Shown: positions 1 to 61,497 of the stretch, in pieces
Layout of the letters: every line of letters begins with the position of its first letter
Position numbering within the stretch: position 1 is the stretch's first letter
Origin: Acidobacteriota bacterium
GTDB taxonomy: Bacteria; Acidobacteriota; Terriglobia; Acidiferrales; UBA7541
Length of the DNA stretch: 61,497 nt
Direction: 5' to 3'
Assembly: GCA_003223215.1 (NCBI GenBank)
Contig: QHYH01000165.1
Location: 1 to 61,497, forward strand
The notes under the pieces: generated by a model
The model's database searches: none
Told to the model about the DNA's origin: nothing
The model's input: only the letters and a program-made list of their open reading frames with translations
Translations under genes and position numbers: made by a program

Positions 1-88
1 GGAGACGGACCCCCGGCGCATCGGTTTAGGTTGAGACAAAACTACGGCCAGCTCACGTACGGGCGAAGGTACTTCAGGAGGAATCTTC

Positions 89-112
89 ATGGATCTATCC
101 TACGGCATATAA
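89..112 (+). CDS. Possible 7-codon leader peptide upstream of valS
   Basis: A perfect AGGAGG (76-81) sits 7 nt before an ATG that opens a seven-codon frame, MDLSYGI, ending in TAA. Nothing else in the first 244 bases looks like a gene. The little frame overlaps the left arm of an inverted repeat at 99-121. It could be a leader peptide, the relic of an older start, or chance. No attenuator hairpin with a T run is visible after it, so the functional reading is weak. Confidence 0.22.
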   Translation: MDLSYGI

Positions 113-121
113 TGTCGTAGG
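99..121. promoter_or_regulatory. Inverted repeat with embedded TATAAT upstream of valS
   Basis: The arms at 99-108 (CCTACGGCAT) and 112-121 (ATGTCGTAGG) pair at 9 of 10 positions around a 3-nt centre. A consensus-like TATAAT lies at 108-113 across the centre, but no good -35 hexamer is seen 16-18 nt upstream. A partial copy of the right arm (TTATGTCGTGCG) recurs near 160. The layout suits an operator over a -10 element driving valS and the genes after it. This is inference from sequence symmetry alone. Confidence 0.35.
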
Positions 122-301
122 AACATACAAAAAAAGAGCGCTTTTAGCCTCACACCATTTTATGTCGTGCGCCCCCGCGTGAGCGAGAATTTGACGGAGC
201 CGCTTTTTGCCCCGTATAGTTGAAGATTACTCTGAAAAGATCGCATGGCAACCTGGGGGAACCGATCAGTGTCGACCGGTGAAATGGAGAAGGGTCAGCG
301 A

Positions 302-3025
302 ATGGCAAGGGAGATCGCCAAGGCCTACGAACCGCAGCGAATTGAACCCCGCTGGGCCGAATTTTGGGTCAAGGAGGCCCTGTTCAAGGCCGACCCAAAC
401 GCGCCCGGACCCGTGTTTTCCATGGTGATCCCTCCTCCGAACGTTACCGGCTCGCTGCATATCGGGCACATGCTGAACCACACGGAAATCGACGTCCTGA
501 CGCGCTGGCATCGCATGCGGGGATACAACACTCTGTACCTGCCGGGAATGGATCACGCGGGAATTTCGACGCAGCGCGTGGTGGTCCGGCAGTTGGCGGA
601 ACAAGGGATCGACTACCGCAAGCTGGGACGAGAGGAATTCGAGCGGCGCGTGTGGAAATGGAAGGAGGAGAGCGGCGGCACGATTTTGCGGCAGATGCGG
701 CAGATTGGGGAAAGCTGCGACTGGTCGCGCGAAAGATTCACGCTCTCACCGGAGCTTTCGAAAGTCGTGCGCGAAGTTTTTGTGCGCCTCTATGAAGAGG
801 GCTTGATTTACCGGGCCACGCGGCTGGTGAACTGGTGCCCCGACTGCCTGACGGTGCTTAGCGACCTGGAAGTGGTGCACGAAGAGCGGCAAGGAAATTT
901 GTGGCACATCAAGTATCCAATTGTGGGTACCAAGGAATTTCTGACCGTTGCGACGACGCGGCCGGAGACCATGTTGGGCGATACAGCCGTGGCCGTGCAT
1001 CCGGAAGACGAACGTTACAAACACCTTGTGGGAAAGAAAGCTTTGCTGCCGCTCGTCGACCGCGAGATTCCGATTATTGCGGACGAAATTGTGGATCGAG
1101 AATTCGGGACGGGAGCGGTGAAGGTCACTCCGGCGCACGATCCCAACGATTTTGAGCTGGGGAAGAAGCATCAGCTGGCGGAAATCGACGTGATGACCGA
1201 CGACGCGCGCATGAACGCGAATGCGGGTGCGTATGCCGGGATGGATCGATTCGAAGCGCGGAAGAAGATTGTGGCGGATTTGAAGGCGCAAGGGCTGCTC
1301 GAAAAGACCGACGATCACACCAACGCGATTGGTCTCTGCGAACGAAGCAAGACGGTGGTGGAGCCGCGCATCTCAACGCAATGGTTTTGCAAGATGAAGG
1401 ACCTTGCCGTGCCGGCTATCAAGGCGGTGGAGGAATACGAACCCGGCAAGGAAAACTGCATCCACATCGTCCCCGATAACCGGCGCACCGAGTATCTCAA
1501 CTGGATGCGCAACATCCGCGACTGGACGCTGTCGCGGCAGCTTTGGTGGGGACATCGCATTCCCGCGTGGTACTGCGGGGAAAACAAGCACGTCACGGTG
1601 GCGCGCGAAACTCCGGCGAAGTGCGCAACGTGCCGGTCGGCCAACCTGGAACAGGATCCCGACGTTCTGGACACTTGGTTCAGCTCGGCGCTGTGGCCGT
1701 TCTCGACGCTGGGCTGGCCCGCAAAGACCGCCGACTTCAACAAGTACTATCCGACGACCTTGCTGATCACCGGATACGACATCCTGTTTTTCTGGGTGGC
1801 ACGGATGATCATGATGGGCCTTCATTTTACCGGCAAAGTACCCTTCCGAGCCGTGTATTTACATTCGCTCGTGCGCACGGGAAGCGGCGAGAAAATGTCC
1901 AAGTCCAAAGGAACGGGACTCGACCCTGTGGCGCTGAACCGGCAGTACGGAACCGATGCAATGCGCTTTTGCCTGGCATCCATGGCGGCGCCGGGAACGG
2001 ATATCGTCCTGTCCGACGACAAGCTCGGGAGCGCGCGAAATTTTGCAAACAAGATTTGGAATGCGGCGCGATTCTTGTTCCTGAACCTGGACAAGTTTGA
2101 GCAGACCGGAGCGAAACTCGAAGAATTGGCGGGGCAGGAGGTTCGCGCGAAGTCGCCTTATCGAGCGGGCGGCAAAATTGCCTTGGCAGATGCGTGGCTT
2201 TTAGCGCGGCTGGCGGCGACGATTGAAACCGTGAATGACGCGCTCGCCGGTTACCGGTTTCACGAGGCGGCACAGGGCGTTTACCAGTTTTTCTGGGGCG
2301 ACTTCTGCGACTGGTACATCGAGTGGGTGAAGCCCGAATTGCTGGGCGAGGACCGCGAACGCGCTACCGCATCGTGGAAGAACCTGTTCGCCGCCTTTGA
2401 CGCGGCGCTGCGGCTATTGCACCCGTTCATGCCGTTCCTGACCGAGGAGCTGTGGCATCAATTACCACAACCGTCAGGGACGAAATCGATTGCGCTCGGA
2501 AGGTTTCCGGAGGCGGAGACACGGTGGAAGAACGCGGAGGCCATGCGCGAGGTGGCGCAAGTTCAGGAAGTCGTGACGGCGTTGCGGGCGATCCGGGCAG
2601 AGTTGCGACTTGACGCGAAGAAAAAAGTGGCGGCGGAATTTTCGACAAACTCCCCTGCCATGGGAGATTTGATTCGCGCGAACCGGGAGGCGGTCGAACG
2701 ATTCGCCCGGTTGTCCGAGTTGCGCATGGTTCCGAAAGAAGGGTTTGATACCAAAAGCGGCGCGCTGCGATCAACCGCGCTGTTTGACGTACGCGTGGTT
2801 TATTCGGAAGCGGTGGATTCTGGCGCCGAGAGAGCGCGGCTAAAGAAAGAGATTGCAGGACTGCAAAATGCGATCTGTGCGAAGGAGAAACAACTCGCAG
2901 ACCAGACGTTTCGCAGCCGCGCGCCGGAAAAGATTATCAGGGGACTGGAGGCGACTCTGGCGCAACAAAAAGTTGAGCTCGAAAAACTGCAGAAGCGGCT
3001 GCGCGACCTCGAGGGAGGCAGCTAG
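302..3025 (+). CDS. valS: Valine--tRNA ligase (ValRS)
   Basis: Cytoplasmic class I synthetase that charges tRNA-Val with valine and hydrolyses mischarged threonine in its CP1 editing domain. Counted from the chosen ATG it has 907 residues, normal for bacterial ValRS. The HIGH signature lies at 53-56 in PNVTGSLHIGHML, the KMSKS loop at 531-535, and the tRNA-binding C-terminal coiled coil runs from about 840 to the end, rich in Lys, Glu and Leu heptads. In-frame ATGs also exist at 245 and 284. I prefer 302 because GAGAAGGG precedes it by 7 nt and MAREIAKAYEP matches the usual N-terminus. nadC follows after 20 nt, so the two are probably cotranscribed. Confidence 0.97.
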   Translation: MAREIAKAYEPQRIEPRWAEFWVKEALFKADPNAPGPVFSMVIPPPNVTGSLHIGHMLNHTEIDVLTRWHRMRGYNTLYLPGMDHAGISTQRVVVRQLAEQGIDYRKLGREEFERRVWKWKEESGGTILRQMRQIGESCDWSRERFTLSPELSKVVREVFVRLYEEGLIYRATRLVNWCPDCLTVLSDLEVVHEERQGNLWHIKYPIVGTKEFLTVATTRPETMLGDTAVAVHPEDERYKHLVGKKALLPLVDREIPIIADEIVDREFGTGAVKVTPAHDPNDFELGKKHQLAEIDVMTDDARMNANAGAYAGMDRFEARKKIVADLKAQGLLEKTDDHTNAIGLCERSKTVVEPRISTQWFCKMKDLAVPAIKAVEEYEPGKENCIHIVPDNRRTEYLNWMRNIRDWTLSRQLWWGHRIPAWYCGENKHVTVARETPAKCATCRSANLEQDPDVLDTWFSSALWPFSTLGWPAKTADFNKYYPTTLLITGYDILFFWVARMIMMGLHFTGKVPFRAVYLHSLVRTGSGEKMSKSKGTGLDPVALNRQYGTDAMRFCLASMAAPGTDIVLSDDKLGSARNFANKIWNAARFLFLNLDKFEQTGAKLEELAGQEVRAKSPYRAGGKIALADAWLLARLAATIETVNDALAGYRFHEAAQGVYQFFWGDFCDWYIEWVKPELLGEDRERATASWKNLFAAFDAALRLLHPFMPFLTEELWHQLPQPSGTKSIALGRFPEAETRWKNAEAMREVAQVQEVVTALRAIRAELRLDAKKKVAAEFSTNSPAMGDLIRANREAVERFARLSELRMVPKEGFDTKSGALRSTALFDVRVVYSEAVDSGAERARLKKEIAGLQNAICAKEKQLADQTFRSRAPEKIIRGLEATLAQQKVELEKLQKRLRDLEGGS

Positions 3026-3045
3026 GCCGCTCGGATCTAAGGCTC

Positions 3046-3978
3046 GTGGACTGGCATTCGGAAGAAATCGAGAAAATCGTCCGACACGCTCTCGACGAAG
3101 ACATCGGACGGGGAGACGCGAGCACGGCGGCGACGACTCCGCCAAAGGCCGTGGCGCGGGCGCACATCCTGGCGCGGCAAACGCTGGTGTGCGCGGGATT
3201 GCCGCTGGCGGAAAACGTATTTCGCGCGCTGGACTCCGCTATCGAAGTCGTCTGCTTGCATGCGGACGGGTCGTTTGTCGAGCCCGGTGCGAAGTTGGTC
3301 GAGATGCGAGGAAACGCGGCGGCGATTCTGACCGGCGAGCGGACGGCGCTGAATTTCCTGTCGCATCTTTGTGGGATTGCCACCTACACACGGCGATTTG
3401 TCGAACAACTGGCCACGACGAAGACGCGGATTCGCGACACGCGGAAAACCACGCCGGGCCTGCGGTTATTGGAAAAATATGCGGTAAAAGTGGGCGGCGG
3501 GATGAATCACCGGTTCGGGCTCTACGACGCCATTCTGCTGAAAGAGAATCACATCGCCCTGGCGGGGGGAATTAAGGTAGCGTTGGACAAGGCGCATACC
3601 TACGTCGCGCCCACCTCGCCAGCGCCGCGGACGGCGAGCGCTTATGATGCGGCGGGGCTGGATCCGGAAGTTGTAGGGCCCGCCCCGCTGACGGTCGAGA
3701 TTGAGGTGCGGGACGAGCGGGAATTGATGGAAGCGCTCGGAGCAGGAGCAGAAGCCGTCCTGCTGGACAACATGACGCCCGAACGAGCGGAGCAATGCGT
3801 AAAGATCGCACGCGCCACGCGCCCGGGCTGCGTCGTCGAGATTTCCGGCGGAATTACGCTCGACAATGCGCACGCTTATGCGAAGGCGGGAGCAGACTTT
3901 CTTTCCTCGGGGATGCTGACGCACTCGGCACCCGCCGCAAACCTGAGCCTGCTTGTGGATGACGTCGAGGAAACGTAA
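3046..3978 (+). CDS. nadC: Nicotinate-nucleotide pyrophosphorylase (carboxylating)
   Basis: Quinolinate phosphoribosyltransferase of de novo NAD synthesis: quinolinate plus PRPP gives nicotinate mononucleotide, CO2 and PPi. The 310-residue protein starts at GTG. It shows the family signatures DTRKTTPGLR and the following KYAVKVGGG with NHRFGLYDAILLKENH, which carry the substrate-binding Arg and Lys residues, and the barrel-closing EISGGI and SSGMLTHS segments near the C-terminus. An insertion of about 30 residues rich in Ala and Pro (roughly 185-215) interrupts the barrel after KENHIALAGG. The gene lies between valS and birA, and its tail overlaps an alternative upstream birA start. Confidence 0.96.
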   Translation: MDWHSEEIEKIVRHALDEDIGRGDASTAATTPPKAVARAHILARQTLVCAGLPLAENVFRALDSAIEVVCLHADGSFVEPGAKLVEMRGNAAAILTGERTALNFLSHLCGIATYTRRFVEQLATTKTRIRDTRKTTPGLRLLEKYAVKVGGGMNHRFGLYDAILLKENHIALAGGIKVALDKAHTYVAPTSPAPRTASAYDAAGLDPEVVGPAPLTVEIEVRDERELMEALGAGAEAVLLDNMTPERAEQCVKIARATRPGCVVEISGGITLDNAHAYAKAGADFLSSGMLTHSAPAANLSLLVDDVEET

Positions 3979-4003
3979 GCTTAGGCGACGCAACGATATC
4001 CCC

Positions 4004-5008
4004 ATGAATCCAGAACCCTTGCCCGGAACAACCGACCGGAGAGTGGCGAGGCTGCTGAGGCTGCTGGCGAAGAATGCCACGATTGTGATCAGCGGAACGC
4101 GCATTGCACGGGAAATCGGCGTGTCGCGGTCGGCGGTGTGGCAGTGGGTCGAGCGGCTGCGCGAACTTGGCGTGAGGGTGAAGGGTCAGGCTGCGACCGG
4201 CTACTTCCTCGAAAAGGTTCCTGACATTCTTACCGGCGAGGAACTCAGGCGGCGACTAAGAGGCAGCCTCTTTGGGAAGCGCATCCATCATTTTTTCAAG
4301 ACGGATTCGACCAATCGCGTTGCGTTCGAGCTAGGGCGCGCGGAAGAACCGGAAGGCACGGTAGTCCTGGCGGAAGAGCAAACGGGAGGACGCGGCCGTG
4401 TTGGCCGTGTGTGGCATTCGGAACGCGCCACCGGAATTTACGTGAGCTTGCTGCTGCGACCGAAGCTGGCGCCGGTGCAGGCCCCCTTGCTGACAGTGAT
4501 GGCCGGGCTCTCGGCGCATACGGCGGTGGAGGCAGTGACTGGCCTGTCGGTGGACTTGAAGTGGCCGAACGACTTGATGGTTCGGGGGAAGAAAGCGGGC
4601 GGCATCCTGACGGAAATGCACGCCGAGCCTGGACAGATACGGTTTGTCGTGGTGGGAATCGGATTGAACGTGAATCAGGAGAGATTCCCGGGCGAACTTG
4701 CGAATATTGCGACCTCCTTGCGGCAGGAGATGGGCAAGCCACAGTCGCGCATGGAATTGTTGGTGCGGTTGCTGCGGGAATTCGAGCGCGACTACAATCG
4801 GTTCGTGCTTGAAGGAGTGGCGAGCGTGGTGACGCGCTTCGAGGTGTTCTCGAGTTATGCGCATGGCAAGCGCGTGCGCGTGAGCAACGGCACGGAGAGT
4901 TATTTGGGAACCACCGCGGGACTGGGGCCGGAAGGTTTGCTGCAAGTGGAGCGTGAAGACGGGCGCGTGGTCACGGTGATTGCCGGAGACGTGGCGGAGG
5001 CGCGGTAG
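4004..5008 (+). CDS. birA: Bifunctional biotin--[acetyl-CoA-carboxylase] ligase / biotin operon repressor
   Basis: Activates biotin to biotinyl-5'-AMP and transfers it to the biotin carboxyl carrier protein. The N-terminal winged helix (about residues 10-60, IAREIGVSRSAVWQWVERL) marks the bifunctional class that also binds biotin-operon DNA. The catalytic ligase loop GGRGRVGR follows TVVLAEEQT, then come LKWPNDLMVRGKKAGGILTE and a C-terminal SH3-like lobe ending VTVIAGDVAEAR. A GTG at 3953 inside nadC is also in frame, but ATG 4004 gives the usual N-terminus. coaX begins at the very next base after the TAG, so translation is probably coupled. Confidence 0.94.
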   Translation: MNPEPLPGTTDRRVARLLRLLAKNATIVISGTRIAREIGVSRSAVWQWVERLRELGVRVKGQAATGYFLEKVPDILTGEELRRRLRGSLFGKRIHHFFKTDSTNRVAFELGRAEEPEGTVVLAEEQTGGRGRVGRVWHSERATGIYVSLLLRPKLAPVQAPLLTVMAGLSAHTAVEAVTGLSVDLKWPNDLMVRGKKAGGILTEMHAEPGQIRFVVVGIGLNVNQERFPGELANIATSLRQEMGKPQSRMELLVRLLREFERDYNRFVLEGVASVVTRFEVFSSYAHGKRVRVSNGTESYLGTTAGLGPEGLLQVEREDGRVVTVIAGDVAEAR

Positions 5009-5851
5009 ATGCTGCTGACTATCGACGTGGGAAACACGAACACGGTGCTCGGCGTGTTTCGCGGCCCACAGCTGATCGCGAACTGGCGGCTGACAACGGC
5101 GCGCGAGCAGACCGTCGATGAATACGGCGTGCTGACGCGCAATCTGTTCACCCTCGCAGGGCTCGACCGCAATGACATTACGGGAGTGATCATCAGTTCG
5201 GTGGTGCCGCCGGTCAATTGGACACTCGGGGAAATGTCGCGCGTGTATTTTGGGAAGAAAGCGCTCTTTGTTGAGATGGGCGTGAAGACGGGTATGGCGG
5301 TGCTGGTCGATAATCCCTCGGAGGTGGGAGCGGATCGCATCGTGAATGGCGTGGCCGCGTTTCAGTTGTACGGCGGGCCGTGCATTGTGGTGGACTTTGG
5401 GACGGCGATTACCTTTGATGCAATCTCAACCAAGGGCGAGTATCTCGGAGGAGTCATCGCGCCGGGATTGGGAATTGCTTCGGAGGCTTTGTTTGCACGA
5501 GCAGCGAAATTGCCGCGCGTGGAAATCAAAGACCCGGGAAAAATTATTGGCACGAATACGGTCACAAACATGCAGGCGGGTCTGTATTATGGCGCGGTCG
5601 ACATGGTCGACGGCATGCTCGAGCGGATGAAAAAGGAGCTGGGTGAAAACGCGAAGGTGGTGGCGACAGGAGGACAAGCGCAGCTGGTAGCGGAAGGCTC
5701 GAAGTATATCGAGCACACCGACGAGTTTCTGACGCTGACGGGTTTACGATTGATCTGGGAGAAAAATCAGCCGGCGGAGCACGGGAGAAGCGCGGCCGCG
5801 GACGAGCAGGGGACGCGCAGCGCCGTTCCTGCGAAAAAGGCCCAGCGGTAG
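5009..5851 (+). CDS. coaX: Type III pantothenate kinase
   Basis: Phosphorylates pantothenate in the first step of coenzyme A synthesis; this class is not feedback-inhibited by CoA. The ASKHA-fold signatures are clear: the N-terminal phosphate loop LTIDVGNTNTVLGVF, EVGADRIVNGVAA, the second phosphate motif VVDFGTAITFDAI, and ATGGQA near the end. At 280 residues it is slightly longer than usual because of a hydrophilic tail of about 28 residues (Gln, Ala, Lys rich) after the last helix. It directly abuts birA, an association common in Acidobacteriota and Firmicutes and linking two vitamin-dependent pathways. Confidence 0.96.
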   Translation: MLLTIDVGNTNTVLGVFRGPQLIANWRLTTAREQTVDEYGVLTRNLFTLAGLDRNDITGVIISSVVPPVNWTLGEMSRVYFGKKALFVEMGVKTGMAVLVDNPSEVGADRIVNGVAAFQLYGGPCIVVDFGTAITFDAISTKGEYLGGVIAPGLGIASEALFARAAKLPRVEIKDPGKIIGTNTVTNMQAGLYYGAVDMVDGMLERMKKELGENAKVVATGGQAQLVAEGSKYIEHTDEFLTLTGLRLIWEKNQPAEHGRSAAADEQGTRSAVPAKKAQR

Positions 5852-5925
5852 CGCCCGAGGAAGCTGGCCGGTAGCCGCCGACAGATTGCGTTGCTTTAAA
5901 ACACCTGGACGCTTCCAACCAACAA

Positions 5926-6645
5926 ATGGACGGCTGGAACTATTTCAATTACTTCACGCAAATTGAGGAATATTTCTGGAAGAAGCGGGGCGCGCACCTG
6001 CTGGTGTCGCCGCTCGATTGGGCCATTATGGAGGCATGGCAGAAAGCGGGAGTGCCGCTCGAAGCGGTGCTGAAGGGTATCGATCGCGCGTTTGAAAGCT
6101 ACGATAGATCGCGACGCGGTGCCGGCAAACCGCTGAAGAGCCTAGCGTATTGCACCGACGCGGTGCTCGAAGCCGCGGAAGAACAATTGGAGGCGGCGGG
6201 CGGGGCGACGGCGACCAAGCAAGGCCCGCAAAGCGAATCGTTTTCGCGGGAGGAGCTGAAGAAATATTTTGAACGCAATGTTGCGCGATTGAAGCAGGCA
6301 GCACAAAAGAAGCAACAAGCGCAGCCGAACCTTGCCGCAGCGCTCGGAGAGATCGCCAAATCGGTCGAGTCCAGCACCGGCTTGCTGGATACGCCGGGAA
6401 GGCTGGACTTGGAGGATTTGGAGCGGCGGCTGACGGTCTTGGACGAAAAACTGCATGCGGCGCTGACCAGCCACGCGCCGGAAGAGCTGATGCTAAAAAT
6501 CCGGCGCGAATTGGACGGGCAACTGGCCACCTACCGCCGAAAAATGAAAACGGAACAACTAGCGCTGATCGAAAAACAGTACCTGCAGAAACGGCTGCTA
6601 GCGGAGTTCGCGTTGCCACGGCTGAGTCTGTTTTACATCTCGTAG
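5926..6645 (+). CDS. Conserved protein of unknown function, DnaD-like N-terminus with coiled coil
   Basis: I do not recognise a characterised family. The 239-residue soluble protein opens with an aromatic-rich helical segment (WNYFNYFTQIEEYFWKKRG, then SPLDWAIMEAW and AVLKGIDRAFE) that resembles a small conserved domain I associate with Acidobacteriota genomes. A long, highly charged helical half follows, with Lys/Gln-rich heptads at about 105-135 and again at 190-225. There is no signal peptide or membrane segment. It sits between coaX and rlmD, in the same direction, separated by 74 and 52 nt, so it may share their transcript. It contains no catalytic motif that I can see. Confidence 0.8.
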   Translation: MDGWNYFNYFTQIEEYFWKKRGAHLLVSPLDWAIMEAWQKAGVPLEAVLKGIDRAFESYDRSRRGAGKPLKSLAYCTDAVLEAAEEQLEAAGGATATKQGPQSESFSREELKKYFERNVARLKQAAQKKQQAQPNLAAALGEIAKSVESSTGLLDTPGRLDLEDLERRLTVLDEKLHAALTSHAPEELMLKIRRELDGQLATYRRKMKTEQLALIEKQYLQKRLLAEFALPRLSLFYIS

Positions 6646-6697
6646 GGCTGCTAACCGCTTTTCCAAAGACGATTCGAATGAGGATTGGTCCAAGTTA

Positions 6698-8005
6698 ATG
6701 GCTGATGAGTTGAGATTGTCAATTGAGAAGCTCGTGTACGGAGGCGATGGCTTGGCGCACGCCGACGGAAACACGGTTTTTGTGCCCTACGTCCTGCCCG
6801 GAGAAGAAGTGCGCGCGGCTGTCAAGAAGAGGCAAAAGAAACTCCTCCGGGCGGACTTGCTCGAGGTCATTTTTCCGGCGACAGAACGCGGCAAGCCAAG
6901 CTGTCCGCATTTCCAGAAGTGCGGCGGGTGCCACTATCAACATATTTCCGCCGCAGAGCAGCTGAGGTTGAAGAAAGAAATTTTGCGCGAGACACTCTCG
7001 CGCCTCGGCGGCATTCCTTGGGATGGCCCGATTCACGAGCACGCGGCGGAGCCGTATGGCTACCGCAATCGCGCGCAATGGGCGGTGCGCGGAGGGATGC
7101 CGCGCGCGCTGGGATATTTTTTGCCGGAGAGCTCCCTGATCCTGCCAATTGACCTTTGCCCCGTGCTTTCGCCGCTGCTGGCCGGGACGTTCCTGAAACT
7201 GCAGGATATGACGCGATCGGGCACGCTGCCGGCTCCAGCGCTGGAGATCGAGGCGTTTGTGGATTCGCGGGACGAAAAAATAGCGTTGAACGTGGCGTTT
7301 GAGAGGTTTCCGAAACCTGCGGCGGAGTTGACATCGGCCTTTCACAACGCGCTCCCGCAGCTTACGAGTTTGTTGCTGCTGGATCAGAAGAAAAACAGGT
7401 TCGAGCTGAGCGGGACGGGGTACCTGACACATGAGGCGGGTGGTTACCAATATCGCGTCAGCCATTTGTCATTTTTTCAGGTAAATCGCTTTTTAATCGG
7501 GGATTTGCTGAAGACTGTGGTCGAAAATGCGCGAGGCGAGCTGGCGCTCGATTTGTACTCCGGAGTGGGATTCTTTACGATTCCGCTGGCGAAGGCGTTT
7601 GGGAAGATCGTGAGTGTGGACGCGAATCTTGCGGCAACGCGCGACTTGCAAGCGAATGCGGAACTCGCGGGTGTTTCGATCGTTTCCCATAACGAACACG
7701 CAGAAGAGTTTCTGAAGAAGACGAAAGAACGGCCGGAGTTTGTGGTTTTGGATCCGCCAAGGGCCGGACTGGGCGCTCAAGCGGCCAAGCATCTCGCCGA
7801 GCTCAGGCCGAGAGAAATCGTTTATCTTTCGTGCAACCCCTCCACGCTCGCCCGTGATTTGGCGGTTCTGACAAATTCGGCGCGGAAGCCGAAAGAGGGC
7901 GACGCCCCGAGCAACTGCTACGAAATCACGGAAATGCATTTGTTCGATCTGTTCCCGCAGACATTTCACATCGAGACCCTGGTGAGGTTACGAAAATCGC
8001 CATGA
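6698..8005 (+). CDS. rlmD: 23S rRNA (uracil-5-)-methyltransferase, RlmD/RumA family
   Basis: SAM-dependent m5U methyltransferase of the TrmA/RumA family, expected to modify 23S rRNA (U1939 type). An N-terminal TRAM domain (about residues 5-60) is followed by the iron-sulfur ligands CPHFQKCGGC, with a likely fourth Cys in LPIDLCPVL. The FFQVN motif, the SAM-binding LDLYSGVGFFTIPLAK and the catalytic pair DPPRAGL and SCNPSTLARDL, which holds the nucleophilic Cys, complete the signature. The 435-residue length is typical. The exact target (RlmD, RlmCD or TrmA-like) cannot be told from sequence alone. It ends a rightward cluster facing the LPS operon. Confidence 0.92.
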   Translation: MADELRLSIEKLVYGGDGLAHADGNTVFVPYVLPGEEVRAAVKKRQKKLLRADLLEVIFPATERGKPSCPHFQKCGGCHYQHISAAEQLRLKKEILRETLSRLGGIPWDGPIHEHAAEPYGYRNRAQWAVRGGMPRALGYFLPESSLILPIDLCPVLSPLLAGTFLKLQDMTRSGTLPAPALEIEAFVDSRDEKIALNVAFERFPKPAAELTSAFHNALPQLTSLLLLDQKKNRFELSGTGYLTHEAGGYQYRVSHLSFFQVNRFLIGDLLKTVVENARGELALDLYSGVGFFTIPLAKAFGKIVSVDANLAATRDLQANAELAGVSIVSHNEHAEEFLKKTKERPEFVVLDPPRAGLGAQAAKHLAELRPREIVYLSCNPSTLARDLAVLTNSARKPKEGDAPSNCYEITEMHLFDLFPQTFHIETLVRLRKSP

Positions 8006-8158
8006 GGCTGCCGGAGGCTGCGCTTGCCGCGGCTTCCGCTTGCGGCATTGAGGCACGTTGGAGGACCGCTTCGACCAGCGCGGGCGGATGGGGGTTGAGT
8101 TTCACGGCCGCATCGCGTGCGAAGCTCGACTGGCCGAGCTCCATCGAGGAGATGAAGT

Positions 8159-8174
8159 CTCCGTCCTGACGGAG
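8159..8174. other. Perfect hairpin between convergent rlmD and methyltransferase gene
   Basis: CTCCGTC and GACGGAG form a 7-bp perfect stem around two bases inside the 284-nt gap (8006-8289) separating the convergent rlmD and the leftward operon end. Wider partial pairing (GAAG..CTTC) surrounds it. There is no T run on either side, so a classical intrinsic terminator is not supported. I see no gene in this gap; open frames across it have no start signal or recognisable motif. Confidence 0.3.
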
Positions 8175-8289
8175 CTCAGGCTTCTCCAACGCGCATCCTC
8201 TGGCGCGGATCGTCAAGCCGCCGTACCTCCGCCGACCGACGGCCGACAATCGGAACTTCGCTGTTTGGTTGCCGGCCCCGGAGGGGAAA

Positions 8290-8856
8290 TTACCGGGTCG
8301 GCGCTCGGCGAAAATACCAAATCGAAACGAGGACGCCGAGAAGCAGTAGAAAACCGAGAGCAGCGTGCCATTCGTGGTTTTTCTTGTATTGCGCGAACGA
8401 AAAGGCTCCCGAAGACCCTGCCGGCCATTTCGAGGGCCGCAAACAGGGAAGAAAGAGCGGGACGGCGCGGGCATATTCTTGAAAGGCGGCACCGTGGCGT
8501 ACCTGTAATTCTTTCTCCTCACGGCGCATCACCGTGAAATAAAAAACCGCGAAATGGAGAACAAGAAGGGATGCGGAGATCCATGACAGCATGGCGATGG
8601 CGGCCCCAAGGGCCATCGTGGCGCTGCCAAGATAGAGAGGATTGCGCGTGTAAGCGTAAGGACCGCTGACCGTGAGCACTTCCTGTTTCCGCAGATAGCC
8701 GGCAGCATAGGAACGCAAGCCAAGGCCAAGCACGCCGACCAAGCCGCCCAGTAAAATGCTCCGCGGCGCGGGGCGGGAAAACCAAAGGACAACGACCGCC
8801 AGTGGATACCCGAGGCGCACGCGCCAACGCATGAAAAAGGTGCCGGGAAGGCTCAT
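8290..8856 (-). CDS. Membrane methyltransferase of the isoprenylcysteine/phospholipid methyltransferase type
   Basis: A 188-residue polytopic protein with hydrophobic segments at about 15-25, 34-48, 80-110 and near the C-terminus. The signature GPYAYTRNPLYLG at residues 65-77, followed by a charged REEKEL helix, is that of ICMT/PEMT-like membrane methyltransferases, which use SAM on lipid or prenyl-type substrates. Its ATG overlaps the stop of the upstream glycosyltransferase (ATGA), making it the last gene of the LPS-core operon. That position suggests a lipid or polyprenyl-linked substrate, but nothing in the sequence identifies it. Confidence 0.8.
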   Translation of the reverse strand: MSLPGTFFMRWRVRLGYPLAVVVLWFSRPAPRSILLGGLVGVLGLGLRSYAAGYLRKQEVLTVSGPYAYTRNPLYLGSATMALGAAIAMLSWISASLLVLHFAVFYFTVMRREEKELQVRHGAAFQEYARAVPLFLPCLRPSKWPAGSSGAFSFAQYKKNHEWHAALGFLLLLGVLVSIWYFRRAPTR

Positions 8857-9869
8857 TGCTGCGCCTCAACTTGCCGGCGGACGGCATCGAAAACCGCCGC
8901 GACCGGGAGATCGAGCAAGGAAGCATCGGGCTGATCTCCGCGCTTGTAAGTGGTCACGGCATTGCGACTGCGCAAAACAAGGTCCTTTGCCGAACGAGCG
9001 CCCGGTCGATACGGGCCGTTGCGCGCGGGGTCGGTCGGTCCGAACAGTGCCACTACCGGCGTCCCCAGCGCCACGGCAAGATGCAGAGGCCCAGTGTCGC
9101 CGCCAACGACGCAGAGCGCGTTACGTAACAGGGCCATCAAAGCGCCGAGGGTGCCATTGTAGATTAGCGGATCAGAATCACCGCTCGCCGCCTTCACCCG
9201 AGATAGCCGTGCTTCTTCGCCCGGGCCATGGTTGATGATGCAGCGCAATCCAAGGCTTCGGTTGATTTCCCGGCAGAGCTCGCCATAGCGCTCAGGAGGC
9301 CAACACTTGGAGCTCCAACCACCGCCTGGACTCAAGACGACATACGTGTCGATTCTGTTCCGTTTCAAAACCGTGTGCACCGCGTCGTTGAACTTTAACG
9401 GCACGGTTAACGACAGAAGAGCAACACTGTTTCCCGCCCCGGCGCGCCGCGAAAGCTCCCCGTTTTGATCGGCAATGTGGATTTTGGTCGAGCGGATGCG
9501 CTCGGTATAGAGGAGCGGCACGCCGAATTCACGAACTGCGTGCCAAGAGAACCCCAGGCGGCGCGGCACGCGCCCGAGAAATGGAAGCACCGCGGATTTC
9601 CAGAGCCCCTGATAGTCGATGGCGGCCGTGAATTTCTTCTTTCGAATGCGGGCAAGAATATCTCGGACGGAGGCCAATGAACGCGTTTCGGTCTCCCAAA
9701 TTTCCGAAACGAGGGCGCTGCTTTCGACCAACTCTCTCCAGCGAGGATGAGTGAGCCAAACGATTTCGGCTCTGGGAAACGACTCGCGCAGCGCCGCGAC
9801 GGCGGGAAAAGTATGGACGATGTCCCCGAGCGAACCCAGGCGCACAACGAGGAAGCACGGTTCAGTCAT
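8853..9869 (-). CDS. Glycosyltransferase family 9 (heptosyltransferase-like)
   Basis: ADP-heptose:LPS heptosyltransferase-type GT-B enzyme of 338 residues, probably cytoplasmic and membrane-associated. The start MTEPCFLVVRLGSLGDIVH shows the N-terminal Rossmann strand and the conserved GD. The sugar-nucleotide half has SPGGGWSSKCWPPERYGEL and VGGDTGPLHLAVALGTPVV followed by ALFGPTDP, which bind ADP-heptose. Longer in-frame extensions upstream run into rfaE2 and look non-coding. The ATG overlaps the rfaE2 stop (ATGACTGA). It could be a WaaC-like heptosyltransferase I, complementing waaF in the same operon, but GT9 members are hard to assign further. Confidence 0.92.
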   Translation of the reverse strand: MTEPCFLVVRLGSLGDIVHTFPAVAALRESFPRAEIVWLTHPRWRELVESSALVSEIWETETRSLASVRDILARIRKKKFTAAIDYQGLWKSAVLPFLGRVPRRLGFSWHAVREFGVPLLYTERIRSTKIHIADQNGELSRRAGAGNSVALLSLTVPLKFNDAVHTVLKRNRIDTYVVLSPGGGWSSKCWPPERYGELCREINRSLGLRCIINHGPGEEARLSRVKAASGDSDPLIYNGTLGALMALLRNALCVVGGDTGPLHLAVALGTPVVALFGPTDPARNGPYRPGARSAKDLVLRSRNAVTTYKRGDQPDASLLDLPVAAVFDAVRRQVEAQQ

Positions 9870-10353
9870 GCGCTGCCTTGCGGACGGAGTCGAAGAATGA
9901 TCGAGTCGAGTGATCCTTAGGGTCGCCGACAATGGCCACGCGAATACCCAGGCGGGCCGCGGTGGCACGTTCCGGCACGGTTTCTGCCGTGTAGTCGGTG
10001 CCCTTGGCGTGAACGTCGGGTCGCAGCTCTTCGAGCAGGGCTTCCACACTGGCTTCCGAAAAGAGCACCACATAATCAACCGCGCGGAGCGCGGCAACCA
10101 GGTGTGCGCGGGCTTTTTGATCGAGGATGGGCCGGCCGGGACCTTTCAAGTTGCGCACACTCGAATCGTCATTGACGCCCACAACGACAATGTCGCCTTC
10201 GCGTCGCGCGCCTTCGAGATAGCGGATGTGGCCGACGTGCAGTGTGTCGAAGCACCCATTGGCAAAGACGATGCGCTCGCGCCGGCGTCTGTGTTCCGCG
10301 AGTTTACTTTGCAGCATATCGCGGGGAACGATCTTGCTCGAGGCTTCGCGCAT
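9862..10353 (-). CDS. rfaE2: D-glycero-beta-D-manno-heptose 1-phosphate adenylyltransferase
   Basis: Nucleotidyltransferase that converts heptose-1-phosphate and ATP to ADP-D-glycero-beta-D-manno-heptose for LPS core. The 163-residue protein corresponds to the C-terminal half of E. coli HldE. It has FANGCFDTLHVGHIRYLE, the HxGH signature of cytidylyltransferase-like folds, and a C-terminal KDHSTR where this family usually carries a K(G/D)-S-T loop. It begins 3 nt after the stop of the kinase gene rfaE1, so HldE is split in two adjacent genes here. Confidence 0.94.
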   Translation of the reverse strand: MREASSKIVPRDMLQSKLAEHRRRRERIVFANGCFDTLHVGHIRYLEGARREGDIVVVGVNDDSSVRNLKGPGRPILDQKARAHLVAALRAVDYVVLFSEASVEALLEELRPDVHAKGTDYTAETVPERATAARLGIRVAIVGDPKDHSTRSFFDSVRKAAHD

Positions 10354-10356
10354 GAC

Positions 10357-11412
10357 TCAGCAAGCAGCTCCAGAGATTTCGCCGCGGATGGCATCGAGAA
10401 GCTCCTGCCGCGAGACGGTGGCCGTTCCGCGTTTCATAACCACGAGACCGCCGGCAATATTGGCAATGTGCGCGGCCTCGAGAGGCTTGGCGCCGCTCGC
10501 GAGCGCCAGCGTGTAAGCGGCAAGAACGGTGTCTCCGGCGCCCGTGACGTCCACCGCTTGGTCCGAGCCGTGAATCGGGATGTGTGTCAGGCGGTCCTCC
10601 GATTCAAAAAGCGCCGTCCCGTGGCGGCCGCGGGTCACCAATAGCGCCTGCAACTTCATGGCGGACAGCGTTCGGCGCCCCGCCCGGGCCAGTTCCGCCG
10701 CATCCGATCCAATGGTCGTCTGATGGGCGGCTTCGAGTTCCGCTTCGTTTGGCGTGGCGGAGGTGATGCCGGATTTTGCGTAAGCGTGAAGTTGATAGCG
10801 AGCATCAAGCGTAATGGGCACTGATCTTTTTAGCCTGCCGGCGGCCTGGCGGACAAGCTCCGGCGTGGCGACGCCAAATCCGTAATCCGAGATGGCCAGC
10901 GCATCGGCTTTCTGCAAACTTGCGGAGACCTTTTGTTGAATCTTGCGAAGGATACCTTCCGGCAAAGGACCCGGTTCATAGTCGCACCGGAGAACCTGCT
11001 GCGCGACGGTGTGGGCCCAGCCAGCAAGAAAGCGTGTCTTGGTGGGCGTGGCTCGCCCCTTCGCGCGAAGGATCCCGCCCGTGCTTATGCCTTTCCCGCG
11101 GAAGTATTGAATGAGCGCATCGCCGGCTTGGTCGCCGCCGACAACCGTGATGGGCAACACTTTCGCGCCAAGCGAAGCAAGATTGTTGGTCGCGTTCGCG
11201 CCTCCGCCCGGGAGCACGTGTGTTTCGCGATGCTTCAAGATCAAAACCGGGGCTTCGCGTGAAACGCGGGAAATGTCGCCATAACGAAATTCGTCGGCGA
11301 CGAAATCGCCGAGGAGAACGATGGTTTTTCCAGAGAATTTTTCAACACATTCAGCGAGATCGCGCAGGTCTACCGATGCTGGAGGTTGTTCCGTCGCAGG
11401 TGCGCGCTTCAT
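10357..11412 (-). CDS. rfaE1: D-glycero-beta-D-manno-heptose-7-phosphate kinase
   Basis: PfkB-family sugar kinase producing heptose-1,7-bisphosphate, the substrate of GmhB. Taken from ATG 11412, which overlaps the gmhB stop as ATGA, it has 351 residues and matches the N-terminal half of HldE. The PfkB first signature is GGGANATNNLASLGAKV and the second is DVTGAGDTVLAAYTLALASG with the catalytic Asp. A longer in-frame reading begins at 11484 but runs through gmhB coding sequence. The neighbours are the phosphatase before it in the pathway order and the adenylyltransferase after it. Confidence 0.94.
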   Translation of the reverse strand: MKRAPATEQPPASVDLRDLAECVEKFSGKTIVLLGDFVADEFRYGDISRVSREAPVLILKHRETHVLPGGGANATNNLASLGAKVLPITVVGGDQAGDALIQYFRGKGISTGGILRAKGRATPTKTRFLAGWAHTVAQQVLRCDYEPGPLPEGILRKIQQKVSASLQKADALAISDYGFGVATPELVRQAAGRLKRSVPITLDARYQLHAYAKSGITSATPNEAELEAAHQTTIGSDAAELARAGRRTLSAMKLQALLVTRGRHGTALFESEDRLTHIPIHGSDQAVDVTGAGDTVLAAYTLALASGAKPLEAAHIANIAGGLVVMKRGTATVSRQELLDAIRGEISGAAC

Positions 11413-11978
11413 CGCGGCTGCCTCGCAATCCAGTCGACGGCTTGCGTCAAATCCTCGGCGACGAAATCCGGCGGGGCAGACCACTTGACGGCGTGCCAGG
11501 CGAGTTCGCCTTCCCCATAGCCGGTGCGAACCAGGACGCCACGCGCGCGGGCATTGCGGGCGAGTTCGATGTCGGTATAGCGATCCCCAACAACAAAGGA
11601 GCGCCGCAAATCGATGGCGTGGTCACGCGCCGCGCACTGGAGCATGCCGGTTCGGGGCTTGCGACACGGACAGTTTTCCGATGAAGCGTGTGAGCAATAG
11701 TAAACCGCATCGACTCTTGCGCCGGATTCGGCGAGTTGCTGTTCCATTAGCCCCGTCACTTCTTGCAACAGGGATAGGGGAAAGTATCCGCGAGCTACGC
11801 CCGACTGGTTGGACACGACAATGACCGGGTAGCCTGACTCGTTGAGGCGCCGCAGCGCGTCCGCCACAAACGGGAACATTCGAAAACGGCTGACATGATT
11901 CAAGTAGCCGACCTCTTCGCAGATGGTGCCGTCGCGGTCGAGAAAAACCGCGGCGCGCAAACCAGAAGGGTCAGGCAC
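11409..11978 (-). CDS. gmhB: D-glycero-D-manno-heptose-1,7-bisphosphate 7-phosphatase
   Basis: HAD-superfamily phosphatase removing the 7-phosphate during ADP-heptose synthesis. The catalytic DxD is in FLDRDGTI (Asp14 and Asp16), followed by VVSNQSGVARGYF and the zinc site CSHASSENCPC, whose Cys-His-Cys-Cys pattern separates GmhB from histidinol phosphatases. GDRYTDIELA provides the magnesium Asp. The 189-residue length is normal. Its start overlaps the end of waaF by 8 nt and its stop overlaps rfaE1. Confidence 0.95.
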   Translation of the reverse strand: MPDPSGLRAAVFLDRDGTICEEVGYLNHVSRFRMFPFVADALRRLNESGYPVIVVSNQSGVARGYFPLSLLQEVTGLMEQQLAESGARVDAVYYCSHASSENCPCRKPRTGMLQCAARDHAIDLRRSFVVGDRYTDIELARNARARGVLVRTGYGEGELAWHAVKWSAPPDFVAEDLTQAVDWIARQPR

Positions 11979-13017
11979 GCTCGGCCTCCGCGGCCTGGAG
12001 CCAGGGCTTGCTGGCAGCCTCCACCATGTCCGACGTGATATTCCGCATGCAGCGATGGTCGATCGGACAATGGCGAAGAAAGCACGGGCTGCAATACGGC
12101 TTTTGCTGAACGATGGTCGAGCGCGGAGTCACCGGAGCCGTGCCCTGCGGGTCGGTCGGGCCAAACACTGCGACGACAGGCAGGCCTACCGCGGCGGCAA
12201 TGTGCATCGCCCCCGAATCATTGCCGATGAAGAGATGACACTGGCAGAGCAGCGCAGGGAGATCGGCGATCGCCGTTTTCTCCGTGAGGTCGATGGGAGG
12301 TCTGTGTAGTTCCGCCGAGATCGCACGGGTAACGGCGCCTTCGCTAGCCGTTCCGAAGAGAATCACGTCGGCATCGGTCCGCTCCTGTAACCGGTTTGCG
12401 AGCTCGGCAAATCGCGAAGGTGGCCAGCACTTCGCCGAACCGTAAGAAGCACCGGCGCCAATCGCAATGCGCAGCGAATCCCGGCGCGCGCCGGACGCAA
12501 CAAGAAACTCGGCCGCACTGCGGCGGTTCTGCTCCGAGGCGTATAAAGTGATGCTCGGTTCATCCAAGAGCGAATCGATCCATCCGGCGCGGCGAAGAAG
12601 TTCCAGATAGTAGAACTTTTCATGTGGCGGAATTTCGTTCGATTTCGGAACACGAACAGGGTGAGTCAGGAGAAAGCCCCGGCCATCGCGGGCATAGCCG
12701 ATGCGTTCTGGGATACCAGCGCGCCAAGCCAGCCAAGCGGCGTCGAAAGCATTTTGCAGAAGAAGAGCGACATCGAACCTCATGGTACGCAATTCTGCGA
12801 CTAAGCGCTCACGGCCAAAGATTCCCGAATGCTTTGCGTGCGAATCATAGGCGATGAGTTGATTCGCGATCCCTTGACCGCGGTAGACGTCCGCAACATA
12901 GGGGCGCGCGAGAATGGCAATTTCAGCCTCCGGGAAACGGCCGCGCACCGCTCGCAACGCCGGCACCGCCATGATGGCGTCTCCTACCCAGTTCGTCGCG
13001 CGAATTAGAATCTTCAC
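11971..13017 (-). CDS. waaF: Lipopolysaccharide heptosyltransferase II
   Basis: GT9 enzyme that adds the second heptose to the LPS inner core. The N-terminus MKILIRATNWVGDAIMAVPA is diagnostic for WaaF-type enzymes, in which NWVGD replaces the usual GD motif of other GT9 members. GAGASYGSAKCWPPSRFAEL and GNDSGAMHIAAAVGLPVVA with FGPTDP form the ADP-heptose site. A Cys-rich C-terminal stretch (YCSPCFLRHCPIDHRC) is also typical of WaaF. The 348-residue protein overlaps lpxK (ATGA) upstream and gmhB downstream. Confidence 0.95.
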   Translation of the reverse strand: MKILIRATNWVGDAIMAVPALRAVRGRFPEAEIAILARPYVADVYRGQGIANQLIAYDSHAKHSGIFGRERLVAELRTMRFDVALLLQNAFDAAWLAWRAGIPERIGYARDGRGFLLTHPVRVPKSNEIPPHEKFYYLELLRRAGWIDSLLDEPSITLYASEQNRRSAAEFLVASGARRDSLRIAIGAGASYGSAKCWPPSRFAELANRLQERTDADVILFGTASEGAVTRAISAELHRPPIDLTEKTAIADLPALLCQCHLFIGNDSGAMHIAAAVGLPVVAVFGPTDPQGTAPVTPRSTIVQQKPYCSPCFLRHCPIDHRCMRNITSDMVEAASKPWLQAAEAERA

Positions 13018-14021
13018 GCTGCCGCACCTATCTTTGCGGCGAGCAAGCGATCCAGGATGCTGAGGAAATCGGCTTCCGGACTGACCGCCATGTCAATCAC
13101 GGAAATGAATAGGGGAAGCCCCTCGAACGTCAATCCAGAAAGATTCTGGGCGTCTTTTTCCGTGGTGATAAAAGCCTTGGCGCCGTCCTTTGCTCCCGCT
13201 TTTTTTATCCGCAAAACGTCTTGCTCCGTGTAACGGTGGTGATCGCCGAAGACGGCCCGGCCGCAAATCCCGAGACCCCAGGTTTGAAGATCTTGAAAGA
13301 AAGCCTCGGGATTGCCGATACCGCAAAAAGCGAAAAACGGGCCGCCGCTGATTTCCGCCGCCGATTCGAGCGCGATTCCGCCTCCATGGCGCCGGAATCC
13401 CAATAATCGGGTTGTGGCGGCAAACACAGGAAAATGAGCAAGCTTTTCGACAGCTTCGGGGGCGCCGGGCACCACCTCCGTCCGCGTAAAGACAACAACG
13501 TTTGCACGGCTCATCGCGGAAAGAGGTTCGCGAAGACGCCCAGCCGGAAGCAAAGGTTCGCCTCGCATCGGTCGCGAGGCATCCAACAAGAGAATGTCCA
13601 AATCCCGGGCGAGCTCGAGGTGCTGAAAGCCGTCGTCGAGAAGAAAAATGTCCACCGCCCGCTCGGCTTCGAGCCGCTTGCCCTCGGCAAAGCGGTTCTT
13701 CCCTACGCCGAAGGCAACGCGATTCTGCAAACGAAATTTCATCAGTTGGACTTCGTCGCTGCTGCCCTCGGACCCGCGATAGCCGCGGCTGAGAATGGCC
13801 ACGCGCTTTCCTTGCACAAGAAATCTTTCGGCGAGCCAGATCACCATGGGCGTCTTGCCAGTGCCGCCGACGCTCAAGTTGCCAATACTGATGACCGCGG
13901 CCTTCAGCCGCTTCTGCTTGAGCCAGCCCTTCCGGTACATCCGGACACGCGCGTCGACACCGGCGCCATATAGCAAAGAAAGCGGCCAAAGAAGATCCGA
14001 GAGGAACGGCCTCGCGTTCAT
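13014..14021 (-). CDS. lpxK: Tetraacyldisaccharide 4'-kinase
   Basis: Inner-membrane-associated kinase that phosphorylates the 4' position of the lipid A precursor. The 335-residue protein has an N-terminal membrane-contacting helix, the Walker A loop SVGGTGKTP around residues 50-58, and the conserved LLDDGFQHLELARDLDI with its DGFQH signature. The end contains the family TTEKDAQNL motif. It lies between waaA and waaF with 4-nt overlaps on both sides, so lipid A phosphorylation, Kdo transfer and heptose synthesis are cotranslated from one transcript. Confidence 0.96.
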   Translation of the reverse strand: MNARPFLSDLLWPLSLLYGAGVDARVRMYRKGWLKQKRLKAAVISIGNLSVGGTGKTPMVIWLAERFLVQGKRVAILSRGYRGSEGSSDEVQLMKFRLQNRVAFGVGKNRFAEGKRLEAERAVDIFLLDDGFQHLELARDLDILLLDASRPMRGEPLLPAGRLREPLSAMSRANVVVFTRTEVVPGAPEAVEKLAHFPVFAATTRLLGFRRHGGGIALESAAEISGGPFFAFCGIGNPEAFFQDLQTWGLGICGRAVFGDHHRYTEQDVLRIKKAGAKDGAKAFITTEKDAQNLSGLTFEGLPLFISVIDMAVSPEADFLSILDRLLAAKIGAAA

Positions 14022-15391
14022 CGTGTCGCGCCATTCAGGTGGAGTGCAATTTTTGCAAACGCCCGGCCGGTGGCCCCCCGGCTGCTTTCGACAAGGCTGC
14101 GCGCCCTTTCACTCATCTCTCTCATGCGCACGGGGTTTCGAAACAACTCAATCCAGGCCACCCCGACATCCTCGGGGCTTTCGACCTGAATGGCCGCGCC
14201 GGCAGAGACGAAGCGCGAGGCGATTTCCGCAAAATTCTCCATCGACGGCCCAAAAACGGGAACCTTGCCAAACGCTGCCGGCTCCAAAATGTTATGGCCG
14301 CCCGACGGGACGAGCGAACCTCCCACAAACGCGCCGTCGGCTAGGCGATAAAGCGAAGCCAATTCCCCGATGCTGTCGAGCAGGAGCACCGTGGCGTTGT
14401 CAGGGATCGCCGGGTCTCGCGCGGGGCTGTTGGATTGCCCGTCCACTTGCGCGGGACCTGGAATCGGCAATGCGGAGCGCCGAACAAACTTGCGATGCGA
14501 TTCGTCGATGTACTCGGCGGCGGCGGCAAATTGCTCCGGCTTGCGCGGAGCAAGAACCAGGAATGCGTCGCGGTACTCGCCTTGCAGGGTTCCAAACGCG
14601 ATAAGCGCCAGCGGCTCTTCGCTCGCGACTACGCTCCCGGCAACGATAACCGGCGAACGGCCGCTACGCTTCACTTCGCCCTCCAGCCAATCCGAGAGCG
14701 GGGTAGGCAAAGGAAGCTCCGAGTCATATTTCAAATTGCCGCTTGCCGCAACCCGCTCCGCCGGCGCCCCGAGAGCGCGAATGCGCTCGGCGTCTTTCTC
14801 GGTTTGCATCAGAAAGGCACGCGCTTGAGAAAGCACATCCTTCAGAAATGGCCGCAGGAAAAAACCAAAAGCTTTAAACGACTTCCGATAGCGCGCAAAG
14901 GAACGGTCCGAGATGCGCCCGCTGACAAAAAGAACAGGGATTTTACGCTGGCCGGCCTGGCGCAGAAAATTTGGCCAGATTTCTGTTTCCAAGACGAGCA
15001 CGAGAGCAGGCCGCACGGCAGCAAAGGCGCGACGAACACAAAAACTCCAATCGAGCGGAAAATAAATCACCGCGTCGGCAAAACCCAGCCGCTGGCGGGC
15101 CAGGGCTTGCCCCGTAATCGTCGCGGTCGAAACAATGAGAGGCCGATCCGGGTAGGCCGCTTTCAACTGCCGCGCCAGGGCAATACCGGACAGCACCTCC
15201 CCAACGCTGACGGCGTGAATCCAGATCGCGCCGGCGCGCCCGGCCGGAAGCTTGGCTAAGGCAGGAAAGGACAACCCGAGACGCTCACGCAAATGGAAGA
15301 AATACTTGCCATGACGCAGGCCCCGCACGAACCAGTACGGCGTGAGCAGGAAAGCGGCCAAGCCCATGAGCAGGCTGTAAATGAAATACAC
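14018..15391 (-). CDS. waaA: 3-deoxy-D-manno-octulosonic acid transferase
   Basis: GT30 Kdo transferase that attaches Kdo from CMP-Kdo to lipid IVA. It has an N-terminal membrane anchor (IYSLLMGLAAFLLTPYW), RERLGLSFP, the WIHAVSVGEVLSGIALARQL catalytic region with its conserved Glu, STATITGQALARQRLG, and GGSLVPSGGHNILEPA in the CMP-Kdo half. I take a GTG at 15391 as start (457 residues). An in-frame reading extends to 15442 with no better signal, so the start is uncertain. It is the first gene of the LPS operon. A short hairpin (GCCTGC/GCAGGC, 15416-15432) lies just upstream. Confidence 0.93.
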   Translation of the reverse strand: MYFIYSLLMGLAAFLLTPYWFVRGLRHGKYFFHLRERLGLSFPALAKLPAGRAGAIWIHAVSVGEVLSGIALARQLKAAYPDRPLIVSTATITGQALARQRLGFADAVIYFPLDWSFCVRRAFAAVRPALVLVLETEIWPNFLRQAGQRKIPVLFVSGRISDRSFARYRKSFKAFGFFLRPFLKDVLSQARAFLMQTEKDAERIRALGAPAERVAASGNLKYDSELPLPTPLSDWLEGEVKRSGRSPVIVAGSVVASEEPLALIAFGTLQGEYRDAFLVLAPRKPEQFAAAAEYIDESHRKFVRRSALPIPGPAQVDGQSNSPARDPAIPDNATVLLLDSIGELASLYRLADGAFVGGSLVPSGGHNILEPAAFGKVPVFGPSMENFAEIASRFVSAGAAIQVESPEDVGVAWIELFRNPVRMREMSERARSLVESSRGATGRAFAKIALHLNGATR

Positions 15392-15486
15392 TATGCGTGG
15401 CTCCGGTTCATTCGTGCCTGCCCGTAGCAGGCAGGCGCACATCGCAGAGCAACCCTGCGAGTCCCCCAGGAATCGAAGGCGTCAAT

Positions 15487-16152
15487 ATGAGAAAATTCTA
15501 TTATAACTCCTCCCGAAAGCTAACCCTCTTCCTCCTTGCTTTAATGGCTTGGCCTTGGGGGGCCGCCAAAATGGGAGCGCAGTCGCAAGACTCGCTCAAG
15601 ACTTCCGCTCTCGAATCGCACGAGGGCATGACCATCTCGGCCCGGCCGTGGACCAACCCGGCGCTTTACAAGGAAAGATTCCACAAAAAGTCGCCCTACG
15701 CTGCCGGGATTGTGGCCGTGCAGGTGATGTTTCGCAACGATTCGGATGACAGCCTAAAGGTGAACCTGGAACGCATCCGGCTGAACATCACGTTTTCCGA
15801 AGACAACCGTCAAGCCTTGGATACATTGACATTCGACCAGGCGGCCGACTTGATTTTGAAGCCGGGTGCAAAGAATCCGGCCAAAAGCAGGTTTCCCATC
15901 CCTATCGGCGGGCCCAAGGTGGGACACGACAAAAAATGGGTGGAAGTGGAACAAGAGCTGCGAGAGGCCGGCGTAAGAGCCAGCATTGTCGCGCCGCACA
16001 GTTCCGTCCAAGGACTGCTGTATTTTGATCTGCAGGGCCAATTCGATCTGCTAAATAGCTCCCGCCTGTACGTTCCCGACGTCGTGGCCCTCGAAAAGAA
16101 CCGGGAATTGCTGTACTTCGAGATTGACCTGAGCCAGGCCGGAGCGCAATAG
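15487..16152 (+). CDS. Secreted protein of unknown function
   Basis: I cannot name the family. The chosen ATG at 15487 gives 221 residues with a signal peptide (RKFYYNSSRKLTLFLLALMA, cleavage probably near KMGAQS). The mature part is a compact beta-rich domain of about 190 residues, with GIVAVQVMFRNDSDDSLKV and ERIRLNITFSED strands that look like an immunoglobulin-like or DUF-type fold. No catalytic residues or membrane segments follow. It is divergent from waaA and 133 nt before pcrA. A periplasmic or surface role is inferred only from the signal sequence. Confidence 0.8.
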   Translation: MRKFYYNSSRKLTLFLLALMAWPWGAAKMGAQSQDSLKTSALESHEGMTISARPWTNPALYKERFHKKSPYAAGIVAVQVMFRNDSDDSLKVNLERIRLNITFSEDNRQALDTLTFDQAADLILKPGAKNPAKSRFPIPIGGPKVGHDKKWVEVEQELREAGVRASIVAPHSSVQGLLYFDLQGQFDLLNSSRLYVPDVVALEKNRELLYFEIDLSQAGAQ

Positions 16153-16285
16153 ACGAGGTCTTACTCCGCAGTCCAGGGCAAATTCTTCAACAACACTCGA
16201 GGCCTCGCGCGCCGCGGCCGGTTTGCGCCGACCGTCGCCGTCGGCTACCATGACCTGTGCCAGTTTTCTTGAACACCACAGACCC

Positions 16286-18544
16286 ATGCTGAAACTTCTC
16301 GACGAACTGAACCGGGAACAACGCCAAGCTGTAGAAACACAGGAGGGCCCAGTATTGATTCTCGCTGGCGCGGGAACGGGCAAAACGCGGGCGATCACCT
16401 ATCGCATGGCCAACCTGATCGCCAAAGGCGTGCCTGCGGAATCGATTCTGGCGGTGACCTTCACCAACAAAGCTGCGGAGGAAATGCGCAACCGCGTCAC
16501 GGATTTGTTGCTGCGCGCCGGCGTCCCTCCTGGGCAGCCCTGGGTTTCCACGTTTCATTCGCTGTGCGCGCGGGTCCTGCGGCGCGAAGCAGCCGCAGCC
16601 GGGCTCCCGCGCGACTTCACCATTTACGACGACGACGACCAAGTTGCCGCGGTGAAGTTGGCCATGGCCAAGCTGCGGATCGACGCGGATGACCTGACTC
16701 CCCGCAACGTACTGAGCCGCATCAGTTATGCCAAGAATCATGGTCAAACACCCGAGCAAGTCCGTGCCGAAGCATTCAGCCACGAAGGGCGTGAGACGGC
16801 CGACATCTACAGCGCTTATGAAAAAGTGCTCCAGGACAGCAACGCAATGGACTTCGATGATCTGCTGTTGCGGTCCAGGCGGTTGTTGCGAGAGTCACCC
16901 GGCACCCGCGAGAAGTGGCAGGCACGCTTCCAATACCTCCACGTGGATGAGTATCAGGATACCAACCGCGTGCAGTACGACCTCATGCGGCTCCTCACGG
17001 GGCCGGGGCAAAATATTTGCGTGGTGGGTGATGAAGATCAGTCCATCTACGCCTGGCGGGGTGCCGACGTTTCGATCCTGCTGAGTTTCTCGCGTGACTT
17101 CCCCAAGGCCCGGGTCGTCAAGCTCGAACATAACTATCGTTCGACGCAAAACATTCTCGATGCGGCCGGCGCGGTAGTCGCCAACAATCCGGATCGCCTG
17201 GGGAAATCGCTGAAAGCGGAGAAAAGCGCCGGAGTCAATCTGAAATTCTTCGAGGGGCGGGATCCCCAAGCCGAAGCCGAGTATGTCGCCGGAGAGCTGG
17301 AGCGCATTCTCAAGGAAGACTCAGACCAAACCTGCGCCGTCGAGTATCGCACCAATGCGCAGTCCCGCGCTTTTGAAGAAGTTTTCCGCCGGCAGGGCCT
17401 CCGTTACAAGCTGGTGGGCGGATTCAGTTTTTACCACCGCGCCGAGGTAAAAGATGCGCTCGCGTATGTGCGTCTGGCCATGCATCCCGAAGACGATATT
17501 TCCCTGCTGCGCGTTCTGAACGTACCGCCGCGCGGCATCGGAAAAACCACCGTCGATGCGCTCCGGGAAGTCGCGCGAAATGACGGAACTCCCCTGTGGA
17601 GCGCCGTTGAGAAAACCGTTTCTGGCGGCGCGACCGCGCGTGCCGTTGCGCCGCTGCGAGCCTTCCTGGAACTCGTCCGCAAGCTAGCAGAAGCGCTTTC
17701 CACGAAAGAACCTGCCGAGTTCTTGCGCGTTGTTCTGGAAGAATCCGGATACATGGACATGCTGAAGGACCGCAATACTCCCGAAGATGTTGCGCGGAAG
17801 GAAAACCTGGAAGAGCTCACGCGCGCCGTGGCTGAGAGCATGGAATCCGGAGAGACGTTCGGGGGTTTCCTGGATGCCGCGTCACTGGTAAGCGATGCCG
17901 ATCAATACGACGGCAAGCCCGGCGTGACCCTGATCACACTGCACAGTACCAAGGGCCTCGAGTTCGATCATGTGTTTCTCACCGGTATGGAAGAAGGCAT
18001 CTGCCCGCACAGCCGGTCCATCAACGAAGACAAGGGAATCGAGGAGGAGCGCCGCCTCGTTTACGTAGGGATGACCCGGGCGCGAAAGTCGCTGACGCTC
18101 ACGCGGGCCGTGTACCGGCGCGTTTTTGGCAATGAGCAGCAGTTGCGCGCTTCCCAGCCCTCGCGTTTTCTTTCGGAAATCCCCGGCGAACTGGTGGAAA
18201 CGGCACGGGGCTCGTTGGCCGAGATCGGCGAAAAGCGCCGCTACGAACCCGATCCGGAATACTCCTATTCTCCCGAGGAATTCCTTCGCCGCGTTCGCCG
18301 CGAACAAAAACCTGCGGCGCCAGCGCGGCGGGCCACCGGCGCACCCTCATTGGGGCGCGCCGCCGCGAAACGCGGGGGTGCGGCCGACCCTATGCTTGGA
18401 CGACGGGTGCGGCATCCCAGTTACGGTGTCGGAACCATCGTGGCCGTCGAAGGCGACGATGAAGATCGGCGCGTTTCGGTAAGCTTTCCCGGACGGGGCA
18501 CCAAGAAATTCATCGAGCGCTACGCGCAGCTCGAACGGGCTTGA
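16286..18544 (+). CDS. pcrA: ATP-dependent DNA helicase, PcrA/UvrD type
   Basis: Superfamily 1A 3'-5' helicase acting in nucleotide excision repair, replication restart and recombinase removal. With the ATG at 16286 it has 752 residues. The motifs run in order: Q motif LNREQRQAV, Walker A GAGTGKT (28-34), VTFTNKAAEEM, the DEYQDTN Walker B (DExx), GDEDQSIYAWRGAD, NYRSTQNIL, HSTKGLEFDHVFL and YVGMTRARKSLTL. The last 50 residues (LGRRVRHPSYGVGTIV with SFPGRGTKKF) form the Tudor-like domain that binds RNA polymerase in PcrA/UvrD. An upstream in-frame reading to 16223 lacks a ribosome site. Confidence 0.96.
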   Translation: MLKLLDELNREQRQAVETQEGPVLILAGAGTGKTRAITYRMANLIAKGVPAESILAVTFTNKAAEEMRNRVTDLLLRAGVPPGQPWVSTFHSLCARVLRREAAAAGLPRDFTIYDDDDQVAAVKLAMAKLRIDADDLTPRNVLSRISYAKNHGQTPEQVRAEAFSHEGRETADIYSAYEKVLQDSNAMDFDDLLLRSRRLLRESPGTREKWQARFQYLHVDEYQDTNRVQYDLMRLLTGPGQNICVVGDEDQSIYAWRGADVSILLSFSRDFPKARVVKLEHNYRSTQNILDAAGAVVANNPDRLGKSLKAEKSAGVNLKFFEGRDPQAEAEYVAGELERILKEDSDQTCAVEYRTNAQSRAFEEVFRRQGLRYKLVGGFSFYHRAEVKDALAYVRLAMHPEDDISLLRVLNVPPRGIGKTTVDALREVARNDGTPLWSAVEKTVSGGATARAVAPLRAFLELVRKLAEALSTKEPAEFLRVVLEESGYMDMLKDRNTPEDVARKENLEELTRAVAESMESGETFGGFLDAASLVSDADQYDGKPGVTLITLHSTKGLEFDHVFLTGMEEGICPHSRSINEDKGIEEERRLVYVGMTRARKSLTLTRAVYRRVFGNEQQLRASQPSRFLSEIPGELVETARGSLAEIGEKRRYEPDPEYSYSPEEFLRRVRREQKPAAPARRATGAPSLGRAAAKRGGAADPMLGRRVRHPSYGVGTIVAVEGDDEDRRVSVSFPGRGTKKFIERYAQLERA

Positions 18545-18682
18545 ACGGCACAACTCGAAAGATCCGCGGCAGGTTGCGTGCCAGGGCATCTCGGGGTACA
18601 TTGAGGTCGTTTCTACTCCTGAGTGCAGCATCGGGGTGACTTGACTCCGCCGGCTTTAGTAGGGCGCGATCGGAGAAGATGG

Positions 18683-20191
18683 GTGGCCTTACAACTGTTC
18701 CGCTGCAAAGATATTGACCAACTGATTTCCGATTCCGAACATCCCGAAAAACGCCTTAAAAAAACGCTCGGTTGGATCACGCTGACTGCTCTTGGCATCG
18801 GCGCCATCATCGGGACGGGCATTTTCGTGCTCACGGGCACCGCCGCAGCCGGGGAAGAAGTGCAGTATCCCTCGATTTTGAAAGCCCCCGTTCTAGATGT
18901 GCTCTTCCACGGCGCGCATGCGACGGGAATCAGCGGGCGCCCCGGCGCGGGTCCGGCGATTGCTCTTTCGTTTTTTCTTGTCGCGGTTGTCTGCGGATTT
19001 GCAGGCCTGTGTTACGCAGAACTGGCCTCCATGATTCCCATTGCCGGCAGCGCCTATACCTACACGTATGCGACGCTCGGCGAACTGGTCGCCTGGATTA
19101 TCGGTTGGGACTTGATTCTTGAATACGCCGTCTCCAACATGGCCGTCGCCGTCGGCTTCTCCGCCTACATTGATAGTCTGCTCGAAACCTTTGGTGTTCA
19201 CCTGCCTGTGGCGTTAAGCACTCCTGCGTATTCACCCGCAACTGGCTGGGCTCTTCATTTCAACCTGGTCGGGTTGCTGATTGTCATGCTGCTGACGGTC
19301 TTGCTTGTTTTGGGGATTCGTGAATCCGCCGGCGCGAACAGCATCATGGTCGCCATTAAGCTTGTGGCCATCTTTCTTTTCATTGTGTTCGCGTCGAGAT
19401 ACATCAAGCCGATGAACTGGCACCCGTTCATGCCGAACGGCTGGCAAGGCGTGCTGACCGGCGGTGCCATCGTTTTCTTCAGCTACATCGGATTCGATTC
19501 GGTGTCGACGGCGGCAGAGGAATGCAAGGATCCGAAGCGCGATCTTCCGCTCGGAATCCTGGCCTCTCTTTTTGTATGCGCTACGCTCTATGTCGGCGTT
19601 GCCGTCGTTTTGACAGGCATTCAGCCGTTTCAGATCTTCAAAGGGGATGCCGCGTCGGTAGCCACAGCGCTGCGCAATATCGGCCTGGACCGGCTGCAAC
19701 AATGGGTGACCATCGGCGCGCTGATGGGCATGATCTCTTCCCTGCTGGTCTATCAACTCGGGCAAGCGCGCGTGTGGTTTGCGATGTCGCGCGACGGTCT
19801 TCTCCCAGGCGCTTTCTCCAAAGTGCACAAGCGGTTCCGTACGCCGCACGTCGCCACCTGGGTCGCGGGAATTTTTGTCGGAATCCCTGCCGGGATTTTT
19901 GATATCGGGACGCTCGCCGACCTGTCCAACATCGGGACTTTGTTTGCTTTCCTGCTGGTGGCCATCGCCGTGCTAATTCTCAGAAAATCCCAGCCTGATC
20001 GCCCCCGCGGGTTTCGCGTGCCCTTGGTGCCTTTCATCCCGATCCTCGCGATCCTCACCTGCCTCTTGCTCATGGCCAGCCTGACGCTGGAGAATTGGAT
20101 TCGCTTTTTCGTGTGGCTGGCAATCGGACTGGTCATCTACTTCCTTTATAGCCGCAAACGGAGCACGCTGGCGCTGCCCACGCCGCCATAG
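18683..20191 (+). CDS. APC-superfamily amino acid permease (cationic amino acid transporter-like)
   Basis: Inner-membrane proton/amino acid symporter with 12 or more hydrophobic segments. The first helix holds the hallmark unwound segment IGAIIGTGIFVLTG. The next helices show GFAGLCYAELASMIP and GSAYTYTYATLGE, both characteristic of the CAT/YfnA branch that carries basic or neutral amino acids. I choose GTG 18683, which has GGAGAAG just upstream and yields the usual VALQLFRCKDIDQLI start (502 residues). A loop of about 35 residues rich in Gly and Ala after helix 1 is typical of this branch. Substrate cannot be deduced. Confidence 0.9.
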   Translation: MALQLFRCKDIDQLISDSEHPEKRLKKTLGWITLTALGIGAIIGTGIFVLTGTAAAGEEVQYPSILKAPVLDVLFHGAHATGISGRPGAGPAIALSFFLVAVVCGFAGLCYAELASMIPIAGSAYTYTYATLGELVAWIIGWDLILEYAVSNMAVAVGFSAYIDSLLETFGVHLPVALSTPAYSPATGWALHFNLVGLLIVMLLTVLLVLGIRESAGANSIMVAIKLVAIFLFIVFASRYIKPMNWHPFMPNGWQGVLTGGAIVFFSYIGFDSVSTAAEECKDPKRDLPLGILASLFVCATLYVGVAVVLTGIQPFQIFKGDAASVATALRNIGLDRLQQWVTIGALMGMISSLLVYQLGQARVWFAMSRDGLLPGAFSKVHKRFRTPHVATWVAGIFVGIPAGIFDIGTLADLSNIGTLFAFLLVAIAVLILRKSQPDRPRGFRVPLVPFIPILAILTCLLLMASLTLENWIRFFVWLAIGLVIYFLYSRKRSTLALPTPP

Positions 20192-20203
20192 GGAAGCCCG
20201 GAG

Positions 20204-21061
20204 ATGGACTGGAAACTAGCCAAAAATTTCAGGATGCGTCCAATCGCGCTGATCGCCGCCGTGACAGCATTTGCAGTGTTTCCCGGCTCGGCTATGGCTT
20301 GGGGCAGGAATGCTCACCGACTCATCGTCAATAAAGCAGTGGATACGCTGCCTGCCGACATCCGCCCCTTTTTCGAGGCCAATCGCGGCTTTCTGATGCA
20401 GCACGTAACCGACCCGCTGGATGCTCTCGCGAAAAACCCTTCCGAGCGGCGCAACAACTTCATCGCCCTGGACAAGTATGGACGCTTTCCTTTCTTGGCC
20501 CTGCCCCGCAGCTACAAGTCGGCGGTAACCAAGTTTAGCAAAATCAAGCTGGACGCGAACGGCCTCCTGCCGTGGCAAATCGGCGTTTACAGTGAAAAAC
20601 TTACAGAAGCATTTAGAGCGGGAAAATGGGAAGATGCCAAACTCGATGCGGCCCTTCTCGCGCACTACGTCGCGCAGGCGCACGATCCCTTCAGCACCAC
20701 CGATAATTTCGATGGCCATCTGAGCGGCCAAGCGGGAATCAACGACCGTTTCGGCAGCACGTTGACAGACCGCTATTCCTCGTTTTTCCCCATGCGCCCC
20801 AACGATGCGTCCTTTATCAACGATCCCACCGACCATGCGTTTGACGCCTGCCTGAGCGCCCATCGCTGGCTCGAATCCATTCTCTTGGCCGACCGCAACG
20901 CGCTTCGCGGAGAGAATTCCTATACGGACGAATACTACGATCGTTTTTATAACGAGGCAGGCGCCATTTTGATCCGCCAGCTGTCGGATGCGGCGACCGA
21001 CATCGGTTCCTTTTGGCTCACCGCATGGGCCAACGCGGGCGGACCGGCGCTGCCGCATTGA
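20204..21061 (+). CDS. Secreted zinc-dependent nuclease/phospholipase C-like protein (S1/P1 fold)
   Basis: Predicted exported enzyme of 285 residues. The signal peptide ends FPGSAMA, which leaves a mature N-terminus starting WGRNAH. In S1/P1 nucleases and zinc phospholipases C the free N-terminal Trp1 and His6 are zinc ligands, and both match here. A second metal-binding stretch, LLAHYVAQAHDPFSTTDN, contains the paired histidines typical of the helix-rich fold. Aromatic and Asp/His-rich segments follow. Choice between nuclease and phosphatidylcholine-type lipase is not possible by eye. AGGGAAG lies 7 nt before the ATG. It is 12 nt after the permease gene. Confidence 0.75.
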   Translation: MDWKLAKNFRMRPIALIAAVTAFAVFPGSAMAWGRNAHRLIVNKAVDTLPADIRPFFEANRGFLMQHVTDPLDALAKNPSERRNNFIALDKYGRFPFLALPRSYKSAVTKFSKIKLDANGLLPWQIGVYSEKLTEAFRAGKWEDAKLDAALLAHYVAQAHDPFSTTDNFDGHLSGQAGINDRFGSTLTDRYSSFFPMRPNDASFINDPTDHAFDACLSAHRWLESILLADRNALRGENSYTDEYYDRFYNEAGAILIRQLSDAATDIGSFWLTAWANAGGPALPH

Positions 21062-21069
21062 TTTTGAGG

Positions 21070-22068
21070 ATGAAACCACCAAGCCTCTCTCCGCAAATCG
21101 ACTCCCTCCCTAAAGCTGAGCTTCATTTGCACCTGGAAGGCTCCATCCAGCCAGCCACGGTGCGCACGCTCATGGCTCGTCACGGCGTCAAGGCATCCGA
21201 GCAGGAAGTCCTCGAGCGGTACGCCTTTCACGATTTCCCCGGTTTTCTCGAAACCTTCAAATGGGTGACCTCGTTTTTGCGTGAGCCGCAGGACTACGCC
21301 CTCGTTGGGAGCGATCTCGCAGAGCGCCTGCTCGAGCAAAACGTGGTTTATGTGGAAGCCACGTTGTCGGTTGGCGTCATGCTTTTGAGAAAGCAGCAAG
21401 CGGAGGCAAATTTTGCGGCTTTGCTTCATTCGACCGAGCCATTCGAGCGCCGCGGTCTTCGTTTTCGGTGGGTGTTTGACGCGGTTCGGCAATTCGGCGC
21501 CGCTGCTGCGATGGCCGTGGTGGAAACCGCCAAGACCTGTAAATCCAAGACCATCGTCGCCTTCGGCATCGGCGGAGACGAGTTGCAAGTGGAGACCGCG
21601 GCGTTTCGAGGAGTGTACGAACGGGCCGCAGAACTTGGCTTGCATCGCCTGATTCATGCCGGCGAGGTAGGTGGCCCGGAGAGAATTCGCGAAGCCATTC
21701 GGCTACTGGAAGTCGAACGCATCGGACACGGCATCGCGGCCATCAAGGATCCGCTGCTCATGGATCTCCTCGCGGAACGCAAAATCCCCTTGGAGATCTG
21801 CCCGCAAAGCAACGTCCGAACGGGCGCCCTGGCTCGCCAATTTTCTCGTGAGCATGCCAGAATCGGCGATCATCCCCTGCCAGCCTTGTTCCGTCACGGA
21901 ATACCGGTAGTCCTGTCGACCGACGATCCGGCGTTATTTCATACCACCTTGCGTGACGAATACGACGCTGCCAAGCAAATGGGCTTGCAGGACAGTGAGC
22001 TCGAGCAAATCTGCGAAATGGGCTTCCAATACGCATTTGACCCCGCTTCCAAAAGTCGCGCGACATGA
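21070..22068 (+). CDS. add: Adenosine deaminase-family amidohydrolase
   Basis: Zinc-dependent TIM-barrel deaminase of 332 residues. HLHLEGS holds the first two metal His residues, HAGEVGGPERIREA the third His and the proton-shuttling Glu, RIGHGIAAIKDPLL the next active-site His, and STDDPALFHTTL the Asp pair that completes the zinc site. TGAGGA just before ATG 21070 supports that start over an upstream frame inside the previous gene. Family members act on adenosine, adenine or 6-aminodeoxyfutalosine (menaquinone pathway). The sequence alone does not decide, so the symbol is only a family label. Confidence 0.88.
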   Translation: MKPPSLSPQIDSLPKAELHLHLEGSIQPATVRTLMARHGVKASEQEVLERYAFHDFPGFLETFKWVTSFLREPQDYALVGSDLAERLLEQNVVYVEATLSVGVMLLRKQQAEANFAALLHSTEPFERRGLRFRWVFDAVRQFGAAAAMAVVETAKTCKSKTIVAFGIGGDELQVETAAFRGVYERAAELGLHRLIHAGEVGGPERIREAIRLLEVERIGHGIAAIKDPLLMDLLAERKIPLEICPQSNVRTGALARQFSREHARIGDHPLPALFRHGIPVVLSTDDPALFHTTLRDEYDAAKQMGLQDSELEQICEMGFQYAFDPASKSRAT

Positions 22069-22098
22069 TGCCGCACGCGGCAATGTTATACTGACGGC

Positions 22099-22341
22099 AT
22101 GAAAGCACACGTGTGGGTAATGCCAAAACGCACGGTCCTTGATCCCCAGGGACAAACGATCCATCATGCCCTGTCGGGGCTCGGGTACGCGGCGGTGAAA
22201 GATGTGCGCCAGGGAAAATTCTTCGTCTTGAATCTCGATGGCTGGAACCGTGAGGAAGCGCAAAAGCAGTTGGAACGAATTTCCAAGGAAGTGCTGACCA
22301 ATCCAGTTATCGAGGAATACCGTTTTGAGATCGTAGACTGA
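22099..22341 (+). CDS. purS: Phosphoribosylformylglycinamidine synthase subunit PurS
   Basis: Small bridging subunit of the PurSQL complex, which makes FGAM in purine synthesis and helps pass ammonia from PurQ to PurL. The 80-residue length and the pattern KAHVWVMPKRTVLDPQGQTI, then ALSGLGYAAVKDVRQGKFF and a C-terminal NPVIEEYRFEI match the family. purQ and purL are not next to it; glmS follows. Because PurS works only with PurQ and small PurL, those genes should exist elsewhere in the genome. Confidence 0.93.
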   Translation: MKAHVWVMPKRTVLDPQGQTIHHALSGLGYAAVKDVRQGKFFVLNLDGWNREEAQKQLERISKEVLTNPVIEEYRFEIVD

Positions 22342-22424
22342 GGCGATGGCAATGCCGCATCACGCAAGACGTTCCCTGCCGTCAGGTTCGCGTTGAGAAA
22401 CTCTCTGTGAGGTGAGTCCCGCCG

Positions 22425-23981
22425 ATGTGCGGAATTCTCGGGTATATTGGGCCCAAAAAAGTCGTGCCCGTGGTCATCGAGGGCCTTCGCAAACTCGAGT
22501 ATCGCGGTTACGACTCCGCGGGCATCGCGGTCGTGAACGGTACGGGCAAACTGGAGATCCGCCGAGCCTCGGGAAAGCTTCGCAACCTCGAAGAAGCCAT
22601 CGCCAAGTCGCCCCTCGAAGGGACCTACGGCATCGGCCACACCCGCTGGGCCACCCATGGCCGCCCGACGGAAGAAAACGCTCACCCCCATCGCGACTGT
22701 ACCGGACAAATCGTCGTGGTGCACAACGGAATCATCGAAAACTATCTTGAACTGAAGGAAAAGCTCGAGAAGGAAGGCCACAAGTTCGCCACGGAAACAG
22801 ACACGGAAATTGTGGCGCACCTCGTTGAGAAGAATTCGCAAGGCGGCGTTCCGCTCGAAGAAGCGGTTCGCTTGTCCCTGAAGGACCTACGCGGCATTTA
22901 TGCCCTGGTTTTTCTCTCCGCGAAAGACCCTCAGAAAATTGTCGCCGCCCGCCTTGGCCCACCCTCCGTCGTCGGACTGGGTGACGGCGAATATTTCGTT
23001 GCCAGCGACATCCCCGCGCTGCTGGAACACACGCGCGAGATCTTTTTCCTCGCCGATGGCGACATCGCGGTTCTGACCAAGCAGGGCGTCCGCGTCATGG
23101 ATCACGATGGACGTCCGGTGGAGCGCCCCGCGCAACATGTCGCCTGGGACCCCATCATGGCGGAAAAGAACGGCTACAAGCATTTCATGCAAAAGGAGAT
23201 TTTCGAGCAGCCCCGCGCCGTGAGGGACACGCTTCTCGGCCGCATCTCTCAGGACACGGGTAGAGTCTTTCTCGATGAAATGCAGCTCACCGAAAAACAG
23301 TTCCGCGAATTCGCGCAAGTGCGCATCGTTGCCTGCGGAACGAGTTGGCACGCAGGGCTGGCCGGAAAATTCATGATCGAGCGCCTCGCGCGCCTTCCCG
23401 TTGAAGTGGACTACGGCAGCGAATTCCGCTATCGCGATCCCATCATCGATTGCCAGACCTTGACCGTCTGCATCAGCCAGTCGGGAGAAACGGCGGACAC
23501 GCTGGCCGCCCAGCGCGAAGCAAAACTCAAGGGATCACCGACCGTGGCGATTTGCAATGTCATCGGTTCGATGATCACGCGCGAAGCGAGCGGCACGATT
23601 CCCACGCACGCCGGCCCGGAAATCGGCGTCGCTTCCACGAAAGCATTTAGCTCGCAACTCGCTGCGCTGCTGCTCCTCGCTTCGTATCTCGGGCAGGTTC
23701 GCGGAAGAATGAGTGACGCCGGAGCCAGGAACCTGATGCAGGAATTCATGCGCCTTCCGCACAAGATGGAAATGGCCCTCGAAGCGGATGCCTCCGGCTT
23801 CTACGAAAATCTCGCGCGCCTATTTTTCCGCAATACGGACTTTCTCTATTTGGGCCGGGGCATTCATTATCCCATTGCTCTCGAAGGCGCGCTGAAGCTG
23901 AAGGAAATCTCTTATATTCACGCCGAAGGTTATCCCGCCGGGGAAATGAAGCACGGCCCGAATGCGCTCGACCCGCGATGA
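22425..23981 (+). CDS. glmS: Glutamine--fructose-6-phosphate aminotransferase, main part (truncated by frame break)
   Basis: Makes glucosamine-6-phosphate, the entry to peptidoglycan and LPS amino sugars. The N-terminal glutaminase domain begins MCGILGYIG, with Cys2 as the nucleophile, and has TRWATHG and HNGIIENY. The two SIS isomerase domains show [12 protein letters not shown] and SQSGETADT, then STKAFSSQ. After [16 protein letters not shown] the frame ends in DPR-stop, about 100 residues short of the family end. The missing C-terminus is encoded in another frame from 23970. A deletion of about 32 nt at 23969/23970 explains both the shift and the lost IDxxLPVVxL-type segment. As glmS is normally essential, this may be an assembly error or a spare copy. 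Confidence 0.9.
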
Positions 23982-24258
23982 GTCGGACCCGGGAGCCATG
24001 ACCCGCTATGAAAAGAGCGTATCCAACATCAAGGAAGTCAAAGCGCGCGACGGCATCGTCATCTCTGTCGTTACCAGCGACGACCAACTTGCGCGCCAAG
24101 CTTCCGACCACATCATCGAGCTCCCGCCGGCTCCGGAGTTGCTCGCGCCCCTGCTCGAAATCATCCCTCTACAGTTGCTCGCCTATCACATTGCCGTGCG
24201 CCGCGGTTGCGATGTCGACCAGCCGCGCAATCTCGCGAAATCTGTCACCGTCGAGTAA
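23970..24258 (+). pseudogene. glmS: C-terminal remainder of glmS in a shifted frame
   Basis: The +1-shifted frame relative to the main glmS part reads [20 protein letters not shown], then EVKARDG, and finishes with the invariant GlmS C-terminus ([30 protein letters not shown]). The last ten residues form the C-tail loop over the active site and the ammonia channel. This frame has a stray ATG at 23962 but no ribosome site, so it is unlikely to be translated alone. It should be read as the tail of the broken gene. Confidence 0.85.
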
Positions 24259-24288
24259 TCGACGTTGGTTTCGGCTAAAATTAAGTCT

Positions 24289-25596
24289 ATGCTTCGTCTT
24301 GGAGCGAATTCCGCATCTCTGTTGCTGCTTTTTTTCGGGGCGGCCGGCCCGATACCGGCGCAAACACCCGGGCCGGCAACCGCACCGCTACGCGAAGTTC
24401 GCGTGGAGGGGCAAAAACATCTCTCCGAAGCACAGCTGGTGGCGTTGACCGGCCTCGCGGTTGGCTCCGAGGTGGGGCGCTCCGATCTGCAAGCTGCCGC
24501 CGACAAACTCTCAAAAACCGGTCTTTTCGACAAGGTCAGCTACAACTTCGAGACCCGCACGGGAGTCATTGTCACTTACCACGTCGAAGAATCTCCGCGA
24601 ATCCCCGCTTATTTTGACAATATTCCCTGGTTTGCGGACTCCGAGGTTTCTGACGCGATTCGCAGGAAACTTCCCTACTTCGACGGCACTCTGCCCCAGG
24701 GAGGAGACGCCGTCGAGCAAGCGGCAGAGGCGATCAAAGACCTGATCACCTCGCATGGCTTCGAGGTAACCCTGGAGCATCAGGTCACCGGCAATCCGAT
24801 CAGGGACGGTAGCGTGCAGCTGTTTAAGGTGGAAGGCCCGGCGCTACACATCGAAAAACTGGAGTTTAGCGACCCTTCCCTTTTGGCCTCGAAAGCCGTT
24901 CAACAGCATCTCAGCGAAATCGTTGGCAAACCCTATTCGAGAATGACGATAGATTTGTTTCTCACGGAAGCGATCCGGCCGGTTTATCTGCGCAAAGGCT
25001 GCTTGCATCCGAAGCTGGGACCGCCGGAGATACGCTTGACCGGCAACCCCAATCAGAAATTGCCGCAACAGGTTCCGGTATTTGTCCCCGTCGATCCCGG
25101 CCCGGTTTACCACTGGAAAGAAGCCCATTGGGCCGGAAATGTCACGGTTTCGGAGTTCACTCTTAACGGCGACGTGGGGTTGAAGCCTTCAGATGTCGCC
25201 GATGGCATGCAAATCGAAGCGGGGTGGGACCGCGTACGCGAAGAATTTGGCCGTCACGGCTACCTCGACGCGAAGGTCGACCCGGTTCCCTCCTTTGACG
25301 AATCGGCGCACACGGTTTCTTATTCCGTCACCATTCACGAAGGCCCGCAGTATCGGTTCGGCAAAATGGTGCTGACCGGCCTCTCGCCGGCCGCTGAAAA
25401 AAAGCTGCATGCCGCGTGGCCCATCCCTCAAGGTGAGATCTTCGACAAGACGAAATACGAAGAGGTTTTGACGAAATTGCAATTGCATCAGGAACAGATC
25501 TTCGGCGAGCTGCCGCTCCACTATGAAAGCGTTGGCCACTGGCTCGAACCCGATTCGAGCACCGCTACGGTCGACGTGCTTTTGGACTTCAAGTGA
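24289..25596 (+). CDS. Exported POTRA-domain protein without a beta-barrel
   Basis: A 435-residue secreted protein (signal NSASLLLLFFGAAGPIPAQ). At least three POTRA-like modules are visible by their beta-alpha-alpha-beta-beta pattern: REVRVEGQKHLSEAQLVAL near the start, LHIEKLEFSDPSLLASKAV in the middle, and YRFGKMVLTGLSPAAEKKL near the end, each followed by a segment of the F(D/S)xxxYxxVxxKL type. This is the periplasmic half of BamA/TamA/FhaC proteins, but the sequence stops after DVLLDFK with no C-terminal barrel. It may be a soluble outer-membrane assembly partner; that role is inferred. Confidence 0.78.
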   Translation: MLRLGANSASLLLLFFGAAGPIPAQTPGPATAPLREVRVEGQKHLSEAQLVALTGLAVGSEVGRSDLQAAADKLSKTGLFDKVSYNFETRTGVIVTYHVEESPRIPAYFDNIPWFADSEVSDAIRRKLPYFDGTLPQGGDAVEQAAEAIKDLITSHGFEVTLEHQVTGNPIRDGSVQLFKVEGPALHIEKLEFSDPSLLASKAVQQHLSEIVGKPYSRMTIDLFLTEAIRPVYLRKGCLHPKLGPPEIRLTGNPNQKLPQQVPVFVPVDPGPVYHWKEAHWAGNVTVSEFTLNGDVGLKPSDVADGMQIEAGWDRVREEFGRHGYLDAKVDPVPSFDESAHTVSYSVTIHEGPQYRFGKMVLTGLSPAAEKKLHAAWPIPQGEIFDKTKYEEVLTKLQLHQEQIFGELPLHYESVGHWLEPDSSTATVDVLLDFK

Positions 25597-25659
25597 TTCC
25601 GCCGCCCTCCGGATCACTTTGTGGCGAAAAACGCACTCTGCGATATACTCACCCTTGAT

Positions 25660-26547
25660 ATGAAAACTTTCGTTCAAATCGGTAATGGAGAGCAATCGGC
25701 TCTTCCCCCGGAAGAGAAAGAGGAGCTTCTCCTGTCTCGCCTCGCGGGGATCCCTTCGCTCATCGTGGCGCTTTCTGGAGGCGCGGATTCGGCCTATCTG
25801 GCATGGGCCTCGAACCGTGCTCTTGGCGAGCGGGCCTTGTCGGTCACCGCTCTTTCTCCTAGTTTTTCCGCGTACGACCGAGAAATGGTCGAGCAGTTTG
25901 CAAAACAGCTGGCGTTGCGCCACGAGTTTATCGAGACGCACGAGATGGAAAACCCCGCCTACCGCGCGAACCAGCCCGACCGCTGCTATTTCTGCAAGGA
26001 CGAGCTTTTCTCGGTACTGGATAAACTGGCCGGTTCGCGCGGCTTTGCCGCCATCGCCTATGGCGTGAACGCTGACGACACGCTCGATTTTCGCCCCGGC
26101 CATCGCGCCGCCACCGAGCATCAGGTCCTTGCGCCTCTCCTCGATGTGGGCCTTGCCAAATCGGAGATTCGCCGGCTCTCGCGCCGCGCCAGTCTCCCCA
26201 CCTGGGACCGTCCCGCCTCCGCTTGCCTTGCCTCTCGCCTCCCCTACGGAAGCGAAGTGACTCGCGAGCGGCTGGCGCTGGTCGAAGGCGGGGAAGCTGC
26301 GCTCCGCGAACTCGGCTTCCGTCAGTTTCGCGTGCGCATCCACGACAACCTGGCACGCGTGGAAATCTCGCCCGACGAGTTGCCCAGGGCGCTGTCTCGG
26401 GAAATGGCCGCTGCCATCGCGGAACGCCTCAAATCCGCCGGCTTTGCTTACGTTACCCTGGATCTCGAAGGCTATCGACAGGGTTCTCTCAACGAAGCGC
26501 TGGTCCGCCCGGCGCGGTCATTGCGCAAAAAAGCCTCCGGAACATAA
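25660..26547 (+). CDS. larE: ATP-dependent sacrificial sulfur transferase LarE
   Basis: Builds the thiocarboxylate groups of the nickel-pincer nucleotide cofactor, giving up sulfur from a protein Cys (or a cluster-bound sulfide in some forms). The PP-loop LSGGADSAYLAWA activates the substrate with ATP. DRCYFCKDELF and WDRPASACLASRLPYGSEV are the conserved Cys-containing segments; the latter holds the family's sulfur-donor Cys. The start is uncertain: GTG 25621 is in frame upstream and adds 13 residues. LarC lies 9 kb away on the other strand; no LarB is seen in the window. Confidence 0.88.
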   Translation: MKTFVQIGNGEQSALPPEEKEELLLSRLAGIPSLIVALSGGADSAYLAWASNRALGERALSVTALSPSFSAYDREMVEQFAKQLALRHEFIETHEMENPAYRANQPDRCYFCKDELFSVLDKLAGSRGFAAIAYGVNADDTLDFRPGHRAATEHQVLAPLLDVGLAKSEIRRLSRRASLPTWDRPASACLASRLPYGSEVTRERLALVEGGEAALRELGFRQFRVRIHDNLARVEISPDELPRALSREMAAAIAERLKSAGFAYVTLDLEGYRQGSLNEALVRPARSLRKKASGT

Positions 26548-26614
26548 TGGATTGTTTTTGCGTAGCTGTTGGTGGAACATCCGAGGAGTTGTTCGGGGTT
26601 TCTTTGGAGGAGGA

Positions 26615-27595
26615 ATGGCGCGCCAACCGCATCGCGGCAGCTCCCTGCTGCTCTTCGCGACCGCTTTTGCCCTTGCGGGCTGTTACACGGGCCCATATGT
26701 CAACGGAAGCTTTTCCCGCGCCTACACGGTATCGGGCCCTGTCCGTTTGGAGCTCAACAATGCCTCGGGCGAGGTGGATATCACAGCGGGAGCAGCCGGA
26801 ATGGTGTCGATTCACGCCGAGGTACGCGCCTCCGGTTTCGGATTTGAAAACCCGCAACATCGTTTGGACAACCTGGTGTCGGATCCTCCCGTAGAGCAAA
26901 GAGGCGACACGATTCGCGTCGGCAAAGATTTGTCCCGCATGCGCAATGTCTCCATCACTTACAAGATTCAAGTCCCCCACGACACCGAGGTCGACGCCAA
27001 CGTTGCCTCCGGCGCGGAAAACATCCGCGACCTGCGTGGCCCGGTAAGAGTCCGCTCTGCTTCCGGAAGTATCAACGTAGAAAAGATCGATCGTGACGCC
27101 CAACTCTCCACCGCCAGCGGCACCATTTCCGCAGAGAACATCGGCGGCGACGTTCAAGTCTCAAGCGCTTCGGGTAGCGTCACCATTGCGAACATCAAGG
27201 GTGACGCCCGCGTACATGTCGTGTCAGGCGTCATTCGCATATCGCAGCCCGGCGGTCGCGTCGATGGAAGCACCACGAGCGGTGAAGTCGAAATCCAAGG
27301 TGCGGCAAAGGACGTGACCGCTCATTCGATAACAGGCCGCGTCTACGTGCAGGGCAATCCCGGCGACCAGGGATATTGGAATCTGAGAACCACTTCCGGC
27401 GGCGTGCAAATCAGCGTCCCTCCCTCTGCGAACTTTCGTCTGTCCGCAGAGGCAGTTTCCGGCGAGATTCGTACGGATGTTCCCATTGTCGTCGAAGAGC
27501 AGGGAAAACACTCGCTGCGGGCTCGATTGGGCAGCGGCGGTGGACGCGTCGAAGTCCACACCGTTTCGGGCGAAATTCGCGTCAGCGGGACATAG
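26615..27595 (+). CDS. DUF4097-type beta-helical lipoprotein
   Basis: A 326-residue lipoprotein: GGAGGAGG precedes ATG 26615, and the signal FATAFALAGC ends in a lipobox Cys. The mature part repeats a short beta-strand unit of the type VxxxSGxIxxxxxxGDVxxxSxSG many times (VRSASGSINVEKI, LSTASGTISAENI, VSSASGSVTIANI), the parallel-beta pattern of the DUF4097/DUF4098 putative adhesin family. An in-frame extension to 26444 overlaps larE and has no ribosome site. The function of the family is unknown; surface or periplasmic anchoring is the only safe inference. Confidence 0.85.
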   Translation: MARQPHRGSSLLLFATAFALAGCYTGPYVNGSFSRAYTVSGPVRLELNNASGEVDITAGAAGMVSIHAEVRASGFGFENPQHRLDNLVSDPPVEQRGDTIRVGKDLSRMRNVSITYKIQVPHDTEVDANVASGAENIRDLRGPVRVRSASGSINVEKIDRDAQLSTASGTISAENIGGDVQVSSASGSVTIANIKGDARVHVVSGVIRISQPGGRVDGSTTSGEVEIQGAAKDVTAHSITGRVYVQGNPGDQGYWNLRTTSGGVQISVPPSANFRLSAEAVSGEIRTDVPIVVEEQGKHSLRARLGSGGGRVEVHTVSGEIRVSGT

Positions 27596-27690
27596 TAGAC
27601 TCCCGTCCTCGCGCTCGCGGATTGCCTCTCATCGCACGCGGGGATCGCCGGAGTAGCGACAATTTCCTTTTCCGCGTTTACAATCTCTGC

Positions 27691-29049
27691 ATGCCCTCTC
27701 GGCCTCCCGCCCCTGCTCTTTCCCTGCTGCTCCTCGGTATCCTGGCTTTCCCCGCGTCGGCAGCGATTCGCGCGCCGTCCGAGCAAAGTCAGCAACCCGC
27801 ATCGCAAGCCGCGAACCCTGTTCGTGCCGGCGACAACGGTTCCCCTAAGCAGCCGGATCCCGAGGCGGAACTGCAGCGTGCCCTCAACGATGCCGGCAGC
27901 GATCGCGCCGCCCTTGTCCGGAATCTCGAAGGCTTCTTGAAAAGACACCCGGATTACCCCAACCGCACCCGAATCTATCGCGCTCTTGTCGAAGCCGACC
28001 TTCAGCTCAAAGACGACGACCGCGCCGCTGACTACTCGGAGCGCATGGTCGCGCTGAACCCCAACGAGATTTCCATCTTGTTGCTCGCCATTGAACTCCT
28101 TGAACGCCGCGAGGAGGAAGCCGGCTTGCGCCGCGCCGTCAGCTACTCCACACGCATCCTGAATCTGGTGGAGCACGTTTCCCCTTACGAACGCTCCTCC
28201 CGCGTCTCCGTCGAACAGTGGGAACTGCAGAAAAAGAATGATCTCGCCAATACGCACTTCCTGCGTGGCGACCTGTACTTCAGATTAAGAGACTACGATG
28301 CGGCGCGGAAGGATCTCGAAACCAGCTATGAGATTCTTCCAACCGCGGGCGCGGCCCAGCGGCTGGGTGAGACCGCGGAGCTCCAAAAGGACTTGCCGAC
28401 CGCCATCCAGGAATACGCGCGCGCCTTTGCTCTTGCCGAAGGAAAGAGCGGAAACGTCAGTCGGGAGGAAATTCGCAGGAAACTCGGGAATGTCTGGCGG
28501 CTCGCGCATGGCTCCGAGAATGGCCTGGGCGAGTACCTGCTGAATACGTATGACTCCGTCACTCAGCCTTCCTTGAAAAAGCCTGCGCCCAATCAAAGCG
28601 CCAAAGAACTACCCGATTTCATCGTTCGCAAGGCTTCGAATGGAAGCGCGTACCCGTTGAAGAGCACAAAGGGAAGGGTCGTGGTCCTGAATTTCTGGGC
28701 CACCTGGTGTGGTCCTTGTCACGCGCTCGAGCCGCTGTTCGCGCACGTGGCTGCCGATTTTCACGATCTTCCGGACGCGGTTTTTCTTTCCGCGAACTGT
28801 GATGAAGATGAGACTTTAGTCGCGCCCTACTTGCAGAAAGACAAGCTCGTAACCGAAGTCGTCTTTGCCGACGGCCTCAATCGGCTCTACTCGGTTGATT
28901 CCTTTCCCACGGTCATCGTGATTGACCGTGAGGGCAAAATTGCTTACCGTTCGAACGGATTCCAGGCTGACACGTTTGAGCGGGATCTCTCTGCGGCCGT
29001 GCGGCGCGCCCTGGACAAAGGGGCTACGGCTGAGCGTGTCGCGCCCTAG
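27691..29049 (+). CDS. Exported TPR-like protein with TlpA/ResA-type thioredoxin domain
   Basis: A 452-residue protein with a signal peptide (PALSLLLLGILAFPASA). Residues 60-270 are helical repeats in the TPR style (GDLYFRLRDYDAARKDLETS, then AIQEYARAFALAE). The C-terminal domain from about 315 is a thioredoxin fold with FWATWCGPCHALEP; the redox pair is Cys340 and Cys343. A cis-Pro segment follows in YSVDSFPTVIVIDREG. It probably reduces or oxidises periplasmic disulfides, with the repeats recruiting a partner. It converges on the M55 peptidase gene with a 6-nt gap, so transcription must end inside coding sequence. Confidence 0.85.
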   Translation: MPSRPPAPALSLLLLGILAFPASAAIRAPSEQSQQPASQAANPVRAGDNGSPKQPDPEAELQRALNDAGSDRAALVRNLEGFLKRHPDYPNRTRIYRALVEADLQLKDDDRAADYSERMVALNPNEISILLLAIELLERREEEAGLRRAVSYSTRILNLVEHVSPYERSSRVSVEQWELQKKNDLANTHFLRGDLYFRLRDYDAARKDLETSYEILPTAGAAQRLGETAELQKDLPTAIQEYARAFALAEGKSGNVSREEIRRKLGNVWRLAHGSENGLGEYLLNTYDSVTQPSLKKPAPNQSAKELPDFIVRKASNGSAYPLKSTKGRVVVLNFWATWCGPCHALEPLFAHVAADFHDLPDAVFLSANCDEDETLVAPYLQKDKLVTEVVFADGLNRLYSVDSFPTVIVIDREGKIAYRSNGFQADTFERDLSAAVRRALDKGATAERVAP

Positions 29050-29055
29050 GGGCGA

Positions 29056-29988
29056 TCACGGCGCCAGGTCCGGGCTGTAGCCGTCCACCACGTCCACAAA
29101 GTCGGACACTTCCGCCATGTCTTTTCCTACAAAACGAATCGTATGCGAATCCACGCGTTCGACCGACCGCAGATAGCTGAGCATCTCGGCGGGCGTATAG
29201 TTTTTGAAACTGATTTCCAGGGTCACTGGCGTCTTGATCGTGTACGGCTTGAAATCGTGCAAGCGCGCCAACGCCGCCTTGACTCCAGCGGCGATTCTTT
29301 CGCAAGACACCTCCGGAGTGAGCGTCTCCGCAGCGTGAAAGCTCAGGTTCTTTTTGGTCACCGCCGTTTCGATGTTCCCGAGCCGCAACTTCAACTCTTC
29401 CACGGCCGCGTCGTCTCCCGACGCAAAAATTGCGGGCACGCCCAGCGCGCCGGCATATGCCGCATTGAATTCTCCTTCGGTAACCGCATTGCCGTTTAGC
29501 GCAACCCGCGTAAAATGCGCACTCGAAAAAGTATGTGCGCGCACGCCGTGCTCGTTGGTTGTGGAGGCATGGTAGCCGACAAAAAGAGCGCCGTCGAAAC
29601 TCGCATCGAGGCCCGCCATCATGCTTCCATGGCGAGGCCAGGAACGCACGATGCGAACGTCCTTGGGAAACTCCTCAACGAGCAAGCTCTCACCGTTCCC
29701 ATGCGAATCACTTACCACAATCTCGGTTGCCCCCGATTCCTTTGCGGCGCGCACGGCAGCCAGCGTTTCATTGGTCATGAAGCGTCGAAAGCGCTCGTAC
29801 TCAAAGCCGCCCGGACCGAGTTGGTCTGCGGTCACCACGCCTGCAACGCCTTCCATGTCCACCGAAAGGTAAATTTTGAGTTTCTTTGCTGCCGGGGAGA
29901 GACCCTGCGGCTTCGCCGCAGGACTCAGAAGCCACCATGCCAGAATCAGAAATACGAGCGCACGTCCGCTGCCAAGGAACCAGCTCAT
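29056..29988 (-). CDS. Exported M55-family D-aminopeptidase-like protein
   Basis: Relative of Bacillus DppA, a self-compartmentalising zinc D-aminopeptidase, with 310 residues. An N-terminal signal or anchor (VFLILAWWLLSPAAK) precedes the catalytic core. Signature segments are YLSVDMEGVAGVVTADQ, with the metal Asp and Glu, SDSHGNGESLLVEEFP, with Asp and His, GYHASTTNEHGVRAHTFSS and EGEFNAAYAGALGVPAIFAS. DppA is cytoplasmic, so export is a difference worth noting; D-peptides from peptidoglycan would be plausible substrates. It is the last gene of the larC-metG-tatD operon. Confidence 0.87.
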   Translation of the reverse strand: MSWFLGSGRALVFLILAWWLLSPAAKPQGLSPAAKKLKIYLSVDMEGVAGVVTADQLGPGGFEYERFRRFMTNETLAAVRAAKESGATEIVVSDSHGNGESLLVEEFPKDVRIVRSWPRHGSMMAGLDASFDGALFVGYHASTTNEHGVRAHTFSSAHFTRVALNGNAVTEGEFNAAYAGALGVPAIFASGDDAAVEELKLRLGNIETAVTKKNLSFHAAETLTPEVSCERIAAGVKAALARLHDFKPYTIKTPVTLEISFKNYTPAEMLSYLRSVERVDSHTIRFVGKDMAEVSDFVDVVDGYSPDLAP

Positions 29989-30037
29989 ATACGCACCTCA
30001 CAAACTCATGGGTTAAACGCCGGTGAAGGGGAGTCTA

Positions 30038-30994
30038 TCAAGTTCGCGCCGCGGAAGCTGAGGGAAACGCCAGGGCAACTTCGCTTGCGGCGAGAATCGT
30101 ATTCACGTGAATGCGGACCGTATCTTCCACGCGACGAGCATACCCGCCCGCCAGCGTCGTCGCCACGGGAATACCCCGCCGCCGCGCTTGCTCAAACACG
30201 CTGCGATCGCGCTTTTTGAGTCCGGCCTTCGTCAGCGACAGTCCGCCAAGCTGATCCTCGCAAAAGGGATCGGCGCCGCCCACATAAAAGAGAATTTCAG
30301 GCCGGAATTCATCCATCGCCCGTTCGACTGCCGGAATTAACGCGGCCAAATACTCCTCGTCTTCCACGCGGTCGTCCATGTTCAAATCGATGTTCGAAGG
30401 CGGCTTGTGCCCGGGATAATTGTTCAGCTGATGGATGGAAAGGGTGAACACCGCCGGATCGCCACGAAAGATTGCCGCCGTTCCATTGCCATGATGCACG
30501 TCCGTGTCCACGACCATGGCTTTTTCGACGGCACCCCCCGCCTGCAGTTTGCGAATGGCCACGGCTACGTCGTGAATCGCGCAGAATCCTTCCCCGTGGT
30601 CGGGATACGCATGATGAAAACCGCCGCCGAGATTCGCAGCGAACCCGTCTCGCAGCGCCGATCGCGCCGCGAGAGTCGTCCCGCCCGCCGCCAGCCAGAC
30701 GGCTTCTACCAGTTCCTGAGAATACGGAACTTCGAGCCGCATGACGTCGCTTGCCGTGAGCTTCCCGGTCTTAAGTTTGCGCACCCACTCTTTGGTGTGA
30801 ACGCGCAAAATGTCTTCATCACTGGCAGGATCGGGTTTCAAAAAGTCTTCTTCCTTCGCGAGCCCCTCGCGAAGAAGCATCTCGTAAATCAGCCGGAATT
30901 TTTGTGAGGGAAATACGTGTTCGCCCAGGTTCAAATCGTAGCGTTCATGGTAGACAAGTTTGAACGGAAGAGAACCTTTTATCGCGGCAACCAC
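30038..30994 (-). CDS. Histone deacetylase-family (AcuC-like) amidohydrolase
   Basis: Zinc-dependent deacetylase of the arginase/deacetylase fold, 318 residues and cytoplasmic. GGGFHHAYPDHGEGFCAIHD and VVDTDVHHGNGTAAIF hold the tandem catalytic His and the zinc Asp/His. GGADPFCEDQLGGLSLTKAG near the C-terminus has the second zinc Asp and the catalytic Tyr region is replaced by LAGGYARRVED, as in bacterial class members. Bacterial relatives act on acetylated lysine (AcuC) or acetylpolyamines; the substrate is not predictable. It lies between the polyprenyl synthase and the M55 peptidase in one operon. Confidence 0.88.
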   Translation of the reverse strand: MVAAIKGSLPFKLVYHERYDLNLGEHVFPSQKFRLIYEMLLREGLAKEEDFLKPDPASDEDILRVHTKEWVRKLKTGKLTASDVMRLEVPYSQELVEAVWLAAGGTTLAARSALRDGFAANLGGGFHHAYPDHGEGFCAIHDVAVAIRKLQAGGAVEKAMVVDTDVHHGNGTAAIFRGDPAVFTLSIHQLNNYPGHKPPSNIDLNMDDRVEDEEYLAALIPAVERAMDEFRPEILFYVGGADPFCEDQLGGLSLTKAGLKKRDRSVFEQARRRGIPVATTLAGGYARRVEDTVRIHVNTILAASEVALAFPSASAART

Positions 30995-31035
30995 GACTCT
31001 CTTTTTCTCCAGATCGCTGATCCCCGATCTCCCGG

Positions 31036-32019
31036 TTAATTCTCGCGTTCCAGGATGAAATCAGGGACGGTGGCCAGGGCCCTCGCGTATTCCGAGTCCC
31101 GATGTCCATTGAGGCAGGACTTGGCCCGTCGCGCGTAAACTTCTGCGAGACTGCGCGCGCGGCCAAGCGCGCCGGAATCCTGCACCAGGGACACAATCGT
31201 CTCCGGGCGCACGGAATGAAATTCTTTTTCCGCAAGCACAAGTGCCACAAGTTCGCGCGCCGCGTGGTGGCCGTTTTCCATCGCGTAAATCAGAGGCAGC
31301 GTGACTTTGCCTTCTTTCAGGTCGCTCAGCACCGGCTTGCCCAGTTGCTGGGCGGACGCCGTGAAGTCCAGCAGGTCGTCTACCAGCTGAAACGCCAGCC
31401 CGGCATTCCTGCCATACTCCGCCAGCGCCTCCTCTTCCTCTTCTTCAAGACGCCCCAGCACGGCGCCGAGCCGCGTACAGCCGCTGAACAGGCACGCCGT
31501 TTTGTACGTGGCCAGACGCAATGCGTCCTCTTCTGTCACGTCAATACGCCCGATCTTCTCAAGCTGGATCAACTCGCCTTCGACCATTTTTTGCGTCAGG
31601 TCGATGAGGATGTCGAGAATGCGGAAATTGCGCTCCTCGAGCGCCATCTGAAAAGACTGCATGTACAGCCAGTCGCCGGTCAGCACGCTGCGGTGATTGC
31701 CCCACCGGGTATTCGCTGAAGGCCGTCCCCGGCGCGTGCCCGCGCTGTCGATCACGTCATCATGAATCAGCGTGGCGCTGTGCAACAGCTCGACCACGGC
31801 GGCAAGTCGAATCGCGCTGCGGTCTTTGTGTCCCGCATAATTCGCGGAGAGCAGCAGCAGCGCTGGCCGGAGCCGTTTCCCTCCTCCACCTAGCAGGTAC
31901 GCGGCAATTTCCGAAACTGCCGGGAACGCGGTGTCGCTCTGACGCGCCAACTCGTCTTCCACCAGAGCGAGGTCGTCGCGGACGAGATCGAAAACCTCTT
32001 TCGCCGTGAGAAGTGCGAT
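31036..32019 (-). CDS. ispB: Polyprenyl diphosphate synthase (likely ATC start)
   Basis: Trans-isoprenyl diphosphate synthase that extends FPP to the C35-C50 side chain of menaquinone. It has GGGGKRLRPALLLL, the first Asp-rich motif HDDVID before RRGRPSAN, and the second VDDLLD in FQLVDDLLDF. The first ordinary start codon is GTG at 31962, with no ribosome site, and it would cut off a conserved helix (TAKEVFDLVRDDLALVE) that continues in frame upstream. A perfect AGGAGG at 32026-32031 points 6 nt further to ATC (32017-32019), and the frame is closed by the tatD stop above. I therefore extend the gene to 32019 (327 residues). Chain length is undetermined. Confidence 0.85.
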   Translation of the reverse strand: MALLTAKEVFDLVRDDLALVEDELARQSDTAFPAVSEIAAYLLGGGGKRLRPALLLLSANYAGHKDRSAIRLAAVVELLHSATLIHDDVIDSAGTRRGRPSANTRWGNHRSVLTGDWLYMQSFQMALEERNFRILDILIDLTQKMVEGELIQLEKIGRIDVTEEDALRLATYKTACLFSGCTRLGAVLGRLEEEEEEALAEYGRNAGLAFQLVDDLLDFTASAQQLGKPVLSDLKEGKVTLPLIYAMENGHHAARELVALVLAEKEFHSVRPETIVSLVQDSGALGRARSLAEVYARRAKSCLNGHRDSEYARALATVPDFILEREN

Positions 32020-32025
32020 GGCCTG

Positions 32026-32031
32026 CCTCCT
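32026..32031 (-). promoter_or_regulatory. Consensus Shine-Dalgarno before a non-canonical ATC start
   Basis: AGGAGG on the minus strand, 6 nt upstream of an in-frame ATC and 10 nt after the tatD stop. Spacing is ideal, and no ATG, GTG or TTG stands at the expected place in any frame. It decides the start of the polyprenyl synthase gene. Confidence 0.55.
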
Positions 32032-32040
32032 GGCCCCTGT

Positions 32041-32853
32041 CTACGTTAGGGAGTCCGGCCGCGACATCGGCGGCCTGGTAAGACGAAACAGTCGCCTGAA
32101 ATTCTCCGAAGTCGCGGTGGCAATTTCGTCAGTCGACAAGTTTCTCACACTCGCAAGCGTGCGCGCCACTTCTCGAACATAGGCCGGCTCGTTGCGCTTG
32201 CCGCGATACGGCTGCGGCGCCAAATACGGAGAGTCCGTCTCGATCAGAATCGTCGCGAGCGGCAAAGCCTTCGCCACGTCGCGCAGATTCTGCGCTTTCG
32301 GAAAAGTTGCATTCCCGGCAAAGGAAATCAGGAAACCCAGCTCGCTCCCGCGCCGCGCGTCTTCGAGCGTGCTGCTGAAGCAGTGCAAAATGCCGCCCAG
32401 GCCCGTTGCTTCCCAATGTTCTTCCAGCAGGTTCAGGCAATCGCTCCAAGCATCGCGGCAATGGATGATGATGGGAAGTTTTGCCTCGGCCGCCAACTCC
32501 ATTTGGTCCCGGAAGACTTTGTGCTGTGTTTCACGCGGCGAATGATCGTAAAAATAGTCCAGCCCGATCTCGCCCCAGGCGATTATCTTGGGATGCCGAG
32601 CAAGATTCCTCAGCCGCTCGAGGTGTTCCGGCTTCGCTTCCTTGGCATCGTGGGGATGAATGCCCACGGTCGCATAAATCCAATCGTATTGCTCGGTGAA
32701 GGGTAACGCCGAATCGAGTTTCTCCGGCCCGGGGCCCGTGCCAATCGCGAGAAGCGTGGTCACCTCGGCCGCGCGCGCCCGCTCAAGCATGGCCTCGCGG
32801 TCTTCCGCAAACTGCGGAAAGTCGATATGCGCATGCGAATCGATCAATTCCAT
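32041..32853 (-). CDS. tatD: TatD-family metal-dependent hydrolase (3'-5' DNase)
   Basis: Amidohydrolase-fold nuclease implicated in DNA repair and DNA fragmentation. The 270-residue protein shows DSHAHID (metal His pair), WGEIGLDYFYD (Glu), PIIIHCRDAW (His), GILHCFSS (His) and ETDSPYLAPQP (Asp), the full TatD pattern. It follows metG in the same orientation, an arrangement seen in many bacteria. metG ends 49 nt upstream of its ATG. Confidence 0.95.
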   Translation of the reverse strand: MELIDSHAHIDFPQFAEDREAMLERARAAEVTTLLAIGTGPGPEKLDSALPFTEQYDWIYATVGIHPHDAKEAKPEHLERLRNLARHPKIIAWGEIGLDYFYDHSPRETQHKVFRDQMELAAEAKLPIIIHCRDAWSDCLNLLEEHWEATGLGGILHCFSSTLEDARRGSELGFLISFAGNATFPKAQNLRDVAKALPLATILIETDSPYLAPQPYRGKRNEPAYVREVARTLASVRNLSTDEIATATSENFRRLFRLTRPPMSRPDSLT

Positions 32854-32902
32854 CGTTTAGGCTGGCGTGTTGGGGCAACCGTAAGGCACGATATCTCGCG
32901 CC

Positions 32903-34891
32903 CTACTTGAGGCGGGCACCAACTTCCACGTCCTCGTCCGGGAATCCCGCGAGGACCGGCCGGCCTTCCGGGCCGACCGCCGCCGCAACAATCATGCCGT
33001 TGGACTCGACGCCGCGCAGTTTGCGCGGCGCGAGATTCACAACCACGGCAACCTTGCGGCCAACGAGTTTTTCCGGTTCGTAATATTGCGCGATGCCCGC
33101 GCAAATCTGCCGAATCTCCGTGCCGATATCTACGGTAAGTTTCAGCAGCTTATCCGCGCCGATGATGCGTTCCGCCGTTTTGATCTGCCCGACGCGCATC
33201 TCGACTTTCGCAAAATCCTCGATGCTGATTTTCTCCGGCGCGGTCCCGGGCGCCGCAGCCGCTCCCGCCTGAGCCGCACCGGCAGCAGTTTTTCCAGGCT
33301 GCGCGGCCGGTGCCGGATTCAATTCTTCATTTGCCATCGCCTCAATCCTTTCTATCGCTTCGTTTTTGTCCACGCGGGGAAACAACGATTGTTTCCCTCC
33401 CAATTGCTTTCCTGGCGCCAATTGGCCCCAGCGAAGCCCATCCAATTCGACCGCCTCAACCGAACCTGGCAGCCCGAGCAGCGACCACACTCTGGCGGTG
33501 CTCGAGGGCATCACCGGATGTGCGAGCACCGTCACGATACGCAACAGCTCCGCGGTAGTCCACAGGATCGTGGCTTTCCGCGACTGCTCTTCCGCGGAGT
33601 CCCCGAGCGCCCATGGCTGCTCCGTGGTTAGGTACTTGTCCGCCGAGCCGACCACGCCCCAAATCGTCTCGAGCGCGCGCGCAAAACTGAAATTGTCATA
33701 GTTTTCGAGCGCCTCGCCAATCGCCGTCTGCACCTCGCTCGCCAGGGCCTCGTCCTGGGGCCTGCGCTCGGTCGCTTTAGGAATTTTGCCGCTGAAGTTT
33801 TTCTCGATCAGCGCCGCTGTGCGGCTGGCGAGATTGCCGAGACCGTTGGCAAGGTCGCTGTTATAGCGCGTCACCAACGCATCATAACTGAAATTGCCAT
33901 CCTGCCCGAAGACCACTTCGCGCAACAAAAAGTACCGCAACGCGTCCATGCCCAGCATGTTGGCAATCGGCCGCGGCAAGACCACGTTGCCCTTGGACTT
34001 GCTCATCTTGGCTGCATCCATCAGGAACCAGCCGTGCGCCCACACCTGCTTTGGCACCGGCTGCATCGCCGCCATCAAAAATGCCGGCCAATAAACGGTG
34101 TGAAACCGAATGATATCTTTGCCCACCAGATGCAAGTCCGCCGGCCACATGCCGCGCTTTTCAAACTCTGGCCCGCCCACCGCGCTCAGATACGCCGTCA
34201 GCGCGTCAAACCACACATAGAACACATGCGGTTCTTCGCCGGGAACGGGAATCCCCCAGCGGATCGTCGTTCGCGTAATGCTCAGATCTTTCAGCCCGCC
34301 TTCGACGAAACTCACGATCTCATTGCGGCGCGATTCCGGCTGGATGAATTCGGGGTTCTTCTTGTAGAAATCGAGCAGTGGCTTCTCAAACGCGGAGAGC
34401 TTGAAAAAATAGTTTTCTTCCGTGACCGTCTCGGTTGGCCGGCCGCAGTCCGGGCAGTTGTCGCCTGGCTTTGCATCGTTCACGAAAGCGTTGTCGTAAA
34501 TGCAGTATTGCCCGGTGTAATGCCCTTTGTAAACGTAACCGTTCTCACGGCACAGTCGAAAAAGCCATTGGACCGTGCGCACGTGATGCAGGTCCGTGGT
34601 TCGCACAAACTCGTCCGCCGTAAGACCAAGCTCATCCCACAGCGCGCGCCACTCGGCAGCCATGTTGGCGACGAAGGCGGTTTCCGACATGCCGGCTTTC
34701 TTCGCGGCGCGCTCCACGTTCACGCCATGCTCGTCCGTGCCGGTGGTCATCACTACTTCGTAGCCGCGCATCCGCTTGTAGCGCCGGATGGTGTCCGCCA
34801 CGACGGTTGTATAGGTGTGGCCGATGTGTGGCAGGCCGTTTGTATAATAGATCGGCGTCGTCAAATAGAATTTGGGTCTTTTGGGTGACAT
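32903..34891 (-). CDS. metG: Methionine--tRNA ligase with C-terminal tRNA-binding domain
   Basis: Class I synthetase charging elongator and initiator tRNA-Met. In this 662-residue protein the HIGH motif is at 22-25 (GLPHIGHTYTT) and KMSKS at 295-299. A zinc-knuckle region contains GQYCIYD and NCPDCGRPTE. After a Pro/Ala-rich linker (about 530-555) comes the OB-fold EMAPII-like domain (VEMRVGQIKTAERI, then VVVNLAPRKLRGVESNGM) that enables dimerisation and tRNA binding. It starts 2 nt after the larC stop. Its cognate initiator tRNA is also in this window at 59847. Confidence 0.96.
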   Translation of the reverse strand: MSPKRPKFYLTTPIYYTNGLPHIGHTYTTVVADTIRRYKRMRGYEVVMTTGTDEHGVNVERAAKKAGMSETAFVANMAAEWRALWDELGLTADEFVRTTDLHHVRTVQWLFRLCRENGYVYKGHYTGQYCIYDNAFVNDAKPGDNCPDCGRPTETVTEENYFFKLSAFEKPLLDFYKKNPEFIQPESRRNEIVSFVEGGLKDLSITRTTIRWGIPVPGEEPHVFYVWFDALTAYLSAVGGPEFEKRGMWPADLHLVGKDIIRFHTVYWPAFLMAAMQPVPKQVWAHGWFLMDAAKMSKSKGNVVLPRPIANMLGMDALRYFLLREVVFGQDGNFSYDALVTRYNSDLANGLGNLASRTAALIEKNFSGKIPKATERRPQDEALASEVQTAIGEALENYDNFSFARALETIWGVVGSADKYLTTEQPWALGDSAEEQSRKATILWTTAELLRIVTVLAHPVMPSSTARVWSLLGLPGSVEAVELDGLRWGQLAPGKQLGGKQSLFPRVDKNEAIERIEAMANEELNPAPAAQPGKTAAGAAQAGAAAAPGTAPEKISIEDFAKVEMRVGQIKTAERIIGADKLLKLTVDIGTEIRQICAGIAQYYEPEKLVGRKVAVVVNLAPRKLRGVESNGMIVAAAVGPEGRPVLAGFPDEDVEVGARLK

Positions 34892-34893
34892 GT

Positions 34894-36081
34894 TTAGTTT
34901 GTTTTGCTCGCCGTTTCATACGCGTGCAAGGCTTCGCTGATAACGCGCTGCAGTGGCACATTTTTCTCGACTGCCAGCCTGCGGCAGTCGTCGTATTCTG
35001 GCTGAACGTGCAGGATGCGCCCATTCATCCTTGAAATCTTGATGCGCACGTCTCCAAAATCCGTGGAGACGCTCAGGAACTCTCGCGGGAGGGTGCGGCG
35101 CTCGGCACGATAGGTGCGCGCGCCAAAGGTGGTGGTTTCTGCAAAAATCAGCGACATCAGCGTAGGCGTCTCCTGCGGCTTGCACAGAACCGTGAGCAGG
35201 GTGCCGGGACGATTTTTCTTCATCTGCACCGGCGTCGTGTACACGTCGAGCGCGCCTGCCGCCAAGGCCTTCTCCAGGAAATAGCCGTAAATCTGCGGAT
35301 TCATGTCATCCAGATTCGCTTCAATGACCGCGATTTCTTCGTCGAATCCTGGTACTGTTTTTTCGGCCGCCTCGCCAATCATGATTCGGAGAACATTGGG
35401 CTGGCCTTCGAGGTCGGCCGTTCCGGCGCCATACCCAATGGCCCGGACGCTCATGGCCGGCTGCGGGCCGAAGGAATCGCAAACCGTCGCCACAATCGCC
35501 GCGCCGGTCGGGGTCACCAATTCACGCTCGACCCCGCTCGAATACGTTGGCTTGCCCTGGAGCAAGTTTGCCGTGGCCGGCGCCGGCACCGGCAAAATTC
35601 CGTGCGCCATCTTCACCGTGCCCCCGCCCACATTCAGTCGAGAGCACGAGAACTTTTCGATGCCTAGGAAGTGAAAGCCGATACAAGCGCCAACGATGTC
35701 CACAATCGCGTCGACCGCGCCCACTTCGTGAAAATGAATTTTTTCGAGCGGCACGTCATGCACCCGGGCTTCCGCTTCACCAAGCTTGGTGAAAATCGCG
35801 CCGGCTCGATCGCAAACCGGCACCGCCAGCTTCGAGCTTTTCAAAATCTCCAGAATCGTGCCGAGCGAGCGATGCTTGTGCCGATCCTCCGCCCTCACCG
35901 TGATGGAAGTCGCGGCCATCCCCTGCTTCGAGACCTTTTCTGCAGAAAGTTCCCAGCCCGGAACTTGGAGGCCGCGAAGTTCCGACCGCAGATGCTCGAC
36001 GGGACAGCCCGCATCCACCAGAGCCCCGAGGGTCATGTCGCCGCTGATGCCGGAAAAGCAGTCAAAATAAGCCTGTTTCAT
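34894..36081 (-). CDS. larC: Nickel-pincer cofactor biosynthesis protein LarC (single-frame form)
   Basis: CTP-dependent nickel insertase that places Ni in the pincer nucleotide cofactor made by LarB and LarE. The 395-residue protein begins AYFDCFSGISGDMTLGALVD and has HFHEVGAVDAIVDIVG, GGTVKMAHGILPVPAPAT and LVTPTGAAIVA in the LarC1 half, then EANLDDMNPQIYGYFLEKAL in the LarC2 half. In Lactobacillus the two halves are joined by ribosomal frameshifting; here they are one uninterrupted frame. It is the first gene of the operon and has its own promoter at 36144-36172. Confidence 0.93.
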   Translation of the reverse strand: MKQAYFDCFSGISGDMTLGALVDAGCPVEHLRSELRGLQVPGWELSAEKVSKQGMAATSITVRAEDRHKHRSLGTILEILKSSKLAVPVCDRAGAIFTKLGEAEARVHDVPLEKIHFHEVGAVDAIVDIVGACIGFHFLGIEKFSCSRLNVGGGTVKMAHGILPVPAPATANLLQGKPTYSSGVERELVTPTGAAIVATVCDSFGPQPAMSVRAIGYGAGTADLEGQPNVLRIMIGEAAEKTVPGFDEEIAVIEANLDDMNPQIYGYFLEKALAAGALDVYTTPVQMKKNRPGTLLTVLCKPQETPTLMSLIFAETTTFGARTYRAERRTLPREFLSVSTDFGDVRIKISRMNGRILHVQPEYDDCRRLAVEKNVPLQRVISEALHAYETASKTN

Positions 36082-36143
36082 GGAAAAAACCGCCGAACGG
36101 TGGGACTCGAAGCCGGAATGGTCGCTCCGTCGGATTCAAGTTG

Positions 36144-36172
36144 ATACTATCGGCCGAGATAGGCAGTGTCAA
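36144..36172 (-). promoter_or_regulatory. Sigma70-type promoter of the larC-metG-tatD operon
   Basis: On the minus strand TTGACA (36167-36172) is followed after exactly 17 nt by TAGTAT (36144-36149). Transcription would start near 36137 and give a leader of about 55 nt before the larC ATG at 36081. The leader contains a small ACCG/CGGT hairpin followed by six T just before the start codon, too short to call an attenuator. Confidence 0.6.
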
Positions 36173-36368
36173 ACTCCCTTCCCGTCGTGCGGTCCCCCTA
36201 TTAGTCTAAATGAGACCGCTCGCCTTGGCACCCCGTCGCTTGGGCCCTTTCACTCTCGCAAGGGGAGATGGATATGCCGTGGTAGGCTATTTCCCTCGCG
36301 CGACCCGCTTTGACCCTCGTCGCGGGCATCTCCTATACTCGGGAGATTCCCATTGGACGCGAGGACCC

Positions 36369-38390
36369 GTGTATCAGACACTGACGAATCGATTGCGCGA
36401 AGCGCTCGGCAGGCACGTCCGAGAGAGGTATGGAGCGGAGGTTCAGATTGTGCTCAGCCGCCCGCCCAAGCTCGAGATGGGCGAAGCGGCGTCGCCGGTG
36501 TGCTTTGAGCTGGCCAAACAACTCAAACGGCCGCCGCGACAGATTGCCCAGGAAATTGCCGCGAATTTCGGCAAGGTCCCGGGGATTTCGCGACTGGAAG
36601 TTGCCGGCGGCGGATACTTGAACGCGTACTTCGACCGCGGAGCCTTTTGGGAAAGCGCACAAAAAGAAGCGAGTGGGAGGCGTCCGGCGCCCCTGGAGGA
36701 TCAGAGAAAAATCATCGTCGAGCACACCAGCATCAACCCCAACAAAGCAGCGCACATCGGGCACCTTCGCAATGCCGTGCTCGGCGACACCATGGTTCAA
36801 ATCCTGCGGCACGCCGGCAAGCGCGTTCAGATTCAAAACTACATCGACAACACCGGCGTCCAGGTAGCGGACGTGGTCATCGGATTCCTGCGGATGGAGC
36901 AGCGAACGGCAACCAGCGTGATGATGCTGGCAAAGGAACCCAAGTTTGATTACTACTGCTGGGATTTGTACGCCAAAGTTACGAACTTTTTTGCTGAAGA
37001 TCCCGAGCGGGCGGGGAAACTCCGGGCGGAAACGCTGAAGGCCCTCGAAGAAAATCGCGGGGAAGATGCAGAGGTGGCGCAAGTGGTGGCGGACGCCATT
37101 GTGACTTGCCACTTGCGATCCATGGCCCGGTTGGACATCCATTACGATCTGCTGGCGCGCGAGAGCGAGATTTTGCATTTGAAGTTCTGGGACACGGCGT
37201 TTGAGATGTTGAAGGAATCCGGAGCCATTCATTTGGCCACGAGCGGGAAAATGAAGGGATGCTGGGTTTTGCCGTGGGAAGAAAATACAAGCCCTAACAC
37301 CGAGCACCAGGAGAGGACGCGGGACACAGAGAAGAGAAAAAGGGCAGAAGGGGACGCGGGCGAGAACGAGCAAGACAAGATCATCGTGCGTTCGAATGGA
37401 ACGGTAACCTACGTCGGAAAAGACATTGCCTATCAGCTCTGGAAGTTCGGCCTGTTGGGAAAAGATTTTTGTTATCGCAAATGGCCCGAATCGCCGGCCG
37501 GGCAAACCGTTTGGGCTACGACGAGCAGAAAGAGCGAGCCGGACGCGCCGCACTTTGGCGAAGCCGCCGCAACGGTCTACAACGTGATCGATGTGCGCCA
37601 GGCGTATTTGCAGGATGTCGTGGCAGAAGGTTTGCGGAGGTTGGGCCACACGGAGGCCGCGAAGAATTCCGTCCACTTTGCTTATGAAATCGTGGCGCTG
37701 ACGCCGCGCTGCGCCGCCGAGTTGAACTATGAGCTTTCGCCCGAAGAGGCGAAGAAGCCATACGTAGAAGTTAGCGGGCGCAAAGGCTTTGGCGTGAAAG
37801 CGGACGACCTGATCGACAGATTGGAAGCCGCAACGCTGGGCGAAGTCCTTCAACGCCACGCGGAAATGATAGAGAAAGAACAGAAACGCACCGCGCATGC
37901 GATTGCCGTGAGCGCGTTGCGTTTTTTTCTGCTGAAGTTCACGCGAAACTCAATTATCGCTTTCGATTTCAAGGACGCGTTGAGCTTCGAAGGCGAAACG
38001 GGACCGTATTGCCAGTATGCGGTGGTGCGCATTCGCGGGATCCGCCGCAAAGGAGCAGAGGCGGCGCTCGCGACGGTGAAATGGAATCCCGACGCTGCCG
38101 GTCAATGCCTTGCCGAGCCCGACGGCGCCGACCTGTGGGAATTGTTGCTTTCCGCCGGCTCGCTTGATTATGCCGTGGATGCGGCGATCGCCACGCAGGA
38201 ACCCGCCTTCGTTGCCAAATACGCGTTTCAACTGGCGCAGGCGTTCAACAATTTCTACCACAAGCATCACATTTTGTCGGAAGTGAACGAGCAGAAGCGC
38301 ACCTTCTTGCTCCAGTTAACGGAATTGGTCGAGACGCAACTGGTGCGCGCCCTCGGTTTGCTCGGAATCGAAGCGCCGGAGAAGATGTAG
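36369..38390 (+). CDS. argS: Arginine--tRNA ligase
   Basis: Class I synthetase that charges tRNA-Arg. Counted from GTG 36369, with GAGG 4 nt upstream, it has 673 residues. The Add-1 domain (first 110 residues) precedes NPNKAAHIGHLRNAVLGD with the HIGH signature, then NYIDNTGVQVADVV, and SNGTVTYVGKDIAYQLWKF with the catalytic-core Tyr. GRKGFGVKADDLID stands where KMSKS would be, as is common in ArgRS. The DALRA anticodon domain ends the protein (YCQYAVVRIRGI onward). Residues of about 304-338 are an unusual Glu/Arg/Lys/Asn-rich insertion just before the core restarts. An in-frame extension to 36210 looks non-coding. Confidence 0.95.
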   Translation: MYQTLTNRLREALGRHVRERYGAEVQIVLSRPPKLEMGEAASPVCFELAKQLKRPPRQIAQEIAANFGKVPGISRLEVAGGGYLNAYFDRGAFWESAQKEASGRRPAPLEDQRKIIVEHTSINPNKAAHIGHLRNAVLGDTMVQILRHAGKRVQIQNYIDNTGVQVADVVIGFLRMEQRTATSVMMLAKEPKFDYYCWDLYAKVTNFFAEDPERAGKLRAETLKALEENRGEDAEVAQVVADAIVTCHLRSMARLDIHYDLLARESEILHLKFWDTAFEMLKESGAIHLATSGKMKGCWVLPWEENTSPNTEHQERTRDTEKRKRAEGDAGENEQDKIIVRSNGTVTYVGKDIAYQLWKFGLLGKDFCYRKWPESPAGQTVWATTSRKSEPDAPHFGEAAATVYNVIDVRQAYLQDVVAEGLRRLGHTEAAKNSVHFAYEIVALTPRCAAELNYELSPEEAKKPYVEVSGRKGFGVKADDLIDRLEAATLGEVLQRHAEMIEKEQKRTAHAIAVSALRFFLLKFTRNSIIAFDFKDALSFEGETGPYCQYAVVRIRGIRRKGAEAALATVKWNPDAAGQCLAEPDGADLWELLLSAGSLDYAVDAAIATQEPAFVAKYAFQLAQAFNNFYHKHHILSEVNEQKRTFLLQLTELVETQLVRALGLLGIEAPEKM

Positions 38391-38462
38391 CAATTCTCGA
38401 AAGCCGGGCCCGGCATTCGCTCGCCCTGCTCGGGATAAAGCTCGGCCCCTCGAAAGGAACAC

Positions 38463-39953
38463 CTAATAAGACATGATCAAGTGCACGAGCGTGCGCAGCC
38501 CCACGCCGGTGGGGCCTTTGGCGAGCCAAGGCTTTGTGTCGTCGTTCCAAGCCGTGCCTGCGATGTCGAGGTGAATCCACGGAGAGTCGCCGGTAAATTC
38601 CTTGATGAACATGGCGCCGATGGTCGCTCCGCCGCCCTTTCCGCTGCTGATGTTCTGGATGTCCGCAACCGTGCCTTTGATGAATTCTCGATACTCCTCG
38701 TCGATCGGCATCTGCCACATTTTCTCGCCCGCTGCCTTCGCGCTTGAGAGCAGCTTGTCGGTGAACGCCTGGTCGGAACCAAAAACGCCGACGTTGACCC
38801 CCGCCAAGGCGACGACGATGGCTCCCGTCAGCGTCGCCGCATCAATCAGATGCGTGGCGCCGAGCTGCTTCGCGTAATGGACGCCGTCGGCAAGGATTAG
38901 CCGCCCTTCCGCGTCGGTGTTGAGAACTTCGATAGTTTTGCCGGACATGGCCGTCTGAATGTCACCCGGTTTTTGCGCGCGCCCTCCCGGCATGTTTTCC
39001 GTGGCCGGCACAACGCAAATCACTTTGACAACGGGCTTGAGCGTGGCAAGTGTGCGCATGACTGCAATCATGGTGGCGCCGCCGGCCATGTCGTACTTCA
39101 TCTTTTCCATGCCCTCGGAGGGTTTGATGGAAATGCCCCCCGTGTCGAAGGTAACGGCTTTGCCTATCAGCCCGATGACCGGCGCGCCAGGCTTGGCCGA
39201 TGGCGGATTGTAGATAATGACGATCATCCGCGGCGGTTCGACGCTGCCTTGCGCGACGCTAAGGAGCGCTCCCATCTTCAATTCGGCGATTTTCTTTTCG
39301 TCGAGAATCTCGACACTCAGGCCCGCAGCCTTGGCCATGGCTTCGGCTTTTTGTGCGAGGATGCTGGGGGTGAGTTTGTTCGACGGCTCATTTATCAAAT
39401 CTCGAGCGAAATTCTGTGAATCCGCGATGACGCGGCCTTTCGCCACGCCTTTTTCGCCCTTTTGACGTTCCGCGTCGGAGTAGCCTGCGATAGAGACCGA
39501 TGCGATTCTCTTGTCGTTCTTCTTGTCGGTCTTGTACTTGTCCGATTCGAAATCCGCGGTTAAGATCCCTTCGACGATTACCTGAGCGGATTCTTCCGTA
39601 GCCTGGCCTTCGCGCACGAGCATCGCGAAATTCCTAACCGAGCGCGACTTCAAATAGCGCAGGGCCGCGCCAGCCAATTTCCGCAGGGTCGCGGAATCCC
39701 ACGGCGCGCGCTTCCCCGCCCCCACCAAAAGCAGCCGCGCCGCTTTCAAACCCGCCGGTGCGTGGAGGAGCGTGAACTCCAGCATCTTGCCGGTGAGCTC
39801 CCCGCTCTTGGCCAGCCTGCGCAGCAAGCCCCCACCCAGGTGATCGATCTCTGCTACGCGACCCTGAACCGGATCGCTCTCTTCAAAGACATAGGAAACC
39901 AGTGCCTCCGTTTCGACGCCCGCGAACGGCTTACTCTCCAGCGTGATTTGCAT
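38463..39953 (-). CDS. pepA: Leucyl aminopeptidase (M17)
   Basis: Hexameric cytoplasmic aminopeptidase that trims N-terminal residues during peptide turnover. The 496-residue protein has the catalytic domain signatures GKAVTFDTGGISIKPSEGM (metal Lys and Asp), YDMAGGATM and the M17 hallmark NTDAEGRLILADG. HLIDAATLTGAIVVALAG follows. The N-terminal 170 residues form the regulatory domain. It is convergent with argS, which ends 72 nt away; no clear terminator hairpin is seen there. Its start lies 6 nt after the stop of smpB, so the two are cotranscribed. Confidence 0.96.
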   Translation of the reverse strand: MQITLESKPFAGVETEALVSYVFEESDPVQGRVAEIDHLGGGLLRRLAKSGELTGKMLEFTLLHAPAGLKAARLLLVGAGKRAPWDSATLRKLAGAALRYLKSRSVRNFAMLVREGQATEESAQVIVEGILTADFESDKYKTDKKNDKRIASVSIAGYSDAERQKGEKGVAKGRVIADSQNFARDLINEPSNKLTPSILAQKAEAMAKAAGLSVEILDEKKIAELKMGALLSVAQGSVEPPRMIVIIYNPPSAKPGAPVIGLIGKAVTFDTGGISIKPSEGMEKMKYDMAGGATMIAVMRTLATLKPVVKVICVVPATENMPGGRAQKPGDIQTAMSGKTIEVLNTDAEGRLILADGVHYAKQLGATHLIDAATLTGAIVVALAGVNVGVFGSDQAFTDKLLSSAKAAGEKMWQMPIDEEYREFIKGTVADIQNISSGKGGGATIGAMFIKEFTGDSPWIHLDIAGTAWNDDTKPWLAKGPTGVGLRTLVHLIMSY

Positions 39954-39959
39954 GATGCT

Positions 39960-40457
39960 TCACCGCCTCCGATTGCGATACATGGATTGTTCGACTTCCC
40001 GGCGAGCTTCCTTGGCGCGTTCGTCCTCGCGTCGGTCCCACGCCTTCTTGCCCTGGACCAAAGCGATTTCCACTTTGGCGATGCTGTTGCGAAAGTAGAT
40101 CCTCAGGGGAATCACCGTCAGGCCTTTGGCCTCGGTGCGCCCGGAAAGCTTGTCGATTTCACGCTGGTGCAGCAGGAGCTTGCGCGAACCGAGCGGCTCG
40201 TGGTTCCACGGGCCACCCGGTGAGTACTGGGCAATGTGTGCATTAATGAGCCAAGCGCCTTGGGGATTGAAATCCACGTAGGCGTCCCGGATATTGGCTT
40301 TGCCTTCGCGAAGGGCCTTCACCTCCGTGCCATGCAGGACCATACCCGCCTCATGTCGCTCAAGAATATGGTAGTTATAAGATGCCGCGCGGTTTTGCGC
40401 CACGATTTGCTCACCGCTTCTGGCGGCTTTCTCGGATTTTTTCCTAGGCTTGGCCAC
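39960..40457 (-). CDS. smpB: SsrA-binding protein SmpB
   Basis: Partner of tmRNA in trans-translation rescue of stalled ribosomes. The 165-residue protein begins at GTG and has AQNRAASYNYHILERHEAGM, the binding surface segment HGTEVKALREGKANI, and a basic C-terminal tail (GKKAWDRREDERAKEARREV, ending RNRRR) that enters the empty mRNA channel. The promoter found upstream would start transcription almost at the GTG, which implies a leaderless or very short 5' end. The tmRNA gene itself is not seen in this window. Confidence 0.96.
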   Translation of the reverse strand: MAKPRKKSEKAARSGEQIVAQNRAASYNYHILERHEAGMVLHGTEVKALREGKANIRDAYVDFNPQGAWLINAHIAQYSPGGPWNHEPLGSRKLLLHQREIDKLSGRTEAKGLTVIPLRIYFRNSIAKVEIALVQGKKAWDRREDERAKEARREVEQSMYRNRRR

Positions 40458-40465
40458 GACCGTCC

Positions 40466-40494
40466 ATCATAGCTGCAGCGCAATGGCTTGTCAC
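40466..40494 (-). promoter_or_regulatory. Promoter of smpB-pepA, possibly leaderless
   Basis: Minus strand GTGACA (40489-40494), 17 nt spacer, TATGAT (40466-40471), each one base from consensus. The expected start site, about 7 nt further, falls at or within two bases of the smpB GTG at 40457, leaving no room for a Shine-Dalgarno. Confidence 0.5.
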
Positions 40495-40614
40495 TCTTGG
40501 AGAAAACAGCCTATTGCTCAGAGAAAGACAGTAAACCCCAGCAACCTTGTCGTACGTCTAATGCGAATGTTAGACTGCAAGAGCACCATTTTTTTTGAGG
40601 CTTCGGAGAGAGTG

Positions 40615-42888
40615 ATGCGGCAGGACTGCAGAACACTGATCTTGTGTGCAGGCTTGGGACTGCTCGCCGCCGGCTGTCCCAAGGGTCACAGCGAGTATGA
40701 CCTGGGCGCAAAGGCGGAGAACCTCCAGGACTACGACGCTGCTCTCGACTATTACCAAAAAGCGGTTAAAGTTGATCCACACAACGCCACCTTCCGCATT
40801 CGGCTCAATCAAGCCCGCTTCGAGGCCGGGGAAATGCACATCAAACGCGGCTTGGAGATGCGCAAACGGGGCGAACTCGACGGTGCCGTCCTGGAATTCC
40901 AGAAGGCCCTCGCTGCCGACCCTTCCAGCTCTATCGCTGACCAGGAACTGAACCGCACCGCAGAAATTATCGCGGAAAAGAATCACGCAAATGAAGCGCC
41001 GCCACCCACCGATCATAACCAGCAGCCGCTGGCTTCCATGCCGCCGGAGATGAAGCCCCTTTCGCGGGCGCCGATCAGCATGAAGATGTCGAATGACGCG
41101 AAAATTGTCTTCGACACGATCGGAAAAGAAGCGGGATTGACCATGGTCTATGACCCGGACTTCCAGGCGCGGCGCATCACCGTGGACTTCAACAACATCA
41201 CGCTGGAGCAGGCTTTAGAGATCACCGCGCTCGAAAGCAAGGCGGTGATCAAGCCGGTGACCGAGAACACGCTTTTCGTGTATCCGGACCAGGTGCAGAA
41301 GCGGCGCGATTATGACGAAGAGGTGGTGAAGACCTTCTATCTCTCGAACGTCACACAGCCCCAGGACATAACCGAGATTATGACCGGGTTGAGACAATTG
41401 TTTGATCTGAAGCGCATCCAGCAGGTCAACTCGCAAAACGCCATCATCGTGCGCGATACGCCGGACAAATTGATGCTCATCCAAAAAATGATTGACGACA
41501 TCGATAAGGCCAAGCCGGAAGTCCTCATTCAGGTTGAAGTCCTTCAGACCAATATGGACCACCTCCGCGATCTGGGGATACTGCCTCCGCAACAGGTATC
41601 GGTCAGCGTCAATAACGGCACGACCACGACCAGCGCAACCACCGGCACCAGCACCAACACGCCAACCAACGGGCTCACGTTCAACAACCTTAAGCACCTG
41701 AATTCCGGCAATTACAGCATTACTACCCCGACCGCCACAGCCACGGCCATTTTGGCAGACACCGAAACGAAGATCATTCAGAACCCAGAGATACGGTCTG
41801 TGGACGGCCAGATCGCGCACTTGAAAATCGGTCAGCGTATTCCCGTGGCCACCGGCAGCTTTCAGGCGGGCGTCGGCGTGGGCGCCACAGGCGGAGCGGG
41901 TTTTGTGAACCCGTTGGTCAACACGCAGTTCACCTACTTGGACGTTGGCGTGAACGTGGACGTGACCCCGCGCGTACACCCCGATCGCGAGGTCAGCATG
42001 AGGCTCAAGATCGAAGTCTCCTCGCAGTTGGGCGTAGTCAACATAGGTGGCATCTCGCAGCCGGTGATCAGTTCTCGGACCATTGAACATGATATCCGTC
42101 TGAAAGAGGGCGAGGTGAATATTTTGGGGGGCTTGATTGAGCGCACAGATAGTGAAAACGTCAATGGCTGGCCCGGTTTTGCAAAACTGCCGATTCTCGG
42201 TCGGCTTTTCTCCGACAAGAAAGTGGACCACCAGGCAGACGAAGTTCTAATCGTGCTGAGTCCGCGCATCGTCCGGATGCCGTACTGGACGAGAGCGAAT
42301 TTGCGGCCGCTGCTCTCGGGCTCGGACCAAAACCCCCAAGTGACGAGAGAGAGTGAACTTCGCGCGCCGCAACCTCAGCCGGCTGCGCAGCCGCCACGGC
42401 AACAGCCACCGGCGAGCACGAATCCCACCACGGCGGCGCCAGGAGCATCTGCCGCCAACGCCGGCGCCGTTGCCAAGATGCGGTTCGAGCCGCAAACGCT
42501 CACGCTGAAGGCTGGGCAGACGGCGACCATGGGCCTGGTCGTCGAAAACGTGAACGATCTCTATTCCATCCCGTTGCTGTTGCAATACGACCCGAAGGTG
42601 ATCAGCGTAGAAGAAGTGCAGCATGGAGGCTTCCTCTCGAACGGAGGAGCGCAGGAGATCTCCATCGTTTCGCAACCGTTCAAGGACAAGGGCCAGTACA
42701 TCATTTCCGCTACGCGGCCGCCCAGCACGCCCGGAGTAAGCGGGAGCGGCACCCTTCTCGGACTCGTGGTGAAGGCTGTGGCGCCCGGAACGTCGCCGTT
42801 GTCCATCGTGCAGGTCAACGCCAAAGATTCGCAGCAGAAGCCCATCCAATTGGTCACCAGCGAGGCAACTCTGCAGGTTCAGCCGTAG
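40615..42888 (+). CDS. Lipoprotein secretin (GspD/PilQ-like) with TPR and cohesin domains
   Basis: Outer-membrane secretin of a type II secretion or type IV pilus-like system, 757 residues from ATG 40615. A lipobox (GLGLLAAGC) is followed by TPR repeats (27-110: DYDAALDYYQKAVKVDPHN), an STN/N0-like domain (160-227), a secretin N domain (239-310) and the secretin barrel region (about 395-550, ending VLIVLSPRIVRMPYW). After a Gln/Pro/Ala linker comes a cohesin-type beta sandwich (621-757: RFEPQTLTLKAGQTATMGLV). Fusion of cohesin to secretin is unusual outside Acidobacteriota-like genomes. Two pseudopilin genes follow at once. Confidence 0.88.
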   Translation: MRQDCRTLILCAGLGLLAAGCPKGHSEYDLGAKAENLQDYDAALDYYQKAVKVDPHNATFRIRLNQARFEAGEMHIKRGLEMRKRGELDGAVLEFQKALAADPSSSIADQELNRTAEIIAEKNHANEAPPPTDHNQQPLASMPPEMKPLSRAPISMKMSNDAKIVFDTIGKEAGLTMVYDPDFQARRITVDFNNITLEQALEITALESKAVIKPVTENTLFVYPDQVQKRRDYDEEVVKTFYLSNVTQPQDITEIMTGLRQLFDLKRIQQVNSQNAIIVRDTPDKLMLIQKMIDDIDKAKPEVLIQVEVLQTNMDHLRDLGILPPQQVSVSVNNGTTTTSATTGTSTNTPTNGLTFNNLKHLNSGNYSITTPTATATAILADTETKIIQNPEIRSVDGQIAHLKIGQRIPVATGSFQAGVGVGATGGAGFVNPLVNTQFTYLDVGVNVDVTPRVHPDREVSMRLKIEVSSQLGVVNIGGISQPVISSRTIEHDIRLKEGEVNILGGLIERTDSENVNGWPGFAKLPILGRLFSDKKVDHQADEVLIVLSPRIVRMPYWTRANLRPLLSGSDQNPQVTRESELRAPQPQPAAQPPRQQPPASTNPTTAAPGASAANAGAVAKMRFEPQTLTLKAGQTATMGLVVENVNDLYSIPLLLQYDPKVISVEEVQHGGFLSNGGAQEISIVSQPFKDKGQYIISATRPPSTPGVSGSGTLLGLVVKAVAPGTSPLSIVQVNAKDSQQKPIQLVTSEATLQVQP

Positions 42889-42905
42889 TCGAATTTAATA
42901 GTGCG

Positions 42906-43406
42906 ATGTTGCGTGACGCTTCCATTCAAATGCGAGTTCGCCGGCAGCGCGGCTGCTCGCAAGCCGGGCTGACTCTTCTCGAGTTGATCCTGACGTGCTC
43001 CATCTTGCTGCTCTTATCAACACTGGCGTTGCCGATCGCCAAGTACGCCATGATTCGCGAGAAAGAAGCCACCCTTCGCCATAATCTGGACGAAATTCGC
43101 GAGGCCATCGACCGCTACAAAGATGCGGCGGACCACAACCAAATTAAGGTGGAGCTGGAAACCGAAGGGTATCCGCCCGATCTCGAGACGCTGGTGAACG
43201 GCGTGCCCCTTGGCACGGAAGGCGACAAGAAGATTCGCTTCCTGCGAAAAATCCCGATCGATCCGATGACCGGCCACGCCGACTGGGGGCTGCGCGCCGT
43301 GCAGGACGATCCAGACTCCACACAGTGGGGCGGCAAAGACGTTTTCGATGTGTATTCGCAATCCACGGCGACGGCGATGGACGGAACGAAGTACTCAGAC
43401 TGGTGA
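42906..43406 (+). CDS. Type II secretion/type IV pilin-like pseudopilin
   Basis: Inner-membrane prepilin of 166 residues with a class III signal: basic leader (VRRQRGCSQAG), cleavage after Gly, then LTLLELILTCSILLLLSTLA with Glu at position 5 of the mature protein. The globular part contains KIPIDPMTGHADWGLR, a GspG-type loop, and ends KYSDW. It begins 17 nt after the secretin stop. The start may instead be the internal ATG at 42930, which gives a shorter leader. Confidence 0.85.
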   Translation: MLRDASIQMRVRRQRGCSQAGLTLLELILTCSILLLLSTLALPIAKYAMIREKEATLRHNLDEIREAIDRYKDAADHNQIKVELETEGYPPDLETLVNGVPLGTEGDKKIRFLRKIPIDPMTGHADWGLRAVQDDPDSTQWGGKDVFDVYSQSTATAMDGTKYSDW

Positions 43407-43424
43407 CGGGAGGAAAAAAGGAAA

Positions 43425-43871
43425 GTGAAGAGGCATTTGTACCACCAAATTTCTGAGGCCGGGCCGCGGACAAGCCGAGGCCAATGGCGCAAGCTCGGGT
43501 TTACCCTCATCGAGCTGATGATCGTCATGACCATCATAGCCATTCTCATTGGGATGGCGGCGATTCGCTACGACAAAGTCGTGCAACATTCCAAAGAAGC
43601 AGTGCTGAAGACAGATCTTCGAACGATGCGCGACGCCATCGACAACTACACCTTGGACAAGCAGGCCGCGCCGCAATCGATCGATGACCTGCAACAAGCC
43701 GGCTACCTTCGCTCCGTACCGATTGACCCGATGACCCAGGCCAAGGACTGGGTGCCGCAGTTTGACAGCGTCGTCCTAAGCCCTGATCAAACGACTACGG
43801 GAATTGTCGACGTGCATTCGAATTCTCCGCGAGTCTCGCCGTTCGACAGCACGCCGTATAACGAGTGGTAA
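43425..43871 (+). CDS. GspG-like major pseudopilin
   Basis: A 148-residue prepilin starting at GTG, with AGGA upstream. The leader ends RGQWRKLG, and the mature protein starts FTLIELMIVMTIIAILIGMA, with Glu5 as required for methylation and assembly. The C-terminal domain is the GspG pattern: TDLRTMRDAIDNYTLDKQAAP, LQQAGYLRSVPIDPMTQAKDW and a final PYNEW. It is 18 nt after the other pseudopilin. Together with the secretin it forms a minimal secretion cluster without ATPase or platform genes nearby. Confidence 0.9.
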   Translation: MKRHLYHQISEAGPRTSRGQWRKLGFTLIELMIVMTIIAILIGMAAIRYDKVVQHSKEAVLKTDLRTMRDAIDNYTLDKQAAPQSIDDLQQAGYLRSVPIDPMTQAKDWVPQFDSVVLSPDQTTTGIVDVHSNSPRVSPFDSTPYNEW

Positions 43872-44031
43872 TCTCCTTTGTCTGTTCGTTTATTCACCGT
43901 ATTGAACACGGTTGCGTTTTCATTGGAAGAAGAACGCGGACCGCACTCCGCATGGCGCTGATTTGACGCAAACGACGGCGTCCGAAGCAGTGCGGGGTGG
44001 AGCAGCCTGCTAGTTAGTTAGCTCGTCAGGC
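43872..44031. other. Gap after the pseudopilins, containing the tRNA relic
   Basis: No gene is seen between the last pseudopilin stop and the tRNA-fMet relic at 43991. A weak hairpin (ACCGT..ACGGT, around 43896-43912) followed by GCGTTTTC could end the secretin transcript. Gene density and style change from here on: the housekeeping operons to the left give way to loosely spaced accessory genes. Confidence 0.3.
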
Positions 44032-44036
44032 TCACA
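43991..44036 (+). pseudogene. Degenerate 5' half of an initiator tRNA-Met gene
   Basis: The first 19 bases, TGCGGGGTGGAGCAGCCTG, are identical to the start of the intact tRNA-fMet at 59847. An extra 8 bases (CTAGTTAG) then interrupt the D loop, after which TAGCTCGTC and GGCTCA continue with two substitutions through the anticodon loop. The anticodon CAT has become CAC. The 3' half is absent. It lies at the border between the secretin cluster and the accessory region, 15,856 bases from the intact copy and in the same direction. It reads as a partial duplication of the tRNA gene that has decayed. Confidence 0.75.
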
Positions 44037-44229
44037 AAGCGCCAAACACCAATCGGCGCTGCCGGATCCAAACGACCAAGGGCTCCACCCGGCTTTCTTT
44101 CTCTCCCTCGGCTGTGCCGAAGATAGGGACATGCGCGTAGGGCGGTCCTGCCCACATGAAGTATGCGCCAGTAGCCTTGTGTATGGTGGCCCGCCCCGTG
44201 GTCTTCACATCAAACGGCCACAGGATCAT
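44032..44229 (-). CDS. Possible small protein downstream of the subtilase
   Basis: A 65-residue frame, MILWPFDVKTTGRATIHKAT onward, ending RRLVFGAL. It reads like protein rather than noise (WAGPPYAHVPIFGTAEGEKE), and the same frame stays open upstream through a Pro/Asp-rich stretch as far as the subtilase stop codon at 44359. No start codon with a ribosome site is present. It could be a small gene, or a former C-terminal extension of the subtilase cut off by its TAG. Its stop overlaps the end of the tRNA relic. I recognise no family. Confidence 0.3.
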   Translation of the reverse strand: MILWPFDVKTTGRATIHKATGAYFMWAGPPYAHVPIFGTAEGEKESRVEPLVVWIRQRRLVFGAL

Positions 44230-44358
44230 CCCGCGATGGGCGGCAGTAATCAGCGGATTCGCGGTGTCATCGGGATCGGAATCGCTTCGCTCCTGTGGCG
44301 CCGGCGCGGGCAGAACAGGGAACCGGTTTGCCCAAGGCTCATCTCGTGATTTGTACTC

Positions 44359-46836
44359 CTAATTTACAGTGACTTGGACCGTCGTGGAGTGGCTGAGGTT
44401 GCCTGACGTTCCTGTAATCGTCAGCGTGTAAGTGCCGGCTGGAGTGCCCGGGGGACTTACGGTGAGGGAAGCCGTCATGGTCACGCCGGCATAAGAAGCG
44501 GAGATAGTGACCGGAGTCGAAGCCGTCACTGAGCTGGTGTTCACAGAAAACGTGGCGCTCGTGGCTCCGGCAGCGACCGTCACGCTCGACGGGACGGTCG
44601 CCGAGCCGCTGTTGCTCGACGAGAGATTTACCGTGGCACCGCCGGTTGGAGCGGCTCCGCTGAGAGTCACCGTGCCAGTCGAAGGAGACCCACCCGTGAC
44701 ACTGCTGGGATTGAGCGTGATCGAGTTCAGCGTCGGGCTAGAGGAGGAAGGCATAACCGTGAGGGAAGCCGTCATGCTTATGCCGGCATAAGAGGCGGAG
44801 ATAGTGACCGGAGTCGAAGCCGTCACCGCGCTGGTGCTTACAGAAAACGTGGCGCTCGTGGCTCCGGCAGCGACCGTCACGCTCGACGGGACGGTCGCCG
44901 AGCCGCTGTTGCTCGAGAGATTTACCATGGCACCGCCGCTTGGAGCGGCTCCGCTGAGAGTCACCGTCCCGGTTGAGGAAGAACCGCCGTTCACGCTGCC
45001 TGGACTGAGCGTTACCGAAGATAGCACCGGTGATACCGGTCCCGGGACCGTGCCAGAACCGCCGCCGCAAGAATCGTGGCAAAGCGCGACAACCACGACA
45101 GCGGTGGCTAGAGCAAGACTCCGCCGCCGGCGCGAAGCAGGGTTCAGGTTCGAACGGATCAACACGAGCAGAAGCCAAGCGATTCCCACGACCAACACCG
45201 GGCGGAGGTCCACTCGAGGCCCGGATCGCGGAAAAACCACCGGGGGCGCCACCGCGCGGGGCAGTGTTGTCAAGGTGACCGTGGCGCTTGCCGGGTTCGA
45301 CCCGTCCAAAACCACCGACGACGGCGACACCGTGCACGCGGCTGCCGAAGGGGCTCCCGTACAACTCCAGTTTACCGTTTGATTGAAGCCGTTTGCCGGG
45401 GCGGCAGACACCGTGTAATTCGCCGTTGCCCCTGCCGGGATGGTTTGCGTGCTTGGTGCGGCGGAAACGCTGTAATCCGGCGTACCACCCACGCCGGACA
45501 CGGACTGCAGCGCCGGAACCAGATCGAGCCGCCCGTTGCCCATGCCCGAGTCGGTCAGCGGAGCGGCATGCGCCACGGCGGTGGCAGCTTCCAGCTGATT
45601 CATGCTGGCCTTCAGTCCGCGCAACAAGGCCCCTCCGCCCGAGACAAACGGCGCGCTGAACGATGTTCCCCATCCCGAGGCATACGTGTCGTATGGGTAG
45701 GTGCTTACGATTGCCTCGCCCGGCGCTGCCACCCATACGATCGCATTCCCGTAATTCGAGAACGATGAACGCGTGCTCTCGGTAGCCGTTGTCGAACCCA
45801 CCGACGCCACGCCCATCACCACACTTTGCAGTGCCGCGGGAAAAACCGTCTCCTGCGCCCCGTCGTTTCCCGCCGATGAGGCACAGATGGTGCCAAGCTG
45901 ACTGGCATAGGTGAGGGCATTGGACAATTCTTGCGAGGCGGTCTTGAAATCAAAGCTCATGTTGATCACGTTCGCGTTGTACTTCTGCACCGCGTCATAG
46001 ATCGCGCGCAAGATGTCGGAGAGTTGGCCGGTCCCATCCGATTTGAATGCCTTCAGAGGTAAGAGTTTGGCGGTGGGAGCCACCAAGTGGACAATGCCCA
46101 GCACCATGGTCCCGTGGCCGAATGCCGCGTATTGCGCGTTCGTGTCGAGCACCGCCGCGGTCGATTGATCGAGCACCGCCGCGGTCGATTGATTCACTTG
46201 TGCCGGTGCCGGGCAGGTGGCGGAACTGCAGGGAGGAGGTGGGCAGGAGCTAAAAGGACAGGGCGTAACGTCGTTTAATTCAGAACCATTAGGCTGGTTG
46301 CGCGTGTAGTCGTAGCCTGGGAGCAGAACACCTCGCAGAGCCGAGTGGTTGGGATCCACTCCGGTGTCGATGTCCGCAACGATTCCCGTCCCGGTCACGT
46401 TGAATGTGCTTTGGGCGCTCTGGACTTCCACGATGGTCGACGCCTGCTGATTGGCATAACTGTTCCACACCGTGGTTGTGGAATTGGCAGGGTAGGGCAC
46501 GGGAGTCCTATCCTGCAGCAGTGTGGCGGGGACGGGTGAGGGTACCAGGAGCGGATCAACCAGGCTGATCACCTGATCCACCTCGGCACTGACGAATCCC
46601 ACGACCGGTTGGAGGAGCCCCAGAAGGGTTTGCAAGGGAAGCGGTGTGGTCACTAGGAAGAGTTGGCCCAAAGTGCCATCCAATCCTCCGACCAGGGTGC
46701 AGGTTGTGGGAAGGAGGCAGAGCGTCTGAAGAGCTTGCAGATTCGTCGTTCGAACGATGACTCCGGTGTCAGCCTTTGTCGGCGCTGCGCACAGGAGGGC
46801 GATGAGTATACCTGCCCACCGCATTTGGCGTGTCAT
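44359..46836 (-). CDS. Secreted S8 subtilisin-like protease with Ig-like repeats
   Basis: An exported serine protease of 825 residues. After the signal peptide (AGILIALLCAAPTKA) the catalytic Asp is in DIDTGVDPNH, His in AAFGHGTMVLG and Ser in GTSFSAPFVSGGG, the S8 order. A Cys/Pro-rich loop (PFSSCPPPPCSSATCPAP) and a duplicated QSTAAVLD lie between Asp and His. The C-terminal half holds an Ig-like module, two hydrophobic stretches (about 543-587, VLVVGIAWLLLVLI and ALATAVVVVALC, then SCGGGSG) and two nearly identical 99-residue Ig-like repeats. ATG 46836 is preferred, with GGGGGAG 8 nt upstream; an in-frame TTG lies at 46860. Confidence 0.88.
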   Translation of the reverse strand: MTRQMRWAGILIALLCAAPTKADTGVIVRTTNLQALQTLCLLPTTCTLVGGLDGTLGQLFLVTTPLPLQTLLGLLQPVVGFVSAEVDQVISLVDPLLVPSPVPATLLQDRTPVPYPANSTTTVWNSYANQQASTIVEVQSAQSTFNVTGTGIVADIDTGVDPNHSALRGVLLPGYDYTRNQPNGSELNDVTPCPFSSCPPPPCSSATCPAPAQVNQSTAAVLDQSTAAVLDTNAQYAAFGHGTMVLGIVHLVAPTAKLLPLKAFKSDGTGQLSDILRAIYDAVQKYNANVINMSFDFKTASQELSNALTYASQLGTICASSAGNDGAQETVFPAALQSVVMGVASVGSTTATESTRSSFSNYGNAIVWVAAPGEAIVSTYPYDTYASGWGTSFSAPFVSGGGALLRGLKASMNQLEAATAVAHAAPLTDSGMGNGRLDLVPALQSVSGVGGTPDYSVSAAPSTQTIPAGATANYTVSAAPANGFNQTVNWSCTGAPSAAACTVSPSSVVLDGSNPASATVTLTTLPRAVAPPVVFPRSGPRVDLRPVLVVGIAWLLLVLIRSNLNPASRRRRSLALATAVVVVALCHDSCGGGSGTVPGPVSPVLSSVTLSPGSVNGGSSSTGTVTLSGAAPSGGAMVNLSSNSGSATVPSSVTVAAGATSATFSVSTSAVTASTPVTISASYAGISMTASLTVMPSSSSPTLNSITLNPSSVTGGSPSTGTVTLSGAAPTGGATVNLSSSNSGSATVPSSVTVAAGATSATFSVNTSSVTASTPVTISASYAGVTMTASLTVSPPGTPAGTYTLTITGTSGNLSHSTTVQVTVN
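44459..45013 (-). repeat. Two direct copies of an Ig-like module inside the subtilase gene
   Basis: The units at about 44459-44730 and 44756-45013 repeat with a period of 297 nt (99 codons). A block of about 76 nt in each is identical at DNA level, coding for GSATVPSSVTVAAGATSATF. Such identity at silent positions points to recent duplication or gene conversion. Confidence 0.85.
46145..46192 (-). repeat. Perfect 24-nt tandem duplication in the subtilase gene
   Basis: TCGAGCACCGCCGCGGTCGA plus TTGA occurs twice in a row (46145-46168 and 46169-46192), coding for two copies of QSTAAVLD just before the catalytic His region. It keeps the reading frame and looks like a replication-slippage product. 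Confidence 0.9.
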
Positions 46837-47679
46837 CCTGAGGTCTCCCCCAACATGCAACTCCTCGGGCGCGCCCGGGATGGCAGACTTTGTTCTGAGG
46901 AACCCCTCTTCTCCAAGAACTAAACTCCGCCTAGAACGGTTACCCTCGAGCCCCCAAAAACCTAGAATCGTTGCCGATCCTTAGCTTCTGGATGGATCGG
47001 AGCGGCCGCCTCACTCCGGGCCATGCGCTGCCCGGCGCGTGCGGCTGGCCGCTCCATCCAGTTGGCCCTCGTGATTAAGGGCAGGACTGGATCGGAAAAA
47101 TAGCAGGTAAATACCGTATTCCTAGTACGAATGCTTCTTTTTGGGAAGGTGCTGATACGCGATCCGTGCACCTAGAAACTTTGGCTTTTCAAACAGAGCG
47201 ATACGACATGCAAAGTCGTTCGCGCGGCAAGGGTCCGCTTCGTGTCGTTCAAGTTCTCGCGTAGCCGAATCAAAACGGTTGGGATGGTCTCGCCGTCGAT
47301 GAAGTAGTCCACTGAGGAACGGACGCTCGAATTCCAGACAACGCGATCCGTCGGCGACCTCTGCCGGCTGCCGGGGACGCCCGATGAGAGTTACGCGCTG
47401 CTTCCTCGCCGCTGCAGTTGCTCTAGGCGAGCTCACAATCATCCCATGACGTCTCGATGAATCCTCGCGAAATCATGTTCACGCGAACGCCCCTCGGACC
47501 AACTTCGCTCGCGAGCCTCTTGTTAGGCGTGTGGAACGTGACTGGGCGATTCCGACTCCTCCGGGTTCAGGGAAGGCAGAAGGAGCTTTGCATCTAGCAG
47601 GCAAAAAGGTGTAGGGTATGTGGGGGTCGGCCTCCAAAACCTAAAACTCACAACGCACGGCAGAGATAGCGAATCAATA
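46837..47679. other. 843-bp gap between the subtilase and the GAF protein
   Basis: I find no gene I can support. A leftward frame at 47122-47442 (106 codons, MIVSSPRATAAARKQRVTLI onward) has no ribosome site and no known motif, though its later part (FDSATRELERHEADPCRAND) is not obviously random. The region holds scattered GC-rich palindromes and a single GTTAGGC at 47523. It may be the remains of a deleted gene. Confidence 0.35.
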
Positions 47680-48291
47680 ATGGCAACTCCCATGCCGATC
47701 AAAAACGAAGGCGCTCGAATCGCGGCTCTGCAGAGATACGCCATTCTAGATACCGAGCCAGAACAGGCCTTCGATGACTTAGTTTTGTTAGCCTCTTTTA
47801 TTTGCAATACGCCGATTGCGATGATTTCCCTTGTTGATGAAGATCGGCAATGGTTCAAATCCAAAATGGGGATCTCCATTCCGGAAACCCCTCGCGAAAT
47901 CGCCTTTTGCGCTACCGCCATTGGGCAATCCGATGTTTTTGTCGTGCCGGATACGCTGAACGATGAACGATTCCGAAACAATCCACTGGTAACGTCTGAA
48001 CCAAAGATCCGGTTTTACGCCGGGGCCCCCTTAATCAATGAGGAGGGCTATGCCCTGGGCACGATCTGCGTGATTGACCGGACTCCGCGCCAGTTAGACT
48101 CCGGTCAGCAGGCCGCACTTAAGGCCCTCAGTCGCCAGGTGTTGGCTCAAATGGAGTTTCGCCGCAATTTGATTCTGTTAAAGGAAGCTCTAATTGACCG
48201 CACGAAAGAAGAGCATGAGCGCCAGCAAGAGCTCTTGAAGCTCCAGCAAACTCTCCTGCGAGTCTTGGGGCTGCGCGGATCTAAGCCATAG
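47680..48291 (+). CDS. GAF-domain sensor protein
   Basis: A 203-residue cytoplasmic protein. Residues 10-165 form a GAF domain (AALQRYAILDTEPEQAFDDL, PIAMISLVDEDRQWF, AFCATAIGQSDVFVVPD, GYALGTICVIDRTPRQL) of the kind that usually precedes histidine kinase or GGDEF domains. Here the protein ends after a coiled coil (EEHERQQELLKLQQTLLRVL) with no output domain. It may signal by protein contact, or be a truncated kinase. The ATG at 47680 lacks a strong ribosome site; another ATG stands at 47692. Confidence 0.8.
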   Translation: MATPMPIKNEGARIAALQRYAILDTEPEQAFDDLVLLASFICNTPIAMISLVDEDRQWFKSKMGISIPETPREIAFCATAIGQSDVFVVPDTLNDERFRNNPLVTSEPKIRFYAGAPLINEEGYALGTICVIDRTPRQLDSGQQAALKALSRQVLAQMEFRRNLILLKEALIDRTKEEHERQQELLKLQQTLLRVLGLRGSKP

Positions 48292-48505
48292 CCGATGGCA
48301 AGCCCTCTCGGCTCGGCGTGACGCGCAGTGTGGCAGCGATTTTCCTCTTCTGACCCGTACCTTCATCGGAACCGTGATTTTGAGCCGATCATGGCAATTG
48401 CCGGACCCACGGTCGGTAGAAGCGGTCCGCCGAGCCCACCTTGCCATCGCCTCTCCATTCCAGACGCGACGGCCACAGGAGCACGACCGGGCCATGCTGT
48501 GGATG

Positions 48506-49030
48506 TTACTTGGGAAGCTTCCCATGCAGACGAAGCAGGTACTCCTTTTCACTCGGAAGGCGGCTCTCGACACGGACCACCTTCACCGATTCGTTTACGT
48601 CCGGGTTTTTCACGTAGCCGATGGCGCCGGGAACGTTGAGGACGAACTTCAGTACTTCCGCGGAACTCGGCAATGCTTTTGGCGCAGCATGGATTTCGCC
48701 GGTGAACATGCCATGCAAGAAATAATTGATGAAGTCTTTTTCGCCCATCTGGTAAATCTGCGCGAGCACCGCCTGGCGCTCCGAGTTTCCGGGCTCGAGC
48801 ATGACAACGGTGATGCGGCGGCGGTTGGACCAGTGCGTTTGCTCTCCCAGGAAAATCTTGCGCAGCTCCGAGAAGGAGAGGTTCTCGACCGGATTCGTGC
48901 GATTGACGACGATCGCGAGTGAATCATCGGCAGCAGCGTGGCTTTGCGGAGCGAGTCCCGGGGACAGGCCAGCTGAAAGCAAGACGGCGGTGGCAGACAA
49001 GAAAGACAAAACGCTCAAGCGAGACGACAT
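48506..49030 (-). CDS. Small exported PstS-like substrate-binding domain protein
   Basis: A 174-residue secreted protein with a signal peptide (LSFLSATAVLLSAGLSPGLA). The mature domain resembles a shortened phosphate-binding protein: LAIVVNRTNPVENLSFSELR, IFLGEQTHWSNRRRITVVML, KDFINYFLHGMF and VLNVPGAIGYVKNP, the last being the common GxIGY loop. AGAGGT lies before ATG 49030. It begins 10 nt after the stop of the outer-membrane barrel gene, so the pair is an operon. Anion binding is inferred from the fold. No ABC transporter genes are nearby. Confidence 0.82.
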   Translation of the reverse strand: MSSRLSVLSFLSATAVLLSAGLSPGLAPQSHAAADDSLAIVVNRTNPVENLSFSELRKIFLGEQTHWSNRRRITVVMLEPGNSERQAVLAQIYQMGEKDFINYFLHGMFTGEIHAAPKALPSSAEVLKFVLNVPGAIGYVKNPDVNESVKVVRVESRLPSEKEYLLRLHGKLPK

Positions 49031-49040
49031 GGTCACACCT

Positions 49041-50426
49041 CTAGAACGTGAAACCGGTCTGGAGGGCTACGGTGTGAAAGGCGCGATCGCCACGCAACAT
49101 CGTGTAGTCATATTGCACTTTCACGGCCACAAACTCACTCATATCATATCGCAATCCAAAAGAAGGACCGTGCTGCAGTCCCACATTGGGCGAGAAGATC
49201 GGCTCGTTGGCGGGGGCATTGACGTATTGATAGCGGAAGTAGGGCCGATAGGAACGAAAACGCCTGGAGATTTGGGAATAAAAACCCGGAGTGTTGAAGA
49301 CCCGCGGCATGCCTCGGGGCGCGTTACGAATGAGCAGCGCTTCGTTCAACCACTCGAAGTCCAACCCGGTGTACACCGCGTGTGCGGCAAGAATGGTTTC
49401 ATCGATTGCTAGAGGCGCCGCGGGAGTCAGGAGGTCGCGATAAGCGGAAAATCCTACCTGCAAACCCCGGATGGCTTCGGGGCGGGCAAAGATCGCAAAG
49501 TTTAGGGCTTTGTGTGTGTTGTCATCGACGGTGTTTTGTACAGGTTCGCTGGTTCTGTAGGCGCGACCGTTGCCAATTTCCGCAACGTAATGCAGGCCCA
49601 GACTTCCCGAGGGAACTTTGCCGGTTATAGACGCGCCTACGTTGTGGATGGGCAGGATGCCACCTTGATCCTCAAAGGCAAAAAGAAAGGGGCGACCGGT
49701 GGCGGTTTGAAACCAAGTGCTGTGGTGATAGGCCGTATTGTAGTAACCGATCGCAGTGTGGTAGCGGCCAACCGAAACGTTGAGGTAGTCGCTGAAGGAG
49801 TAGGTAAGCAACATGCGCTCGATATCCACCCCGAAAACGTTGTCGTTGCCAGCCTCGAAGACGACCTCGCTGAGGAACTTGAACTTATCTGATACATCAG
49901 AAGTCACAAACAGGTTGACTTGACCGAGGCTGAAAGCGGTGGTGGAGGCGGGATCACCCCTTAGAGTGGTGCCATGGAGGTTGACGTCGCTGTACCCTCT
50001 GATCCGCAACAGCGTCCTGTTCAGGTCCATAGGTTCCTGCCCGGTCTGCTCGGCCTGGGGGGCCGGTACCTCTCCTTGCGGGGCCGAGGTAGCAGTAGAC
50101 GCCGGGGCGGCAGCGGATGGTGGGGCTGGGGCCGGAGCCGGTGCGGATGCGGCAACGGCGCCTCCCGGCTGCGCTTTGGCCAGGGCGGCCTCCACATCTT
50201 TGAGCCTGGCCTCCAATTGAACGATTCGCTGCAAGAGCGCCTCAGGCTGCTTATTTGAATCGGAAGGAGCGTCGGTCTGCTGCGCGCGAAGTGGCGGGGT
50301 CGAGTTCACCGCCATGAAAAGGAACACTGCAAGCCCTGCGAGTGTTCGACCACGCAGGGTCGTACGCGGCTTTCCCGTCATGGAACACTTCACTTCTACT
50401 CGTCCTTTAGATTTTGCGATGCACAT
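49041..50426 (-). CDS. Outer-membrane beta-barrel (porin-like) with N-terminal coiled coil
   Basis: A 461-residue exported protein. GAGGAAGGA lies 6-7 nt before ATG 50426. The signal (LAGLAVFLFMAVNSTPPLRA) leads into a short coiled coil (ALLQRIVQLEARLKDVEAAL) and an Ala/Pro-rich linker, as in porins that bind peptidoglycan by a coiled-coil stalk. From about residue 130 amphipathic strands follow with alternating aromatic residues (GQVNLFVTSDVSDKFKFLSE, LLTYSFSDYLNVSVGRYHTA), and the chain ends in Phe (LQTGFTF), the barrel assembly signal. Its small PstS-like partner suggests anion uptake, which is inference only. Confidence 0.82.
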   Translation of the reverse strand: MCIAKSKGRVEVKCSMTGKPRTTLRGRTLAGLAVFLFMAVNSTPPLRAQQTDAPSDSNKQPEALLQRIVQLEARLKDVEAALAKAQPGGAVAASAPAPAPAPPSAAAPASTATSAPQGEVPAPQAEQTGQEPMDLNRTLLRIRGYSDVNLHGTTLRGDPASTTAFSLGQVNLFVTSDVSDKFKFLSEVVFEAGNDNVFGVDIERMLLTYSFSDYLNVSVGRYHTAIGYYNTAYHHSTWFQTATGRPFLFAFEDQGGILPIHNVGASITGKVPSGSLGLHYVAEIGNGRAYRTSEPVQNTVDDNTHKALNFAIFARPEAIRGLQVGFSAYRDLLTPAAPLAIDETILAAHAVYTGLDFEWLNEALLIRNAPRGMPRVFNTPGFYSQISRRFRSYRPYFRYQYVNAPANEPIFSPNVGLQHGPSFGLRYDMSEFVAVKVQYDYTMLRGDRAFHTVALQTGFTF

Positions 50427-50782
50427 TGTCGGTCCTTCCTCGGGCTCGTGACGCCCCCGGGCTTCCACACCGCCAATGGCACAGCCTTAGCCATTTAAGG
50501 ACCGAGCCAACGTGACGAAGCAGGGCCGGGTTTGACTCGCCTAGATTAGTAGTGACGCTAACATCCACAGATAGGGGACAACTGAAGTGGAAGCTATCGT
50601 ACTCGGGGAAAAGCTGCAACGAAAATCGCCAATTGCACACTATTCTTCATGAGTAGATCCAAGCCGAAGCGGTAATCGCCAACTGGGATTGACCCTGGTC
50701 GCGAGCGGGCCTGGCACCGGATGGCCGGTCCAAGTGCCTCTCCGTTGACTTCGCGCCGTGCTACTCCTAAGATGTCAACTCC
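50427..50782. other. Intergenic region between barrel operon and receptor kinase
   Basis: A 356-bp divergent gap. It must carry promoters for both sides, but I see no convincing -35/-10 pair in either direction, and no RNA gene. Frames in it are short and lack start signals. Confidence 0.3.
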
Positions 50783-53557
50783 ATGATAGGTCGAACGTTC
50801 TCCCACTTCACAATTGTTGAGAAGCTGGGCGGCGGTGGGATGGGCGTTGTTTACAAAGCGGAGGACACGCGCCTCCGTCGCTTTGTTGCCCTTAAATTCC
50901 TGCCGACGGAGCTATGCTCGGATCACCAGGCGATGGCCCGCTTCCAACGGGAGGCACAAGCCTCGTCGTCGCTGAACCATCCCAACATCTGCACGATTTA
51001 CGATATCGGACAAGAAGATAACCTGGGCTTCATCGCCATGGAGTACTTGGACGGCGTGACCTTGAAACACTTAATTGGCGACCGCGGCCTGGATAATGAC
51101 ACGCTGCTCACATTGGGCATCGAAATCGCCGATGCGTTGGATGCCGCGCACAGCGAAGGGATCATTCACCGCGACATCAAGCCGGCAAATATATTCGTAA
51201 CTAAGAAAGGGCACGCAAAGATCCTAGACTTCGGGCTGGCCAAGTTAATGCCGGTCAGCTTCAGGGTGGCGCAGCCGGCGGGCGTGGCGTTTGAGGCCAC
51301 GGAGGCATCTAGCGCTGACCACCTAACCGGTCCGGGCACGGCGCTCGGCACCGTGGCGTACATGTCGCCGGAACAGGCCAAGGGAAAGCAACTGGATGCG
51401 CGAACCGATCTGTTCTCCTTCGGGGCGGTCCTGTATCAGATGGCTACGGGGGCGATGCCGTTTCGCGGAGATACTTCCGCGACGGTTTTTGACGCGATTC
51501 TGAACAAGCCACCCACGCGGGTGCTGCGCATCAATCCAGATCTGCCGCCTAAGCTGGAAGAAATCATCTTCAAGGCGCTGGAAAAGGACCGCGAATTACG
51601 TTACCAAGTGGCGTCGGAAATGCGCGCGGACCTAAAGCGGCTGAAGCGCGAGACCGATTCAGGGCCCTCGGCAGAAGCGGTGGCGAGGGCTTCCGCGATT
51701 GAGCCCTTGCCGGCAGGGCCGGCGGCGGTCCATCAGTCGGGCAGTTCCGCGGTCATCGAAGCGGTAAAACTTCATAAGGTAAGAGCTGCGGGAATTGCGG
51801 GGGTGGCGCTCCTGGTATTGGTCGCAGCGGGGTTCGGAGTGTACTCGCTGTTGCACCACGTGCCGCCTGCCAGTTTCCAGGGATTCACGATCACGCAGGA
51901 GACCACGTCTGGGAAGGCGACGCTTACGGCAATCTCTCCCGACGCCAGATACATAATGACGGTGCTCAAGACAAAGGGCCTCGAGAGCTTGTGGCTGCGC
52001 AACCTGCCAACAAACAGCGATACACAAGTAATTCCACCGGCGCCGTCTTCCTACAAGAGCCTCACGTTTTCCCCGGACGGCAACTATCTTTATTTCATCA
52101 AGGCGGCAGACTCGACAAGCACGAATTTTGATCTGTATCGCGCGCCGGTGCTAGGCGGGACGCCAATAACTGTAGTTCGCGGTATCGACAGCGACATCAC
52201 GTTCTCTGCCGATGGCCGGCGGATCGCCTTCGCGCGAAGGAACAGCCCGGAGCCGGGCAAATACCAGTTGATGACAACCAATTCAAACGGCGGTGACGAC
52301 AAGGCTCTGTACGTTGCCAGCCCTGCATCTGAGGCACCTTCGTTCCTAGCCTGGTCACCCGATGGCAAGCACATCGCTTTCCGATTGTTTAACCCCGGCA
52401 AGGCGTTAGGTGGCATAGGCTTACTTGAGGTCAAGAGCGGGAATGTCGAGCCTCTCGCAACGTTCGATGACCGGCTAACGCTGGACTTCAAATGGCTGCC
52501 AGAGAACCGCGGACTCGTGGCCCTGTACTCGCAAAGAGGACCGGAATATTTTCAGCGGTCGCAGATCGCAGTTATCCCTGAGGGAGCGGACCAATTCGAG
52601 CCGATAACGCGGGACACCAACAGCTACGCCACGTTGACACTGTCCGCAGACGGGAAGACGCTGGCAACCGTGCAGACCAAAACGATACACAATCTCTATC
52701 TTCTATCGATGGGGGGCAGCCAGCCTGGCGACGCGAGCGCCGTGCTTCCGCCGGGACAATCAGTTTATTCGTTCGACTGGACTGCCGATGGGGGTCTAGC
52801 TTTCAGCGACTTTGGCAGCCTGATGCGCATCGACGGCGAACGAAACGCTCCGACACAGTTGGTTGGAGATACCAACGCGGCGATTGTGGACCTGTCGGGT
52901 TGTGGCAACCGTTATCTGGTGTTTTCCTGGGCCTTCCACGGAGGCACCAATTCGACGAACATCTGGCGAGCGAATGCGGACGGCACGAGCCCCGTAAAGT
53001 TGACCGACGGGAAGGCCGATCGCGCCCCCATTTGCTCAACGGACGAAAAATGGGTTTTCTATCGGGACGAGGTCCTACAGCAAATTTGGCGCGTGCCGGT
53101 GGACGGCTCTGGAAAACCAGAGGTGCTTCCGGGAAGCGCAGTTCCGAAGACCTTCCCAATAGGGATGACGCTTAGTCCTTCGCGAGATGGGAAACGGATG
53201 GCTTTTGTCGTGGCGACCGTACCCACTCAGGAGGATCCCTACCCTCAATACAAGATCGCACTTCTCGACCTCGCGGCGAAGGCGGGGCGCCCGGAGCTGA
53301 TCGATGCCGATGAGCGACTCTCGGTTGGAGGATTGAGCTTTACGCCAGACGGAACGGCAGTAGCCTATCCCATCCGCGAGAACGGAGTAGATAACATTTG
53401 GGTGCAGCCGCTGAATGGTTCAAATGGCAAGCGAATCACTGCGTTTGACTCGGACCAGATTCTGAATTTCCATTGGTCCCCCGACGGCCGAAAGCTGTGC
53501 GTGCTCCGCGGCCACACGGACTCCGATGTGGTACTAATCCGGGATTCCTCTTCGTGA
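50783..53557 (+). CDS. Membrane serine/threonine protein kinase with beta-propeller sensor
   Basis: A Hanks-type receptor kinase of 924 residues. The kinase lobe (10-280) has the glycine loop [14 protein letters not shown], Lys38, Glu57, HRDIKPANI with catalytic Asp131, DFG at 149-151 and [11 protein letters not shown] single membrane helix lies at about 336-357 ([20 protein letters not shown]). The outer part is built of TolB/PD40-like propeller blades, each with a signature such as [31 protein letters not shown]. All catalytic residues are present, so it should be active. It has no PASTA domain. A ligand is not predictable. The gene stands alone. Confidence 0.9.
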
Positions 53558-53590
53558 GGCACGAGCTAGGAATAGGCCGTTCCTCGTTCA

Positions 53591-54289
53591 TCAAGTCTTT
53601 CTCCAAGCGTTATGTCGTTGTTGCAGGGCCAGGGCGTTGCCCGTGATGCGGGTAATGCGAGAAATCTCCTCCTGCGCCTTGCCGGTCAGCTCTTTCCTTT
53701 CGTCGTCCGGGGCGCTGCGTTCCAACTGGCCGACCAGCCTTACCAAGGCGTCCAGGGCCGTTTCAATCTCGCGCGCCATGGTGGTCGCCAGCGTGCTGGT
53801 GGTCCCGAGAAGCTCCGCCCGCCGCAGCGCTTCAGCGAGCTCAGCATTCAATTCTTTGACTCGCTCTTCCGAACGCTTGCGTTCTGTCACGTCGCGAACG
53901 GCGCAAGTGACGTAAAGTCCCTGGGCTGTCCGCAATGGGCTCAGACTGATCTCAGCCGAAAACTCAGTCTGATCTTTGCGTCTTCCGTAAAGGTCCAAGT
54001 CGCGCCCCATAGGACGCACGCGCGGCTCGGCAAAGAACGATGCGCGATCCTTCAAGTGCGCGCGGCTGAATCGGGATGGAATCAGAACCTCGACAGCCTG
54101 CCCGATCAATTCCTGACGACTGTACCCGAATAGGATCTCCGTTTGAGAATTAACCGCGGCGATCCTTCCTTCGGCGTTGACAATCACTATTCCGTCGGGC
54201 ATCGAATTCAGTAGGTCAATAGGGTTGGGCAGCACCCACTCGGGCGCACTGCCCGCAATGTGGCTGGCAAGTCGGCGTAAAAGGCTCAT
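53591..54289 (-). CDS. PAS-domain protein lacking a kinase ATPase domain
   Basis: A 232-residue cytoplasmic protein with a PAS domain at about 20-140 (LLNSMPDGIVIVNAEGRIAA, FGYSRQELIGQAVEVLIPSR, then the PAC tail VTCAVRDVTERKRSEERVK). A helical stretch follows that resembles the region before the phospho-His helix of histidine kinases (TTSTLATTMAREIETALDAL), but it lacks the His of an H-box and there is no HATPase domain. It ends 34 nt from the kinase gene stop, convergent with it. It may be a truncated kinase or a stand-alone sensor. Confidence 0.8.
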   Translation of the reverse strand: MSLLRRLASHIAGSAPEWVLPNPIDLLNSMPDGIVIVNAEGRIAAVNSQTEILFGYSRQELIGQAVEVLIPSRFSRAHLKDRASFFAEPRVRPMGRDLDLYGRRKDQTEFSAEISLSPLRTAQGLYVTCAVRDVTERKRSEERVKELNAELAEALRRAELLGTTSTLATTMAREIETALDALVRLVGQLERSAPDDERKELTGKAQEEISRITRITGNALALQQRHNAWRKT

Positions 54290-55096
54290 ATCGAGGTCCC
54301 TACAAGTGGTTGGCCGCCTTTATCCCGGATAGCAATTCTTATGATACACGCCTGGCTGCGTTTGAGCTTTGCAAATTCGATGCGGAAGAAGAGACGAATT
54401 CCTTTGGCTAACCCTGGCTTTTCCGCAGGCCACGATCGAGCGTTTTGAGCACGAAGTTCCGCGGGCCGGGCACTTCCCCTGATTCGGTCACTGCCCGGGC
54501 GGCCGTCTAGCGCAACTCGGTCAGCAAGCACACGCAGGTGTTATCGCCACTTGCCGAAGTTTGACGATTCCTGTGTGACCATTCCCGGCTGGTCGGACAA
54601 TCCTCGTTCGCGGCGCTTAGCTCATGCCATCTCTTGAAAGATCTCCGTGCAAGCCCGCGTTTCACAGGAGGTGCCAATCTCCAATCGATATCGATTCGTC
54701 TTAAGGTCTAACGGACTAAACAACAGGAAGGATATTTACCATTGACTCGCAAGCTTTGTAGGCGTATCTAACCATCCGAACTGGCCATTCAACGCACTGG
54801 CCCCAAGGAGCTGCCCAACACAAACGCTTCAAATGGAAGATTGCTGTAGTTGTTTCCTCATACTCTTTTGGTTAGCCGTTTTTTGAAGGCCGGGCGCGGT
54901 GTATCTCTTCAAAGATGCCAACCCAGGCCGGGGGGGGGCGAATCTTCATCAAGATTAGCGCGGCGGTCGCCCCATCAAGAGGCAGTGACACGCACAGTCG
55001 ATAGGCATGCCGGAGATTTTCACACTCACTCCGGCGCCGGTTGATTGAGACCGAAAAAGAGTCCTTTCTGGAGAGACATGGATTAAGGAGGGGGTC
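54290..55096. other. 807-bp region upstream of the sedolisin gene
   Basis: No supported gene. A possible promoter is TTGACT (54742-54747), 17-nt spacer, TATCTA (54765-54770), about 330 nt before the S53 protease; the -10 is poor. A run of nine G at 54930-54938 is the longest homopolymer I noticed. Small frames here lack ribosome sites. The length of the untranslated stretch suggests deleted DNA or a long leader. Confidence 0.3.
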
Positions 55097-56797
55097 ATGG
55101 CTACGAAGAACACCAAAATAGAATTGCCTGGCAGCGAGCGGGCGGCTCTTGCCGGTGCTGTAAGGGTCGGGCCCGCTGACCCGAACGAAATCATAGACGT
55201 CACCATTGTGGTTCGCCGCGGTTCGAAAACGTCAGGGCGATTTCCGCTCATCGAAGAACTCGGGAGGACGCCGATCGCAGAGCGGCGCCATTTGACCCGC
55301 GAAGAATTTGCAGCCGCGCACGGTGCTCTCACCGAAGATCTCGCGCGCGTCCGTGCATTTGCGGAGGCGAACGGCCTGCGTGTGAAAAGCGAGAGCATTC
55401 CGCGGCGCTCGATCATACTCACTGGGCCAGTGAGCGCCTTCAGCCAGGCTTTTGAGCTCGAACTCATTCGTTACAGGCATCCTCCCGGCGAGTATCGGGG
55501 GCGAACTGGACGACTGAAAATCCCGGCCGCTCTTGCGGAAGTAATCGAGGGTGTTTTTGGGCTGGACAATCGAAGCCAGGCGCAACCGCATTTCCGGCGC
55601 AGACAACACAATTCAGGCGGAAGGCAGCCGCACCTCGGAGGGACATCCTACGTACCGACACAGGTTGCCCAGGCTTACGACTTTCCTACAACGGTGCAAG
55701 GTGCGGGCCAGTGTATCGGCATCCTTGAGCTTGGCGGTGGCTTCAATCCCAACGATCTGAATGCTTTCTTTGGAAACCTTGGAATCACGGCGCCGCCAGT
55801 GAGTGCCGTGTCCGTGGATGGTGCGGCAAATGCACCAACTGGAGATCCGAACAGCGCCGACGGCGAGGTGGCGCTCGATATCGAGGTTGCAGGTGCTGTG
55901 GCGCCGGGCGCCAGCATCGCGGTTTATTTCGCGCCGAACACCGACCAAGGTTTTCTCGATGCTCTGACCACAGCGATTCATGACACTACAAACAATCCAT
56001 CGGTGATCTCGATCAGTTGGGGAGGACCTGAGAATGAGTGGACTCAGCAGGCCATGATGGCGTTTGATGCGGCATGCCAGGATGCCGCCACCCTCGGCGT
56101 CACAATCTGCACTGCCTCTGGCGACAACGGCGCGACCGATGGCGCGACAGATGGTCAACTTCATGTTGACTTTCCCGCGTCTAGTCCTGCCATCCTTGCT
56201 TGCGGTGGCACTACTCTGGACGCCACGGGCAACCAGATCAAGGATGAGGAAGCTTGGAACGAACTTGCAACCGGGGGCGGTGCCACGGGGGGCGGCGTGA
56301 GCCAGGTATTCGCGCTTCCCTCCTGGCAACAAAACGCAGGTGTGCCCAAGGCTCCCAATGGAATGCTCGGCCGCGGCGTTCCGGATGTTGCGGGGGACGC
56401 CGATCCCAATTCCGGCTACCAGATCGTCGTGGACAGCCAGGCGGATGTGGTGGGAGGTACAAGCGCAGTCGCGCCCCTCTGGGCAGGGTTAATTGCACTC
56501 CTAAACCAACAGGCCACGCACGCCGTCGGCTACCTTAACCCGCTGCTCTACGCGGCTCCCGTGGAGGCAACATTTCACGACATCAACGTCGGAAATAACG
56601 GGGGCTATCAAGCTAGGCCCGGCTGGGACCCTTGCACGGGGCTTGGTACGCCGGATGGCAACGGGTTGATGGTAGCTCTTGCGTCGCCGCAGATGAGCAA
56701 TGCCGCCCAAGCCGGCAGTAGCGGACCTGTCGAAATCAGGGCACAAAGGCTAAGTGCAAATCTGGGATTCCACGAGACCAAAAAAAAACGTGAATGA
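55097..56797 (+). CDS. S53 serine-carboxyl peptidase (sedolisin/kumamolisin) zymogen without signal peptide
   Basis: An acid-active subtilisin-fold protease of 566 residues behind a strong AAGGAGGGGG. A pro-kumamolisin domain fills residues 15-155 (DVTIVVRRGS, HLTREEFAAAHGALTEDLAR). The catalytic set is Glu257 and Asp261 (DGEVALDIEVAGAVAPGA), oxyanion Asp343 in TASGDNGATDG and Ser456 in GGTSAVAPLWAG. The calcium site is DINVGNNGGY with GWDPCTGLGTPDG. There is no signal sequence, although kumamolisins are usually extracellular, so the export route is open. Its end overlaps the start of the patatin-like gene by 8 nt (GTGAATGA), so the two are coupled. Confidence 0.92.
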   Translation: MATKNTKIELPGSERAALAGAVRVGPADPNEIIDVTIVVRRGSKTSGRFPLIEELGRTPIAERRHLTREEFAAAHGALTEDLARVRAFAEANGLRVKSESIPRRSIILTGPVSAFSQAFELELIRYRHPPGEYRGRTGRLKIPAALAEVIEGVFGLDNRSQAQPHFRRRQHNSGGRQPHLGGTSYVPTQVAQAYDFPTTVQGAGQCIGILELGGGFNPNDLNAFFGNLGITAPPVSAVSVDGAANAPTGDPNSADGEVALDIEVAGAVAPGASIAVYFAPNTDQGFLDALTTAIHDTTNNPSVISISWGGPENEWTQQAMMAFDAACQDAATLGVTICTASGDNGATDGATDGQLHVDFPASSPAILACGGTTLDATGNQIKDEEAWNELATGGGATGGGVSQVFALPSWQQNAGVPKAPNGMLGRGVPDVAGDADPNSGYQIVVDSQADVVGGTSAVAPLWAGLIALLNQQATHAVGYLNPLLYAAPVEATFHDINVGNNGGYQARPGWDPCTGLGTPDGNGLMVALASPQMSNAAQAGSSGPVEIRAQRLSANLGFHETKKKRE

Positions 56798-57827
56798 GAA
56801 CGCCGCTCGAATTACGGTCAGCGATGTCCTGCACAATGAGCTACAGCAAATTCGAAGCAGCCGGGTTGAGCGGCTTGAAGCTAAAGAGAATACCCGGGAT
56901 CCTGCCAACAGCTTGATCGGGCTGGCTTTTTCCGGGGGCGGTATCCGAAGCGCCACGTTTAATCTTGGAATTCTTCAGGGACTCGCGCGGCTCGGCTTGC
57001 TGTGCAAATTCGACTATCTCTCCACGGTTTCCGGAGGCGGCTACCTCGGAAGCTGGCTGATGGCATGGATGCACCATCAGAAAATCGGCATCAAGGAGGT
57101 GGAAAGGAAACTGGCACCAGCGGCCTACGTGCCTCAGAAAGTAACCGAAGCCCCCGAACTTCGCTTCCTGCGCAATTACAGCAACTATCTGACACCGCGC
57201 ACCGGCCTGTTAAGCGCGGACTTCTGGGCATTCCTAGCCAGCTACCTTCGAAACACTCTCTTGAACCTGATTATCCTTTTGCTGGCCTTGTTAAGTCTGC
57301 TGCTGCTGCCGCGAAGCATCGTGTATCTTCCCCTCGTCCTCGACCGGTTCGACGATTGGGGATATGGTTTGGCCTGGCTGACAGCGAAAACCCCGACCGA
57401 GTCCGGTTTTGCGCAGTACTGGGCGCTCGTTGCTGGCTTGGCCTTCGGGCTATTCGGCGTCGTCGGCATGGGCCTGAATCTCTGTTGGGTAAACCCGCCA
57501 AAGGGCTCAAAGATCTGCAGTATTGCTAAGCCCTGGGCCATCCAAGCGTTCATCCTGGTTCCCCTGTTTCTCTCAGCGGCTTTGTTCAGTTATGGCTTGG
57601 ACCAAATCCTCCGCTACGACGTGCCACGGGATTACCTCCTCTTCTGGACCATGTCTATAGGGTTGGGCGCGTACGGCTCCTTTTGGATCATTGCATGCGT
57701 GGCGCGATGGCTGGCTCGGCTTCTGGTGTGGCCGAGCTGCAACGGGGGACCGGCGGCCTGGGTGATCCTGCCGACTTCGTTTCTGGCCGGGGCCTCGGCG
57801 GTCTCCTGTTTTTGCCGTACGCAATGA
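56790..57827 (+). CDS. Membrane patatin-like phospholipase, N-terminal part (frame broken)
   Basis: First part of a large polytopic lipase. Counted from GTG 56790, the oxyanion hole GLAFSGGGIRSATFNLG has GGGIR at 49-53, and the nucleophile Ser81 is in STVSGGGYLGSWLM, so the Ser-Asp dyad's first half is here. Membrane segments follow (NLIILLLALLSLLLLPR and ALVAGLAFGLFGVVGMGLNL onward). The frame ends at 57827 in CRTQ-stop. The protein evidently continues in the -1 frame from a run of five T at 57809-57813, giving SCFLPYAMSANG across the join. A GTG at 56754 is an alternative start inside the protease gene. Confidence 0.82.
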   Translation: MNENAARITVSDVLHNELQQIRSSRVERLEAKENTRDPANSLIGLAFSGGGIRSATFNLGILQGLARLGLLCKFDYLSTVSGGGYLGSWLMAWMHHQKIGIKEVERKLAPAAYVPQKVTEAPELRFLRNYSNYLTPRTGLLSADFWAFLASYLRNTLLNLIILLLALLSLLLLPRSIVYLPLVLDRFDDWGYGLAWLTAKTPTESGFAQYWALVAGLAFGLFGVVGMGLNLCWVNPPKGSKICSIAKPWAIQAFILVPLFLSAALFSYGLDQILRYDVPRDYLLFWTMSIGLGAYGSFWIIACVARWLARLLVWPSCNGGPAAWVILPTSFLAGASAVSCFCRTQ

Positions 57828-59506
57828 GTGCAAATGGACAAACAACTCCCCACGCGGTTATCGGATTGTGGAAAGTGGTGACCTTTGGGGCACCGGGACT
57901 CGTCGGATTCATGCTGGTCACCGGGACACTGCATACCGGCTTGATGGGGCGTCAGTTCCTCGATGCGTACCGGGAATGGTGGGCTCGGCTGGGAGGATGG
58001 CTGGCCGTTTACGCGTGCGGGTGGGTACTACTCTTTCTTCTGGTTGCTTATATGTCTGCCTGGCTGAACGCGTTTGTGGTTCAAGAGTACGCCAAGCATC
58101 ACTATAGACTCACCGTCAGTGGCGTGCTCCTGTGGGTCGCCTCGACGGCATACGGTGTGTTGTTTGGCCGAAGTTCGGCAACTGGACTACCAATTCCAGA
58201 TGCTCCCTTGAAGAAGAAGATACCTCGCTGGGCGGCGCGGGCGACTCCCTATATGTTCATCCTGGGGTTGCTCGTCGGGTTGTCTGTGCTCTCGGCGCGG
58301 GTGGCGGCCGTGCTCTATGGCGAGCCCTTCACGTTTAGCGCGGCTAGTGATTACGTAGATCTCAAGGTAGCTTTTGCCTGGATAGGTTTTGCTGGTGCGG
58401 CGCTACTGCTTTCCTGGCGCGTGGACATCAATGCCTTCTCGACGCACTTGCTATACCGGAACCGGCTTGTCCGTTGTTACCTCGGCGCGTCGGTCCCCGG
58501 TCGCCAGGAACAGCCATTTACTGGCTTTTCCGCGGAAGACGATTTGCCGCTTTCCTCGCTGCAAATCCCTTTGACCAGCTCCGAATCGGAATTGAAAGCG
58601 CGTCCTGTCGTGCTTTTGAATGCCAGCGTGAACGTGACCCGAGGGAATGAGCTCGGGCTGCAGACGCGAAAGGCTCGATCCTTTATATTCACTCCAGTTC
58701 ATTCAGGGTACACCCGGCCATTGCCGGGAAGGCTCGAGCAGGAAAGCCTGTTTTCGGAGACGGCACGAGCGGGCGTCGAGAAGCCGGGCACCGAGAACGG
58801 ATTAAGTTTGGGGACGGCAATGGCGATCTCCGGTGCCGCGGCCAGTCCCAACATGGGCTTTTATTCTGAACCGGCTCTCGCCTTCCTGATGACCCTGTTT
58901 GACGTACGCCTAGGGTGGTGTCTTGCAAATCCAGGGAAGGAGAAGTGGGTGAGAGGCAGCCCTGACGTGGGTTTCTTGTGTCTTTTGCGAGAACTCTTCG
59001 GCGCGGCGAGCGATGAGAGTAAATACGTCTACTTGTCTGACGGAGGTCACTTCGAGAATCTGGCAGTGTACGAACTAGTGCGCCGGCGGTGCAAGTTGAT
59101 TGTTGCTTGCGACGCTTCGTCCGATTCGGGTTACAAGTTCGCCGATCTTTATAATGCCATGGAACGCTGCCGGATTGATTTTGGCGTGGAGATTACTCGG
59201 ATGACATGGCACACCGTGCCACAAAACGGACACGTCAGCCAACACTTCGACCTTTGCAGAATCCGTTACACCCCTGGCAACGACAGCGATGACGGCGTGC
59301 TTCTGTATCTCAAGCCGGCGCTGAAAGGGGACGACCCTGAGGATTTGCTTGGATACTGCAGAATTAACCAATCCTTTCCTCATGATTCCACGGCGGACCA
59401 GTGGTTCGACGAAGAGCGATTCGAGAACTATCGCAACCTCGGCTACGTCAGTGCACTCGCAGCGGAAAAGGAATTGCGCGATAAGATAGCAGACGTGCCA
59501 GCCTGA
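57683..59506 (+). CDS. Membrane patatin-like phospholipase, C-terminal part
   Basis: Continuation of the lipase in the -1 frame; only the portion after about 57814 is likely coding for the protein. It carries further membrane helices (VVTFGAPGLVGFMLVTGTL, LAVYACGWVLLFLLVAYMSA, YMFILGLLVGLSVLSARVAA), then a soluble region with GNELGLQTRKARSF, AMAISGAAASPNMGFYSEPA and the catalytic Asp in YLSDGGHFENLAVYEL. This is the second half of the patatin dyad. Joined, the two parts make about 900 residues and an intact active site. The sequence ends KIADVPA. Confidence 0.82.
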   Translation: MDHCMRGAMAGSASGVAELQRGTGGLGDPADFVSGRGLGGLLFLPYAMSANGQTTPHAVIGLWKVVTFGAPGLVGFMLVTGTLHTGLMGRQFLDAYREWWARLGGWLAVYACGWVLLFLLVAYMSAWLNAFVVQEYAKHHYRLTVSGVLLWVASTAYGVLFGRSSATGLPIPDAPLKKKIPRWAARATPYMFILGLLVGLSVLSARVAAVLYGEPFTFSAASDYVDLKVAFAWIGFAGAALLLSWRVDINAFSTHLLYRNRLVRCYLGASVPGRQEQPFTGFSAEDDLPLSSLQIPLTSSESELKARPVVLLNASVNVTRGNELGLQTRKARSFIFTPVHSGYTRPLPGRLEQESLFSETARAGVEKPGTENGLSLGTAMAISGAAASPNMGFYSEPALAFLMTLFDVRLGWCLANPGKEKWVRGSPDVGFLCLLRELFGAASDESKYVYLSDGGHFENLAVYELVRRRCKLIVACDASSDSGYKFADLYNAMERCRIDFGVEITRMTWHTVPQNGHVSQHFDLCRIRYTPGNDSDDGVLLYLKPALKGDDPEDLLGYCRINQSFPHDSTADQWFDEERFENYRNLGYVSALAAEKELRDKIADVPA

Positions 59507-59522
59507 AAGGCGAACAAGCAGC

Positions 59523-59700
59523 AATGCGGAGCATATTCGCCATCACCATGAACACAGCCTGCTCATCGTGTGGCTGCTGACCTGCTTGCCTCTAACACTA
59601 GAGCGGCTCTACCGCCTGCGCTACCTGAATCGCGGTTTACATTCCGTGCGCACCGCGATCGATTTGCGAAAATGGACCCACCCGCACGCCGCCCTCGCCA
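59523..59700 (+). pseudogene. Remnant of an insertion-sequence transposase C-terminus
   Basis: One frame reads RHHHEHSLLIVWLLTCLPLT, then LERLYRLRYLNRGLHSVRTA, a pattern I know from the C-terminal end of DDE transposases in which a His-rich turn is followed by WLLTxLxLTxERLYRLRYLxRG. Everything before it is missing and the frame degrades after about 59700. Upstream is the patatin stop. Family assignment is uncertain. It marks past transposition next to the tRNA. Confidence 0.45.
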
Positions 59701-59767
59701 AAGCGTTCAGCCCCTCCAAAATAATTCCTCTAAGCTACCGGGCGCCAAGTATCCGAAATTGCTGTGA

Positions 59768-59785
59768 CGGCTGTGATCACAGCCG
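59768..59785. promoter_or_regulatory. 18-bp perfect palindrome upstream of tRNA-fMet
   Basis: CGGCTGTGATCACAGCCG is a perfect 18-bp palindrome with no spacer. A third copy of its half-element, GCTGTGA, precedes it directly (59761-59767). It lies 26 nt upstream of the proposed tRNA -35. It could be an operator, an IS end or a hairpin terminating transcription from the patatin gene; no T run follows. Confidence 0.5.
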
Positions 59786-59811
59786 CGGTTGTCAAACGGG
59801 CACCTGAGTAT

Positions 59812-59840
59812 TTGCAGAACAGACGCAAGTCGCGTAGTAT
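59812..59840 (+). promoter_or_regulatory. Promoter of initiator tRNA-Met
   Basis: TTGCAG (59812-59817), exactly 17 nt, TAGTAT (59835-59840). The same -10 variant is used by the larC promoter in this window. Initiation would fall at or near the first base of the tRNA. Confidence 0.5.
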
Positions 59841-59846
59841 CTATGG

Positions 59847-59923
<77 letters not shown>

Positions 59924-59927
59924 AATT

Positions 59928-61115
59928 CTAGTTCAGATACAACGGCTTAGGAGACTCCACTCCTGAGCTGTTTTCTTTTAGGGTCCAACTGGGGTCCAAA
60001 ACTCCCCAAACTGCCTTGCCAAGTTGCGCCGCGATCCGCCTTCCATCCTCGCTAATCACATGAGTATAGATTGTCTCCGTGACTGGCGATCCGTCCGCGT
60101 GACCAAGTCTCTGTTGACGCAATTTCTGGGATGCTCCGAAACTGTTCATCAGAGTTGCATTCGCATGACGGAAGGCGTGGAAGCCATTGCCGCGGGGCAC
60201 CTGAATACCTAGTGACCGAAGCAATGGTCTGAACCTTCTTTTAAGCAACATGTTCTGATCCCACGGCGTTCCATTGCATGTGGCGAAGAGGAGCCGACGC
60301 TCGTTCGGATGCCAAGACTTCAAGAACGTTTTTAAGTGCGCACATGCTTGAGGCGAGAGCTCAACAACCCGAATAGAGTCGTCTGTCTTCGGATCGCCTA
60401 GTTTTCCGCGCCACGCGCTCTGCCGCACTTGAAGCATTCCACGCTCTATGTCTATGTCATCGACCGTTAGTCCGCACAGCTCGCCAGCTCGGAGCCCGGT
60501 TTCCGCAGCTAGTCCGTACCAAGTGCGGTGTGGCTCCTGAGCCCTGGCAAGAATGAGTTGGATTTCCCGTTGAGAGAAGAAGAATGGCTGTACTCGCTTT
60601 ACGTCCGGGAGTACAACGCCTTCCATGAGATTGTGAGAGACGTAGCCCCACGCTCTTGCCGTGGTCCACATGCTCTGGAGTGTGATGCAAATATTCTTAG
60701 TGGTCTTCGGGCTCACCACAGACGTGGAAACGAATTGCTGAATCATCTCGGGATTGAGGTCCTTCATCGAGTACTCACCAAAAAACGGAACAAGATGCTT
60801 CCAAATGTGAGTTCGATAGTTAATTACCGTGGACTCCTTATATTGACTCAACACTTTCGATTCCCAGTTCTGGGCGAAGTCTGCGAACTTGGCCGTTGGC
60901 ATTGGCCTGTAGCTGATCTTATTGACGTGTGCGATGTGTGCGTCGAGAGCCCGTTGCGCCAGGCGCTTTGTTGGATAATCTTTGAGACTCCCGATTATCC
61001 CGTGCCGCCGCGGGCGTCGCCGAACACCATTTACGATTACATCTTCACGCCATCTCCCATGCCAACCGTCCGGCTCCAACCACAACTGTCCTTTCTGATA
61101 CCGCTTTCGTGCCAT
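59928..61115 (-). CDS. int: Tyrosine-recombinase integrase at tRNA-fMet
   Basis: A site-specific recombinase of 395 residues from ATG 61115, preceded by AAAGGA. It has an N-terminal Arm/SAM-like DNA-binding half (FADFAQNWESKVLSQYKEST) and a catalytic half with Arg in ETGLRAGELCGL, Lys in DPKTDDSIRVVEL, HAFRHANATLM (His-x-x-Arg), GHADGSPVTET (His) and Tyr in IYTHV, so it is intact. It converges on the tRNA, which is the layout of elements that insert in tRNA genes. The reading frame stays open 113 codons further upstream into a different type of sequence. Confidence 0.93.
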   Translation of the reverse strand: MARKRYQKGQLWLEPDGWHGRWREDVIVNGVRRRPRRHGIIGSLKDYPTKRLAQRALDAHIAHVNKISYRPMPTAKFADFAQNWESKVLSQYKESTVINYRTHIWKHLVPFFGEYSMKDLNPEMIQQFVSTSVVSPKTTKNICITLQSMWTTARAWGYVSHNLMEGVVLPDVKRVQPFFFSQREIQLILARAQEPHRTWYGLAAETGLRAGELCGLTVDDIDIERGMLQVRQSAWRGKLGDPKTDDSIRVVELSPQACAHLKTFLKSWHPNERRLLFATCNGTPWDQNMLLKRRFRPLLRSLGIQVPRGNGFHAFRHANATLMNSFGASQKLRQQRLGHADGSPVTETIYTHVISEDGRRIAAQLGKAVWGVLDPSWTLKENSSGVESPKPLYLN

Positions 61116-61454
61116 CGAGTTCCTTTCGCCCGATGACTCGATTGCCCTTAGCAGCGACAGTTTATCAAAATCCAGACTCATGTGGCGGTCCGCCAGAACT
61201 GCAAAGAATACGTAATTAGAACTTAGTGAGACTCCTCCGTCGGTTCTCACTGCCATGCCAATGTACGGGGTCGAGAACAAAAATAAAGTGTATGAGTACC
61301 TCAGGACCTCAAATCCAGACGGCGACCGCAGAGCCATGACCCGAAGAAAGATATTGCCCTCAGGAAAGGGCACACGAAAATAGAGGGTCATACCCGTGGC
61401 CGCCGCCAAAACAAATGCGACGAGATTCTTCGAGTTGAGGATTCTCTGCATCAT
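61116..61454 (-). pseudogene. Fragment resembling the N-terminus of a VirD4-type coupling protein
   Basis: About 113 codons in frame with the integrase, beginning MMQRILNSKNLVAFVLAAAT, with two hydrophobic stretches (LVAFVLAAATGMTLYF and YSYTLFLFSTPYIGMAV) separated by PFPEGNIFLRVM. From memory this resembles the membrane N-terminus of type IV conjugative coupling proteins in Acidobacteriota. No ATPase domain follows; the frame runs straight into the integrase. It is probably a truncated gene beside the integrase, although a fused N-terminal extension cannot be excluded. The last 43 bases of the window show nothing. Confidence 0.35.
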
Positions 61455-61497
61455 GCTCTTGCTTGTGACCTTTGCGTGCCGGTGATGGGGACTTCTT

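Follow-up and report, generated by a model that had tools for sequence, protein, structure and literature searches.

A probable AUC start codon, kept as ATC, ATT or ATA across twelve genera, in a polyprenyl diphosphate synthase gene of Acidobacteriota

The sequence analysed here, called the window below, is a stretch of 61,497 nucleotides forming one contig of the 8.8-Mb draft genome (279 contigs) of an Acidobacteriota bacterium. On its minus strand lie, in the order in which they are read, metG for methionyl-tRNA synthetase (32903..34891), a tatD-type DNase gene (32041..32853; Pfam PF01026), a gene for a polyprenyl diphosphate synthase of the octaprenyl, long-chain type (31036..32019; 327 codons and a stop), and a histone-deacetylase-like gene (30038..30994; PF00850). 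The metG gene, which was named by reading its sequence, has an ordinary ATG start in the list of open reading frames, and this ATG is common to its relatives. The synthase gene directly follows tatD, with which it is probably co-transcribed, and the tatD stop codon (TAG, 32043-32041) lies in the synthase frame and closes it 21 nucleotides before an ATC codon at 32019-32017. From the TAG to the two codons beyond this ATC, the strand reads ACA GGG GCC AGG AGG CAG GCC ATC GCA CTT. The seven sense codons between the TAG and the ATC include no ATG, GTG, or TTG in the window; they contain the Shine-Dalgarno sequence AGGAGG (32031-32026), which is separated from the ATC by the 6-base spacer CAGGCC (32025-32020). 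The first canonical codon downstream is the GTG that forms codon 20 (31962-31960), and this GTG has no Shine-Dalgarno match. An earlier note on this DNA had described the ATC in the same terms, with AGGAGG six nucleotides before it and the frame upstream closed by the tatD stop, and both statements agree with the sequence.

Such a motif is unremarkable by chance in 61 kb: AGGAGG-N6-ATC occurs once in the window against 0.37 expected from shuffles, and AGGAGG followed by ATC at a spacing of 4 to 8 occurs twice against 1.70 expected. The evidence that the ATC is a start codon therefore comes from a comparison with relatives and not from the motif alone.

The identity of the enzyme is clear from its match to PF00348 (E=3e-70, 236.6 bits against a gathering score of 27). 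The best solved relatives are the octaprenyl diphosphate synthase chains 3wjk and 5ze6, which we take to be E. coli IspB and of which the product is a full-length homologue (E=1e-62). This alignment begins at residue 7 counted from the ATC, which is 13 residues before the GTG. Between the two codons lies a LLTAKE(I/V)FDLVRDDL-like block that recurs in most aligned family members, so that the earlier note was right to place conserved N-terminal residues there. Since the NCBIfam equivalogs for octaprenyl and solanesyl synthases match below their cut-offs (235.5 of 412 and 228.2 of 383.2 bits), the chain length of the product is not fixed by these comparisons; a role in making the quinone side chain appears probable.

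Among 89 genomes of the family, which consists of uncultured Acidobacteria from soil, 81 have a readable start of this gene and the other 8 have only a match to a distant paralogue. One genus, g11 (16 genomes), is treated separately below; the remaining 65 genomes, which are related and do not represent 65 independent events, belong to 12 genera and encode proteins with 63-100% identity to that of the window. The codon aligned with the window's ATC is ATC in 58 of them, ATT in 6, and ATA in 1 (in one gene, L125, the start was set by a typed string and not by alignment). The earlier note had proposed a check of whether relatives have ATG at this place: ATG is found in none of the 65, and neither is GTG, TTG, or CTG. 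The single ATA, preceded by GAGG, belongs to a genus whose other three readable genomes have ATC. A Shine-Dalgarno match of at least 4 nt precedes the ATH codon (H being C, T, or A) in 64/65 genes and one of at least 5 nt in 53/65, the window gene included, with a spacing of 5-7 in 57/65; the exception at 4 nt is L017. At 807 internal isoleucine codons, the corresponding background is 11.5% for at least 4 nt and 2.4% for at least 5 nt.

The choice of codon is also unlike that inside the gene. Internal isoleucine codons of the synthase genes (n=867) are ATC in 57.6%, ATT in 40.5%, and ATA in 2.0%, which, compared with 58/65 at the start, gives a binomial P of 2.5e-8 that, as the sequences are not independent, indicates size only, like the other P values given here. 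In four-fold degenerate columns, G is present in at least two genomes in all 78 of the 78 tested and makes up 38% overall, versus 0/65 for G as the third base of the start codon. In 59/65 genes, Ala, Ser, or Thr occupies the second position, and these are the residues usual after an initiator methionine. Taken together, the comparisons strongly support the earlier note's proposal that the ATC is the start codon, with far more weight than the window alone could lend it; we regard AUC as almost certainly the true start of the window gene. They also suggest that the codon has been maintained across 12 genera against change to ATG and that evolution has largely kept AUC.

Outside these 12 genera, the picture is mixed. 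In g11, the start lies two codons upstream and is ATG in 15 genomes and GTG in 1, and the place of the former ATC is taken by TTC or TTT in 16/16. This genus is nested inside the ATH rows on the gene tree, on which the start type, labelled in 106 rows, requires five changes; three of these are forced by well-supported branches. In a sister family of the same order (f2), ATC with a Shine-Dalgarno sequence is found in 3/4 readable genes, the fourth reads ATG GCC ATC, and one of the five genomes gave no synthase match. In the one genome of a third family (f3), ATC and GTG are both candidate starts. The class outgroups have plausible canonical starts, chosen by us, in 25 of 30 loci (ATG 14, GTG 7, TTG 4), the loci left aside being L132 (ATC-like), L129 and L130 (unclear), and L150 and L151 (cut off). 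In L132, from another family of the class (f4, genome G095), the synthase seems to begin with ATC after AGGAG and has an in-frame TAG close upstream, which points either to a second origin or to a wider ancestry of such starts. For 20 phylum-level loci (L215-L234), starts were listed only; in one of them, L223 (G525), the frame opens two codons before the conserved block without a nearby canonical start, and this start is possibly odd too.

The neighbourhood of the gene is more constant than its distance from tatD. A tatD match lies upstream of the synthase in 86/86 loci of the order; the tatD stop is 12-30 nt from the synthase start, or overlaps it by 13 nt, in 60/86, and the other distances are scattered, a few of them unreliable.

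The best-known gene under the control of initiation factor IF3 is infC, which encodes this factor. In the same family, infC, read by eye and with canonical alternatives left aside, has a G-rich stretch and then ATC in 29 of the best-scoring 30 loci, the remaining locus being a divergent second IF3 gene. This second gene (L156, G032:C51), found in one genome, has by eye what looks like an ATC start after GGAGG. The infC of the window genome itself (L207) reads ATC. In a second set of 29 infC loci, mostly from the class outgroups and also read by eye, about 20 have ATC, ATT, or ATA. Within these cells, the synthase thus has a start of the type found in the gene best known for its control by IF3.

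Starts of this kind seem to be rare elsewhere in these genomes, a statement about a sample since the surveys cover a few per cent of the genes in a genome. Two or more relatives have orthologues of 37 open reading frames of the window, and of these the synthase alone clearly lacks a canonical start. Thirteen of the 37 were flagged, the synthase included, and 11 of the other 12 were inspected (13115-13403 was left out). By eye, an ordinary start lies deeper within six of these 11, and the other five (8855, 10359, 13409, 15812, and 43022) have the look of shadow frames or of extensions that are not coding. A waaA-like gene, named by reading its sequence, was considered as a second case on account of a flagged frame at 14020-15478 and was rejected: after CGGAGCCACGC comes a single variable codon (ATA in the window and in G006, TTA or TTC in others) and then GTG TAT TTC, so the start is likely the ordinary GTG of 14020-15394 on the minus strand. 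Around infC, 80 orthologue pairs from two genomes gave three flagged pairs, of which only infC holds, and nine further pairs without a shared canonical start included none that looked like an ATH start.

The best explanation of these observations, to which we give a probability of roughly 0.8, is that the synthase is translated from AUC and that its output is held down through IF3, as for infC. The ordinary formylmethionine initiator tRNA would read AUC by mismatched pairing, with the strong and well-placed Shine-Dalgarno sequence holding the 30S subunit at the codon, and ribosomes terminating on tatD may be handed to the synthase start. Since IF3 destabilises initiation at codons other than AUG, GUG, and UUG, the output of the synthase would be held down and would rise and fall with IF3 activity; by analogy with infC and sigR, sensitivity of the start to IF3 is likely. 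The earlier note's view that the ATC limits expression is plausible by comparison with infC, pcnB, sigR, and ccpN, although it may be wrong in degree, because the strong Shine-Dalgarno sequence may lift expression, offset part of the weakness of the codon, and bring expression near the ordinary level. Restraint could be useful to the cell, given the competition for isoprenoid precursors and the supply of quinone chains, and the pattern suggests that the ribosome's tolerance of a wrong start codon sets the amount of the synthase. That the regulation is adaptive rather than merely locked in has, in our estimate, slightly less than an even chance.

The strongest rival explanation is just such a lock-in, in which AUC behind a strong Shine-Dalgarno sequence yields roughly the output of AUG behind a weak one, without serving regulation: a change of ATC to ATG would overshoot, a weaker Shine-Dalgarno sequence would undershoot, and neither could change alone. 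The relatives with canonical starts speak for it. A Shine-Dalgarno match of at least 5 nt is found in 1/16 of the g11 genes and 3/25 of the canonical class outgroups versus 53/65 of the ATH genes (Fisher P 3e-8 and 1e-9, relatedness ignored), and one of at least 4 nt in 8/16 and 7/25 versus 64/65. From g11 and the class outgroups set against the ATH genes, it therefore follows that weak codons tend to be paired with strong Shine-Dalgarno sequences, and canonical codons with weak ones. This pairing agrees with the trend described by Belinky et al. (PMC5622118, in the parts of the article available), in which GUG and UUG starts have stronger Shine-Dalgarno sequences than AUG starts do. Because the Shine-Dalgarno sequence partly offsets the codon and canonical relatives more often have a weak one or none, what is conserved may be the mode of initiation or a locked compensation, and not simply a low level of expression. 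By itself, however, lock-in fails to explain why the AUH class was kept through changes among ATC, ATT, and ATA without GTG or TTG ever appearing there. A start of this kind is also found here in infC, a gene under regulation in other bacteria. We consider lock-in a serious alternative, although one with well under an even chance. Regulation through IF3 and a locked, compensated state are not distinguishable from sequence.

Another possibility is that translation starts at a downstream canonical codon, here the GTG at 31962, with the ATC an internal or untranslated triplet. This is the reading given by a list of open reading frames limited to ATG, GTG, and TTG, but the first canonical codon downstream has no conserved place (it shifts between codon 4 and codon 89), such a codon has a Shine-Dalgarno match in 5/65 genes and none in 60/65, and a start there would remove the N-terminal residues that align with solved synthases. 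A downstream start is accordingly very improbable.

It is hardly more credible that some relatives, at least, make a longer protein, whether from an upstream in-frame start or by reading through the tatD stop. This view would draw on the fact that in the window a single TAG separates tatD from the synthase in one and the same frame and that an in-frame canonical codon lies within 40 codons upstream in 18/65 genomes (only farther away in 2 more). Against it, no canonical codon occurs between the ATH and the preceding in-frame stop in 45/65, the window among them, and the frame relation to tatD varies among relatives, some of which have the 13-nt overlap in another frame. The upstream canonical codon has its own Shine-Dalgarno match in 8/65 (L020, L021, L023, L028, L070, L085, L089, and L090), and in these eight relatives the ATH start is therefore less sure. 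Three near relatives (L004, L006, and L009) have an in-frame ATG directly after the tatD stop, 7 codons before the ATC, where the window has ACA; this ATG has no Shine-Dalgarno match, and re-initiation coupled to tatD may take place at it. In genome G004, a 617-codon open frame had the appearance of a tatD-synthase fusion and was rejected as a chance frame, tatD itself being in another frame.

Nor is it likely, at a similarly low level, that a dedicated initiator tRNA with an AUC-reading anticodon makes the start an efficient one. A search of 13 genomes with the initiator stem motif GGGCTNATAACCC gave a match with a CAT anticodon in 10, each confirmed as tRNA-Met, and no match with a GAT anticodon in the 13 (three of which had no match at all, tRNAs without the exact motif being missed by such a search); the only tRNA genes found in this way were tRNA-Met genes with the CAT anticodon. 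A match with a TAT anticodon in G024 was not a tRNA according to ARAGORN. The window itself carries a tRNA-Met gene (CAT; 59847-59923, plus strand) containing the stem motif GGGCTCATAACCC, which is presumably typical of initiator tRNAs. This gene and the synthase are on the same contig in G000, G014, G015, G032, and G093. Finally, a base-calling or assembly error, with ATG read as ATC, can be dismissed, because ATC is shared by relatives (58/65 genomes) from the assemblies of several public projects.

If AUC is accepted as the start, the synthase is, as far as comparison of genomes can tell, a further gene in the small class of those with conserved non-canonical (AUH or GUC) starts. Conserved starts outside ATG, GTG, and TTG have seldom been characterised, in part because these three codons are assumed in gene prediction (PMC5472188), and a caller restricted to them could not place the N-terminus of the synthase correctly. 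AUH starts also arise very rarely, since Belinky et al. counted one switch from AUG to AUU among 61,358 ancestral AUG starts (PMC5622118, available in part). A search of the literature for non-AUG starts in Acidobacteria and for non-canonical starts of ispB or polyprenyl synthetase genes returned, in the portions of the articles available, no report of an AUH start for this gene. The present case is a metabolic enzyme gene in which such a start, ATT and ATA included, is kept across 12 genera; infC provides a natural control, and the canonical genus g11 is nested among the ATH genomes. The case hence makes it directly testable whether regulation or compensation preserves non-AUG starts. A broader idea, which we put forward as rather unlikely, is that Acidobacteriota have a small set of IF3-responsive AUC-start genes, by which the IF3 level tunes both long-chain isoprenoid synthesis and IF3 itself; if this were true, IF3, as a readout of translational capacity, would tune the synthesis of quinone side chains.

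Of the known systems, infC is the closest. It starts with ATT in E. coli and ATC in Streptomyces and is autoregulated by IF3 (PMC5472188, in the text available). Like infC, which in this family too reads ATC by eye, the synthase gene has an AUH start behind a strong Shine-Dalgarno sequence; the product of infC, however, is the very factor that discriminates, which closes a loop, whereas the synthase would be no more than a target. Myxococcus infC may also have an AUC start, for which no report was found in the literature. The pcnB gene of E. coli resembles the synthase gene in having an AUH start, in this case AUU, which is reported to hold expression down (Binns and Masters 2002); it belongs to RNA metabolism and to another lineage.

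In Streptomyces, sigR has a GTC start that is repressed by IF3, is present in 32/34 species, follows a strong ribosome-binding site (AGGAGGTG), and was misannotated; experiments show both that this start lowers output and that it depends on IF3 (PMC5472188). The synthase shares with sigR a non-canonical start kept within a clade and a strong Shine-Dalgarno sequence. It differs in that sigR has GUC, encodes a sigma factor, for which the proportion to the antisigma factor is important, and is under IF3 control by experiment, a sigR-type control for which there is no evidence outside Streptomyces (PMC5472188). In Staphylococcus aureus, the starts of ccpN (AUA, in a reporter) and cvfC1 (AUU) were found by experiment to lower output (PMC13009471, available in part). 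These genes resemble the synthase in having AUH starts with extended Shine-Dalgarno sequences that are conserved (for ccpN, also in B. subtilis); they differ in encoding a regulator and a small protein rather than an isoprenoid enzyme, and in having been mapped by ribosome profiling and measured with reporters (PMC13009471).

The nearest case by enzyme class is a polyprenyl synthetase family protein of Mycolicibacterium smegmatis, WP_011729667.1, for which N-terminal peptides from a proteogenomic study indicate a CTG start and which was annotated too short, at a downstream GTG (PMC9597629, in the parts available). As in the window, a polyprenyl synthetase gene has a start outside ATG, GTG, and TTG that is missed by the caller in favour of a downstream GTG, although the codon is CTG rather than AUH, the phylum is another, and the two are likened by enzyme class and not as orthologues. 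This precedent, as far as the available text goes, indicates that polyprenyl synthetase genes can carry starts that gene callers miss, and, together with the synthase described here, it raises the possibility that unusual starts were recruited repeatedly to bring this class of enzymes under start-codon control.
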